From Rhodospirillaceae bacterium (GTDB lineage Bacteria; Pseudomonadota; Alphaproteobacteria; UBA6615), in NCBI GenBank assembly GCA_002713365.1, contig PASR01000007.1, forward strand, positions 9,323 through 62,266: a DNA stretch of 52,944 nucleotides. Reading direction: 5' to 3'. Both the position numbers and the translations under genes were made by a program. Under the pieces are notes generated by a model. That model was not told the DNA's origin and did no database searches. It saw only the letters and a list, made by a program, of their open reading frames with translations. This document shows, in pieces, positions 1-52,944 of this stretch. Every line of letters starts with the position of its first letter. The first letter of the stretch is position 1.

Positions 1-318
1 GGTATCGCTGGGGGTATTTTAGGTAAAAATGTAGGTAGTGGTAGTGGTAAGACCGCGGCAACAATTGGCGGTGCTATAATAGGAAGCCTTGCCGGTAACA
101 ATGTACAGTCGAATCAAGATACTCTTGGTAATGGAGAAATAGTTGGATATAGAGAAGAAAACAGGTGCCATACTATTCAAGAAGCAGTCACAACTGAGCG
201 ACTAACAGGATATTACATTAAATATCAGGCTTTGGGGCTCGTAGCTACGACAATAAAAAAGAGATATTATGCTATTGGCGATGACATCACCGCAATAGTC
301 ACTATTAACGCCCGTTAG
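1..318 (+). CDS. 17-kDa surface antigen-like / glycine-zipper protein (5' end missing)
   Basis: The frame is open from base 1 to a TAG at 316-318, so the N-terminus, including any lipoprotein signal, lies outside the window. About 105 residues remain. The first 35 are glycine- and alanine-rich with small residues at regular spacing (GGAIIGSLAGNN), which is the glycine-zipper two-helix segment of the Rickettsia 17-kDa antigen / SlyB-type outer-membrane proteins. The rest has one Cys and a TGYYIKYQALG stretch like the C-terminal beta domain of that family. A structural envelope role is inferred from the family. It is followed by 124 bp without a gene and then the convergent TRAP operon. Confidence 0.6.
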   Translation, partial: GIAGGILGKNVGSGSGKTAATIGGAIIGSLAGNNVQSNQDTLGNGEIVGYREENRCHTIQEAVTTERLTGYYIKYQALGLVATTIKKRYYAIGDDITAIVTINAR

Positions 319-442
319 TATTTAAGCAAATGTTAGTAATGACGATAAATTTGCTAATAAGAAAATTTGTTATTTATACTAAATGAACACACTATATTAA
401 ATTCTAAACGACAGCTTCAATATTTAAAGATTAGAGACTTTC

Positions 443-1801
443 TTATCCCATCGTCCTTGGTAACCACAGAACTATTTCTGGCCAGGCAAGCAGCACGGCA
501 ACGGTTAATACATCAGCGATGAAAAATGGGCCAATTCCTCTAAAAACGTCTTGGAGCGGGATAGAGAGAGATTTGCCATCTGAGTCCCTAAGTTCGCGAC
601 TGACGCCAGCAACCACGAAACAGTTGAGACCAATGGGCGGTGTTATTAGACATATCTCGGCCATCTTTACAACTATGATTCCGAACCAAATCGGATCATA
701 GCCAATGGCAATCACCGCTGGGTAAACCACGGGTAAGGTTAATACCAACATACCGATCGCGTCCATAAACATGCCCAAGACAGCGTAGGCTAGTAGGATG
801 CAGATCATGATCAAAAGTGGTGCCATCTCGAGTGATACTACCCAATCGGCAAACGCTGCTGGTAATCCGGCAAAGCCGAGAAAGCGAACGAATAGAAATA
901 CCCCCCATATCAGAGTGAATATCATAACCGTAAGCTTGGCGGTTTCCATTAATGCTTCGTGTAGACGTTTTCTCATTAGGCCTATAGCTTTTTCTCGCCA
1001 GGCTCTCAAAGCATAAAGGCTGAACACCACCATTGCACCAAGCGCACCCGCTTCAGTAGGTGTAGCAGCACCAGTATAGAGGGCGCCGAAGATCACTCCA
1101 ATGACAATGAAGATAGGAAATGTACCCGGCAAGTCCTCGAATTTTTCTTTCCATGTAAAGCCAGTTACACGAGAACCTAGTTCCGGCTTCCATTTGCACA
1201 TCAAGATAATTAGTGCAGCATAGATTAGTGCTGAAACCATTCCTGGAAGAAAACCTGCTAAAAGCAGTTTACCAACGGACTGTTCGACGATTATCGCGTA
1301 GACTACCAGTATTGCTGAAGGTGGTATTAGAGAGGCTAGCGTGCCTCCCGCAGCGATCACTCCTGCGGTCAGTCTCTGATCGTAACCATTTTTCATCATG
1401 TCGGGAATAGCAACGCGAGAGAATACAGCAGCGGTAGCTGTCGAGGCTCCAGATACTGCGGCAAAGCCAGCGGTGGCGAAAACGGTGGCAACTGCGAGAC
1501 CACCTGGCATCCAGCCGACCCAGCGACGCGCAGCCTCAAATAGTTTCGACGTCAACCCGGCATAAAAAGCAAGAAACCCTATTAGTATAAAAAGCGGGAG
1601 AACTGATAGCGGATAAGTCACCGTCTTCGAATGGGGAATCATTCCAGAAACCGCAGCAGCAACATGCCAACCCTTGAGTTCTAGAAGGCCTAGAAATCCA
1701 GTTAAAGCCGCGGCAACATATACTCGAACCCCAAGTACTACCATAACGATGAGCAGACATACGCCGATGATTCCTACGGAGAAGCTGTCGATCCCAAGCA
1801 T
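443..1801 (-). CDS. dctM: TRAP transporter large permease subunit DctM
   Basis: Large membrane subunit of a tripartite ATP-independent periplasmic (TRAP) transporter, the sodium-driven translocation channel that takes solute from the DctP binding protein. About 450 residues with many hydrophobic helices across the whole length and the usual conserved stretches (AGFAAVSGASTATAA near residue 115; FGALYTGAATPTEAGA near 240; LITPPIGLNCFVV near 390). The ATG at 1801 overlaps the dctQ stop (TGATG), indicating translational coupling; a GTG at 1804 is also possible. Last gene of dctP-dctQ-dctM. The substrate is not readable; organic acids are usual for the family. Confidence 0.93.
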   Translation of the reverse strand: MLGIDSFSVGIIGVCLLIVMVVLGVRVYVAAALTGFLGLLELKGWHVAAAVSGMIPHSKTVTYPLSVLPLFILIGFLAFYAGLTSKLFEAARRWVGWMPGGLAVATVFATAGFAAVSGASTATAAVFSRVAIPDMMKNGYDQRLTAGVIAAGGTLASLIPPSAILVVYAIIVEQSVGKLLLAGFLPGMVSALIYAALIILMCKWKPELGSRVTGFTWKEKFEDLPGTFPIFIVIGVIFGALYTGAATPTEAGALGAMVVFSLYALRAWREKAIGLMRKRLHEALMETAKLTVMIFTLIWGVFLFVRFLGFAGLPAAFADWVVSLEMAPLLIMICILLAYAVLGMFMDAIGMLVLTLPVVYPAVIAIGYDPIWFGIIVVKMAEICLITPPIGLNCFVVAGVSRELRDSDGKSLSIPLQDVFRGIGPFFIADVLTVAVLLAWPEIVLWLPRTMG

Positions 1802-2397
1802 CACGCGTCCTCCGCCGCCTGACGGATTTCTTCTTTTGCAATATCCTCAACATCTTTTAGTAGTGGTATCGCCACGGGATCTAGTGAAGGGTTAATGGTC
1901 AGTCGGATATAGCCTCCGAGCTGTATTAGTAACCGTATAAGCAGGACTGATAGTGCCACCGGCACCACTAGCTTGGCTGGCCAGGTAACGATCTCTATAT
2001 CGATAGTGCTGTCGCCGATGTTGAAAGCTCTTTCGAAATGAAAATAAGAATAGGGGATTAACACGCCAACAATAAACAGGCCCAGCGCCGTACTGACGGT
2101 CTCAGCTAACCAATGAGCACGGCCTTTAAGTTTAGAAACGAATAGTTCCATACGCACATGGCCGCCAACTCTTTGAACGTATGATATTGCTAATACGGCA
2201 AATCCCACCATAGCAATTTCTACTATATCAATATAACCAAATATCGGCGCTCGAAAGACTGTTCGTAAGAGAATCTGAACCACACCGAGGAACATCAGTC
2301 CGAATACGATTAATCCGGAAAATATATTTAATATAGATTCTAGTCTATGCAGAGCCAAATCAGCAAAGTTAAGAAAGTTCCCTAATCTATCGTTCAT
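1801..2397 (-). CDS. dctQ: TRAP transporter small permease subunit DctQ
   Basis: Small membrane subunit of the TRAP transporter, 198 residues, long for the family, which is often 160-190. Hydrophobic segments lie near residues 25-45, 60-80, 100-125 and 140-165, matching the four-helix DctQ fold. The conserved VLRTVF-type stretch after helix 1 (IVFGLMFLGVVQILLRTVF) is present. It starts with ATG 72 bp after dctP, with a strong stem-loop in that gap, and its TGA overlaps the dctM start. The C-terminal 30 residues (ending EIRQAAEDA) are charged and probably cytoplasmic. Confidence 0.9.
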   Translation of the reverse strand: MNDRLGNFLNFADLALHRLESILNIFSGLIVFGLMFLGVVQILLRTVFRAPIFGYIDIVEIAMVGFAVLAISYVQRVGGHVRMELFVSKLKGRAHWLAETVSTALGLFIVGVLIPYSYFHFERAFNIGDSTIDIEIVTWPAKLVVPVALSVLLIRLLIQLGGYIRLTINPSLDPVAIPLLKDVEDIAKEEIRQAAEDA

Positions 2398-2424
2398 GAC
2401 AGAAATAACTTACTAGAAGCGGGT

Positions 2425-2456
2425 TACGGCCCGTCCTTTTTAAGGACGGAACCGTA
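2425..2456 (-). terminator. Stem-loop between dctP and dctQ
   Basis: Inverted repeat in the 72-bp gap downstream of dctP: an 8-bp perfect stem CCGTCCTT/AAGGACGG around a 3-nt loop (2431-2449), extended by an outer TACGG/CCGTA arm. No long T-run follows on the minus strand, so it may stabilise the dctP mRNA end or attenuate rather than fully terminate. Such an element would allow more binding protein than permease to be made. The pairing is seen; the role is inferred. Confidence 0.55.
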
Positions 2457-2468
2457 TTCCGACTACTC

Positions 2469-3518
2469 CTAGTATTTGCGTCCGACAGCAGCGAAGATCG
2501 TGTTGATCACGCCCCTAGCATCGAACTTACCTTGATTTTCAGAAATCCACTTATCAATCACCGGTTTGCCTGCAGCGGCACGGAACTTGGCAAGCTCATC
2601 TTTTGAAAATTTAACTTCCTTAAGTTTTGCTTTAAGCATTGGCAAGTTCTTCTTATCGATGTCTATATAGGCTTGAATTTGTGCCTTAATTACGTCTTCC
2701 TTCACGTCCATCAATAGTTTTTGGTATTGGTTAGGAAGTTTCTTGTAAGCGTTGATCGAAAACACTACAGGGCAGTCTGATGTTCCCGGTGACAAGTTGG
2801 AAGTGAACCATTGTGTTACTTCATGGATTTTATAGGCGACATGACTATAAGTGAATGGAAACGATGCCGCATCCATCGTACCTTGCTGTACACCAGTATA
2901 CACCTCAGTTGCAGTCGAGCTAGTTGGCGTGGCGCCAATTACCTTCATCGCTCGCCCTACGCCGCCACCCGCGCGGACAGTTAAGCCTTTCCAATCTGAC
3001 AGTGTTGCAGGTGGTTTTCCACGGCCGAGAAACTCATATTGCGGTAAGTAGGACGACGTATATGTCATTGCATTCCATTTTGCGAGCTCCTTTTTGACGG
3101 CTGGATGTGCGTAAACGGCATCGCGAATTTTGCGATTATTTTCCCAGCTACTCATTGGTAGAAATGGCATAGTCAATGACATAAGTGCCGGATTCTTTTT
3201 TGGATGGTAGAAGTTACAGAACATTGCTGCTTGGAATGCGTCAATTGAAATACCGTCAAGGTTTTCACGGGACTTAGAAAGAGCCCCGCCGTAATGCAAG
3301 ACAATATTGAAATTCCCTCCGGTCTTTGACTTAACTAATGCTGACAGTTCTTCTACGCCAGCAGTAAAGGCACGTTTTTTACCCCAAAGTGATACATCCC
3401 ATTTTATCTTGGGACCATCAACTTCGGCAGCTTTAGTAGGTGTTGACAAAATCAATTCAGCCGATAGTAAGCTGAAGACAGAGAAAATAGCTACACTGGA
3501 TAAATAGATTGCTCTCAT
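2469..3518 (-). CDS. dctP: TRAP transporter substrate-binding protein DctP
   Basis: Periplasmic solute receptor of the TRAP system, 349 residues. The N-terminus is a Sec signal peptide (MRAIYLSSVAIFSVFSLLSA, cleavage probably after TKA near residue 30). The mature part has the DctP layout: a beta strand IKWDVSLWG, the GGNFNIVLHYGGALSKS segment, LTMPFLP near 125 and the LTVRAGGGVGRAMKVIGATPT region near 180, which holds the Arg that normally binds the substrate carboxylate. First gene of the operon with dctQ and dctM. One copy of the 45-bp dispersed element lies about 90 bp upstream of its ATG. Confidence 0.92.
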   Translation of the reverse strand: MRAIYLSSVAIFSVFSLLSAELILSTPTKAAEVDGPKIKWDVSLWGKKRAFTAGVEELSALVKSKTGGNFNIVLHYGGALSKSRENLDGISIDAFQAAMFCNFYHPKKNPALMSLTMPFLPMSSWENNRKIRDAVYAHPAVKKELAKWNAMTYTSSYLPQYEFLGRGKPPATLSDWKGLTVRAGGGVGRAMKVIGATPTSSTATEVYTGVQQGTMDAASFPFTYSHVAYKIHEVTQWFTSNLSPGTSDCPVVFSINAYKKLPNQYQKLLMDVKEDVIKAQIQAYIDIDKKNLPMLKAKLKEVKFSKDELAKFRAAAGKPVIDKWISENQGKFDARGVINTIFAAVGRKY

Positions 3519-3607
3519 AATTCTGATCCTCCTTTGTGTAATTCGAATTACTAGATCTTACTCTTATTAATCCTTGATCCGTCTTTAGCAGACGTGTTCA
3601 TTAATTT

Positions 3608-3652
3608 ATAAAAACTCTGGCATATTTTTTTGGAGTTGAGGAGTCTAACTTT
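3608..3652 (+). repeat. 45-bp dispersed element, copy A
   Basis: One of four copies that align without gaps over 45 bp. Two blocks are conserved: TGGCATATTTT (one variable base, sixth) at element positions 11-21 and GGAGTCTAA at 33-41, separated by a variable stretch. Copy A lies about 90 bp upstream of the dctP start, between dctP and tauE. It shares with copy D a perfect AACTCTGGCATATTTT at the left and GAGGAGTCTAACTTT at the right. Function unknown. Confidence 0.8.
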
Positions 3653-3730
3653 AGTCGGGTGCGTCCATCTATAGTTCCAATAGTATTAGGAATAAATCGT
3701 GCATCAGATTAACGTGCGTCGGAATAAGAT

Positions 3731-3759
3731 TTGACATATTAATTATGAAAGATTACGGC
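3731..3759 (+). promoter_or_regulatory. Possible promoter of tauE
   Basis: A perfect -35 hexamer TTGACA at 3731-3736 is followed after 17 bp by TACGGC, a poor -10. It would give a leader of about 80 nt before the GTG start at 3845. The -10 is weak, so this is only suggestive. Confidence 0.25.
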
Positions 3760-3844
3760 TTTTAATGGTTTATCCCACTTTACTGAAAGACATCATGATG
3801 GTGCAAATCATCCTAAATGCGGACTGCAACTTGAGTGTGACCCA

Positions 3845-4660
3845 GTGATCGAGATCATTTCGGTCTATATAACCTCTGGGATTTTTGCTGGCATCGTAGC
3901 TGCGATGTTTGGAGTTGGTGGCGGTTTTGCTGTGGCACCGATACTATTAACCCTGCTAACTCTTCAGCAGATTGGCGGTGAGCAGGCAATGCACTTAACC
4001 GTTGGTACAACACTGGCTGTTATATTTGTAACGGCTTCCTATTCGGCCGTGCTGCGCTGGCGTTCTAAAGATACTAATCCACGTTTGGTGATGAAATTCT
4101 TTCCCCTAGTAGTTATTGGCGCGATCCTAGGATCTACATTTGGTGGCGCTCTTCCCAGTGTCATACTAAAGGCCATTTTCATCTTCTTTATCGTTTTAAG
4201 TATTGTACGTGGTCTATTTAGTAAAAGAATTGTTGAGCCGCAGAGTGGTAGTGACCTTTCTGGTGTAAGGGGCTTTGAATACTGGTTGTCGGGCAGTCTC
4301 GCAGGTTTTCTTGGTGCTCTAATGGGACCTGGACCAGCGGTCCTTGTTGCTCCATTTTTAAGAAAACTGCGTTTTTCTATGGCAACGACAGTTGGGACCT
4401 GCTCGACGCTTGCAGCCTGTCTTGGTCTGTTTGCAGGTGTAGGTTACATCATCGGCGGTTTGGAGGCGGTGGGGCTTCCACCCTTTAGTCTAGGCTTTTT
4501 ATACTTACCGGCCTTCATTGGGCTTGCCGTCGGTGGGCTCGTCGGTGCACCATTTGGAATTGCCCTTTCCAGACGTATCAGCGACCATCTGCAGGGTCGT
4601 TTATATCTTGTCTATCTCGCTGCTGTTTTAGTTGTCATGCTATATAACGTAAGTATTTAG
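3845..4660 (+). CDS. Sulfite exporter TauE/SafE family permease
   Basis: Membrane protein of 271 residues, almost entirely hydrophobic, with about eight helices. The N-terminal GIFAGIVAAMFGVGGGFAVAPIL and the internal SGSLAGFLGALMGPGPAVLVAPFL are the two half-repeats typical of the TauE/SafE (old DUF81) family. Members export sulfite, sulfoacetate or other organosulfur anions, or take up organic acids; which applies here cannot be told. The start is GTG at 3845. It is transcribed away from the TRAP operon, so the two transporters may share a regulatory region. Confidence 0.85.
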   Translation: MIEIISVYITSGIFAGIVAAMFGVGGGFAVAPILLTLLTLQQIGGEQAMHLTVGTTLAVIFVTASYSAVLRWRSKDTNPRLVMKFFPLVVIGAILGSTFGGALPSVILKAIFIFFIVLSIVRGLFSKRIVEPQSGSDLSGVRGFEYWLSGSLAGFLGALMGPGPAVLVAPFLRKLRFSMATTVGTCSTLAACLGLFAGVGYIIGGLEAVGLPPFSLGFLYLPAFIGLAVGGLVGAPFGIALSRRISDHLQGRLYLVYLAAVLVVMLYNVSI

Positions 4661-4704
4661 TTAAAGACCAAAATGTTTGAAGTGTTTGCCCTTGATTTTT
4701 ACAA

Positions 4705-5760
4705 TCAAGCCTTACAGGCAATAACCATATTAGTAGCATTTTTAAATACGACACTACACTCGCTAAAACCTGCTTCAAGCATAATGTTAATAATTTTTTT
4801 TGATCCCGCTTGAGCACCGAGTGCTAAACCTACTTTTTGTGATTTAGAGGTCGGTACACAGCCCATAGTTGAAAATGAATAATACATCTGTCCTATAGGG
4901 TTCATATTTTCACTAATGTCATCAGAAGCACTTGGTTCAATTAGGATAGCCCAACCATCAGCAGAAAGTTTATTTCTTGCATGGCGAGCAGCGCTAAGTG
5001 GATCGCCCATGTCATGAAGACAGTCAAAAAAAGTTATAATGTCATACTCGTCTTCATACCCTTCAGCATCTAATACTTTATATTTTAATCGATCTTCTAA
5101 GCCGGCTTCAATTGCCGCAGTATTTGCTTCATTAATTGAGGGTTCGTGAATATCATAGCCGACAAATTGTGCAGTTTCATATTCTGTTGCCAACAACATT
5201 GTCGATAGCCCTTTACCGCAGCCAACATCGCAAAGGCGCCCTCCGTTTTTAAGTATTTTATCAGCTGATGGTATTTTTGGCATCCATTTTTGAATTAAAT
5301 TGGACTTGTAAGAAGGTTTAAAGAAGCGGGCTGTCCCCTGAAATACGCATGGATGAAAATTACCATAGTCAATACCTTCACCTGTTTTGAATGCTTTAAT
5401 AACCTTCTCGATACCATGGACATTACCTGTAAGAAGATCGTATGCACCAATCATAAGAGCTGGACTATCTTCATAGGCAAATACCATCTTTTGTTCTTCT
5501 GAAAGATAAAAATTTTCAAATTCTTCATCATGACAACAATATGTTGCAGCGCACATTGCGTGTAGCCATTCGCGAGCATAGCGTTCATCAATACCTGCAG
5601 CTTCTGAAAATATTTCGGTTGTACAGGGACCATTCTCAGCAAGTGTAAAAAATAGATTCAGTTCATCACCGATGCGCATCAAAGGTAGGAGAGAGCAAGC
5701 CGACACCTGTTCCATGATGGACCATTGTAGTTTACGTAGTTTATCCCTGTCTGCATTCAT
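4705..5760 (-). CDS. Class I SAM-dependent methyltransferase with N-terminal winged helix
   Basis: 351 residues. The N-terminal 90 or so (MEQVSACSLLPLMRIGDELNLF, then FSEAAGIDERYAREWL) resemble the winged-helix dimerisation domain of Rv2258c-like or O-methyltransferase proteins. The SAM-binding motif I is DVGCGKG at residues 178-184, followed by an acidic residue at the end of the next strand (FVGYDIHEP) and motif II-like DIITFFDCLHDMGDP. The ATG at 5760 has an AGAGGAA ribosome site eight bases upstream. The methyl acceptor is unknown. A copy of the 45-bp element lies about 60 bp upstream. Confidence 0.82.
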   Translation of the reverse strand: MNADRDKLRKLQWSIMEQVSACSLLPLMRIGDELNLFFTLAENGPCTTEIFSEAAGIDERYAREWLHAMCAATYCCHDEEFENFYLSEEQKMVFAYEDSPALMIGAYDLLTGNVHGIEKVIKAFKTGEGIDYGNFHPCVFQGTARFFKPSYKSNLIQKWMPKIPSADKILKNGGRLCDVGCGKGLSTMLLATEYETAQFVGYDIHEPSINEANTAAIEAGLEDRLKYKVLDAEGYEDEYDIITFFDCLHDMGDPLSAARHARNKLSADGWAILIEPSASDDISENMNPIGQMYYSFSTMGCVPTSKSQKVGLALGAQAGSKKIINIMLEAGFSECSVVFKNATNMVIACKA

Positions 5761-5820
5761 TTTTCGATTCCTCTAAGTATTAAATTGTTTAACTAACTAA
5801 GAGATTACTTTTCAGGCTCA

Positions 5821-5865
5821 TACAAAACGATGGCATATTTTGATGAAGTTGGGGAGTCTAACGTT
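5821..5865 (+). repeat. 45-bp dispersed element, copy B
   Basis: Gapless match to copies A, C and D with both conserved blocks intact (TGGCATATTTT and GGGGAGTCTAAC). It lies about 60 bp upstream of the methyltransferase. Read on the minus strand, its end runs into an ATG (5819-5821) that opens a ten-codon frame ending at 5789, before the methyltransferase start. Confidence 0.8.
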
Positions 5866-5928
5866 GATGGGGTAATAAACCGAACTTGATATGCTCTGGG
5901 GGCTAATTTTAATAGGAGTAAGATCTAC

Positions 5929-6531
5929 TCAACACCCTTTGTAGTTGTTAGCGATACATACTTTTGCAAGTTTTTGCGCTGTAGAGATTTCGTCAGGGGT
6001 CATCAGTTTTGCAACGATGTCCCTGTTTTTAGATGCATTTTTAATTTTACCAGATACTGAGGAAATATTTAACCACATATGAGCATTTATATTATCTTGT
6101 AAAACACCTTTTCCTTTGGCGTACATTACGCCTAGATTGAACTGTGATTTTGCACTGCCTTGTTTTGCAGCAAGGGTGTACCATTTAACCGCAGTTTTAT
6201 AGTTTTGTAAAACACCCTGTCCCAGACGATACATCACACCCAGATTATACTGGGCTGGGGCATTGCCTTGTTCGGCAGCTAGCGTATACCACTTCACTGC
6301 CGCCTTATAATTGTATTGAACACCTAGTCCTTTATGATAAATCATACCCAGATTAAATTGCGCACTTTCATTTCCACGTTCAGCAAGTGGTTCCCACTCA
6401 CTTAGGGCAGCTTCATAGTCTCCGATTCTAGCGGCATCAAGTCCTTCTTGGAATTGAGTGCCCTGACTTATATCTAAGCTTGTAAGAAACACAGCCAAAG
6501 ATAGGCAGAGAGTAGTGATAAGTTTTCTCAT
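5929..6531 (-). CDS. Secreted Sel1-repeat (TPR-like) protein
   Basis: 200 residues. A signal peptide (MRKLITTLCLSLAVFLTSLD, ending near SQG) is followed by three full Sel1-like repeats of about 36 residues between roughly 37 and 150. Each carries AxxxYNLGxMYxxGxGVxxNYxxAVKWYTLAAxQG, for example YNLGVMYRLGQGV and FNLGVMYAKGKGV. The C-terminal 50 residues end in two cysteines (KVCIANNYKGC). Sel1 proteins act as protein-protein scaffolds; the partner is unknown. Likely periplasmic. Confidence 0.85.
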   Translation of the reverse strand: MRKLITTLCLSLAVFLTSLDISQGTQFQEGLDAARIGDYEAALSEWEPLAERGNESAQFNLGMIYHKGLGVQYNYKAAVKWYTLAAEQGNAPAQYNLGVMYRLGQGVLQNYKTAVKWYTLAAKQGSAKSQFNLGVMYAKGKGVLQDNINAHMWLNISSVSGKIKNASKNRDIVAKLMTPDEISTAQKLAKVCIANNYKGC

Positions 6532-6570
6532 ACAAGATAAACTATGGGCGTATTAGCGGATAAAAATTTA

Positions 6571-6855
6571 TCAGAATGACATTAAAACCTCGCCAGTAGT
6601 AGCCTGGATTGAAGCTCCGTTGATCGCTCCAGCTTCAACCATTTTACCAAATGCCTGTTTAGCGGTTTCAGTGGCAGCATCCATAACTGCTTGACTCGGG
6701 TATTTAGCTACTACCAATCCTTCACCGTTTCCACATGAGACTATATCAATAAAATCAGCTCCTACACTTTCCAATATATCACGCATGGATTCTGAAATTT
6801 CTTGTGCTTTATCCATATTAGGAGCTGTAAATTTAGTAATTCTATACATTGCCAT
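6571..6855 (-). CDS. Small conserved-looking protein, possible dimeric alpha/beta-barrel fold
   Basis: 94 residues, no signal peptide. The pattern is beta strand (MYRITKFTA), amphipathic helix (DKAQEISESMRDILESVG), strand (FIDIVSCGNGEGLVVAKYP), helix (AVMDAATETAKQAFGKMV) and a last strand-like tail. This resembles the ferredoxin-like / antibiotic-biosynthesis-monooxygenase type of dimeric barrel, but no catalytic motif is visible. A good ribosome site (AAAGGAGAAT) precedes the ATG. It lies 64 bp downstream of the propeller-like gene on the same strand, so the two may be co-transcribed. Confidence 0.6.
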   Translation of the reverse strand: MAMYRITKFTAPNMDKAQEISESMRDILESVGADFIDIVSCGNGEGLVVAKYPSQAVMDAATETAKQAFGKMVEAGAINGASIQATTGEVLMSF

Positions 6856-6919
6856 ATTATTCTCCTTTAAAAATATAATAAAATTCTAACTTAGATAAGC
6901 TTCATATTTAAAGACATTT

Positions 6920-8242
6920 TTAATTCCACTGAACACGGGCGATAGAAAAAGTCGAACAATAATACACATCCCGATGTCCACCGGCTGTTAAGAACATACC
7001 ATTTGCCAAGGTGGAGCCCGTGGCTACTCTATCAATTATTTTGCCAGATCCAATATCCACAACAATCAGATAATCTTGATTATCTTTAAAGTCATTAATA
7101 ACAAGTTCACCTGTTTCAGGAAAAACAATAGGTTGCATTGTTGGGCGAGCATCCAGCCTCCATGCTACTTCCAAGCCTTCGTCATCATTTTTAATTCCTG
7201 CTAAGCCGCCGTTGATGCTATCCCAAGTAATGCACGTACCATACTCAGGGACATACACTGGTGGTGCGATTATGCCACCGCCCGGAGTTCCAAACGGCAC
7301 TATTTCAGTTATATCACCGCTAATAAGAGATAGTTTTAATAATCTTTGTGGGCCAGACCAAGGTGCAGGACGCCTCCAGCTCAATCTATTGCTTGGAGCA
7401 TCGAATCGTCCGTTTGGATGGACACTGTAAATTGCGCGCAGGGAGTCTATATCACCATTGTCCATTATCCAGAGATGACCCTCTGAGATACAACCATCCC
7501 AAGATAGACCCTGATTTCCGCCTTCTGTTCTATACTGTGGTGCCCATTCATGGTCCAGCACCATATTTTCACCATCCACCCTAATTCTCCAAACATGTTC
7601 TATTCCTGGAATATAAATAAATTCACCATTCGAAGTTTGATCACTGGCGATACGGCCCATAGAACCTTCGGGAAGTGCCATCGGTTCACCAATGATATCC
7701 AAACTGTCAGGTGATAATCGCGTAATTGTCGATTTTCCTTGGCCTGATAAACGAAGATCTTTCGTTATTATCGTGCCGTCTGATAAAATTAAGAGACCGT
7801 TATGGGCCTGATCTACAGGCAATCTTTTTTCTTTGATTACACTACAATCGGGCGAGAGACGATGCATATAACACCCATTTACTTTATATATGTCTCCGTT
7901 AGCATGGGCTGCTATAGCTCCACACCAGACATGCCCACCAGATGGGAGCTGGGGAGATTCTGAAATAGGTTCTAGTGTATTGATATTAATTCTTTCCAGC
8001 CAGCCATATGGTTCTGATCCGGACCAGGCTGGCATTGTTCCCGCAATGTAGACTTCTCCAACGGCTCGTCTAATTGCCATAACATTCCATCTATCATTCC
8101 GCTGTAAAGTTGACGTTGCCACTCCGTCGCGCGCATATAGGCCTCCATTTGCGGCTTTTTGCCTACGGTTACCACCGCACTCCACTGGCCAAGGCGAGTC
8201 AAAGTATCCAGGTAGAAAATTTTTGCGGTCTTGCTGGGTCAC
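6920..8242 (-). CDS. Uncharacterised beta-propeller-like protein
   Basis: 440 residues, no signal peptide, no family I can name. The sequence is a run of short beta-strand segments with repeated G-[DE]-[IL]-Y or G-x-[LIV]-[IVL] turns, such as GEVYIAGTM, NGDIYKVNGCYMHRLSP, DGTIITKDLRLSG, NGEFIYIPGIEHVWRI, EGHLWIMDNGD and TGELVINDFKD. That spacing suggests a six- or seven-bladed propeller like SMP-30 or NHL proteins. No metal ligands of SMP-30 enzymes could be assigned. Probably in one transcript with the 94-residue gene downstream. Confidence 0.6.
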   Translation of the reverse strand: MTQQDRKNFLPGYFDSPWPVECGGNRRQKAANGGLYARDGVATSTLQRNDRWNVMAIRRAVGEVYIAGTMPAWSGSEPYGWLERININTLEPISESPQLPSGGHVWCGAIAAHANGDIYKVNGCYMHRLSPDCSVIKEKRLPVDQAHNGLLILSDGTIITKDLRLSGQGKSTITRLSPDSLDIIGEPMALPEGSMGRIASDQTSNGEFIYIPGIEHVWRIRVDGENMVLDHEWAPQYRTEGGNQGLSWDGCISEGHLWIMDNGDIDSLRAIYSVHPNGRFDAPSNRLSWRRPAPWSGPQRLLKLSLISGDITEIVPFGTPGGGIIAPPVYVPEYGTCITWDSINGGLAGIKNDDEGLEVAWRLDARPTMQPIVFPETGELVINDFKDNQDYLIVVDIGSGKIIDRVATGSTLANGMFLTAGGHRDVYYCSTFSIARVQWN

Positions 8243-8314
8243 TCTATAAAGTCCTGACTTTAAATTTTATTTCCATTCTGATCCTATCGAAATGGTAGCC
8301 GTATTCGTAACTTA

Positions 8315-9196
8315 TTAAACTTTACGTGTATTATCAGTCTGCAGGGCCTCATAGATAATGGATAATTCTTCTTCTAGTAATCCCATCTCAGCTACCTTCG
8401 CATAGTAATCTCGAGTAAGACGCGATACCGGAGCTGCCGCTCCTAATGCCTCTGCATGCTCGACGATATATCGCGTATCTTTTTCAACTAAGCTTGCTGG
8501 TGCAGGAGCAGGTTGCCATTTACGTTCGGCCATGATCGGCGCTCGTAATTCAAACTGAGTCGAAGTAGCAACACTAGATGTAACAGCATCAATTATCTGC
8601 TGTGGTTCTAACCCTGATGCAATTCCAATATTAAGAGCTTCAGCGGTAACTAAAACGTGGTTTGTTACCATAGCATTGAGTACAAATTTGAGTTTTATAC
8701 CGTGGCCAAAGGGACCAACATACTGGCATTTGGAGGCTAAAACCTCTAACACTGGCCGTATTATCTCACAGGCGTTCTCATCTCCACTCGCCATGATTAC
8801 TGCGCGTTTAGTTTTCATTGCATCAGGTGTGCCGCTGATCGGAGTATCTAGAACAGTCGCCCCGCATGGTGTAAGCGCATCATAAATACGTTCTTTAAGA
8901 GAGACACCGAATGTTCCCATGTCAGCGACAATAAGATCTTTTTTCCCTACTTCCGCAAGACCTTGTGAACCAAAAATTGCTTGCTCTACGTCTTCCTCTC
9001 GAGCGAGAAGGACTAATAAAATATTAGTTGTTTCACCTAGAGCCCGAGGACTATCAACAAGTTTACCTCCCGCATCGAGTAACCAACGGGTACTTGGTCT
9101 ATCTACAGCAAATACCTTCTGGCCGTTTGCTAACAACAAGCGCGCTGCTGTACTCCCCATTCGTCCGAGACCTAGGATGCCTATTTTTTCTTTCAT
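8315..9196 (-). CDS. NAD(P)-dependent oxidoreductase, 3-hydroxyisobutyrate dehydrogenase family
   Basis: 293 residues, the usual length. The N-terminal Rossmann motif is GLGRMGSTAARLLLANG with GxGxxG at residues 9-14. The substrate-binding signature DTPISGTPDAMKTKRAVIMASG lies near 120, and the catalytic-lysine helix GHGIKLKFVLNAM near 168. The C-terminal all-alpha domain ends in EALQTDNTRKV. Members oxidise or reduce beta-hydroxy acids (3-hydroxyisobutyrate, tartronate semialdehyde, glyoxylate or succinic semialdehyde); the exact substrate is open. The ATG at 9196 directly abuts copy C of the 45-bp element and no Shine-Dalgarno sequence is visible. Confidence 0.88.
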   Translation of the reverse strand: MKEKIGILGLGRMGSTAARLLLANGQKVFAVDRPSTRWLLDAGGKLVDSPRALGETTNILLVLLAREEDVEQAIFGSQGLAEVGKKDLIVADMGTFGVSLKERIYDALTPCGATVLDTPISGTPDAMKTKRAVIMASGDENACEIIRPVLEVLASKCQYVGPFGHGIKLKFVLNAMVTNHVLVTAEALNIGIASGLEPQQIIDAVTSSVATSTQFELRAPIMAERKWQPAPAPASLVEKDTRYIVEHAEALGAAAPVSRLTRDYYAKVAEMGLLEEELSIIYEALQTDNTRKV

Positions 9197-9241
9197 ATAG
9201 AAACACTGGCAGATTTTAGTAGGGAAGGGGAGTCTAATTTT
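9197..9241 (+). repeat. 45-bp dispersed element, copy C
   Basis: Most diverged of the four copies (TGGCAGATTTT and GGGGAGTCTAAT) but still gapless. Its first base follows immediately on the start codon of the minus-strand dehydrogenase gene, as copy D does for the secreted-protein gene. The selenoprotein peroxiredoxin starts about 125 bp to the right on the other strand. Confidence 0.75.
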
Positions 9242-9301
9242 AGGAGAAGCTTACAATGAGTTACTCTTGGATTACTATCGGTATATATAGCGTTTTAACT
9301 G

Positions 9302-9331
9302 TTGTCGAAACTATTGCTCGCGTATTATACT
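9302..9331 (+). promoter_or_regulatory. Probable promoter of the peroxiredoxin gene
   Basis: A TTGTCG -35 (9302-9307) and a TATACT -10 (9326-9331, five of six consensus bases) are 18 bp apart. A start near 9338 would leave a leader of under 30 nt before the ATG at 9366. Confidence 0.45.
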
Positions 9332-9365
9332 CAGGATGCAATATACCTTTAATGGAGATATGTTT

Positions 9366-9818
9366 ATGGCCCTGATCGCCACTGGTGCAGAAGCACCTGA
9401 ATTTAACCTCCCTAATCAGGATGGAAAGACGGTGAAGAAGGATGATTTCACCGGTCGTTATGTCCTGCTCTGGTGGTATCCCAAGGCCGACACCCCTGGC
9501 TGAACTATCGAAGGCAACGGGTTCCGTGATCGAATCCAAGACTTCAAAGATCGTAACGCCTCGGTTGTCGGTGTGTCATATGACAGCCCGACGAAAAATG
9601 GAGCATTTCGGGATAAGTTCTCTTTTCCATACGACCTCTTGAGCGACGAAGAGGGGGTAATGTCTATCGCCTTTGGCGTATCCGAGCCAGGCAGTGCACG
9701 ATCACCGCGCAAATCAGTTTTGATCGGGCCAGACGGGAAGGTTGTTATAACCTATGATAAGGTGACGCCGGCGGATCATCCTGGCCAGGTCATAGACGAT
9801 TTAGACGGCATGTGCTAG
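9366..9818 (+). CDS. Peroxiredoxin (BCP/AhpC-TSA family), predicted selenoprotein with Sec at TGA 9501-9503
   Basis: Thiol or selenol peroxidase that would reduce hydrogen peroxide and organic peroxides. The frame runs from ATG 9366 (GGAG eight bases upstream) to TAG 9818, 150 residues, with one internal TGA as codon 46. The context YPKADTPG-TGA-TIEG is the peroxidatic loop of bacterioferritin-comigratory-type peroxiredoxins, where that residue is always the attacking Cys. Both sides of the TGA are intact in one frame: an N-terminal APEFNLPNQDG and a C-terminal SPRKSVLIGPDGKV with the conserved Arg. The only Cys in the protein is the last residue. A foldable hairpin follows the TGA. The gene is visibly more G+C-rich than the right-hand housekeeping genes. 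Sec machinery is not in the window. The alternative is a dead gene or a read error. Confidence 0.8.
9504..9530 (+). promoter_or_regulatory. Candidate bacterial SECIS hairpin
   Basis: Just 3' of the TGA, 9507-9510 (ATCG) pairs with 9527-9530 (TGAT, one G-T pair), then 9513-9514 (GG) with 9524-9525 (CC) and 9516-9517 (AA) with 9522-9523 (TT), leaving a CGGG loop at 9518-9521. A G-rich apical loop about 16-18 nt from the TGA is what SelB recognises in bacteria. The fold was drawn by hand and has a bulge and an internal loop, so it is moderate evidence only. Confidence 0.4.
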
Positions 9819-9897
9819 CGCTCGAAAGGGCATGATTTAATAAATTAATTTTTAGAGTAGTATTTTGTGTTTTTATAATCTTGATTATTAAACCTAA

Positions 9898-10881
9898 CTA
9901 ACTCACATCAATAACTACATTACCAATATGCTTAGCAGATTCTACCATCTCGTGTGCCGCCACAATATCATTTAGAGTGAATCTTTTTGCAATGGTTGTT
10001 TTGAGCGCACCATCGGCCAACATCTTATTGAGTGATGTCACACTTTCAAGACGCTGAGCGTCGTCAATCGTATAGACAAGAAATCCTTTAAGTGAAGCCC
10101 ACTTGGTGTAGAAATTTTGTGCCATAAAACTCGCACTCATTTCATTGGTTCCATAGACAATGACTGTGCCTCCATGTGAAAGTATCTTGTCATACATCGG
10201 TGCATTCGCGGAAATATTAAGTTCTACTATACGGTCCACACCCAGACCCTTTGTAATAGCAGTAATACGCTCAGATGCATCTTCGGTCTTATAGTTAATG
10301 ACTTCGTCAGCACCGACATCGCGGACATATTCGGCTTTTTCATCCGAGCTAACGGTGGTGATAACTCGCGCTCCATAATACTTGGCAACCTGAATTGCAT
10401 ACGAACCAACTGCTCCGGCTCCACCTTGAACAAGAATTGTCTCACCAGAAACCGATCCATCAAACATTACTGCGCGATGTGCGGTAAGGAATGGAATTCC
10501 GAAACAAGCTCCTACAGACATATCAACACCATCAGGCAATTCTATTACGTATTTAGATGCAATGCAGATATACTCTGCAGCTGTACCGAAAGGTCGCTGC
10601 CATTGTCCATTCATAAGCCAGACCCGTTTGCCCAGCCGCTGATCATTCACCCCTTCCCCGATAGCGTCTATCACTCCGGCGCCATCACTCTGAGGAATAA
10701 TCAACGGAAATGGAATTGATCCTCCTCGGCCACGTAGCCGAGCCTTAGTATCAGACGGATTAACTCCAGAGCTATGCAATTTAACTCGTACTTCGCCAGT
10801 ACTGGGCTCAGGCGTAGGCTGTTCTGTAACGGTGAGAACCTCTTTAGCTAGGCCGAGTGTGTCGTAAAATGCTGCACGCAT
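9898..10881 (-). CDS. Zinc-independent NADPH:quinone oxidoreductase (zeta-crystallin-like MDR)
   Basis: 327 residues of the medium-chain reductase superfamily. The N-terminal GroES-like domain has the quinone-reductase signature SGVNPSDTKARLRGRGG and VRVKLHSSGVNP. The NADPH-binding Rossmann motif VQGGAGAVGSYAIQVAKYYGARVI lies near residue 152 (AxxGxxG). The alcohol-dehydrogenase zinc ligands are absent, so a one- or two-electron quinone or enone reduction is more likely than alcohol oxidation. It lies alone, tail-to-tail with the peroxiredoxin gene; a shared redox-defence role is possible but not shown. Confidence 0.85.
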   Translation of the reverse strand: MRAAFYDTLGLAKEVLTVTEQPTPEPSTGEVRVKLHSSGVNPSDTKARLRGRGGSIPFPLIIPQSDGAGVIDAIGEGVNDQRLGKRVWLMNGQWQRPFGTAAEYICIASKYVIELPDGVDMSVGACFGIPFLTAHRAVMFDGSVSGETILVQGGAGAVGSYAIQVAKYYGARVITTVSSDEKAEYVRDVGADEVINYKTEDASERITAITKGLGVDRIVELNISANAPMYDKILSHGGTVIVYGTNEMSASFMAQNFYTKWASLKGFLVYTIDDAQRLESVTSLNKMLADGALKTTIAKRFTLNDIVAAHEMVESAKHIGNVVIDVS

Positions 10882-10980
10882 ATTCTATTCCTTTAATTTT
10901 AATTGCTTACTAGCTATAGAGCTCTGTGTCCTTGGTCAAAAAGTATATGTATGTGGAACAGTACGAGATACAACTGTACA

Positions 10981-11775
10981 TCAAAAAGAAGGTAATCTTT
11001 TTGGAATTTGATATCTTTCGTCTTGAAGAATTTTCATTATCAGTTCGTCCTTTGTCATTTTACTTGGAGTATTTAATTCCCATTCTTCAGAAATTTCATC
11101 ATATCGATTAATTTGAGCACCTAGAAGACTTGTTAGAGACCAATAAAAGTATTCAGTTATCATACAAGCATAGTCACAGCTCTTGTCATAATAATGGTAC
11201 CAAGAACTTTCTGGATAAATTCTTGGGGTTGTTTTAAAATAACCACCTCGTGCAACATCCATTGCCTCAGAAATCCTACTCCCTTTGAATTCACCAAAAA
11301 CTTCTGGATAAGCGTTTGCATATCCAACCTGAGTAACTAAATGAAGAATTTCTTCAAGATACGCTATGTTAGGTTCATCAGATATCAAACCTATTAATGC
11401 TCTTTCAAAATTATCAATATCTATATTCGTGTCTTCTAGAACATCAATTAAGTTATCAAAAGATCTCTCTAAATCATTTTCTGATTTTCCCATAACTAAA
11501 ATAGCATTATTTTTAATTAACTTATCAATAACTAGTTTATCATCTGGATTTCCATCACCATTATTATCTAACCATTGGTTAAGTATTTTGGCGGCTTTTT
11601 CGATATCTTTAAACGGAGTATTTTCTGTGCCAATTATTTTTACTCCATATACTTTTATTTGATTTGGAAAAAATTGATTTATCGCTTTTTGCAAATCATC
11701 TCCCTCAGCAAAACTGGGTGATGAAAACATTACTGTTGAGAATAACAGTGTGAATATGAGTAGTAGTTTTTTCAT
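10981..11775 (-). CDS. Secreted protein of unknown function
   Basis: 264 residues with a clear signal peptide (MKKLLLIFTLLFSTVMFSSP, cleavage near SFA). An EF-hand-like loop DNNGDGNPDDKL lies near residue 70. A central EEILHLVTQVGYANAYPEVFG and a later WYHYYDKSCDYACMITEYFYW segment look conserved and contain His, Asp, Tyr and paired Cys. These could form a metal or active site, but I do not recognise a family. It is AT-rich, unlike the genes just to the left. The ATG abuts copy D of the 45-bp element and no ribosome site is seen. Confidence 0.65.
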   Translation of the reverse strand: MKKLLLIFTLLFSTVMFSSPSFAEGDDLQKAINQFFPNQIKVYGVKIIGTENTPFKDIEKAAKILNQWLDNNGDGNPDDKLVIDKLIKNNAILVMGKSENDLERSFDNLIDVLEDTNIDIDNFERALIGLISDEPNIAYLEEILHLVTQVGYANAYPEVFGEFKGSRISEAMDVARGGYFKTTPRIYPESSWYHYYDKSCDYACMITEYFYWSLTSLLGAQINRYDEISEEWELNTPSKMTKDELIMKILQDERYQIPKRLPSF

Positions 11776-11820
11776 ACAAAAACTCTGGCATATTTTGTCG
11801 GAAAAGAGGAGTCTAACTTT
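11776..11820 (+). repeat. 45-bp dispersed element, copy D
   Basis: Gapless copy with both blocks intact; closest to copy A. It starts one base after the start codon of the minus-strand secreted-protein gene and lies about 75 bp to the left of tRNA-Glu. It is the last copy seen; none occurs in the remaining 41 kb. Confidence 0.8.
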
Positions 11821-11895
11821 CGCGGGTAAATTGCTAAAAAATAAATACTTAGTTGATTTCTTGAATGAAAGCGTTTAGACGATCGAGAATATGGA

Positions 11896-11971
11896 GTCCC
11901 CATCGTCTAGAGGCCTAGGACACCGCCCTTTCACGGCGGCAACACGGGTTCGAATCCCGTTGGGGACGCCA
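11896..11971 (+). tRNA. tRNA-Glu (anticodon TTC)
   Basis: 76-nt cloverleaf with encoded CCA. The acceptor GTCCCCA pairs with TGGGGAC. The anticodon stem CCGCC/GGCGG encloses CTTTCAC, anticodon TTC. The T-loop GGTTCGAATCC is standard. It marks the boundary between the accessory left region and typA. Confidence 0.97.
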
Positions 11972-12052
11972 CTTAGTTTATTATTAAAAAATTGTCTTAA
12001 AATTTAATTTAGGTGACGCGTCTTTAGACGTTATTTTGAGTCTGAAAAGTAT

Positions 12053-13891
12053 ATGACTGATAAAACTATTACAGCAGATAAGTTAAGAAATATTGCCATT
12101 GTAGCACATGTAGATCATGGAAAAACTACTTTGGTAGATAAACTCTTACGTCAGTCAGGTACACTTCTTGCCCATGGAGATAATACTTTTCAAGAAAGAG
12201 TTATGGACTCTAATGATATAGAACGTGAACGAGGAATAACCATTCTATCTAAAAACACTGCTATAGAATGGCAGGGCTGGAATATTAATATTGTTGATAC
12301 ACCTGGTCACGCGGACTTTGGTGGTGAAGTTGAACGTGTATTGTCTATGGTGGATTCCGTTTTATTGTTAGTTGATGCAGTAGAAGGCCCAATGCCCCAA
12401 ACAGCTTTTGTTACCAAAAAAGCTCTCGAAGCAGGTCTAAAACCTGTTGTTGTAGTCAATAAAGTAGATCGCGAAGGCGCTAGACCAGACTGGGTTGTAG
12501 ATCAGACTTTTGATCTTTTTGATAGATTAGGGGCTACTGAGGAACAGCTAGATTTTACAACAGTATTTGCATCAGCTACTGAAGGCTGGGCATCTAATAC
12601 TTCTGATGCTCGTAGCGAAAATATGGATATACTATTCCAGACAATAGTCGACCATGTGGCGCCACCATCCGTCGATAGGGAGGGGCCTTTTAGGTTACAG
12701 GTATCTGCCCTCGACTATTCTTCTTACGTTGGTGTTATTGGTATTGGAAGAGTTGAACGTGGAACTGCTAAGCGTAATGAATCCGTAACGATTGTTAGTG
12801 CCGATGGCAATGAACGTCAGGGACGTTTAATGCAGATACTTGGATTTTACGGACTTGAAAGAATTGAACGTGAATCAGCCGCCGCTGGAGATATAATAGC
12901 TTTTTCAGGTCTGGATAGTCTTAAAATATCCGATACTTTATGCGACCCATCTAAAGTTGAACCACTACCTCCACTTAGTGTTGATCATCCTACAATATCG
13001 ATGATGTTCCAAGTAAATGATTCACCTTTTGCTGGTAAGGAAGGAAAGTACGTTACTAGTCGTAATATACGCGATCGTTTACAAGAAGAATTATTGCATA
13101 ATGTCGCTCTTAGAGTTGATGAAACAGAATCTGCAGATCGTTTTAAAGTATCTGGTAGAGGAGAGCTTCATCTTTCAATATTAATTGAGAACATGAGAAG
13201 AGAAGGATATGAGTTAGCAATATCTAGACCAGAGGTAATTCTTAAAGATATTGACGGTGTAGTACATGAACCCTGGGAAACATTGACTGTAGATATTGAA
13301 GAACAACATCAGGGTTCAGTTATGGAGTTACTTGGTCAAAGAAAAGCTGAGCTTAAAAACATGTTACCAGACGGTAAAGGTCGTGTTCGTCTTGACTACT
13401 TAGTTCCCACAAGAGGTTTAATAGGTATACGTTCAGTTTTTCTTACCCAGACATCTGGAAGTGGACTCATGTATCATTCCTTTGATCACTATGGACCTCA
13501 GGTCGTAGGAGAATTAGCTCAACGCCTCAGGGGTGTATTAGTTTCTATTGATACTGGAATGGCTCGAGGCTACGCCTTATTTAATCTCCAGGATCGTGCG
13601 CAAATGATGATTGAGCATGGAACTCAGGTTTATGAGGGTATGGTTGTTGGAATTAATAGTCGCAATAATGATTTAGTGGTTAATCCCCTAAAGGCAAAAC
13701 AATTGTCAAACATTAGGGCTGCTGGTACTGATGAAAATATAGTATTAACGCCTCCTGTTCGGGTAACCTTAGAGTTTGCTTTGCAATTTATAGATGATGA
13801 CGAATTGGTTGAAGTAACGCCCCAATCAATTAGAATCCGCAAACGTTACTTAAAAGAACACGAAAGAAAACGTGCCAGTAGAGCAGCTTAA
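12053..13891 (+). CDS. typA: Ribosome-associated GTPase TypA/BipA
   Basis: 612 residues, full family length. Translational GTPase of the EF-G type that binds 70S ribosomes and helps 50S assembly and growth at low temperature. G1 is AHVDHGKTT at residues 18-26, the switch region is [15 protein letters not shown]3 is [13 protein letters not shown] and G4 is NKVDREGA near 137. The C-terminal BipA-specific part includes [30 protein letters not shown] split over the beta-barrel and OB-like domains, and [13 protein letters not shown] single gene, convergent with the tandem unknown genes. Confidence 0.97.
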
Positions 13892-13918
13892 ATAAAAGAC
13901 TTAATTATATTATTATAA

Positions 13919-14854
13919 TTATCTAACTGGTTCACGTTTCTGAAACCACTCAGGAAGATCAGTTTCTTGTTTGCCTGAAAAAATACATTGCATTTGTTCT
14001 TTAGCAATTTCAACATTGTCTTCTTGCGCATCAGGTTTTGTTTTAGCAATGCCAGATGTAAAGGCGGGCGGTGGTGCAAAGCACGTTGCACAGCGTCTTT
14101 TTTTAAGTTCTAAAGGAGGTTCCCCTTTAATTTTAGATATCTCATCTATCGCAGTGTTTATTGCCTCATCATTGCCATGAGCTGAAAGCACAATAGATCC
14201 CTCAGAACCAGAGACACCTCCACCCCCTACATGCGTTACATTAAGGTCAAACAATATATTGAAGGCTTGTATTTCAGTGATTATTTTTGCATTTATTAAT
14301 GGAAGCATACCTATTTTAGTGCCATAAAAATAGTCAACTTTGGCGTGTCCTAGTTCGGTACAGGCTTCCTTAACTGATGGTATTAGTTTTTCTAGTCCTA
14401 CAGGAACGATAAGAGGTATTCCCATTCCACAAATTTTACCATAGGCAAAACCAATGGTTCCTGCACCAGGGTGTGCATTAAAAATTGCTGCATTAAATTC
14501 AGGGTCTACGGCATTAGCACCCTTAATAAATAGGCACGTGTCGTCCCAACCAGCCATTGTCTCTTCCATAGTTGGAACGGGTGGCACTGGTATCCCTTTA
14601 ACGAGTCTCATTATGGCTGGTTTTTCTGACGGTTCCGTTTGACATAGTGTTCCATTTATTACTTGCCCAGAGACGTATTTGTCTCTTTCAGGGCAGTAAC
14701 CTAATACCTCTTCAGCTACATAAACATTTGTCGACCCATGGGCTATAATCATTTGTGAATGTTTAAGAGCATGTTGAACCTCTGGTAGATTGGATACGGC
14801 TCTACCTATCAGTCGTTTTGACTCCCAAGGTGTTAATGAAAAAACAGCACGCAT
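13919..14854 (-). CDS. Unknown family, tandem paralog 1
   Basis: 311 residues, no signal peptide or membrane helix. I do not recognise the family. It is a close paralog of the gene directly upstream, by eye about three quarters identical over the first 250 residues. Conserved in both: AHGSTNVYVAEEVLGYCPERDKY (42-60 region), GQVINGTLCQT, FIKGANAVDP, NAHPGAGTIGFAYGKICGMG-type glycine-rich loop near 127-145, a GGGGVSGSEG loop at 210-219 and a CxxC at 255-258. Glycine loops and conserved His, Asn and Asp suggest an enzyme or nucleotide/phosphate binder. The 43-bp gap to its paralog suggests one transcript. Confidence 0.7.
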   Translation of the reverse strand: MRAVFSLTPWESKRLIGRAVSNLPEVQHALKHSQMIIAHGSTNVYVAEEVLGYCPERDKYVSGQVINGTLCQTEPSEKPAIMRLVKGIPVPPVPTMEETMAGWDDTCLFIKGANAVDPEFNAAIFNAHPGAGTIGFAYGKICGMGIPLIVPVGLEKLIPSVKEACTELGHAKVDYFYGTKIGMLPLINAKIITEIQAFNILFDLNVTHVGGGGVSGSEGSIVLSAHGNDEAINTAIDEISKIKGEPPLELKKRRCATCFAPPPAFTSGIAKTKPDAQEDNVEIAKEQMQCIFSGKQETDLPEWFQKREPVR

Positions 14855-14895
14855 ATTGTTTATTTAAACCTCATTTTTATATAGTTCACTGATAC

Positions 14896-15801
14896 TTAAA
14901 CCAATTCACGTTTTATAAACCATTCTGGTAAGTCAGATTCTTTAGTTCCGCTATATATGCAAGTTTTTTGAGTGTTTTCTATAACTTGATCCCCATCAGC
15001 GGTTCGCAAGGCGGGTGTTGAGGGAATACACGATTCACATAATGCTTTTTTTAACGCTAATGGCGGTTCACCTTTTATAGATTCAAATTCGCTTATTGCC
15101 CGTTTTACTTTTTCTTTATCTCCATTTACCGATAATACGACTGTTCCCTCTGAACCTGATACACCGCCACCGCCAACATGTACGGCTTTTAAATCAAATA
15201 GTATATTAAAGGCCTGAATTTCAGTCACAACTTTAGCATTAATCAGTGGAAGCATACCTATTTTTTGACCATTAAAATAATCAACTCTTGAGTGACCTAG
15301 TTTGGTTGAAGCTTCTTTTACACAAGGGATAAGCTTTTCTAATCCCACTGGAACAATTAGGGGTATGCCCATTCCACAAATTTTACCATAGGCAAAACCA
15401 ATTGTACCGGCACTAGGATGAGCGTTGAAAACAGCCGCGTTAAAATTTGGATCGACAGCATTGGCACCTTTAATGAAAACACAAGTATTATCCCAGCCAG
15501 CAAGGGTTTCATCCATAGTAGGTACTGGCGGGACTGGGATGCCTTTTACCAAACGTATAATTGGTGGTTTTTCAGCAGATTCTGTTTGGCAAAGTGTACC
15601 ATTTATGACTTGTCCTGAAGCGTATTTATCCCTTTCCGGACAGTATCCTAATACTTCTTCTGCTACATAAACATTTGTTGATCCGTGAGCTATGACAATC
15701 TGAGTTTCTTCATACGCTCTGATTACCTCCGGTAATCTAGAAACTGCTCTACCAATTAGACGTTTAGATTCCCAAGGGTTTAGTGCAAAAACGGCTCGCA
15801 T
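14896..15801 (-). CDS. Unknown family, tandem paralog 2
   Basis: 301 residues, same layout as the downstream paralog: MRAVFALNPWESKRLIGRAV start, AHGSTNVYVAEEVLG, GTIGFAYGKICGMGIPLIVPVG, HVGGGGVSGSEG and a CESC motif near residue 255. The two differ most after that CxxC, where only short, unrelated tails remain. It lies 44 bp downstream of an HSL-type esterase on the same strand, so esterase and both paralogs may form one operon at the edge of the catabolic cluster. The function is not assignable from sequence. Confidence 0.7.
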   Translation of the reverse strand: MRAVFALNPWESKRLIGRAVSRLPEVIRAYEETQIVIAHGSTNVYVAEEVLGYCPERDKYASGQVINGTLCQTESAEKPPIIRLVKGIPVPPVPTMDETLAGWDNTCVFIKGANAVDPNFNAAVFNAHPSAGTIGFAYGKICGMGIPLIVPVGLEKLIPCVKEASTKLGHSRVDYFNGQKIGMLPLINAKVVTEIQAFNILFDLKAVHVGGGGVSGSEGTVVLSVNGDKEKVKRAISEFESIKGEPPLALKKALCESCIPSTPALRTADGDQVIENTQKTCIYSGTKESDLPEWFIKRELV

Positions 15802-15845
15802 TGCTATCTTTCTTTACAATATAAAGTTTATTTACAAATTTAATA

Positions 15846-16775
15846 TTATGTATCTGTAAAAGCAGTTTTTAAAGCTCCTACGACCTGTTGTACAGCTAGT
15901 CTTGCCTGATGAGAAAACCCACTAAAATTAAAAAACCCATGAACTACTCCTTGGTAGATTTGATAATGAGTTGTAACCCCTGACTTCTGTAATAGTGATG
16001 CATAGGCTTTTCCTTCATCTAATAATGGATCTATATCTGCCGCTATAATTAGTGCAGGTGCCAGATTAGTATGATCTTTGGCATGGATTGGAGAAGCCCT
16101 AGGGTCAAGGCGATTATCACCAGCGTGCATACCGATTACCCACTGAAGAGTACGATCATCGAGAAACATTGTCTGTTCAATACGGCTGGTTGAAAGACCG
16201 GCCATATCAGTCATAGGGTAAATTAGAACTTGCAATATAGGCTGTGGCGTATTTTTAATTTTACACTCTAATGAAACGGCGGCTGTAAGGTAACCCCCTC
16301 CGCTATCTCCAGCTATGGCAATGCGATTAGGATCTCCTCCAATTTCATTAGCGTTTTCTTGTACCCACCTCAATGTTGCATAGCAATCTTCTAGAGGAGC
16401 AGGAAAAGGGTTTTCGGGTGCAAGTCGATATTGGGGTACAACTACTATACATTCTGCTTCTTCAGCGATTACAGTGTTGGTTCCTTCAAAATCTTCGGGT
16501 GACATTAGACAACAGCCTCCACCGTGAAAATAGACAAGTATGGGAAGAGACTGTTTGCCTTTAACAGGAGAATAAATTTTACACCGGATATTTCCTACTG
16601 GACCCGGAATATTTATTTCCTCATTACGGTCTAGGTCTCTATTTGGTGGGTTAACAGCTCTCCATAATTGGCTAAACCCGTCTCTAGCACTTTCTAAACC
16701 CATATCAACTGGGTGAGGGGCATCATTAGATTCTAGATCTTTTAAAAATGATTTTATCTGTGGATCCACATACAT
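15846..16775 (-). CDS. Alpha/beta hydrolase, hormone-sensitive-lipase (HSL) family esterase
   Basis: 309 residues, cytoplasmic. The oxyanion motif HGGG is at residues 84-87, the nucleophile motif GDSGGG places Ser at 158, and the remaining triad is Asp249 in DIDPLLDEG and His279 in GVVHGFF. This complete HSL set predicts hydrolysis of short-chain esters, lactones or amides. Adjacent two cysteines after HGGG (HGGGCC) are unusual. First gene of a likely three-gene minus-strand unit with the tandem unknown paralogs, divergent from the flavin-reductase-like gene. Confidence 0.85.
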   Translation of the reverse strand: MYVDPQIKSFLKDLESNDAPHPVDMGLESARDGFSQLWRAVNPPNRDLDRNEEINIPGPVGNIRCKIYSPVKGKQSLPILVYFHGGGCCLMSPEDFEGTNTVIAEEAECIVVVPQYRLAPENPFPAPLEDCYATLRWVQENANEIGGDPNRIAIAGDSGGGYLTAAVSLECKIKNTPQPILQVLIYPMTDMAGLSTSRIEQTMFLDDRTLQWVIGMHAGDNRLDPRASPIHAKDHTNLAPALIIAADIDPLLDEGKAYASLLQKSGVTTHYQIYQGVVHGFFNFSGFSHQARLAVQQVVGALKTAFTDT

Positions 16776-16939
16776 AATTTTCTCCCTACTGGTTATTTAT
16801 TTATAAATAATCGTAAATTGAATTTATTTAAATAAGTTGGGTTCTAGTTAGCCTTCCTCTTTCCTGTGTTAAATCTTATGGTCAGATTGCTAAAATCACC
16901 TAATATAAATTATATTACTTATTTTGGGAGTTTAAATTA

Positions 16940-17563
16940 ATGGTCAAATATAATGAATACAATCCTTCCGAGATTGATAGAAGAGAAGTCTATAGGATCC
17001 TAACAGGGTCTGTAGTTCCAAGACCTATAGGCTGGGCTTCTACCATTGATGGCAATGGTAAAACTAATTTAGCTCCCTTTAGTTTTTTTACTGTCGTATG
17101 TGTCGTTCCTCCAATGATCTCTCTTACCATAGCCAGAAATCCAGATGGTTCTGAAAAGCATACATTAAAAAATATCAAATCAACAAAAGACTTCTGTTTT
17201 AATGTTGTCACTGAACCAGTTTGGCAAGAAATGGTCGACACTGGAAATGCTATACCAGAAGGTGAAAGTGAATTTGAATTAACTGGATTAAGTTCATTAC
17301 CATCAGTAAAAATTAAATCACCTCGAGTACTGGAATCTCCAATCCATTTTGAGTGCAGATTACAGGAAGTTATCGAGTTAGGACCCCACAAACATCCCCT
17401 AGTTATTGGGGAAGTAGTGTATTTTCACATAAATCCAGAATGTATGTCAGGTGGTTATATTAATATGGAGAAACTCCTTCCAATTGGGCGTCTAAATGGT
17501 CATTATTATTCAAAATTAGGCCAAATTCTTCAGCGCGAATTTGAAGACGGACAACCAAGATAA
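16940..17563 (+). CDS. Flavin reductase-like FMN-binding split-barrel protein
   Basis: 207 residues. The start MVKYNEYNPSEIDRREVYRI followed by LTGSVVPRPIGWASTIDG, NLAPFSFFTVVCVVPPMISL and the KDFCFNVV strand match the flavin reductase (DIM6/NTAB, PF01613) family. These bind FMN and usually supply reduced flavin to a partner monooxygenase or act as flavoenzymes. No two-component monooxygenase is seen in the window. GGGAG lies nine bases before the ATG. It is placed between hydrolases of the catabolic cluster, which fits a role in ring oxidation but does not prove one. Confidence 0.82.
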   Translation: MVKYNEYNPSEIDRREVYRILTGSVVPRPIGWASTIDGNGKTNLAPFSFFTVVCVVPPMISLTIARNPDGSEKHTLKNIKSTKDFCFNVVTEPVWQEMVDTGNAIPEGESEFELTGLSSLPSVKIKSPRVLESPIHFECRLQEVIELGPHKHPLVIGEVVYFHINPECMSGGYINMEKLLPIGRLNGHYYSKLGQILQREFEDGQPR

Positions 17564-17586
17564 AGACGTTTTAATTAAATAGTATT

Positions 17587-18825
17587 CTAAAAAGAATTTA
17601 TTTCTTGATGGCCGAGGGAATTAATTAGAACTTCCTCATTAGGTGCTTTTTTATCATTTACTCTGTCGAGACACCAATCAGCTAGCATTGAATACCAATT
17701 TTCACCCAGGTAGGCGGCTGCTCCGCCACCAATGGCATGTCGTTCACCCTCATAGTAAACAAGTTTCTTAGGTACATTTAGTTTGCTAACTACATCGTCT
17801 GTACATTCAATTGGACTTAGTTCTTCGTCTTGTCCTGCTTGTATAAGAACGGGACAGGATATTTTATCTAATATAGGATTTAATGAAAATTCACTTATGA
17901 ACTCATCAAATTTATCTTCATCATCATAATTACTCATGAACATAAAACGTAATTTAAAAGAAGGAGCGGCCATATTAAATATGGTATAGCAACCTGGTTC
18001 ATGGCAAACAAAGCTTACTGCAGCGCCTTTAACTTTATCACCAAGCTGAGCAGCAGCTTGAAGCCCAAAAAAAGAGCCAAAACTTATGCCAAATATAACT
18101 AGTCGATCTTTATCTATGGCCGGGTGTTCTATTAACCAATCATAAACTGCTTGAGCAGCCTCCATATGATTATCTTTTGTTACGTATAAACCGTTTACGG
18201 GACACTCTCCTTGACCAGGTCCATCATAAACAAAGCTAGCCATTCCACGTTCTAGCATTTTGTCACCGTACATTGAGCACATGATTTCCTTAGATCCATC
18301 CATTCCGTCAATTCCAATAGCACAAGGAAATTTTTCTCCTTCTTTTGGTTCATGTGGAAGTGCCAGGAATCCTGGTAAAAAACTATCGCCAAAAGGAATT
18401 TCTACACGTTCAATTGGTCGGGGAGCGTATTTAATGTATTTGTCATAACACGTTACCATTTGTTTATTGTATTGAATGTGAAGATCGTTAGCCTCAAATA
18501 TTGGCCATCTAGCAGCAGAATAGAGCAGGGAGGCAATAAAATAACTTTCGCGAGCGGATACATAGCGTTCTTGTTCTTCAAATGATTGAGCTTTTATCTC
18601 ACGACGTTTTGCTGCACCTGCAAATTCTCGATGCATATCGTTAAACTTTTTTGTTCGCATTCCAACCGTTCGGAAATCACCAACTGCGTCAGGACCGCAT
18701 GGGAACATAGTATAACCTAAACGAGGTTGGTCCCATTCCATGCCTACGCTGGATATAATAGCATCTAGTATCCACCGCTGTTCAGCCCATCTTTTCATTT
18801 TTTGTTCTGTGAAAGCCTTCATCAT
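17587..18825 (-). CDS. Alpha/beta hydrolase resembling 2,6-dihydroxypseudooxynicotine hydrolase / FrsA
   Basis: 412 residues from the ATG at 18825, which has AGGA nine bases upstream; an ATG at 18843 has no ribosome site. About 140 N-terminal helical residues form a cap (YFIASLLYSAARWPIFEAND), followed by the hydrolase core. The nucleophile is Ser248 in GISFGS, the acid Asp333 in AGQDEE and the base His363 in GERHA. The layout and the PFGDSFLPGFLALP and GMASFVYDGPGQGE segments resemble the C-C hydrolase of nicotine degradation in Arthrobacter and FrsA-type esterases. A C-C or C-N bond hydrolysis in ring catabolism is plausible. Confidence 0.75.
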   Translation of the reverse strand: MMKAFTEQKMKRWAEQRWILDAIISSVGMEWDQPRLGYTMFPCGPDAVGDFRTVGMRTKKFNDMHREFAGAAKRREIKAQSFEEQERYVSARESYFIASLLYSAARWPIFEANDLHIQYNKQMVTCYDKYIKYAPRPIERVEIPFGDSFLPGFLALPHEPKEGEKFPCAIGIDGMDGSKEIMCSMYGDKMLERGMASFVYDGPGQGECPVNGLYVTKDNHMEAAQAVYDWLIEHPAIDKDRLVIFGISFGSFFGLQAAAQLGDKVKGAAVSFVCHEPGCYTIFNMAAPSFKLRFMFMSNYDDEDKFDEFISEFSLNPILDKISCPVLIQAGQDEELSPIECTDDVVSKLNVPKKLVYYEGERHAIGGGAAAYLGENWYSMLADWCLDRVNDKKAPNEEVLINSLGHQEINSF

Positions 18826-19019
18826 GATGGTGTTTCCTTTCATAAAATCAATTTATTAATTTACAATAGAATTAATGATAAAGCATTATTCATAATATGG
18901 CAGTATATATTCTATTGCATAATAGAGTTTATTTTGGTGTTTAAGTTTTACTTATCTAATTTTCTACTAAATGCTAATATTGCTAAAGAATTAGAGTCAA
19001 TGTTCTAGGGGGAATTAAT

Positions 19020-20102
19020 ATGCGTGTTCCAGCAGCATCAAGACATCAAGAAATTAATCCAGCAAAGTTACCTGGTTTGTTTTTAAAACAATTTACCATG
19101 TCTAAAGTAAAGGCTGGAGAAACGATGGTACTGCTGAGTGATATGTCTACACGTCCTGAATATGTGCAGGCGGCATTTGCTGCTGCAGAAATACTGGAGG
19201 CCAATATATATGAGTTACGTGTCAATATGGTGCCATCCTGGACTAAGGTCGGTATTGATACTATTGGAGTAACAAAGGGAGTAAAGGAGGCATTAATAGC
19301 TGCTGATATTGTAGTAGCCCTTCATATACCCCTCTTTACTGATTGGCTTCGGGAAGTAATGAGTACTGGTACACGGTTCCTAATGATTATAGATTCTCCT
19401 GATGATTTAGAAACATTATTAGCGCCGAAAGGGCTTAAAGAAGCTGTCATGTATGCTCATAACCTTCTACAAAAAACAAAAAAGGTTCAAATACTGAGCG
19501 ATGCTGGAACCGATTTAATTTATGAATGTGGAGAATATCCAGTAATGAGTCAGTGGGGGTTTTCTGACGAACCAGCTCATTTTGATCATTGGGGAGTAGG
19601 ACATACCCATACATTTCCCAATGAAGGGAGTGCGAACGGGACTGTAGTTCTAAATTCAGGGGACATAGTTGTACTGCCATTTTGTAGATATATTCAGGGC
19701 CAAGTAAAACTTGAAATAAGAGATGGTTTTATTCGTAATATAGAAGGTGAATTAGACGCTAAGTTAATGAAAGATTGGCTTGAAGATAATAAAATAGCTG
19801 AAGATGATATTGATCCTTATGCTGTATCTCATTTGGGTTGGGGAATGAATCCTCAGGCCAGATGGTACAATATTGCTTTAAATGGAGATGATCCTGAAAG
19901 GGCACATGCTTCGGCGAGGGTATTCCCTGGAAATTTCCTTTTTTCCACTGGTCCAAATACTCAAGGTGGAGGACAAAGGAATACTAAAGGTCATTATGAT
20001 GTACCTATGCAGGATTGCACTATTATTTTGGATAATAATATGATTATTGAAAGGGGTCGGATCGTAGAAGAAGCCATGATAGTTGAGAGGGAAACAAGAT
20101 AA
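19020..20102 (+). CDS. NicX-like 2,5-dihydroxypyridine 5,6-dioxygenase / M29-fold protein
   Basis: 360 residues, ATG preceded by AGGGGGA. It is related in sequence to M29 leucyl aminopeptidases and to NicX, the Fe(II) enzyme that opens 2,5-dihydroxypyridine to N-formylmaleamate. The NicX iron ligands are reported as His265, His318 and Asp320. Here His271 (SHLGWGMNP) and His325-x-Asp327 (KGHYDVP) match in spacing, 54 against 53. The next gene starts right after its stop and encodes a formamidase-like hydrolase, which is the expected next step. Substrate identity is inferred. A true aminopeptidase cannot be excluded. Confidence 0.7.
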   Translation: MRVPAASRHQEINPAKLPGLFLKQFTMSKVKAGETMVLLSDMSTRPEYVQAAFAAAEILEANIYELRVNMVPSWTKVGIDTIGVTKGVKEALIAADIVVALHIPLFTDWLREVMSTGTRFLMIIDSPDDLETLLAPKGLKEAVMYAHNLLQKTKKVQILSDAGTDLIYECGEYPVMSQWGFSDEPAHFDHWGVGHTHTFPNEGSANGTVVLNSGDIVVLPFCRYIQGQVKLEIRDGFIRNIEGELDAKLMKDWLEDNKIAEDDIDPYAVSHLGWGMNPQARWYNIALNGDDPERAHASARVFPGNFLFSTGPNTQGGGQRNTKGHYDVPMQDCTIILDNNMIIERGRIVEEAMIVERETR

Positions 20103-20933
20103 ATGACACTTCGTAAAATAGAGGATTATCCACCTCAAGAACCTTTTTCAGAAATAGGGATCAAATATAATATTGAAGCCCAAAGGCTTAGTGCTGGGAT
20201 TAAAGGTCAATCTTTTTCTTATGGCGCCGACCCTTATCAGGAAGTAGCTGTGTTTGAATCTAAAGTACCAAACGGCACTATATTAGCATTTATGCATGGA
20301 GGTGGTTGGGTTAACGGTTATAAGGAATGGGTAGCATTTATGGCCCCTGCAATGAACGCAGCAGGTATAACTTTTATTAGTATCGGATACCGGTTAGCGC
20401 CTAAATTTATGTGGCCGACTGGAATTGAAGATGTATCAATGGCTCTAAAATGGATATATGAAAATATTCATTCATATGGAGGGGATCCTTCTAGATTATT
20501 TATAAGCGGGCATTCAGCAGGTGGACACTATGCATCTTGGATGGCGGTTAGAAACGATTGGCAGAAAAACATAGGTTTACCAGACAATCTTATACGAGGT
20601 GCATTACCTATATCAGGGGTTTATGATTTTACTCCGGGTAATGGTATGGCGATGCGCCCACGGTTTCTTGGTGAAAATGGCACTAATGATATTGACGCCA
20701 GTCCATTGCATAATATCATAAATACTCCGCCATTTTACATAACTTGGGGAGACGATGATTTACCACCACTAATACCCCAAGCAAAGAAAATGGCGGATGC
20801 ATTAATAGCCTCGGGGTGCGATGTAACAACACAAATATTAAATAACTGTAACCATTCTGAGGCTTCTTATGAAAGTTATAAAGCTGATGGTCAGTGGGTG
20901 CCCGAAGTTTTGAAATGGATGGAATCTCATTAA
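20103..20933 (+). CDS. Alpha/beta hydrolase, formamidase-like (possible N-formyl amide hydrolase)
   Basis: 276 residues. The ATG follows the TAA of the NicX-like gene without a gap, so the two are translationally linked. HGGGW at 65-69 and GHSAGGH with Ser138, plus Asp217 or 218 (TWGDDD) and His251 (NCNHSEA), give a full triad. The HGGxW and GHSAGxH pair is typical of kynurenine formamidase (AFMID/BNA7-like) and related deformylases. With the dioxygenase before it, hydrolysis of an N-formyl product such as N-formylmaleamate is an attractive reading, by analogy to NicD. The reaction itself is inferred. Confidence 0.75.
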   Translation: MTLRKIEDYPPQEPFSEIGIKYNIEAQRLSAGIKGQSFSYGADPYQEVAVFESKVPNGTILAFMHGGGWVNGYKEWVAFMAPAMNAAGITFISIGYRLAPKFMWPTGIEDVSMALKWIYENIHSYGGDPSRLFISGHSAGGHYASWMAVRNDWQKNIGLPDNLIRGALPISGVYDFTPGNGMAMRPRFLGENGTNDIDASPLHNIINTPPFYITWGDDDLPPLIPQAKKMADALIASGCDVTTQILNNCNHSEASYESYKADGQWVPEVLKWMESH

Positions 20934-20951
20934 GAACGAAACATTATATTC

Positions 20952-21812
20952 ATGAAAATTTTTGTAACTGATGGGAACTGTTGTACAGGGAAGGCTGTAA
21001 TCAAAGAACTAGTAAGCCTTGGTGCTGAAGTTTATGGATTAGTACCTGATGATACTTCTGCCTATGAAATTGAAAAACTAGGTGGGCGAACACTGATTGG
21101 TGATATACGAGATGAATATATTTTAGAAAAAGGAATTAAAGCTGCAGATAAAATTTATCATGTATGTCCATCGTGGATATTAGATGAGATAGAAGTTGCC
21201 AATAAAATTATAAAAATCTCTCAAGGCTCTGACATATCTCTTCTTGGTTACCATAGCGTAATGACTCCACATTTCGATAGCGTGCCATCACTTTGGAACA
21301 AAATGCAGGTGCAGATGCTATTGATGAAAAGTCATTTACCTTTTACCGTTATTCAACCCGCTATTTATATGCAAAGCTTATTTGATTCGATGGTTATTGA
21401 ATCGGATAGTATAAAATTTGAATTACCCTTTAATCCGGACGCACAAATCTCTTGGGTTGATATTGATGATGTAGCAAATGCTGTTGCATTAATATTAACA
21501 AGGCCTAATCATGTTGGGGGAACATACGAGCTTTGTGGAACTGATGCTCCAATAAGTTGTTTTAATGTTTTAAAAGAAATAGACAATTTGTCGTTGAAGA
21601 ACATAGAATTGATAGATGTGCCGGTTTATGAGGATGAAAATATTTCATTCATAAATAAATATAATTCTAAGCAAATGAATCACCAGAAACTTTACTATGA
21701 CTTTATAAATGCAAATGGAATGAGAGCTGGTAATAGCAAGGTCTTAACCATGCTATTACAAAGGTCTCCAAATTCATTTAAACGTGCTTTTAATCTTAAA
21801 TACCAGCTCTAA
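20952..21812 (+). CDS. NmrA-like / atypical short-chain dehydrogenase with degenerate nucleotide motif
   Basis: 286 residues of the NmrA-like extended SDR type. The start MKIFVTDGNCCTGKAVIKEL sits where the Rossmann GxxGxxG should be, but the middle Gly is replaced (GNCCTG). NAD(P) binding may therefore be weak or lost. The later pattern LIGDIRD, ADKIYHV, LPFTVIQPAIYMQSL, WVDIDDVANAV and GGTYELCG follows the family. A paralog with an intact motif lies 0.7 kb downstream. A redox enzyme or, if NAD(P) binding is lost, a sensor are both possible. It is 18 bp after the formamidase-like gene, likely in the same transcript. Confidence 0.75.
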   Translation: MKIFVTDGNCCTGKAVIKELVSLGAEVYGLVPDDTSAYEIEKLGGRTLIGDIRDEYILEKGIKAADKIYHVCPSWILDEIEVANKIIKISQGSDISLLGYHSVMTPHFDSVPSLWNKMQVQMLLMKSHLPFTVIQPAIYMQSLFDSMVIESDSIKFELPFNPDAQISWVDIDDVANAVALILTRPNHVGGTYELCGTDAPISCFNVLKEIDNLSLKNIELIDVPVYEDENISFINKYNSKQMNHQKLYYDFINANGMRAGNSKVLTMLLQRSPNSFKRAFNLKYQL

Positions 21813-21827
21813 TAGATGTTCTAATAA

Positions 21828-22409
21828 TTACTGATCAATTCCTGCATTAAAAATAACACCTATTTGGTTCATTTGCTCTACAGTATTAGATCCAAATTTC
21901 TTGGCTATGTTTTCTCCAATGCTAGGTGAGAATGCAACTTTATCAAATGCGTCGCCTTCGGGAACTTGAATCACTACGTATAGATATCCTACTTCGTCAG
22001 ATATATTTTTAAAGTTTCTACTCACTCCTGGAGGAACAGAAATAAAGTCCAACGGATTCAAGATAGTATTATTTTCTCCATTATCGCCCCACGTAATCTC
22101 AAATTTACCTCTTACACAAAAGAAGTTTTCTACACAACTTTCATGAACGTGCAATCCTGGGTTATCACCTGGAGGGCATTCGGCTAAAGAAATTGTAAGT
22201 CCAGGTATTCCTTTTACAGGTGCAATGCTGCTACGACCCTCCCAATCATCTGGAACCATAACTGGATATACGCTTTTAGCAGAAACCATCTCCATTGCTT
22301 CGGAAGGAATTCCGTTTGCATCATTTTGTGTCTGCTTATAAGGTTTTAGATTAGAAAAACGTGCTGTACGTGTCAGCATCTCTTCTTTAGATATATCTAT
22401 TGTTTTCAT
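21828..22409 (-). CDS. Cupin-domain protein
   Basis: 193 residues. Cupin motif 1 is complete (GLHVHESCVENFFCVRG: two His and the Glu). Motif 2 (PPGVSRNFKN) has Arg where the third metal His normally stands. The metal site is therefore altered, although a two-His-one-Glu site could still bind metal. It is convergent with the first NmrA-like gene and divergent from the second. In ring-degradation clusters cupins act as dioxygenases, isomerases or hydrolases; here the role is open. Confidence 0.75.
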   Translation of the reverse strand: MKTIDISKEEMLTRTARFSNLKPYKQTQNDANGIPSEAMEMVSAKSVYPVMVPDDWEGRSSIAPVKGIPGLTISLAECPPGDNPGLHVHESCVENFFCVRGKFEITWGDNGENNTILNPLDFISVPPGVSRNFKNISDEVGYLYVVIQVPEGDAFDKVAFSPSIGENIAKKFGSNTVEQMNQIGVIFNAGIDQ

Positions 22410-22495
22410 TATAATTCCTCACTCTTAATTTATTTAATAATGGACTCAAGCAACAGGAAGGTCAAAGGTATGTTCAAAATTATTTTAAGGGTTTT

Positions 22496-23368
22496 ATGAT
22501 ATTAATAAGTGGAGCTAATGGTGCAGCAGGACGTTCTGTTATAAAGCACCTTGTTAAAAAAGGATTGGCTCCCAGAGCTCTTGTAAGTAATAACAAATCT
22601 GCTGATGAAGTTATGAAATTAGGCGCAAGACCATTTGTAGGTGATATGCGCGATGTTTCCGTGCAAAAAAATGCTATGGATGGTATTTCAACCATATATC
22701 ATATTGCACCCGGACTTATACCAAACGAGCTTTGCCTTTCTCGTAATTTTATAGCCAGTGCAAAAGCTTTATCTATAGACCGGTTTATATTGCATGGAGT
22801 TAGTTATCCTTATGCTCCAGATATTGAATTTCATTGGACTAAGATGAAGCTTGAAGCAGAATTATTATTATCTGGACTTCAATACACTATTATTAGGCCA
22901 ACTCAATTTATGCAAAATATCATATGGTCGCTCCCTCAAATAATTGCCACAGGTGAGTTTGGTTTGCCTTATAGTCCAAATATAAGTATGGGCTTTGTAG
23001 ATGTTGATGATTTAGGGAAAGCTGTATCAAAAGTTTTAACGGAGAAAGGTCATTCTGGTGCCACATATGAACTCTGTAGTATTAAAAAGCCAATAAATCG
23101 GCATGATATAGCGGTTGCACTTACTGAGGCATTTGGCGTTCGAATTAGAGCGACACGGTGTTCTTTTGACGATCTGAGGTCATCTCATTTTTTTTCAAGC
23201 TTAAGTAAAAATCAGTTACAGGAATTATCTAATATGTATGACCATATAGATCAATTTGGTACGGCTTACTTTAATAATGAGGTTTTAGAAATGTTAACAG
23301 GTGAACCGAGTACTAATTATTATGAGTTTGCAAAACGGTTGCCTTCTATAATTAATTCAATGCGATAA
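22496..23368 (+). CDS. NmrA-like NAD(P)-binding oxidoreductase
   Basis: 290 residues. An intact Rossmann motif GANGAAGRSVIKHL starts at residue 6, followed by VGDMRD, STIYHIAPG, RFILHGVSYPYAP, LQYTIIRPTQFMQN and GFVDVDDLGKAV. This is the NmrA / atypical SDR family, which includes isoflavone-reductase-like and quinone-reductase-like enzymes. It is a paralog of the gene at 20952, with which it shares the WNKM / WTKMK and TYELC segments. Likely an NAD(P)H-dependent reductase acting on a ring or enone intermediate, by context only. Confidence 0.78.
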   Translation: MILISGANGAAGRSVIKHLVKKGLAPRALVSNNKSADEVMKLGARPFVGDMRDVSVQKNAMDGISTIYHIAPGLIPNELCLSRNFIASAKALSIDRFILHGVSYPYAPDIEFHWTKMKLEAELLLSGLQYTIIRPTQFMQNIIWSLPQIIATGEFGLPYSPNISMGFVDVDDLGKAVSKVLTEKGHSGATYELCSIKKPINRHDIAVALTEAFGVRIRATRCSFDDLRSSHFFSSLSKNQLQELSNMYDHIDQFGTAYFNNEVLEMLTGEPSTNYYEFAKRLPSIINSMR

Positions 23369-23436
23369 ATAGCTTCATCAAATGATCTAACCATAGTTTG
23401 ATGAAAGTGAATTAAGGTAATTTCTTTTGTAATATT

Positions 23437-24096
23437 CTAGTTGTCTGGAAATAATTGGGTCATTATTAAAGCCGTTGCGTCAGTAATATAAGTTGTAGCT
23501 ATTTCTGCTCTCTCTCTTAGGTCATTCCTCTCGCAAGACATATTAGTAAGCCATTGTAAATGTCCTAATACATTACCATCATCTAAAGAAGCCCAGATGT
23601 CTTCAGGAGCTAGATCTTCATTAGTTAGATCACATACACGCATTGCGAAAGGCGGTGGTGCGAGATGAATTACCCAGGGAGAGTCATCTATAATTTCTGT
23701 GTCGCTTTCAAAAAGAACACCAACTATGTAACCCAATGGTATGTCTTCTAATTGAATATTTATTGCTGAGGGATTAAATTGGTGAGAATTAAAGTTCAAT
23801 CTTCTAGTAACTTCTTTATCATAAATTGAAAATATAGCTGCCTCTATTAATTCGGCAATAATCCTTGGGTCAGCTTGACGCGGCTCAAGAAAGGTTAAAT
23901 TTCCAAGGGCAAAATTGTTGTCTGTCTCTAGAGGAAAATAAAAATCTGCTAATTCTCCATTTGGTAGAGTATCGTATGGCCGATGAATAATTCTCATGAT
24001 AAATACAGGATCACTAATATGAACAATCCAAACGTCATCCCCATCATTGGAGAAATCCTGCCAACCAAATAATCTTCCTATTATGAATTCAGCCAT
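23437..24096 (-). CDS. Unknown protein built from two diverged repeats
   Basis: 219 residues, acidic, no signal peptide and no family I know. It contains an internal duplication. The first half has GRLFGWQDFSNDGDDVWIVH then SDPVFIMRI and LGNLTFLEP. The second has GVLFESDTEIIDDSPWVIHL then PPFAMRV and LGHLQWLTN. Each half is about 100 residues and ends in a helix (IIAELIEAAIFSIYD; ERAEIATTYITDA). The pattern looks like two copies of a small alpha/beta domain. It lies within the catabolic cluster, minus strand, with its own start region. Confidence 0.6.
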   Translation of the reverse strand: MAEFIIGRLFGWQDFSNDGDDVWIVHISDPVFIMRIIHRPYDTLPNGELADFYFPLETDNNFALGNLTFLEPRQADPRIIAELIEAAIFSIYDKEVTRRLNFNSHQFNPSAINIQLEDIPLGYIVGVLFESDTEIIDDSPWVIHLAPPPFAMRVCDLTNEDLAPEDIWASLDDGNVLGHLQWLTNMSCERNDLRERAEIATTYITDATALIMTQLFPDN

Positions 24097-24223
24097 AATT
24101 AATATTTTTTTTATGATAAAATTATATTATTTGATTTCATATATTGATTTAAGTCTAGACACCAGTTCTTATAATAAAACTATATTTAATAAATACACTT
24201 AAATATTTAAATTGGAGCAAATT

Positions 24224-25267
24224 GTGAAAGCACAAATTTTATATAAAGGCGGGGACCCTTTCTCTCTGGAAGATAGACCTGACCCGACACCAGGACCAGG
24301 AGAGGCAGTAGCTAAGGTTATTGCATGTGGTTCTGGGTTAACTATTCATCATATAAAAGCAGGTAGAGGGGAGGCAAACTTCCCTATAATTATTGGTCAT
24401 GAGATCACGGGTGAAATAGTTGAGGTGGGTTCGGGAGGAGGAGGTCCAGATAACCTTAAGGTAGGTGATCCGGTTACTGCTTATTTTTATCTCATAGATG
24501 GAGAAGATAAATGGACACGGAATGGACGGGCTCCAATTTCTACCGTTAATAAAGGTTACATAGGGCGTCAAATTGATGGTGGCTATGCTGAATATATTAA
24601 GTTGCCCGTTTATAATTTTATTAAATTACCCGAGGGTTTAGATTATAAAAATAAACCTGCTGAAGTTGGTGTTATTAGTGATGCCATAGCTACTCCATAT
24701 AAGGTTCTCAGTCGTGCCCGTGTAGCAGCAACTGATACGGTGGCGATATTTGGTGCCGGAGGCGGTTTAGGAGTGCATCAAGTAATGATGTGTAAATGGG
24801 CCCATGCTAATGTGATTGCTATTGATGTTATGAAAGATAAATTAGATGTATGTTTAGGTCTAGGTGCAGACTTACTGGTTGATGCATCTGAAGACTCAGT
24901 GGTTGACCAAGTTATGGACCTTACAAATGGTCAAGGGGTTGATGTAGCTATAGATTATGTCTCAACAACAGGAACACAGCAGCAAGCGGTTGACTGCCTA
25001 GGTATTGGAGGTCGGTTTGTAACTTTGGGAGGCTCCCTTCAGCCATTTATGGCTCCAGCGCCTAAAATGTTATCCAAGGAGCTAGAGTTAATGGGGAGCC
25101 GTTATTGTAGCCGGCAACAAGTAATAGAGTCTCTTGAATTATGTGCTCGCGGAGATGTCTGGCCATTAGTAACCGAAACATATCCACTGGCTGAGGCGGA
25201 GACTGTACATAAACGACTTGACCAAGGTCTAGTTACTGGACGTGCGGCATTAATAATTGAAAGTTAA
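24224..25267 (+). CDS. Zinc-type alcohol dehydrogenase (MDR superfamily)
   Basis: 347 residues from the GTG at 24224, with TTGGAG seven bases upstream; a TTG at 24212 is less likely. The GroES domain has ACGSGLTIHHI (catalytic-zinc Cys region) and GHEITGEIVEVG (His-Glu of the catalytic site). The Rossmann motif is FGAGGGLGVHQVMMCKW. The lobe that normally carries four structural-zinc cysteines (YFYLIDGEDKWTRNG and after) has none. This is unlike classical alcohol dehydrogenases. Members oxidise alcohols, acyl-CoA derivatives or cyclic alcohols; the substrate is open. Confidence 0.82.
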   Translation: MKAQILYKGGDPFSLEDRPDPTPGPGEAVAKVIACGSGLTIHHIKAGRGEANFPIIIGHEITGEIVEVGSGGGGPDNLKVGDPVTAYFYLIDGEDKWTRNGRAPISTVNKGYIGRQIDGGYAEYIKLPVYNFIKLPEGLDYKNKPAEVGVISDAIATPYKVLSRARVAATDTVAIFGAGGGLGVHQVMMCKWAHANVIAIDVMKDKLDVCLGLGADLLVDASEDSVVDQVMDLTNGQGVDVAIDYVSTTGTQQQAVDCLGIGGRFVTLGGSLQPFMAPAPKMLSKELELMGSRYCSRQQVIESLELCARGDVWPLVTETYPLAEAETVHKRLDQGLVTGRAALIIES

Positions 25268-25272
25268 TAGTA

Positions 25273-26151
25273 TTAATCAAGTTCAATCGTATTTTTTAAA
25301 ATACCTATATTAGTGATTTCGACTTCTACCGTGTCCCCGCTCTTCATCCAAAGCGGCGGTTGTCTAGCGTGCCCAACCCCGCTTGGTGTCCCAGTAACTA
25401 TTATATCTCCGGGATATATTTCTATAAAAGTGGATATATATGAAATTAAATCAGGTATTTTAAATATTAGGTCTGCAACACTTTCATGCTGTACTACTGA
25501 TCCATTAAGGCGTGTCTCTAAAACTAGAGAATCTGGATTTAGTATCTCGTCGGAGGTTACCATGCATGGCCCAAAAGCACCGGAATGGAAGAAGTTTTTC
25601 CCCTGTAAGTACGTAGTTGAATGTCTTTGCCAATCTCTTACAGATCCTTCATTGTAGCAGCTATAACCGGCAACAAATTGCATTGCTTCTTCTTTTTTAA
25701 CTCTTCTACCTTTTCTACCTATTATTACGGCTAATTCACCTTCATAATCCAATTGAGAAGATTCGCGCGGTAATAGAATAGCTTGGCCGTCACCCACATG
25801 ACTTTCTGGCCATCTAGGAAACAAGATAGGGGTATCTGGAATTTGGTTTCCGGTTTCTGATGCATGTTTTTGATAATTTAACCCTACGCAAATTATTTTC
25901 TTCGGATTTGTGATGGGGGGTAATAGCTGAATATCCTTTATGGGATAATCAGATGTCTTTCCTCCACCTCCGCCAAAACCAGTATTTAAGTAATTTTTTA
26001 CCTTTTCTTGCATGGATATATCGCAGGATAGAAAATCACGTAATGTTGGAATATCTTTAATAAATTCTGCCCCCAGATCAATAATTCCACCATCTGGTCC
26101 GTAAGTTCCCCAGGAACTCCTATTTACATGAATAAAACTAATGTATTTCAT
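25273..26151 (-). CDS. Fumarylacetoacetate hydrolase (FAH) family protein
   Basis: 292 residues. The C-terminal FAH domain begins at PKKIICVGLNYQKHASE and continues with the metal-binding YEGELAVIIGRKG (Glu, Glu), GYSCYNEGSVRDWQ (Asp) and GTPSGVG loop. These are the residues used for Mg-dependent C-C hydrolysis, decarboxylation or hydration of 2-oxo acids, as in fumarylpyruvate hydrolase and 2-hydroxyhepta-2,4-diene-1,7-dioate isomerase. It is convergent with the dehydrogenase, separated by under 10 bp. The position beside a VOC dioxygenase fits the lower steps of ring cleavage. Confidence 0.87.
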   Translation of the reverse strand: MKYISFIHVNRSSWGTYGPDGGIIDLGAEFIKDIPTLRDFLSCDISMQEKVKNYLNTGFGGGGGKTSDYPIKDIQLLPPITNPKKIICVGLNYQKHASETGNQIPDTPILFPRWPESHVGDGQAILLPRESSQLDYEGELAVIIGRKGRRVKKEEAMQFVAGYSCYNEGSVRDWQRHSTTYLQGKNFFHSGAFGPCMVTSDEILNPDSLVLETRLNGSVVQHESVADLIFKIPDLISYISTFIEIYPGDIIVTGTPSGVGHARQPPLWMKSGDTVEVEITNIGILKNTIELD

Positions 26152-26318
26152 ATCTTTACCCGCGTTAATTAATGTAAAATGTGAAACGTACTATTTAAAT
26201 TATTTATGATCTTTATACCTATTAAAAATATATTCATTTTAAGAAACTAATAAATTATATTAAACCTGCTATATTATCTCAAATAATCTGTATTAATGAT
26301 TAACAAGGAGTATTGCTA

Positions 26319-26909
26319 ATGGAAGTGGCTTCTAAAGTTCCCGAACCAAATAAAATTATATCCCCTGCTAGATTTGCTCATATAGTACTTTATACCAAAA
26401 AGTTTAAGGAAATGGTGGACTGGTATTGTCATTTTCTAGGAGCCGAACTAACTGCTTCATCACAGGGGCTAGCTTTTATTACATATGATGATGAACACCA
26501 TAGGGTGGCTATTATTGAAAGGCCCGACTATAAAGACCGTGTTCCGGATACCATAGGCATGGCTCATTTTGCTTATTCTTACGATAGTTTGGAGGATATG
26601 ATAGAGCAATATAAGCGACTTAAAGCAACAAGAGTAATGCCTGTTAGAACTATCAACCATGGAGTTACAACTTCTCTATATTATCGTGATCCAGACGATA
26701 ATGCTGTAGAAATTCAAGTTGATAATTTTGAAAGCATAAGTGAGTTAAATGATTGGTTTGCTACGGGCGAGTTTAACAAAAATCCAATAGGTATAACGTT
26801 TGATTTTGAAGACATTATCAAGAGTTATAATTCTGGGGTGTCAGAAAAAGAACTAAAACAACCAAGAAAAGGTTCGGCGGCTAAACTCATGGAAGCATCT
26901 GATAGATGA
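26319..26909 (+). CDS. VOC-family extradiol dioxygenase-like protein
   Basis: 196 residues from the ATG at 26319, with AAGGAG eight bases upstream. The vicinal-oxygen-chelate fold starts at RFAHIVLYTKKFKEMVDWY. A complete facial triad can be laid out: His21 (FAHIV), His83 (MAHFAY) and Glu131 (AVEIQV). The spacing of 62 and 48 is close to extradiol dioxygenases such as BphC (64 and 50). This points to Fe(II)-dependent catechol-type ring opening rather than glyoxalase. It is one domain shorter than BphC, like small one-domain extradiol enzymes. The next gene follows after 26 bp. Confidence 0.8.
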   Translation: MEVASKVPEPNKIISPARFAHIVLYTKKFKEMVDWYCHFLGAELTASSQGLAFITYDDEHHRVAIIERPDYKDRVPDTIGMAHFAYSYDSLEDMIEQYKRLKATRVMPVRTINHGVTTSLYYRDPDDNAVEIQVDNFESISELNDWFATGEFNKNPIGITFDFEDIIKSYNSGVSEKELKQPRKGSAAKLMEASDR

Positions 26910-26935
26910 TCCGTTTAATTTAAGGGAATATAATT

Positions 26936-27931
26936 ATGGGTATGCTTATAGATGGGAATTGGTATGAAGATGAAAAAGCAGCCTCATTACGAGAAGTAAG
27001 CGCTAGTGGAAATTTTGTAAGAACTGAAAGTCAGTTTCGTAACTGGATAACAAAAGATGGCTCAGCTGGTCCAACAGGTGAGTCGGGATATATAGCCGAG
27101 CCTGATCGCTACCACCTTTATGTAGCTCACACGTGTCCATGGGCTCACCGTGCATTAATATTCCTAAACTTAAAAAAATTGAATCAAATAATATCTGTTT
27201 CGTATGCTATTCCTGGCCGTCATCTAGGTGGATGGAATTTCAGAGAAGACCCGGAATTTCCTGATTGCACACCAGATTATGTAAATGGTTTTCAGTATTT
27301 ACATCAAGCTTATACATCATCACAAAATCAATATACAGGTAAAGTAACTGTACCTACGATTTGGGATAAAAAGACCAAACAAGTAGTTAATAATGAATCA
27401 TCTGAAATTATCCGTATGCTTAATAGTTCTTTTAACTCTTATACGGAATCTCAAATAGATTATTATCCAAACGAACTACATTCTGAAATAGATTCAATAA
27501 ATGATATTGTATATAATAATATCAATAATGGTGTTTATCGGTGTGGTTTTGCTACATCTCAATCGGCCTATGATAAATCTGTTAAATTATTATTTGATTC
27601 TTTAGATATGATTGAAAAGAAATTAAAGGAACAGCCTTATTTAACAGGAGATATAATAACAGAATCTGATTGGAGACTGTTTCCAACTTTAATACGATTT
27701 GATGCTTGTTACCATGGAGCCTTTAAATGCAATTTGCGTATGTTAAGGGATTATCCAAATCTTACGAATTATACTCGTCAGCTTTATCAGACACCTGGTA
27801 TATCCAAGACTTTTAATTTTTCATACGCTAAGAAGAACTACTATGGAATTGAAAGAATAAACCCTAATGGAATAGTACCTCTGGGTCCTTACAATATTGA
27901 GGAGTTTTACAATAAGCCTCATGATCGCTAA
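26936..27931 (+). CDS. Glutathione S-transferase, glutathionyl-hydroquinone reductase type
   Basis: 331 residues, the length of the YqjG/PcpF/Xi-class enzymes. The catalytic Cys67 sits in HTCPWAHRALIF, the class signature. An extended insert before the thioredoxin strand and GRHLGGWNFREDPEFPDCTPD complete the pattern. The C-terminal helical domain has DWRLFPTLIRFDACYHGAFKC. These enzymes remove glutathione from glutathionyl-hydroquinones made during aromatic breakdown, with a disulfide step at the Cys. Its place between the dioxygenase and the decarboxylase-like gene agrees with that. Confidence 0.9.
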   Translation: MGMLIDGNWYEDEKAASLREVSASGNFVRTESQFRNWITKDGSAGPTGESGYIAEPDRYHLYVAHTCPWAHRALIFLNLKKLNQIISVSYAIPGRHLGGWNFREDPEFPDCTPDYVNGFQYLHQAYTSSQNQYTGKVTVPTIWDKKTKQVVNNESSEIIRMLNSSFNSYTESQIDYYPNELHSEIDSINDIVYNNINNGVYRCGFATSQSAYDKSVKLLFDSLDMIEKKLKEQPYLTGDIITESDWRLFPTLIRFDACYHGAFKCNLRMLRDYPNLTNYTRQLYQTPGISKTFNFSYAKKNYYGIERINPNGIVPLGPYNIEEFYNKPHDR

Positions 27932-27968
27932 TCCAGCGATTAGGATAAATTGGAGTATAGATAATACA

Positions 27969-28346
27969 ATGGATAAATCTCGTTTTGATAAGGGCCTCGC
28001 TGCCCGTAGAGAAGTACTTGGTGAAAAGTATGTTGATCAAGCTTTTGAAAATATGGATGATTTTGATAGGGATTTTCAAGAACAATTTGTTACTGAGTTC
28101 GGGTGGGGTGGAACTTGGGCAAGAGGGGGCTTGGAGAGAAGAGAAAGAAGTATTTTAAACCTGGGTATGTTGGCAGCATTAGGGCGATTAACAGAATTTG
28201 AAACTCATTTTAGAGGAGCTATTAAAAATAATATAAGCCAAGATGAATTAAGAGAAATTTTGCTGCAGATCACAGCATATTGTGGCATACCAATGGGCGT
28301 GGAGGTTTTTCGAATTGCTAAGCGTGTTATTAACGAAAAAAAATAG
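27969..28346 (+). CDS. 4-carboxymuconolactone decarboxylase (CMD) family protein
   Basis: 125 residues from the ATG at 27969 (MDKSRFDKGLAARREVLGEKY, the typical family start). All-helical AhpD/CMD fold with ERRERSILNLGMLAALGR and the active-site helix HFRGAIKNNISQDELREILLQ split by ITAYCGIPMGVE. In the beta-ketoadipate pathway CMD decarboxylates 4-carboxymuconolactone, but small relatives have other roles. No CxxC of AhpD-type peroxidases is present, so a redox role is unlikely. Last plus-strand gene of the cluster, 38 bp after the GST. Confidence 0.87.
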   Translation: MDKSRFDKGLAARREVLGEKYVDQAFENMDDFDRDFQEQFVTEFGWGGTWARGGLERRERSILNLGMLAALGRLTEFETHFRGAIKNNISQDELREILLQITAYCGIPMGVEVFRIAKRVINEKK

Positions 28347-28388
28347 TCCTTTCTAATTTATATATTGATTAATATTACCTCTAGAAGT

Positions 28389-29726
28389 TCAACGATTTAA
28401 AAAATCTGGAATGTGGTCACCCATACCTGTTTCTAGATTTTCAGTTTTTTCATTATTGTGTTTCTTATTTTTTCTTTCTTTTTTCTGCTTGTCACTTTTA
28501 TTGGATTGAGATTTTCTTTTTTTATTTTTGGTGGGCTTATCTTTATCAAAAGAATTAGTCACAGGAATACTCTTAATCGCTACATCTTTATTGCTTTTTG
28601 AAATATAATTGATCTCAGTATTTTCTATTTCATTGCCTATAAGTTTTTCTATTTGTTTAATGTATTTAGAATCTTCCTTAGTGGCTATTGTGAATGCATG
28701 ACCTTCACGACCGGCTCTACCAGTTCTTCCTATTCTGTGAACATAATCATCGGCATGAGTGGGAACATCGAAATTAAAAACATGGCTAAGATCGTTTATG
28801 TCTAGACCGCGGGCTGCTACGTCACTGGCAACTAAAATATTAATTTTACCTTCTCTGAATTCATTTAATGTGGATGTTCGGACTGATTGAGGTAGATCTC
28901 CATGAAGCGCTCTAGCATTAATTCTTTTTTTTCTTAATAATTGGTCAACAGACTTTACGTCTCTCTTTCGGTTACAAAATACTATAGCATTTTTTACCGA
29001 ATTATATTTTATCAAAGATTCTAACGTACTTTGTTTTTCTCTAATGCCTCCATTCACCATTACCAATCTTTGAGTTACTGTTTCAGCTGCGGAAGCTGCC
29101 GGAGCCACTTCTATTTTTTTGGGGTCCATCATATATGATTCTGTTAGCCTTTTAACCTCTTTAGGCATCGTTGCAGAAAACATGGCTGTTTGACGTAGTG
29201 GTGGTAATAACTTCATAATTTTTTCTACGTCGGGTATAAAACCCATATCAAGCATACGGTCAGCTTCATCAACTACTAATATTTTTATATCTGCTAGTAG
29301 TATTCTTCCACGTTCAAATTGATCTATTAATCTTCCAGGAGTTGCTATAAGAACGTCAACTCCTCTATTTAATTTATCATTTTGTTCAATAAAAGATACA
29401 CCACCAATGAGTAGTGCCATTGATAGTTTATGGTTTTTTCCATAAATATTGAAGTTCTCTGCTACCTGGGCAGCTAATTCACGTGTTGGTTCAAGTATGA
29501 GTGATCTTGGCATACGGGCTCTCGCTCGGCCGGCATTTAAGATTTCAATCATAGGCAAAGTAAAACCTGCTGTTTTACCAGTACCTGTTTGAGCTATTCC
29601 TAGTAAATCACGTCCCATTAGCAGATGCGGGATAGCTTGTTCTTGAATAGGAGTAGCGTCTGTGTACCCAGCATTCGCAATCGCGTCTAGTAAATCACGG
29701 CTGAGACCTAATTCATCAAATTTCAT
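28389..29726 (-). CDS. DEAD-box ATP-dependent RNA helicase (RhlE-like)
   Basis: 445 residues. RNA unwinding for ribosome assembly and mRNA turnover. The Q motif region is TPIQEQAI, Walker A is AQTGTGKT (45-52), then PTRELA, DEAD at 153-156, SAT at 184-186, and the C-terminal motifs ARGLDI and HRIGRTGRAGREG. The last 75 residues are very rich in Lys, Asn and Asp, an RNA-binding tail like that of RhlE proteins. Convergent with the CMD gene, 42 bp apart. RhlE is more likely than DeaD by length, but the exact subgroup is uncertain. Confidence 0.93.
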   Translation of the reverse strand: MKFDELGLSRDLLDAIANAGYTDATPIQEQAIPHLLMGRDLLGIAQTGTGKTAGFTLPMIEILNAGRARARMPRSLILEPTRELAAQVAENFNIYGKNHKLSMALLIGGVSFIEQNDKLNRGVDVLIATPGRLIDQFERGRILLADIKILVVDEADRMLDMGFIPDVEKIMKLLPPLRQTAMFSATMPKEVKRLTESYMMDPKKIEVAPAASAAETVTQRLVMVNGGIREKQSTLESLIKYNSVKNAIVFCNRKRDVKSVDQLLRKKRINARALHGDLPQSVRTSTLNEFREGKINILVASDVAARGLDINDLSHVFNFDVPTHADDYVHRIGRTGRAGREGHAFTIATKEDSKYIKQIEKLIGNEIENTEINYISKSNKDVAIKSIPVTNSFDKDKPTKNKKRKSQSNKSDKQKKERKNKKHNNEKTENLETGMGDHIPDFLNR

Positions 29727-29927
29727 ATGGTTTTTCTAACTTAGACATATATTTTTTTTATCTATTAAAATATTTTATAATTACATAATATTGGTTAAAC
29801 AAATAAATACTAATTACTTCTAAAGTAAATAAATCTTGTTTAGTTTGTTACGTCTCAAAAAACTATAAGAAAATTAAATTTATTATATTTAAGTTTCTAT
29901 ATTATTTTCCGATAGTTAAACTTAAGA

Positions 29928-31961
29928 CTAGACATCTATGTCATCTACGAAACGAGCATTTTTCTGAATGTAATTAAACCTTTTTTCCGGTTTTCGACCC
30001 ATTAGTTGTTCTACTAATTGAGACGTAGCTTTAGCTTCATCCACTCCAATCTTATCTTCAGTTGATGCTTTAGGAAGGGTCACTCTTATCAAGGTCCGTT
30101 TCGAAGGGCTCATAGTAGTGTCCTTAAGCTGTGATGGAGGCATTTCACCAAGCCCTTTAAATCTACTAATCTCCACTTTGCCCGATCCTGAAAACTCAGA
30201 ATTCATGAGCATTTCTCTTTCGTTGTCATCAATAGCATATTGAATATTTCCTCTACGAGACAATCTGTAGAGCGGGGGGACCGCTAGGTAGAGATGACCG
30301 TCTGTAACTAATTGTGGCATTTCACGATAGAAGAAAGTCATAAGTAATGAAGCTATATGTGCTCCATCTACATCTGCGTCAGTCATTATTATGATGCGTT
30401 CATATCTAAGCTTTGATATATCGAACTTTTTAGACGAACCACAACCTAAGGCTTGTATCAAATCACTTAATTCTTGATTAGACGCAAGTTTATCAGCTGT
30501 TGCGCTAGCAACATTTAAAATTTTTCCCCTTAGTGGTAATATGGCTTGAGTTTCTCTATTACGTGCTTGTTTTGCCGAACCTCCTGCACTATCACCTTCA
30601 ACAATAAATAACTCTGTATCATCGGCTGTTTTACGAGAACAATCGGCAAGTTTCCCTGGCAGTTTTACTTTTCTAGTAGCAGTTTTTCTTACTAAATCTC
30701 TATCTTCTTTCCTACGAAGCCTTTGTTCAGCACGTTCAATTGTCCAATCTAGTAATATGTCAGCAGTTTCTCTATCTGATGATAAAAATAGGTCAAAATG
30801 ATCTTTTACTTGCGCTTCAACAACACGTGCGGCTTCTGGCATAGACAACTTTTCTTTTGTCTGACCTTGAAATTGTGGATTGGTAATAAACACTGATAGC
30901 ATTACCGATATACCATCAAATATATCTTCTCCACTTATCCGATTTGAGCGTCTATTATTAGTAAGTTCTCCATATCCTTTTAGGCCTTTAGTCAGGGCAG
31001 CTTTAACACCTGTCACATGACTTCCTCCGTCAACTGTTGATACAGTGTTACAATAGGAATTAATAAAACCTTCACCATCAGAAGGCCAACATATTGCCCA
31101 TTCGACATGACCTTTGGTGGAGTTAAGGTCGGCTCGCCCACTAAATATTGTAGCCCCTACAATAGTTCGATTGTCGATGATTGTTCGCAAATAATCTATT
31201 ATACCACCGGGAAAGTGCAAGACTTCTTGCGAAGGTAAATCAGAATTAGTAATTAAGTCATTTGAGCATGACCAACGAATTTTAACCCCTCTGAATAGAT
31301 AGGCTTTTGAACGAGCCATTTCATACAATTTCTTGGGGTCAAACATAGCATTTTTACCAAAAATTTGTTTATCTGGAGAAAAGGCTATCAATGTTCCTCT
31401 GCGATTTGATGAAGCTTTTACATTAATGAGTTTTGATTTGGGAATACCTCGCTCATAGTCTTGAGACCAAACTTTCTTATCTCGGATAACTTCAACATGA
31501 AGTTTATCACTTAAAGCATTTACTACGCTTATGCCTACTCCATTAAGGCCACCTGATGTTTCATAGACTTTATTGTTAAATTTTCCACCTGAATGTAAAG
31601 TTGTTAGTATTACCTCTAGGGCCGATTTTTTTTTAAATTTTGGATGAGAGTCAATTGGAATTCCTCGTCCATTATCTGTAACAGTTAGAGTACCAGATTC
31701 ATCCAGGTCCACATTTATGCGATCTGCATATCCAGCTACAGCTTCGTCCATTGCATTATCTATTACTTCGGCTGCAAGATGATGCAGAGCTCGATTGTCG
31801 GTTCCACCAATATACATTCCAGGTCTTTTTCTAACTGGCTCAAGGCCTTCTAACACCTCAATATCTCTAGCTGAGTAGCTTGCTTGTGCTGAGTTTGACT
31901 TCTGGTTAAAGTCATCTTTAGCATTTTCAAACAAGTCGTCTATGTTTTTTTTATTTGCCAT
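29928..31961 (-). CDS. parE: DNA topoisomerase IV subunit B (ParE)
   Basis: 677 residues, the alphaproteobacterial ParE length. ATPase subunit that, with ParC, unlinks daughter chromosomes. The GHKL ATP-binding motifs are EVIDNAMDEAVAG and DNGRGIPIDSHPK, then GLNGVGISVVNALS. The TOPRIM domain has EGDSAGGSAKQARNRETQAILPLRG split by ILNV, and MTDADVDGAHI. GyrB is excluded as the better name because the length is short (GyrB is about 800) and the EGDSAGGSAKQARNR variant is ParE-like. Upstream (29727-29927 on the other side) is 200 bp of featureless AT-rich DNA. Confidence 0.93.
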   Translation of the reverse strand: MANKKNIDDLFENAKDDFNQKSNSAQASYSARDIEVLEGLEPVRKRPGMYIGGTDNRALHHLAAEVIDNAMDEAVAGYADRINVDLDESGTLTVTDNGRGIPIDSHPKFKKKSALEVILTTLHSGGKFNNKVYETSGGLNGVGISVVNALSDKLHVEVIRDKKVWSQDYERGIPKSKLINVKASSNRRGTLIAFSPDKQIFGKNAMFDPKKLYEMARSKAYLFRGVKIRWSCSNDLITNSDLPSQEVLHFPGGIIDYLRTIIDNRTIVGATIFSGRADLNSTKGHVEWAICWPSDGEGFINSYCNTVSTVDGGSHVTGVKAALTKGLKGYGELTNNRRSNRISGEDIFDGISVMLSVFITNPQFQGQTKEKLSMPEAARVVEAQVKDHFDLFLSSDRETADILLDWTIERAEQRLRRKEDRDLVRKTATRKVKLPGKLADCSRKTADDTELFIVEGDSAGGSAKQARNRETQAILPLRGKILNVASATADKLASNQELSDLIQALGCGSSKKFDISKLRYERIIIMTDADVDGAHIASLLMTFFYREMPQLVTDGHLYLAVPPLYRLSRRGNIQYAIDDNEREMLMNSEFSGSGKVEISRFKGLGEMPPSQLKDTTMSPSKRTLIRVTLPKASTEDKIGVDEAKATSQLVEQLMGRKPEKRFNYIQKNARFVDDIDV

Positions 31962-32128
31962 AAATCATTTTACCAATTTTACCGAAAATTAGATGTAAAA
32001 TATAAATTAATTAGTAATTCTGTGTATTGTTTGCGCTTATTTATAAGATTCGCCAATAGTAAGGTTTCATAAGAGTTGATCATATATAGTAAATGTATAC
32101 TAAAATGTTAAAATAGAATGATGCAGTT

Positions 32129-32920
32129 ATGATTAATACAAAGGCAGCAAATCCTGGTCCGGGGTATTCTAATAATCCAGATTATATAGTAAATTATGAA
32201 GCTAGTCCTAAACGGATAAGAGTAGTCTATAAAGAAGAAGTAATTGTAGATGCGACAGACGCTTTAATTTTATATGAATCTAACCATGTGCCAATTTATT
32301 ATTTTCCACGTAATAGTGTTGATTTTAATAAACTTATACCATCAGATCATCTTACAAATTGTCCTTTTAAAGGTAATGCTAGTTACTATTCTATTATTGT
32401 TAATGATTATAAATCGGAAAATGCTGTTTGGTCTTATGAAAATCCGTTTGATGAAATATTAGGAATAAAAAATTATGTAGCTTTCTATTGGAATAAAGTT
32501 GATCATTGGTATGAAGAAGATGAAGAAGTATTTGTACACGCACGAAATCCGAGAGTTCGTATTGATATATTGAATAGCTCAAGAAAAGTAAGGGTTTTAA
32601 TTAATAATGAAGTTTTAGCCGAAACTGTTAGAGCAAAATTTTTAATAGAAACAAATCATCCGACTCGCTACTACATTCCTAGAGATGATGTGGCTATTCA
32701 ATTGTTACCATCATCAACTATTACCTACTGTCCTTATAAGGGAAAAGCCAGATATTATTCTATTAGAGTTGGGGACGTAATGTATAAAGATATTGTTTGG
32801 TTTTACCAGGACCCTGTGTCTGAGAGCGATAAAATTAAAAATTATCTATGTTTTTATGATGAAAAGGTAGACGAAATTTCTGTAGATTATCATTCTGAGA
32901 TTCAATATGGCCCGAAGTAA
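32129..32920 (+). CDS. Tandem DUF427-domain protein
   Basis: 263 residues. Two copies of the DUF427 beta-rich domain. The first runs from KRIRVVYKEEVIVDATDALIL to IKNYVAFYWNKVD. The second runs from RKVRVLINNEVLAETVRAKFL to IKNYLCFYDEKVD. Both carry NHPxRYYxPRxDV-type and CPFKGxAxYYSI / CPYKGKARYYSI motifs. DUF427 proteins occur widely as small cytoplasmic proteins of unknown biochemical role. A transcription terminator follows within 20 bp, shared with glnA on the other strand. Confidence 0.88.
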   Translation: MINTKAANPGPGYSNNPDYIVNYEASPKRIRVVYKEEVIVDATDALILYESNHVPIYYFPRNSVDFNKLIPSDHLTNCPFKGNASYYSIIVNDYKSENAVWSYENPFDEILGIKNYVAFYWNKVDHWYEEDEEVFVHARNPRVRIDILNSSRKVRVLINNEVLAETVRAKFLIETNHPTRYYIPRDDVAIQLLPSSTITYCPYKGKARYYSIRVGDVMYKDIVWFYQDPVSESDKIKNYLCFYDEKVDEISVDYHSEIQYGPK

Positions 32921-32942
32921 CAAACTAATAGTGGTAAATAAA

Positions 32943-32972
32943 AAGGCCCTAACAATAACTTGATAGGGCCTT
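32943..32972. terminator. Bidirectional terminator between the DUF427 gene and glnA
   Basis: A 9-bp perfect stem AAGGCCCTA/TAGGGCCTT with a 12-nt loop lies between two convergent genes. A-rich sequence precedes it and T-rich sequence follows (TTTTCTTTATTATT), so it can terminate in both directions. Confidence 0.85.
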
Positions 32973-32995
32973 ATGTGAGTTTTCTTTATTATTAT

Positions 32996-34405
32996 TTAAG
33001 ATGAATAATACATTTTAAACTCAATCGGATGTGGTGTTTGTTCGTATGCTAAGGTTTCTTCTTCCTTAAGTTCTATATACCCATCGATTTGTGTGTCCGT
33101 AAAAACATCACCTTTTTTTAGAAAATCTCTATCGGCGCTTAATGCTTCAATAGACTGTCTTAGAGATGCGGATACAGTAGGAACTCCAGCTAATTCTTCG
33201 GCAGATAAATCATATAGATCCTTATCCATTGGATCGCCTGGGTGAATTTTATTATCGATTCCGTCTAAGCCAGCCATTAACATTGCTGAAAATGCTAGAT
33301 AGGTATTTGCCATTGCGTCAGGAAAACGAACTTCTACTCTTTTGCCATTAGGACTGGTAGAGTAAGGAATACGGCAAGAAGCGGAGCGATTTCTAGCAGA
33401 ATAGGCTAAAAGCACAGGAGCTTCGAAGCCAGGTACTAATCTTTTATAACTATTCGTTGTAGGATTAGTAAATGCGTTTATAGCACGCGCGTGCTTAATT
33501 ATGCCGCCAATATAATAAAGAGCGGTTTCAGACAGGTCGGCATAACCAGAACCAGCAAACAGAGGTTTTCCATCTTTCCAGATGGATTGATGGACATGCA
33601 TGCCTGATCCGTTATCATCAAGAACTGGTTTTGGCATAAAGGTTGCTGTCTTACCGTATTGATGGGCTACCATTTGCACGCAATATTTATATATTTGTGT
33701 TTGGTCAGCTGTTGATACAAGAGTATTAAATTTTTGTCCAAGTTCATGCTGACTCGGAGCAACCTCGTGATGATGTTTCTCCATTTCCAGACCCATTTCA
33801 ATCATTTGGGTTACCATTTCAGCACGTATATCTGTCATTGAGTCTACTGGTGGAACAGGAAAATACCCACCTTTAATAGCAGGTCGATGCCCAAAGTTTC
33901 CCTCAGGAAATTCAGAGCCAGAATTATAAGGACCCTCTTCACTATCTATTTGATAAAAAGTTTGATTCATAGAAACATCGTATCTCACGTCATCAAATAT
34001 AAAAAATTCCGCTTCTGGTCCAAAATACGATGTATCTCCAGCTCCTGAGCTTCTCATATAGGCCTCTGCTTTTTTTGCAGTGCTTCTAGGATCGCGTTCA
34101 TATGGATCACCTGTTGATGGCTCAAGCACATCACAAAACATTATTAATTGAGGCTGAGCAGTAAAGGGGTCCATAACTGCAGTGGATGGGTCTGGCATCA
34201 AAGTCATGTCAGATTCATTTATTGCCTTCCATCCAGCAATAGATGATCCATCAAACATTATACCGTCAGTAAAAAAATCATCATTTATGGTTGATACATG
34301 TTGTGCTGTATGCTGCCATTTACCTCGTGGATCGGTGAAACGTAGATCTACGAATTGTACGTCATGCTCCTTCAGCATATCCATTACATTTTGGATATCG
34401 GACAT
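32996..34405 (-). CDS. glnA: Type I glutamine synthetase
   Basis: 469 residues. Dodecameric enzyme that makes glutamine from glutamate, ammonia and ATP. The catalytic motifs are FDGSSIAGW (51-59), [11 protein letters not shown], the [11 protein letters not shown] metal and ATP region at 211-221 and GSGMHVHQS near 267. The adenylylation site is Tyr398 in [11 protein letters not shown], so activity is probably controlled by GlnE. glnB lies 78 bp upstream on the same strand, the standard alphaproteobacterial glnB-glnA arrangement controlled by nitrogen status. Confidence 0.98.
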
Positions 34406-34483
34406 TATATGGTTACCCCTTATAAATATGTTAACTGAATCTATTAAAATTATTTTTATGCAAATATTTACACTAATTTAGTT

Positions 34484-34822
<339 letters not shown>

Positions 34823-35019
34823 CTATTTAATTTGTCCTAATATATTTAACTGATCGTATTTAAAGTCTTGTTAGGTTATATTTTATTATTGCAAAATTCA
34901 TGCCAAGTCCAAAACAACTGTTACTTTTGATATAATAACGAATAATTGATTAATTATCTTTGTTTCTAAATTATAATTGATTAATATATGTGCGCTATGC
35001 CTATTAATTAGGCGTTAAT

Positions 35020-36186
35020 CTATATTAAAGTACCACTAACTTTATCCAAAGCTTTACGAATATTGTCAACGGAGTTGGCATAAGAAAACCTAATATAACC
35101 TTCACCCATTTTTCCAAAACTGGTTCCAGCTACAGTCGCAACCCCCGCTTTTTCAAGAAGGATATCCTGCATTTCCTTTGCTTTTAATCCGGTTTGAGAA
35201 ATATTAGGAAAAGCATAAAAAGCACCCTTTGGCATGCGGCAGGAAAATCCTGGTATACTGTTTAAACCATCAACAATTACAGAGCGCCGTTCATTAAACG
35301 CGTTTACCATACTTGAAACAGAATCTTGAGGCCCTTTAAGAGCTGCAATTCCTGCAAATTGTGTTGCAGAGTTAACGCAGGAATGACAGTTTATAGCTAA
35401 ACGTTTGGCATGCTCGACCAATTTTTCTGGCCAAAGTGCATAGCCTAAGCGCCATCCAGTCATTGCATAAGATTTACTCCAGCCGTCTAATAATATTAGA
35501 CGGTCTCGTAAGTTTTCAAATTCTAAAAGGCTTATGTGTTCTTGACTATCATAAGTAATTTTTGAGTAAATTTCATCGGATAATATGGCTATATTTGGAT
35601 GATTATCTAGGCCAGCTGCTAACTTTTCTAATTCTAAACGCGTTACAGATCCCCCTGTCGGATTATTAGGGGTGTTTAAAATAATTAGCCTTGTACGCGG
35701 TGATATTAATGATAATAGTTCTTCGGCATCAAATGAGAAGTCATTACTTTCATTTTGAGGTATTGGAACAGCATCAGCACCAGAATAATTAATAACTGAT
35801 TCATAAATGGGAAAACCTGGGTTAGGGTACATAATCTCTGCTCCTGGTTCTCCAAACATTAATATAGAGAAAAACATTGTTACCTTGCCACCTGGTACAC
35901 AAACTAAGTGGTCCGGATTCACCTCAACTCCCCGTGTATTAAATAATTCTTCAGTTACGGCTTCTCTTAAAGGAAGAATTCCTGGAGCGGGTGTATAGCC
36001 ATGATGACCGTCATGAAGAGCTTTAATTGCTGCCTCTACTATATGATTAGGAGTTCGAAAGTCTGGTTGTCCAATACCAAGATTAATTATGTTTCTTCCT
36101 TGCTGGCTGAGTTCCTCTGCTCTTGCCAATACTTCGAAAGCTGACTCCGTACCTAGTTTATGAATGTTATGTGCTAATTGGAGCAT
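35020..36186 (-). CDS. Pyridoxal-phosphate aminotransferase, class I/II
   Basis: 388 residues, fold type I. Motifs: GIGQPDFRTP near 38, YTPAPGILPLREA near 64, NTPNNPTGG at 171-179, SDEIYSKITYD near 203 and the PLP lysine Lys238 in WSKSYAMTGWRLGYA. The C-terminal Arg for substrate carboxylate is in GYIRFSYA near 370. This is the aspartate/aromatic aminotransferase AspC-like subgroup AAT_I; the amino donor is not readable. It is followed upstream by about 290 bp without a gene before tRNA-His. Confidence 0.9.
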   Translation of the reverse strand: MLQLAHNIHKLGTESAFEVLARAEELSQQGRNIINLGIGQPDFRTPNHIVEAAIKALHDGHHGYTPAPGILPLREAVTEELFNTRGVEVNPDHLVCVPGGKVTMFFSILMFGEPGAEIMYPNPGFPIYESVINYSGADAVPIPQNESNDFSFDAEELLSLISPRTRLIILNTPNNPTGGSVTRLELEKLAAGLDNHPNIAILSDEIYSKITYDSQEHISLLEFENLRDRLILLDGWSKSYAMTGWRLGYALWPEKLVEHAKRLAINCHSCVNSATQFAGIAALKGPQDSVSSMVNAFNERRSVIVDGLNSIPGFSCRMPKGAFYAFPNISQTGLKAKEMQDILLEKAGVATVAGTSFGKMGEGYIRFSYANSVDNIRKALDKVSGTLI

Positions 36187-36480
36187 AATATCTTCTCTTT
36201 ATTAATTAACATTTACTTGAAAATTTAGTTCTCTTTTATACTGTTTATAATAAAATAATCTTATAGAAACTGGTTAATACAAAATAGGATTTCTATACAA
36301 TTTTAATAATTTATTGAAAATACAAGAAATAAAAATATAGAATATACCATACAGTTTATAGACACGCCTTTATAAAAGCTTATGTTATAATATATACTTT
36401 ATGGTTTTATTTAGAAAAATTAAATAATCGGTCGCTTGACTGATACCTTATCGGAGGATTACACAAACCCTAATGTTTGT
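36187..36480. other. AT-rich intergenic region before tRNA-His
   Basis: I see no gene or strong RNA structure in this 294-bp stretch. A TTGACT hexamer at 36436 with TTACAC 17 bp later is a weak promoter candidate for tRNA-His. Confidence 0.4.
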
Positions 36481-36558
36481 GGTGGCTGTAGCTCAGTTGG
36501 TTAGAGCGCCTGGTTGTGGTCCAGGAGGTCGTGGGTTCGAGACCCATCAGCCACCCCA
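36481..36558 (+). tRNA. tRNA-His (anticodon GTG)
   Basis: The anticodon arm CCTGG-TTGTGGT-CCAGG gives GTG. The extra G at the 5' end (36481) faces C at the discriminator position (36555), the tRNA-His hallmark. CCA is encoded. T-arm GGGTTCGAGACCC is normal. Confidence 0.97.
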
Positions 36559-36662
36559 TTTTTTCTATTTATAAAAAGAAATAGTGATACTAATTAAAGC
36601 TAATTCATATTGTAGAGCTGTAATCGTAGTCATTATTAGATGTCTCTGGGGTTAACTACCTG

Positions 36663-38159
36663 ATGGTTAAATGGATAGACAATACCACGGAAATTTTATC
36701 TATTTCTGAGATGTACAAAGTAGAAAAACAGGTTTGCGCCCAAGGGATAACAAGCCTTAGTCTTATGGAAGCGGCTGGTGAAGCTATTGCTGAGGCTGTT
36801 CTGAATATTTGTGAAGATGGAAGAATCTTAATCTTGTGCGGATTAGGAAATAATGGAGGTGATGGATTTGTAGCAGCCAGACTACTAGAAGATAATGGGC
36901 GTAAGGTTCGTGTACTATGTTTATGAGCAATTGATGAACTAAATGGTGATGCGCGAGCAAGTGCATCTAATTGGACAGGAGAAATGTGTAAATTTACTCC
37001 ATCTTTATTTGAAGATACTCAAGTTGTAGTTGATGCTTTGTATGGTATAGGACTGAATAGACCTATTACGGGGTTAGGTGAAGATATTATTGAAAAATTG
37101 AATGAAACAAACATTCCCTGTGTTTCTGTGGACATTCCTAGTGGTGTAGATGCTAACACGGGTAAAATTCTTGGTTGCGCTGTAAAGGCCAATATATGTG
37201 TTACATTTTTTCGTCGCAAACCTGGACATTTATTATTTCCTGGCAAGGATAAATGCGGAGATGTAAGGGTTGCTGATATTGGTATAGATAAGTCTATATT
37301 TACAAGTTTACCTCCCAAAATTCACGAAAATACTCCTCAATTATGGTTAGAGAACTTTCCTATTCCAGAAGTTCAAGGACATAAATATGACAGAGGTCAT
37401 GCAGTTGTTGTAGGGGGGGAAGAGCTTACTGGGGCAGCTAAACTAGCGAGTTTTGCAGCTCTTCGTTCTGGTGCAGGATTAGTAACAATAGCCTCTCCTA
37501 AAGAGTCATCAATGGTTTATCGGTCTGGTAGTCCATCTATTATGGTCAAAGATATAAATAACCTTGAAGAATTTACCTCAATTATTAGCCAAAAAAGTGT
37601 TACAGGTGTCTTAATTGGACCAGGAAACGGAGTGAATAAGGAAACATATGATAGAGTTTTACGAGCTATAACTTGTAACCCATGTGTTCTTGATGCAGAT
37701 GCTTTAACCGTATTTGAACAGTGCCCAAATGTACTGTTTAGGGCTTTAAAAAATATGAGTGAGTGCAATAATGTTATCACTCCACACGAGGGTGAGTTTA
37801 AAAAATTGTTTATTAAAGAGGCTGAATCTAAAAACTCTAAAAGTAAGATTGAGCTAGCTATATCTGCAAGTTTTATTAATGCCGTTATTGTTTTAAAGGG
37901 TGCCGATACAATTATTACTTCACCAACTGGATTAATTTATATAAATACAAATTCGTCTCCTTATCTTGCAACAGCAGGATCTGGCGATGTACTTAGTGGC
38001 ATTATACTTGGGCTAATTGTTCAAGGTATGAAACCTTTTGAAGCGGCATCTGCGGGTGTATGGTTGCATGGTGAAAGCGGAAGAATGTTTGGCCCAGGCC
38101 TTGTTGCTGAAGATATTGCGAAAATAATACCCTCTATTTTAAAAAAGCTTATTTTATAA
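36663..38159 (+). pseudogene. nnr: Bifunctional NAD(P)H-hydrate epimerase / dehydratase, split by one in-frame TGA
   Basis: One frame of 498 sense positions, the normal Nnr length, with a single TGA at 36924-36926 (codon 88) and no frameshift. The N-terminal epimerase (YjeF_N) part has GNNGGDGFVAARLLEDNG before the TGA and VVVDALYGIGLNRPI plus SVDIPSGVDANTG after it. The C-terminal ADP/ATP-dependent dehydratase part has VIGPGNG-like LIGPGNGVNKE, TPHEGEFKKL, VLKGADTIITSPTG and AGSGDVLSGIILG. It repairs damaged NAD(P)H hydrates. The TGA stands where relatives have Gly (one base change from GGA), not Cys, so Sec is not expected. A nonsense mutation or a read error fits; the rest is undamaged. 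Confidence 0.8.
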
Positions 38160-38337
38160 AATAAAATCAATAATATATATTGTGCAGATTGTCTGTATTA
38201 TTAAAATTATATTATTTTTTATCAGTTATTCAGGACGTTTACTACTTGCTTTCAATAGTATAGGTATTCAAGCCATAAGTTTAACGGGTAGATACTTTTT
38301 TTTAATAAGGTTTTTAGGTGATACTTTAAATATTTGA

Positions 38338-38424
38338 GCGGGCGTGGCGGAACTGGTAGACGCGCCAGGTTTAGGTCCTGGTGACTGCAAGGTCGTGGGG
38401 GTTCGAGTCCCTTCGCCCGCACCA
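38338..38424 (+). tRNA. tRNA-Leu (anticodon TAG)
   Basis: 87-nt class II tRNA with a long variable arm. The acceptor GCGGGCG pairs with CGCCCGC, discriminator A, CCA encoded. Anticodon loop TTTAGGT gives TAG. D-arm TGGCGGAACTGGTAGACGCG is typical of leucine tRNAs. Confidence 0.97.
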
Positions 38425-38545
38425 ATACATTAAAGTTAGATTTAATTGAACTAAATATATTTACATCCTATTGTTCTTCAGAATAATTTTATGATTACAA
38501 CTTTTTTAAATTAACTTTTAGATATAACGATTTCGAGTATTAAAA

Positions 38546-40003
38546 ATGCAAGTGGTTGAAACCAAATCAGATAGTTTGCTTAAAGATTTTACGGTTACAG
38601 TTGAATCTTCAGACTTAGAAATAAAAATTGTTAGTCGTCTTAGCGAGGTAGGCAAGGATGCGCGGATACCGGGTTTTAGGCCTGGTAAAGCTCCAATAAG
38701 TATTCTCAAGCAGAGATTTGGAAATTCAGTTCGAGGCGAAGTACTTGAGCAAACTATTCGTGAAAGTACCGAAGAGTTGCTTTCTGAACGTGGACTTCGT
38801 CCTGCCAGTCAACCCCAAATTGATGTAACCTCATTTGAAGAAGGACAAGACCTAACGTATGATATTTCTATCGAGTTATTGCCTGAAATTGGTGAGGTTG
38901 ATTTTTCTTCTGTGAAACTAGAACGTGAAAAGGTTGAAGCTACTGATAAAGAAATTGAAGATACTCTTCAACGTCTTGCCGATCAAAATAAAAAAAGTGA
39001 ACCTCTAAAAACTAATAGGGCTGCAAAGAAAGGGGATATAGCTGTAATTGACTATGAGGGAATGATAGATAATGAAATATTTGAGGGAGGAACAGGAAAG
39101 GGAATAGAATTAGAGCTAGGGGCCAACCAATTTATTCCGGGCTTCGAAGATCAAATAATTGGTTCTAAATCTGGACAATCCCTTAAATTGGATGTCACAT
39201 TTCCTTTAGATTATGGGAATAAAGACTTAGCTGGCAAAGATGCTGTATTTAGTTGTGAGGTAAAAGAACTAAGGCAAAGTATTCCGACTAAGATTGATGA
39301 AGAATTTGTTAAGTCTATGGGGCTAGAATCTATTGAGGTCCTCGAACAAACAATTAGAGATCAGCTAAACGCTGATTACGCTCAATTTACACGTGAAAAA
39401 GTTAAACGTCAGCTACTAGATCAGTTATCAGATTTATTTGACTTTGATGTACCGCCGCGCATGCTTGAATCTGAATTCGAACAAATATGGAAGCAAGTAC
39501 AAGAAGCGAAAGAAAAAAATAGCCTTGACCCAGAGGATTTAGGGAAAAGTGAAGAAGAACTTCGTGAGCAGTATCAAAAAATATCAGAAAGAAGAGTTCG
39601 ATTAGGTCTTTTACTTACGCATGTTGGCGAAACTAATGATTTAACAGTAACTCAAGAGGAGATAAATAGAGCCATTATGGAGCAAGCTCGACAAATGCCT
39701 GGGCAAGAGCAACAATTTGTAGATTTTTATCGTAGTAATCCAGAAGCTCAGGCATCACTGCGAGCTCCAATATTTGAAGATAAGGTGGTTAATTATATAA
39801 TTGAGATGGCAACAGTAACGGAACGTGTACTTACGCCCGATGAACTTCGTGCAGAAACTGAACAAAATTCCATAGAAAAAACTGTTGAAGAAAGTAAAAA
39901 TACCACCCCTAAGAAGACAAAGACCAAAAGTAGCAAAGAAAAATCTAAATCAGAGACTAAAAAAACCACTAGAAAAAAAAGAGTTACTAAATCAAAAAAA
40001 TGA
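38546..40003 (+). CDS. tig: Trigger factor, ribosome-associated chaperone
   Basis: 485 residues. The ribosome-binding loop GFRPGKAP is at 43-50. A PPIase/FKBP domain (KKGDIAVIDYEGMIDNEIFEGG and FIPGFEDQIIG) lies around 155-245. The C-terminal chaperone domain follows to about 430. The last 50 residues form a Lys-, Ser- and Thr-rich tail (KKTKTKSSKEKSKSETKK), longer than in E. coli and common in alphaproteobacterial homologs. First gene of the tig-clpP-clpX-lon block, each gene with its own intergenic gap. Confidence 0.97.
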   Translation: MQVVETKSDSLLKDFTVTVESSDLEIKIVSRLSEVGKDARIPGFRPGKAPISILKQRFGNSVRGEVLEQTIRESTEELLSERGLRPASQPQIDVTSFEEGQDLTYDISIELLPEIGEVDFSSVKLEREKVEATDKEIEDTLQRLADQNKKSEPLKTNRAAKKGDIAVIDYEGMIDNEIFEGGTGKGIELELGANQFIPGFEDQIIGSKSGQSLKLDVTFPLDYGNKDLAGKDAVFSCEVKELRQSIPTKIDEEFVKSMGLESIEVLEQTIRDQLNADYAQFTREKVKRQLLDQLSDLFDFDVPPRMLESEFEQIWKQVQEAKEKNSLDPEDLGKSEEELREQYQKISERRVRLGLLLTHVGETNDLTVTQEEINRAIMEQARQMPGQEQQFVDFYRSNPEAQASLRAPIFEDKVVNYIIEMATVTERVLTPDELRAETEQNSIEKTVEESKNTTPKKTKTKSSKEKSKSETKKTTRKKRVTKSKK

Positions 40004-40119
40004 TCTGCGCTAATAGAATCAGTTAATGTATAATAAACTAAAAATAGTTACTTGCTCAGAATCGCCATTTTTTATCTATAAGGTCATTATATAATGATTA
40101 ACGCAGGACAATAGTTATC

Positions 40120-40785
40120 ATGCCAGTCACATTCGGTCCTATGCAGACAGATTTTGAACCTAAAATGAATGCCTTGATACCAATGGTTGTTGAACAAACA
40201 AATCGTGGAGAACGTGCTTATGATATATATTCGCGTTTACTCAAGGAACGCATCATATTTTTAACAGGCGCGGTTTATGATGAAACTGCAAGCGTAATAT
40301 GTGCTCAGCTTTTATTTCTTGAGGCAGAGAATCCAAATAAAGATATCTCGCTTTATATTAATTCGCCCGGTGGAGTTGTTACTGCTGGTTTATCCATATA
40401 CGACACGATGCAATATATTAGACCAGAGGTTACTACTTTGTGTATTGGTCAAGCTGCATCAATGGGATCTCTATTATTGTGTGGTGGAGCAGCAGGTAAA
40501 AGATTTTCGTTGCCCAATTCTAGAATTATGGTTCACCAACCTTCCGGAGGGTTTCAGGGGCAGGCCACAGATATAGAGATTCATGCCAAGGAAATACTTT
40601 TAGTGCGTGAGAGATTAAATGAAATATATTCTTCTCATTCAGGTCAAAAAGTGAAAGATATTGCTGATGCACTAGAACGTGATCGGTTTTATACAGCTGT
40701 AGAGGCTAAGGATTTTGGTTTAATTGATGAGGTGGTTAGTGTTAGACCCGAAGGAAGCCTTGATGATGACAATAAAGATGATTAG
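40120..40785 (+). CDS. clpP: ATP-dependent Clp protease proteolytic subunit
   Basis: 221 residues. Serine peptidase forming a tetradecameric chamber with ClpX or ClpA. The triad is Ser114 ([11 protein letters not shown]), His139 ([10 protein letters not shown]) and Asp188 (ERDRF). An N-terminal extension before MPMVVEQ-like [24 protein letters not shown] is a normal propeptide. clpX follows after 89 bp. Confidence 0.98.
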
Positions 40786-40874
40786 TGTAACGCTGATAAC
40801 TAATTTGTAATATGGTTTGATAAAACCATATATAACAGAATGATAATCTAGGGAATCGGATACGGGGTTCTTTT

Positions 40875-42140
40875 ATGAGTAAGACTGGCGGAAGTGATTC
40901 AAAAAATACTCTTTACTGCTCCTTTTGTGGAAAAAGTCAGCATGAAGTAAGGAAGCTGATTGCAGGACCGACTGTATTCATTTGTGATGAATGCGTCGAA
41001 CTATGCATGGATATTATTAGAGAAGAGCATAAATCTACTTTAGTAAAAACTCATGAAGGTGTTCCTAGTCCTAAGGAAATTTGTCAAATTCTTGATGATT
41101 ATGTAATTGGACAAAGTCAGGCAAAGAGGGTTTTATCTGTTGCGGTACATAACCATTACAAGCGTTTAAATGCTGCACCTAAAGGTAACGAAGTAGAAAT
41201 TGCAAAGTCAAATATATTATTAGTTGGTCCAACTGGGTGTGGAAAAACATTGCTCGCTCAGACATTAGCTAGAATTCTTGATGTGCCATTTACAATGGCT
41301 GATGCAACAACTCTTACCGAAGCCGGATACGTTGGAGAGGATGTTGAGAACATAATTCTTAAACTACTTCAATCTGCTGATTACAATGTAGAAAGGGCCC
41401 AAAGAGGTATAGTTTATATTGATGAAGTAGATAAAATTAGTAGAAAGTCTGATAATCCCTCGATTACTCGTGATGTGTCTGGTGAAGGTGTTCAGCAAGC
41501 CCTCTTGAAAATAATGGAAGGAACAATAGCTTCTGTGCCTCCACAAGGTGGCCGTAAACACCCACAGCAAGAGTTTCTGCAAGTAGATACTACTAATATT
41601 TTATTTATTGTCGGAGGTGCGTTTGCTGGATTAGAAAAAATTATTTCGGGTAGAGGCAAAGATACATCAATTGGTTTTGGTGCCGATGTACGTAATTCTG
41701 ATGATAGACGTACTGGTGACATATTAAGGAGCCTTGAGCCAGAAGATTTACTAAAATTTGGTTTAATTCCGGAGTTTGTCGGACGACTGCCAGTTATAGC
41801 TACTTTAGAAGATCTAGATGAAATATCTCTTATAGAAATCCTTACGACACCTAAAAATGCTTTAGTGAAGCAGTACCAAAGATTATTTGATATGGAAGAG
41901 GTTGATCTCACATTTTCAGATGACGCGTTAAAATCAATTGCTAAAAAAGCCATACTTAGAAAGACTGGAGCGCGCGGTTTACGTTCTATATTAGAAGATA
42001 TATTACTTGATACGATGTATGATTTGCCTGAGATGATGGGAGTTGAAGAAGTAGTTATAAATGCAGAGGTTGTAGATGGTAATGCTACGCCATTGCAGAT
42101 ATATGGTGATAAACCAGAAGATCTTGAGACTATAGCCTAA
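40875..42140 (+). CDS. clpX: Clp protease ATP-binding subunit ClpX
   Basis: 421 residues. AAA+ unfoldase that selects substrates and feeds them to ClpP. The N-terminal zinc domain has Cys15, Cys18, Cys37 and Cys40. Walker A is GPTGCGKT at 118-125, Walker [11 protein letters not shown] near 180, pore loop GYVGEDVEN, and the ClpP-docking loop IGF appears as SIGFGADV near 270. Sensor 2 GARGLRSI is intact near 370. Confidence 0.98.
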
Positions 42141-42326
42141 AACCAAATACTTAATATTTATTAAAAAAAATTATGTCAGTAGAACTTGATTGCTAAGGCT
42201 AGCTGCACCAAATAATAGATTATACAGATATGTTTTTAAAAATGGCCGTTAGCCTGATAACGAATTAGTAAAAAGTGATCTATTGAATAGTAATTAATGT
42301 AAACTAAATATCTATTAGGAATAATT

Positions 42327-44741
42327 ATGGCTGAACAATCTAAAGATACTCTTTACCCAGTCCTACCATTACGTGATATTGTTGTATTTCCTCACATGAT
42401 TGTTCCGTTATTTGTTGGGCGCGATAAATCAGTTCGTGCCCTCGAAGATGTCATGAAGGACGATAAGCAAATATTACTTGTAACCCAAAAAACGGCATCA
42501 CAAGATGATCCGTCTACCGAAGATCTGTATGAAGTAGGAACCATAGGGACTATTTTACAGCTTTTAAAATTACCTGATGGGACTGTGAAGGTACTAGTAG
42601 AAGGAAGTGAAAGAGCTAAGATTGTTAATTTTTCTGATAACCCAGACTTTTTTGAAGCTAATGCAAAAATCATAGAAGATACTGTTTCTGATGAAAAGGA
42701 ATTAGCCGCCTTAAGTCGTTCTGTCGTTGTTCAATTTGAACAATATATAAAATTGAATAGGAAAGTACCACCAGAAGTATTAGTTTCTATTAATCAGATA
42801 GATGAACCAGGAAAACTAGCTGATACAATAGCTTCTCACTTATCTTTAAAAATCCCTGAAAAACAAGAACTTCTTGAAGGGATGACTATTCAGGATAGAC
42901 TGGAAAAGATCCATGGTTTTATGGAGGGTGAAATAGGAATTCTTCAGGTTGAGAAGAGGATACGTGGACGTGTTAAACGTCAAATGGAGAAAACTCAACG
43001 TGAATATTATTTAAATGAACAGTTGAAAGCTATTCAGAAGGAGCTAGGCGAGAGTGAAGATGGGCGTGATGAGATCCAGGAACTAGAAGATCTTATTGCT
43101 AAAACTAAGTTTAATAAGGAAGCTCGCGAAAAAGCTACTCAAGAATTAAAGAAATTACGAAATATGAGCCCTATGTCTGCCGAAGCAACAGTGGTGCGTA
43201 ATTACTTAGATTGGATCTTAGGCATTCCTTGGAAAAAAAGATCGCGCGTTAGAAAAGATATAAACGCAGCGGAAGAAATTTTGAATGAAGATCATTATGG
43301 ATTAGATAAAGTTAAAGAAAGAATTCTTGAATACCTCGCTGTACAGCAACGTATAACAAAAATTAAAGGCCCTATTCTTTGCTTGGTTGGTCCACCTGGT
43401 GTAGGAAAGACTTCACTCGGCAAGTCAGTAGCTAGAGCTACAGGGCGTAATTTTGTTCGTATGTCATTAGGTGGAGTTAGAGACGAAGCTGAAATACGTG
43501 GACATAGACGTACATACATAGGGTCTATGCCTGGAAAAGTTATTCAAGGCATGAAAAAAGCTAAGAGCTCAAATCCTTTGTTTTTACTTGATGAGATAGA
43601 TAAACTAGGCGCTGACTGGCGCGGTGACCCTTCGTCAGCGCTTCTTGAAGTTCTTGATCCAGAACAAAATCATACTTTTCAAGATCATTATTTAGAAGTC
43701 GATTATGATCTATCAGATGTAATGTTTGTTTGTACGGCTAATACTATGCGGATGCCTCAGCCACTATTAGATCGGTTAGAGATAATACGTCTGCCTGGCT
43801 ACACTGAGGATGAAAAGGTTACAATTGCAAAACAGCATTTATTGCCTAAGCAGCTTTCTGAAAATGGTTTAAAGAAATCTGAGTGGTCAATTTCAGATTC
43901 TGCACTATATGATGTTATCAGATATTATACTCGTGAGGCAGGTGTTAGAAATCTCGAGCGTGAAATTGCCAACCTAGCTAGGAAGGCTGTTAAAGAGATA
44001 GCTATATCTCCAGAAACCGAAAATATAAAGGTTACAGTTCGTAATCTTGATAAATATGCAGGTGTTAGAAAATATAGATTTGGAGAAACCGAAGAAGAAA
44101 ACTTAGTTGGCATTGTTACTGGTTTGGCTTGGACAGAAGTGGGAGGAGAATTACTGACTGTTGAGGCCATCCTAATTCCTGGAAAAGGTAAAATGACAAT
44201 AACTGGAAAATTGGGCGATGTAATGCAGGAATCTATACAAGCTGCTAATGCTTATGTCAGGTCAAGGGCTACTGAATTTGGTATAGAACCTCCATTATTT
44301 GAAAAAAGTGATATACATGTGCATGTGCCGGAGGGAGCAGTACCTAAGGATGGTCCTTCAGCTGGTGTGGCTATGGTAACGTCTATGGTTTCAGTGTTAA
44401 CTGGAATATCAGTAAGAAAAGATGTTGCCATGACGGGGGAGATATCTTTAAGAGGTAGAGTTCTTCCAATCGGAGGGTTAAAAGAAAAAATGCTTGCAGC
44501 ATTACGTGGTGGGGTAAAGAAAGTCATAATACCTAAAGATAATGAAAAAGACTTAGTGGATATTCCCGATAATGTAAAAAATGGTCTTGAAATCATTATT
44601 GCGTCAACTGTTGATGAAGTATTGGATCATGCTTTAACTCAATCTCTTGTCCCTATTGAGTGGAACGAATCGGATAATGATTCATCAAGAGTTACTAATT
44701 CTGATGAAGAATCAGAGACCTCTAGAGTAGTTCGTCATTAA
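42327..44741 (+). CDS. lon: ATP-dependent protease Lon
   Basis: 804 residues. Homohexameric protease for damaged proteins and specific regulators. The N-terminal LON domain starts at YPVLPLRDIVVFPHMIVPL. Walker A is GPPGVGKT at 355-362. The catalytic dyad is Ser678 (KDGPSAGVAM) and Lys721 (GGLKEKM), one residue off E. coli numbering. The acidic tail ends in RVVRH. It has its own 186-bp upstream gap, as expected for a heat-shock gene, but I could not find a convincing RpoH promoter. Confidence 0.98.
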   Translation: MAEQSKDTLYPVLPLRDIVVFPHMIVPLFVGRDKSVRALEDVMKDDKQILLVTQKTASQDDPSTEDLYEVGTIGTILQLLKLPDGTVKVLVEGSERAKIVNFSDNPDFFEANAKIIEDTVSDEKELAALSRSVVVQFEQYIKLNRKVPPEVLVSINQIDEPGKLADTIASHLSLKIPEKQELLEGMTIQDRLEKIHGFMEGEIGILQVEKRIRGRVKRQMEKTQREYYLNEQLKAIQKELGESEDGRDEIQELEDLIAKTKFNKEAREKATQELKKLRNMSPMSAEATVVRNYLDWILGIPWKKRSRVRKDINAAEEILNEDHYGLDKVKERILEYLAVQQRITKIKGPILCLVGPPGVGKTSLGKSVARATGRNFVRMSLGGVRDEAEIRGHRRTYIGSMPGKVIQGMKKAKSSNPLFLLDEIDKLGADWRGDPSSALLEVLDPEQNHTFQDHYLEVDYDLSDVMFVCTANTMRMPQPLLDRLEIIRLPGYTEDEKVTIAKQHLLPKQLSENGLKKSEWSISDSALYDVIRYYTREAGVRNLEREIANLARKAVKEIAISPETENIKVTVRNLDKYAGVRKYRFGETEEENLVGIVTGLAWTEVGGELLTVEAILIPGKGKMTITGKLGDVMQESIQAANAYVRSRATEFGIEPPLFEKSDIHVHVPEGAVPKDGPSAGVAMVTSMVSVLTGISVRKDVAMTGEISLRGRVLPIGGLKEKMLAALRGGVKKVIIPKDNEKDLVDIPDNVKNGLEIIIASTVDEVLDHALTQSLVPIEWNESDNDSSRVTNSDEESETSRVVRH

Positions 44742-44914
44742 AAAATATATAAAAAATGTAAATTTTTCATTTTCGACTCGGTAATATTGTAAAAAGTCGC
44801 TGTTTCCTGGGTTTTTCTAATTGACGAAACCAAAATTAGATCTAGACTTTGAGTGTTTAGATTCGGGTATCACGCTCCAGTCATAGAGCGAACCAGCCAA
44901 AAAGGGGACATGAA

Positions 44915-45187
44915 GTGAACAAAAACGATTTAATATCTGCAGTTTCTGACTCATCAGGCATTTCAAAAGCTGATGCAACAAAAGCCGTTGACAGCGTTTT
45001 TAGTAATATAACGGGGTCTTTACAAAGTGGAAACGAGGTTCGCCTCGTAGGCTTTGGAACTTTCTCAGTAGCGCAACGTAAAGCAACAACTGGACGTAAT
45101 CCACGTACTGGAGAAGCAATACAGATTAAGGCTTCAAAACAGCCTAAGTTTAAAGCTGGTAAAGCACTTAAAGACGCTGTTAATTAA
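44915..45187 (+). CDS. hupB: HU-type DNA-binding protein
   Basis: 90 residues, exact HU length. Nucleoid protein that bends DNA as a homo- or heterodimer. The beta-arm signature GFGTFSVAQRKATTGRNPRTG is intact in two overlapping pieces. The start is GTG; an ATG five bases upstream is out of frame and stops at once. A strong terminator follows within 25 bp. Typical neighbour of lon in alphaproteobacteria. Confidence 0.96.
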   Translation: MNKNDLISAVSDSSGISKADATKAVDSVFSNITGSLQSGNEVRLVGFGTFSVAQRKATTGRNPRTGEAIQIKASKQPKFKAGKALKDAVN

Positions 45188-45210
45188 AAAAATATTTAAT
45201 AAAACTTTGG

Positions 45211-45238
45211 GCCGGTTGCACATTTGAGCAGCCGGCCT
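45211..45238 (+). terminator. Rho-independent terminator after hupB
   Basis: A 10-bp G+C-rich stem GGCCGGTTGC/GCAGCCGGCC (one G-T pair) with an 8-nt loop is followed by TAATGTTTT. It ends the lon-hupB side before the tRNA genes. Confidence 0.88.
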
Positions 45239-45283
45239 AATGTTTTAAATCTAACTTTATTCACTTTTTAATAGTTAGCTGGG

Positions 45284-45312
45284 TTGCGAATTCTTGTTAA
45301 GATAGATAAATA
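45284..45312 (+). promoter_or_regulatory. Possible tRNA-Val promoter
   Basis: TTGCGA (45284-45289) and TAAATA (45307-45312) are 17 bp apart, with the tRNA starting eight bases on. Moderate match only. Confidence 0.35.
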
Positions 45313-45320
45313 CTTAATAA

Positions 45321-45396
45321 GGGCGATTAGCTCAGCTGGAAGAGCACCTCGTTTACACCGAGGGGGTCGGCGGTTCGAGCCCGTCATCGCCCACCA
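45321..45396 (+). tRNA. tRNA-Val (anticodon TAC)
   Basis: 76 nt with encoded CCA. The acceptor GGGCGAT pairs with ATCGCCC. The anticodon arm CCTCG-TTTACAC-CGAGG gives TAC. Confidence 0.97.
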
Positions 45397-45447
45397 TTAG
45401 TATATAAAATATAGATATAAGCTTGTTAATTCTTTTACTTCATTCGC

Positions 45448-45476
45448 TTGACAGCTGTTATAACCATCAGTACTTA
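45448..45476 (+). promoter_or_regulatory. Probable tRNA-Asp promoter
   Basis: Perfect -35 TTGACA (45448-45453), 17-bp spacer, -10 TACTTA (45471-45476). A start near 45483 sits ten bases before the tRNA. Confidence 0.5.
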
Positions 45477-45492
45477 GCTCAGGCTTTATTAA

Positions 45493-45569
<77 letters not shown>

Positions 45570-45593
45570 ACACTTTTTATGTTTTGCCTTAAA

Positions 45594-45622
45594 AGAGAAA
45601 TATTTTAGAAAAATATTTCTCT
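45594..45622. terminator. 13-bp perfect hairpin between tRNA-Asp and nuoA
   Basis: AGAGAAATATTTT at 45594-45606 pairs fully with AAAATATTTCTCT at 45610-45622 around a 3-nt loop. It lies 24 bp after tRNA-Asp. It is AT-rich, so it may end the tRNA transcript or be a binding site. The rest of the gap to nuoA (45623-45820) shows nothing I can name. Confidence 0.5.
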
Positions 45623-45820
45623 GCTAATTAGTTGGTAATATATCTAGAACAGTCCATATATAGGAATAGTATGTTATAGCTTTCATATCACTTAAATATG
45701 TTGTAGCAACACTAGCTTGCATGGTAATTAAAGGTCGTGTATGGCATGAATAATAGGAGCTCGTTATTATCGTATAACCAGCTAGATCTTTAATGAAAAC
45801 CTTCGTGACAGGTGAAGTAC

Positions 45821-46186
45821 ATGGAAGAGTTACTTCTAGAATATTTACCGATTTTAATTTTTCTTGGAATAGCTGTTGGGCTTTCGTTAGTAATGGTGAC
45901 AACTTCATTTATAATTGGACCTAGAAATCCTGACATAGAGAAAAATTCATCCTATGAGTGTGGCTTTGAACCATTTGATGATGCGCGAATGAAATTTGAT
46001 GTCAGATTCTATTTAGTGGCAATATTATTTATTATATTTGATCTTGAGGTGGCATTTTTATTTCCTTGGGCCATAACTCTTAAAGAGATTGGTTTATTCG
46101 GGTTCTGGTCAATGGTTGTATTTCTTGGGATCTTAACAATAGGATTTGTCTATGAATGGCGTAAAGGAGCGCTAGAATGGGAGTAA
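45821..46186 (+). CDS. nuoA: NADH-quinone oxidoreductase subunit A
   Basis: 121 residues from the ATG at 45821, which has AGGTGA just upstream; a GTG at 45812 would add three residues. Three membrane helices with the conserved loop [23 protein letters not shown] split by the matrix-side Cys, then [10 protein letters not shown]. Membrane-arm subunit of complex I. First gene of the nuo operon; nuoB overlaps its end by 10 bp. Confidence 0.96.
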
Positions 46187-46731
46187 CAGAGAATTCAGAT
46201 CATAATAATTTGACTCAGTATATCAATAGCTCTGACCAGGATGAGGCCCTAAAACTAGTTGCTAATGAATTAAACGACAAAGGCTTTGTTATTGCTCAAA
46301 TGGATAAATTGGTTAACTGGGCGCGCAGTGGATCTATGTGGCCAATGACATTTGGACTTGCATGCTGTGCTGTTGAAATGATGCATACTGCCGCATCAAG
46401 ATATGATCTAGATCGGTTTGGTGTTGTATTTAGACCGAGTCCTCGTCAATCAGATGTTATGATAGTTGCTGGCACATTAACAAATAAAATGGCTCCTGCT
46501 CTTAGGAAAGTATATGATCAAATGGCTGAGCCTAGATGGGTTATTTCTATGGGGTCTTGTGCTAACGGGGGAGGTTATTACCATTATTCGTATTCTGTTG
46601 TAAGGGGCTGTGACCGCATCGTACCGGTAGATATTTATGTGCCTGGTTGTCCGCCTACTGCAGAGGCATTGTTATATGGAATTCTTCAACTACAAAAGAA
46701 AATACGTAGAACTAGTACCATCGCACGCTGA
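46177..46731 (+). CDS. nuoB: NADH-quinone oxidoreductase subunit B
   Basis: 184 residues. Carries the terminal N2 [4Fe-4S] cluster, with ligands Cys63 and Cys64 ([10 protein letters not shown]), Cys128 (MGSCANGGG) and Cys158 (VPGCPPT). Connects the peripheral arm to the quinone site of complex I. Confidence 0.98.
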
Positions 46732-46761
46732 TAGAACTTATTTAAACTTAATGGATAGAAT

Positions 46762-47388
46762 ATGGATCAGGGCCTACAGGACCTAGGTGATTATATAAAA
46801 GCCTCATTACCGAATGATATTATTCGGATTCAAGATATATGTGGTGAACTTATTGTTGCAGTTTATCCAGAAAAAATTGCTGATGTACTTATGTTCTTGC
46901 GCAATGATGGTAATTGTCAGTTTAAAATACTAATTGATATTTGTGGAGTAGATTATCCTCAAAGAAATCCGCGGTTTGAAGTTGTTTATAATCTTTTGTC
47001 ACTTACTCAAAACCAACGCATAAGAATAAAATTACTGGTTGATGAAGAAATCTCAGTGCCCACAGCCACTGGTGTTTATAGTTCAGCTGGTTGGTTTGAA
47101 CGTGAGGCATGGGATTTATACGGCATTATATTCTCAAATCATGATGATCTGCGCCGGATCCTTACGGACTATGGTTTTGAAGGACATCCATTACGTAAGG
47201 ACTTTCCTTTAACTGGGCATGTTGAAGTTCGTTATGATGAAAGCCAGAAACGAGTAGTTTATGATCCTGTGAAACTAACTCAAGATTATAGAACTTTTGA
47301 TTTTTTGAGTCCATGGGAGGGTATGACAGCAGATTTACCAGGAGATGAAAAAGCCTCTGATGAACCTATTGAAGAGGGTCAATCGTGA
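46762..47388 (+). CDS. nuoC: NADH-quinone oxidoreductase subunit C
   Basis: 208 residues. 30-kDa type subunit of the peripheral arm with the signature ERExWDLYGI ([12 protein letters not shown]) and [20 protein letters not shown] split across two strands. Separate from nuoD, unlike the fused nuoCD of enterobacteria. Its stop overlaps the nuoD GTG. Confidence 0.97.
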
Positions 47389-48563
47389 GTGAAGTAGCAA
47401 TAAAAAACTTAACAATGAATTTTGGACCACAACATCCAGCGGCGCATGGAGTATTGCGTCTAGTGCTTGAAATGGATGGTGAAATTATTGAACGCGCAGA
47501 CCCTCACATTGGCTTACTTCATAGAGGCACTGAAAAGCTTATTGAGCATAAGACCTATCTTCAGGCAATACCTTACTTTGACCGATTAGATTATGTTTCT
47601 CCAATGTGTCAGGAGCATGCTTTTGCGCTAGCCACGGAAAATCTTTTGGGTTTAGAAGTTCCAGAAAGAGGTCAGTATATACGCGTGCTTTTTTCTGAGA
47701 TTACAAGAATTCTTAACCATATTTTAAATCTTACAGCATATGCACTTGATGTGGGAGCTATGACGCCATTGTTGTGGGGATTTGAGGAGCGAGAGAAATT
47801 AATGGAATTCTATGAGCGTGTATCTGGTGCAAGGTTGCACGCTGCTTATTTTAGACCGGGAGGAGTTCACCAGGATATTCCAGATAATTTAGCTTCGGAT
47901 ATTTTTGAATTTTGTAAAACTTTTCCAAAATTTATAGATGATATGGAAGAGCTATTAACTGAAAATCGTATTTTTCGACAAAGAACTGTAGATATTGGTG
48001 TAATAACAGGTGATGAAGCACAAGATTGGGGTATGAGTGGACCCGTCCTCAGAGCATCAGGTATTGCTTGGGACCTGAGAAAATCACAACCCTATGATGT
48101 ATATGATAAATTACAGTTTAATGTTCCTATTGGCAAAACTGGAGATTGTTACGCAAGATACCTTGTTCGTGTAGCGGAGATGAGAGAGAGTGTTAGCATT
48201 ATCGAACAATCTCTTGAAAATATGCCGAACGGACCGGTTATAGCAGAAAATAATAAGTTTGTTCCTCCTAAACGAAGTGAAATGAAAAAGTCTATGGAAG
48301 CTCTAATTCATCACTTCAAACTATATACTGAAGGTTATCATGTCCCAGCAGGAGAAACTTATACTGCTGTAGAAGCTCCCAAAGGTGAGTTTGGAGTGTA
48401 CTTAGTCTCAGATGGAACTAACCGTCCATATAGGTGTAAAATACGGGCCCCTGGCTTTGCATTTATGCAAGCAATGAACTTTCTAACTAAAGGCCATATG
48501 TTAGCTGATGTTCCAGCAGTCATTGGCAGTTTGGATATAGTATTCGGTGAGGTTGACAGGTGA
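47385..48563 (+). CDS. nuoD: NADH-quinone oxidoreductase subunit D
   Basis: 392 residues. 49-kDa subunit forming the quinone pocket with NuoB. Motifs: [33 protein letters not shown] and the C-terminal DIVFGEVDR. The GTG start overlaps the nuoC stop by four bases. Confidence 0.98.
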
Positions 48564-49156
48564 ATAGTACTGATAATTTTGAATTTACTGAATCATCTAA
48601 ACGCCGTTGTGAAGAGATAATATCCCGTTATCCTGATGGGCGAAAGCAAAGTGCAGTTATACCCGTTCTTGATTTAGCTCAGAGACAGTGTGGAGGTTGG
48701 CTTCCAAATTCAGCTATTGAGCACATAGCTGATTATTTAAATATGCCAAAAATACGTGTTCTTGAAGTTGCTTCGTTCTATTCTATGTTTAACCTTAAAC
48801 CAGTTGGTAAATACTTTATCCAGCTTTGTAGAACGACACCTTGTTGGTTGAGAGGTGCGGATGATTTACGGAATATAGCAATTGAAACCACAGGATGTAA
48901 GTTAGGAGAAACTAGCGAAGATGGTTTATTTACTCTCACAGAGGTTGAGTGTCTTGGAGCATGTTGTAATGCTCCTATGGTACAAATCAATGATGACTAT
49001 TACGAGGATTTAACATCTAAAAGTTTTAAAAATATTATAGAATCTCTCAAACAACATAATTCCCCTTCTTCTGGATCTCAATTGGGACGAACAGGTTCTG
49101 AACCAGCTTCTGGACTTACTAGTTTAACTGAAAAGGGGATTAGTGATGTTAGCTGA
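48560..49156 (+). CDS. nuoE: NADH-quinone oxidoreductase subunit E
   Basis: 198 residues. 24-kDa subunit with the thioredoxin-like [2Fe-2S] site: CRTTPC (Cx4C) and CLGACC (Cx3C). The C-terminal 40 residues ([19 protein letters not shown]) are a low-complexity tail. GTG start, overlapping nuoD; its end overlaps nuoF. Confidence 0.96.
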
Positions 49157-50462
49157 TTCTGATCGTATTTTTAAAAATCTATATGGGAAACAGGATTGGC
49201 GTTTAGAAGGGGCTATTAAACGAGGTATATGGGATAATACCAAAAGTTTAATAGACCTTGGTCGAGAAAAAATTGTTGAAGATATAAAATTATCAGGGCT
49301 TAGAGGTCGTGGAGGAGCAGGATTCCCTACGGGCGTTAAATGGTCTTTCATGCCCCCAGAAGATAAACGGGATGGAAGACCACATTACTTGGTGGTTAAT
49401 GCTGATGAATCTGAGCCAGGTACTTGCAAAGATCGTGAAATATTAAGGTATGACCCGCATATTCTTCTAGAAGGCTGTTTTGTTGCGGGTTATGCCATGG
49501 GTGCTAATTCAGCATATATTTATATTAGAGGTGAATTTTACAATGAAGCCTCAAATTTAAGCCAAGCAATTGACGAAGCATATGAGGCTGGATTAATTGG
49601 CGAAAATGCGTGTGATACAGGTCATACATTTGATATTTATCTTCACAGAGGTGCTGGGGCATATATATGTGGAGAAGAGACAGCTTTATTAGAAAGCCTT
49701 GAGGGTAAAAAGGGCCAGCCTCGTCTAAAACCCCCATTTCCAGCAGCATGTGGTCTTTATGGCTGCCCCACTACAGTTAATAATGTAGAAACAATAGCGG
49801 TTGCGCCTACTATTTTACGAAGGAGTCCTGGGTGGTTTTCTAGTTTTGGTCGAGAAAACAATACGGGTACTAAAATATTTTCAATATCTGGACATGTTAA
49901 TAATCCCTGTAATGTCGAAGAAGCTATGAGTATTCCACTAAAGGAGTTAATAGAAAAACATGCTGGTGGGGTGAGAGGTGGTTGGGATAATCTATTGGCA
50001 GTTATTCCAGGGGGGTCGTCCACACCTTGCTTGCCAAAAAGTATTTGTGATGATGTACTTATGGATTTTGATTCATTACGGGAACACAGTACTGGCTTTG
50101 GAACCGCAGCGGTTATAGTGATGGATAAGTCAACCGATATAGTTGAAGCCATTGCACGATTAAGTCATTTTTATCAACATGAAAGCTGTGGGCAATGTAC
50201 GCCTTGTAGAGAAGGCATGGGTTGGGTTTATCGCGTTATGCAACGCATGGTTACTGGAGAAGCTGAGATAAAAGAGATTGATATGTTATGGGAACTTACC
50301 AAACAGATTGAAGGGCATACTATTTGTGCTTTAGCTGACGGAGGAGTTTGGCCTGTACAAGGGTTAATACGTCACTTTCGGCATGAATTAGAACATCGCA
50401 TATTATCGCGGAAAACGAATAATATTGCGAACCATCATGTTGCTGCAACAGCGGCCGAGTAA
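49146..50462 (+). CDS. nuoF: NADH-quinone oxidoreductase subunit F
   Basis: About 438 residues from the ATG at 49146 (AAGGGG seven bases upstream; a GTG at 49143 is also possible). 51-kDa subunit with the NADH/FMN site: [31 protein letters not shown] and [21 protein letters not shown] in part. The [4Fe-4S] ligands are in [12 protein letters not shown] and a later Cys. Confidence 0.97.
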
Positions 50463-50481
50463 GTAGGGGGCAACATTTAAA

Positions 50482-52548
50482 ATGCCAAAAGTTACTATTG
50501 ACGGATCTGAAATCGAAGTCCCACATGGTATAACTGTTCTTCAGGCATGCGAAATGGCTGGAAAAGAAATACTTCGATTTTGTTATCATGAACGTCTTTC
50601 AATTGCTGGCAATTGTCGGATGTGTTTGGTTGAAGTTTCTCCTGGACCTCCGAAACCTGCTGCTTCGTGTGCTTTACCTGTTGGAGAAGGAATGGAAATT
50701 AAAACCGATTCCGATATGGTGAAAAAGGCACGTAATGGAGTTATGGAACTGTTGCTAATTAATCATCCACTTGATTGCCCTATCTGTGACCAGGGAGGAG
50801 AGTGTGATCTCCAAGATCAAGCAATGGCATATGGTCACGATAGCTCAAGATTTGAAGAAAACAAGCGGTCAGTTAAAGATAAAAATATGGGGCCGTTGGT
50901 TAAAACAATTATGACTAGGTGTATTCATTGCACTCGCTGTGTAAGATTTGCTACAGAAATTGCTGGAGTCCCTGAACTGGGTATGCTTGGCAGAGGAGAA
51001 AATGCTGAGATTACAAGTTACCTAGAAAAGTCTTTGGAGTCAGAATTGAGTGCTAATGTAATTGATTTATGTCCAGTAGGAGCCCTTACTTCAAAGCCAT
51101 ATGCTTTTATATCACGTCCGTGGGAGCTTACTAAAACAGAATCTATAGATGTTATGGATGCGGTTGGTAGTGCTATTCGTATAGATGCTCGTCAAACAGA
51201 GGTTTTACGTGTTCTGCCGCGTCTTAACGAAGATGTTAATGAAGAGTGGCTGTCTGATAAAGCCCGTTTTGCGGTGGACGGTTTAAAAAAGCAGAGACTT
51301 GATCGACCTTATATAAGGGTTGATGGTAAATTAAGGGAGTCAACCTGGCAGGAAGCTTTTGCTGTCATTGGTAACAAAATTAAATCTGTTGAGGCGGATC
51401 GTGTAGCTGCCATTGTTGGTGATCAATGTGACGCAGAATCTATGATTGCACTTAAAGACTTAATGGATTTTATAGGAACAAAAAACATCGATTGTCGGCA
51501 AGATGGAGCAAAACTATCTTCTCATGATCGTTCTTTGTATTTATTTAACTCGACAATAGCTGGAATTGAATCAGCTGACTCAGTACTTCTTGTTGGGACT
51601 AACTTGAGGTGGGAAGCTCCTCTGATAAATACACGACTACGAAAAGCTTGGATAAATAATAATCTGAAAGCTGCTTCTATCGGTCCAGATTTAAACCTTA
51701 CTTATCCTATTAATAATTTAGGTTCTAGGGCTAATATAATTAATTCTATTGCTGAAGGAAAACACCCTTTTTGTGAAGTATTAAAAAATTCTGATAGGCC
51801 GGCTATTATACTAGGTATGGGGGCTCTTTCTAGGCCAGATGGAACAGCAATATTAAAAATGGCAAAGAAAATTGCAGATGATTATGGCTTAATTAAAGAA
51901 GGCTGGAATGGATTTAATATACTCCATACCGCTGCATCGCGTGTAGGGGCACTTTATATAGATTTTATGCCAAGTCAGGGTGGACGAGATGTAGAAAATA
52001 TAATTTCTGGGTCGAGTAATGGAGAAATTGATTTAGTATATCTTTTAGGTGCTGATGAAATAGATACATCGAAACTAGGTAAATCATTTGTAATTTATCA
52101 AGGTCATCATGGAGATTTAGGAGCACATAGTGCTGATGTTATTCTTCCAGGTGCTGCGTATACAGAAAAGAATGGTACGTATGTAAATACTGAAGGGAGA
52201 GTTCAGATAACCAGGCAAGCGGTTCAACCTCCCGGTAATGCACGTGAGGATTGGACTATTATTAGGGCTTTGTCTGATGTCATTCGAGCTAATATATCAT
52301 ATGATACTCTAGGAGATGTTAGGGAAAGGCTTACAGAGGTGAACCCTTTGTTTGATCGTATTAATGAGATTGTTACACCTGATTGGACTAATAAATCTCC
52401 CTCTGAGTTTATAGAAGATGGCCCTATACATTCTGCAATCCAAAATTACTATATGACATGTCCTATAAGTCGTGCTTCTGAAACAATGGCAAAATGCAGC
52501 CAAGAATTAATTACGACTTTGGGTAATAGGACGGGTACCAATGGCTGA
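50482..52548 (+). CDS. nuoG: NADH-quinone oxidoreductase subunit G
   Basis: 688 residues. 75-kDa subunit. [2Fe-2S] ligands in [20 protein letters not shown], the His-ligated [4Fe-4S] in [20 protein letters not shown], and a second [4Fe-4S] in [13 protein letters not shown] with a later Cys in DLCPVGAL. The molybdopterin-like C-terminal domain has no active-site Cys, as expected. Its TGA overlaps the nuoH ATG by eight bases. Confidence 0.98.
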
Positions 52549-52944
52549 GTTTTGGGATGTATATGCATGGCCTTTCATATGGATTGTATTAAAAATATTT
52601 TTTATTATAGTACCTCTCTTAGTTGCAGTGGCTTATTTAACTTATGCTGAACGTAAGGTTATAGGTTTTATGCAACTTCGAATGGGACCAAATGTGGTCG
52701 GTCCATTCGGATTACTTCAGCCTTTTGCCGACGGTCTTAAATTATTAACTAAAGAAGCAATTATTCCAACGGGTTCAAACAAGGTTGTATTTTTATTGGC
52801 CCCAATGCTTACATTTTCACTGGGATTAATAGGTTGGGCTGTTATTCCAGTTGATGAAGGAATAGTTCTTTCAGATATAAATGTAGGCATTCTTTATCTA
52901 TTTGCTATTAGTTCACTGGGCGTATACGGAATTATTATGGCTGG
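52541..52944 (+). CDS. nuoH: NADH-quinone oxidoreductase subunit H (3' end beyond the window)
   Basis: 134 residues seen, open at the window end; the full protein is about 340. Membrane subunit that completes the quinone entry site with NuoB and NuoD. Conserved [20 protein letters not shown] and [16 protein letters not shown] are present. The reading frame continues without a stop to 52944. Confidence 0.96.

Follow-up and report, generated by a model that had tools for sequence, protein, structure and literature searches.

The gene pair and its surroundings

The window (the whole stretch of DNA analysed, 52,944 nt, of marine bacterial origin) carries two reading frames that abut exactly on the plus strand. 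The first, at 19020-20102 (360 aa), encodes a NicX-fold protein and ends with TAA; it is named nicX2 here. The ATG of the second, at 20103-20933 (276 aa), begins at the base right after this stop and opens a hydrolase gene. The preliminary description had placed two open reading frames at these positions with no gap between them, and this is indeed the arrangement found; what it called "fused in expression" corresponds, in the letters, to two abutting genes. The features referred to below are the following.

17587..18843, minus strand: FrsA-like alpha/beta hydrolase gene, divergent from nicX2 and adjoining it in nearly all family loci
19007..19012, plus strand: Shine-Dalgarno-like AGGGGG, 7 nt upstream of the nicX2 ATG, from sequence
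19020..20102, plus strand: nicX2, NicX-fold protein of a separate clade, probable Fe(II) ring-cleaving dioxygenase
20085..20091, plus strand: Shine-Dalgarno-like GAGAGGG within the nicX2 3' end, ahead of the hydrolase ATG, from sequence
20103..20933, plus strand: Abhydrolase_3/BD-FAE serine hydrolase, proposed N-formyl amide hydrolase
25273..26151, minus strand: gene of the FAA_hydrolase family, in conserved synteny in several family loci

The FrsA-like hydrolase is 84-94% identical within the family, better conserved than nicX2 itself, and its relatives include 2,6-dihydroxypseudooxynicotine hydrolase (2jbw) and AntI; that it belongs to the nicX2 pathway is possible but unproven. The same holds for the FAA_hydrolase-family gene as a downstream C-C hydrolase, a possible role that is likewise unproven. 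Just past the pair, two NmrA-type genes on the plus strand (20952-21812 and 22496-23368) flank a divergent cupin gene; they are found in some family loci and missing from others. On the minus strand, 13919-14854 and 14896-15801 are neighbouring, closely similar genes for proteins of about 300 aa, to which neither a Pfam nor an NCBIfam family could be assigned. Their order is kept in a same-genus genome, and a PDB sequence search with the product of 14896-15801 gave no significant match.

As the preliminary description had remarked for nicAB, nicE and nicF, the usual nicotinate genes are missing from the neighbourhood: when the translations of the window reading frames were read, none corresponded to nicAB, nicD, nicE or nicF. 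The genome from which the window derives (2.5 Mb, estimated 100% complete) lacks any homologue of NicE and an orthologue of NicF, with only partial NicF-like matches at 26-33% identity. The type of molybdenum hydroxylase found in nicX2 operons elsewhere (see below) is also absent from this genome, which contains 13 relatives at 29-37% identity. Thirteen molybdenum-hydroxylase large subunits in 2.5 Mb looks like a high load.

NicX2 fold, active site and clade

NicX2 matches the 2,5-dihydroxypyridine 5,6-dioxygenase NicX of Pseudomonas putida KT2440 (PDB 7cn3) with an E value of 3.3e-65 over window-protein residues 13-350, with identity at 121 of 332 positions (35%); a family search assigned it to no Pfam or NCBIfam family. 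Its AlphaFold model has a mean pLDDT of 87.8 and superimposes on NicX with Z 44.5 and rmsd 1.7 over 338 residues (Foldseek E 1.4e-40), so that the original NicX-like call holds at the level of both sequence and fold. The second-best fold group consists of M29 aminopeptidases, and many NicX2 homologues carry the annotation leucyl aminopeptidase. Both facts could suggest that NicX2 is an M29-type aminopeptidase, or some other metallohydrolase, and no oxygenase. However, the likeness to the M29 enzymes (PepS, AmpS, AmpT) is distant, at Z 21-22 and 11-15% identity; no M29 match appears in Pfam even up to E 10; and the His-Ser-His-Asp iron site of NicX is intact in NicX2. The preliminary description had named a placement within M29, with conserved glutamate metal ligands, as one outcome that would overturn its reading; by Pfam and fold scores the protein does not fall inside M29. 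An M29 peptidase was rejected on these scores, and we regard an M29-type or other metallohydrolase as very improbable.

The iron in NicX is held by His265, Ser302, His318 and Asp320, the Asp being positioned by Arg293; Glu177 hydrogen-bonds N1 and O1 of 2,5-dihydroxypyridine, and His189 bonds O1 (PMC7910607). In the alignment the four ligands correspond to His271, Ser309, His325 and Asp327 of NicX2. The three ligands originally proposed (His271, His325, Asp327) were therefore numbered correctly, Ser309 being the fourth. The Arg293, His189 and Leu104 equivalents are also retained, the first two as Arg300 and His190. In contrast, residues on the substrate side have changed: Glu177 is replaced by Gln178, Val175 by Met176, Glu308 by Gln315 and His105 by Phe106.

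Scanning a genome collection yielded a clade set of 80 loci at 60-83% identity; the tree and alignment contain 80 clade rows, made up of 79 loci and the window. All four iron ligands and the Arg293 equivalent are found in 80 of 80 rows. The substrate-side changes are almost as uniform, with Gln at the Glu177 position and Met176 both invariant across the 80 sequences and Gln at the Glu308 position in 76; the His189 position holds His in 67, and Gln, Leu or Met in the others. Glu177 is kept in all five reference NicX proteins. The change of His105 to Phe was considered as a marker of altered specificity and dropped: NicX of Shinella, Azospirillum, G105 and G379 retain Glu177 and yet have Phe at this position, which leaves only the Glu changes as informative. 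A separate set of NicX homologues (L022-L024 and L027-L030) has Val or Gly where NicX has Glu177 and lacks two residues after the iron serine; as judged from these residues, they may possibly represent a third specificity.

In a maximum-likelihood tree the 80 clade rows group together behind a branch of length 1.92 with 100/100 support, and NicX of P. putida, Shinella, Azospirillum, G105 and G379 fall outside. The phylogeny that the preliminary description had proposed as a check against characterised NicX proteins thus sets NicX2 apart from them. Most clade members belong to Alpha-, Beta- and Gammaproteobacteria (the names of several metagenome bins are doubtful), with named strains in Variovorax, Pusillimonas, Eoetvoesiella, Neopusillimonas, Ramlibacter and Bradyrhizobium; cultured carriers include Pusillimonas noertemannii DSM 10065, Eoetvoesiella caeni DSM 25520 and Variovorax sp. 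YR216. At 60% identity or more, nicX2 occurs in 15 of 385 alphaproteobacterial genomes. Within the window's family, 17 of 24 genomes have it at 74% or more. Beyond those, an even sample of 398 genomes across the phylum contained no further close relative, and the clade is therefore not common. A search of plasmids found no member at 60% identity or above.

The partner hydrolase and the operons

The hydrolase belongs to the Abhydrolase_3/BD-FAE families and carries an HGGGW oxyanion motif and a GHSAGG motif. Its predicted catalytic triad is Ser138-Asp219-His251; among 32 orthologues Ser138 and His251 are invariant and Asp219 is at least 90% conserved. The "formamidase motifs" of the preliminary description are thus present, but they are common to many esterases. 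AFMID-type kynurenine formamidase is itself an alpha/beta-hydrolase with an HGGxW-type oxyanion motif. The model (pLDDT 91.8) has the fold of hormone-sensitive-lipase-like esterases and of kynurenine formamidase, and because both have it, the substrate cannot be read from the fold. A homologue of NicD was ruled out as an identity for this protein, the two falling in different Pfam families with no significant BLASTP similarity.

Among the alphaproteobacterial genomes the two genes occur strictly together. An orthologue of the hydrolase (E <= 1e-80) is present in each of the 15 nicX2 genomes, always on one contig with nicX2, and in 0 of the 370 others; one additional genome of the 385 has a 41% relative. 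In the clade set the hydrolase lies within 7 kb of nicX2 in 47 of 80 loci, and in 21 of the 80 it follows directly, within 60 bp, the two genes overlapping by 1 or 4 bp in several cases. Where loci of the window's family hold both genes, the spacing is always 0, 1 or -1 bp. No hydrolase occurs within 7 kb in the remaining 33 loci, a contig end explaining some of them. Strict co-occurrence across the genomes of the class and tight spacing in the family indicate that the pairing is not due to chance, and on these comparisons nicX2 and the hydrolase gene are taken to be a real unit. A second paralogue of the hydrolase in the window's genome (G000:C10:80153) has no neighbours with a catabolic link.

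The same figures bear on the idea that the hydrolase works on a side group, as an esterase or lactonase would, and merely shares an operon with the dioxygenase. Its nearest solved relatives are the esterases 4zrs and 9n8r, and in the fold search kynurenine formamidase 4e15 (Z 25.3, against 27.8) is just one of many similar structures and lies among esterases at Z 25-28. Against this, the hydrolase strictly accompanies a NicX-type enzyme, and the known NicX reaction yields an N-formyl amide; we consider a side-group esterase unlikely.

Outside the window's family, nicX2 takes part in larger operons. In Rhodospirillales, Comamonadaceae and others the order is TetR, nicX2, CoxG, FAD subunit, 2Fe2S subunit, molybdopterin subunit, hydrolase and a branched-chain-type ABC transporter. 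Of the 80 loci, 23 have a molybdenum subunit of one orthologous type (at least 50% identical), and 21 of these have the hydrolase too; the transporter often joins operons that have this hydroxylase. The best match of the subunit is 4-hydroxybenzoyl-CoA reductase, and N-heterocycle hydroxylases such as quinoline 2-oxidoreductase and nicotinate dehydrogenase match it as well. In a gammaproteobacterial group an FAD monooxygenase and a different molybdenum hydroxylase adjoin nicX2. Eight loci (L085, L093, L097, L103, L115 and L122-L124) have members of a single sequence cluster near nicX2, the one in L103 being gentisate 1,2-dioxygenase-like. No gene similar to NicD, NicE or NicF at 35% identity or more was found within 7 kb of nicX2 in the 80 loci. 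Two genomes, G105 and G379, possess a complete nicE-nicD-nicX-nicF set, in which NicX keeps Glu177, together with a nicX2 operon elsewhere. A literature search did not find a paper describing the nicX2 operon.

Proposed reactions and related systems

Altogether, these data suggest that the pair is central to a catabolic module whose substrate is a hydroxylated N-heteroaromatic different from 2,5-dihydroxypyridine, the nicotinate intermediate; we give this reading a probability of about 0.55. NicX2 would bind one Fe(II) through His271, Ser309, His325 and Asp327 and activate O2. Cleavage would then fall between a hydroxylated carbon and the carbon beside the nitrogen and leave an N-formyl group, which the abutting serine hydrolase would take off. 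In many other bacteria the ring compound would probably be imported by the branched-chain-type ABC transporter and pre-hydroxylated by the four-subunit molybdenum hydroxylase; in the window's family this step would have to be supplied by a gene at another place or by a different enzyme. The 33 loci with no hydrolase within 7 kb and the lack of an operon-type molybdenum hydroxylase in the window's genome count against the reading. Ring cleavage followed by N-formyl hydrolysis is proposed because fold, iron site, partner gene and operon company agree. A substrate other than the nicotinate intermediate is proposed because Glu177 is invariantly lost, NicE and NicF are absent and a full nic set coexists with the module. 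The suggestion made at the outset that the pair could act on a different N-heterocycle thus gains support, as an inference, from the Glu177 to Gln change, the separate clade, the absence of nic genes and the two genomes with both systems. Activity of NicX on substrates other than 2,5-dihydroxypyridine has not been reported (PMC7910607).

The pair could instead carry out the classical NicX and NicD steps, from 2,5-dihydroxypyridine to maleamate by way of N-formylmaleamate, with a 3-hydroxypyridine-type molybdenum dehydrogenase as the supplier in place of the nicotinate enzymes. The retained iron ligands and the His189, Arg293 and Leu104 equivalents fit such a scheme, and Glu to Gln is a conservative change: as far as residues can tell, the window protein could still hold 2,5-dihydroxypyridine. 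Many operons contain a molybdenum hydroxylase whose CoxG/SRPBCC subunit is a protein of its own. In this they resemble the 3-hydroxypyridine cluster of Ensifer adhaerens HP1, where such a hydroxylase, its SRPBCC subunit again separate, reportedly lies close to the gene of a pyridinediol dioxygenase. Breakdown of 3-hydroxypyridine in Agrobacterium DW-1 does pass through 2,5-dihydroxypyridine (PMC6525221). Several findings speak against these classical steps, namely the replacement of Glu177 in 80 of 80 sequences, the lack of NicE and NicF homologues beside the module, the lack of next-step genes in the window's genome and the additional complete nic set in two genomes, and we hold the classical route to be doubtful.

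A special case of the preferred reading, ring opening of another N-heteroaromatic, has NicX2 producing an N-formyl enamine. The hydrolase would remove the formyl group, a Rid/RutC protein or water would then deaminate the enamine, and the final step would fall to an FAA-type hydrolase. A precedent exists in the degradation of 3,4-dihydroxypyridine, where KpiC makes an N-formyl enamine; the FAA_hydrolase gene of the window recalls KpiD of that cluster (PMC7356986), although it may be merely syntenic. In G395, a genome of the window's family, the gene order is RutD-like, nicX2-like, RutC equivalog (175.8 bits, cut-off 169.1) and hydrolase. This locus (L143, G395:C23, 1624-13673) has two nicX2-like genes that share 71% identity with one another and 46-50% with the clade, along with its RutC, RutD-like and hydrolase genes, and may possibly link NicX-type ring cleavage with Rut-like enamine chemistry. 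A Rid protein gene also follows nicX2 in L095, and the groups that Glu177 touches, the 2-oxygen and N-H, would be missing from such a substrate. However, a Rid gene was found in just 1 of the 80 clade loci, and a molybdenum hydroxylase would be expected to hydroxylate beside the ring nitrogen. With Rid genes this rare beside the clade, the enamine route stays a minority hypothesis with a small chance of being right.

Stated more fully, the preferred reading is that a NicX-fold lineage changed its substrate and cleaves a different N-heteroaromatic, giving an N-formyl compound (perhaps an enamine) which a formamidase-like hydrolase other than NicD processes, and that this module, spread across Alpha-, Beta- and Gammaproteobacteria, serves a partly marine pathway of N-heterocycle breakdown; to this whole we give even odds. 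Non-heme iron oxygenases of the NicX type, in which a serine helps to bind the iron, make up a small class. If the reading is true, the class would gain a second substrate group, formed by a bounded sister clade with an intact iron site, a changed main contact and a hydrolase of its own, and nicX2 could be used to recognise N-heterocycle breakdown in the genomes of marine and soil bacteria. The cultured Pusillimonas, Eoetvoesiella and Variovorax carriers make this testable now.

Among known systems, P. putida NicX (PDB 7cn3/7cup) shares with NicX2 its fold, length, four iron ligands and the Arg293, Leu104 and His189 positions, but differs in clade, gene context and, at 35% identity, in having Glu177, Val175 and Glu308 where NicX2 has Gln, Met and Gln. 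The N-formylmaleamate deformylase NicD (PDB 4l0c type) is likewise an alpha/beta-hydrolase encoded next to a NicX-type gene, but is of the Abhydrolase_1/6 families. AFMID-type kynurenine formamidase (PDB 4e11/4e15) resembles the hydrolase in fold over nearly its full length, but at only 18-20% identity, and esterases match equally well or better. The E. adhaerens HP1 cluster is said to combine a similar hydroxylase with a ring dioxygenase, but, unlike the nicX2 operon, to need extra phosphoenolpyruvate-utilising proteins for its dehydrogenase. KpiC, KpiB and KpiD of Arthrobacter IN13, which act in 4-hydroxypyridine degradation, follow the same logic of ring-cleaving dioxygenase, alpha/beta-hydrolase deformylase and FAA-type hydrolase, whereas KpiC itself belongs to the amidohydrolase family and has no relation to NicX. 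With a putative substrate and two predicted activities, the nicX2 module thus reads as a variation on the NicX/NicD theme.
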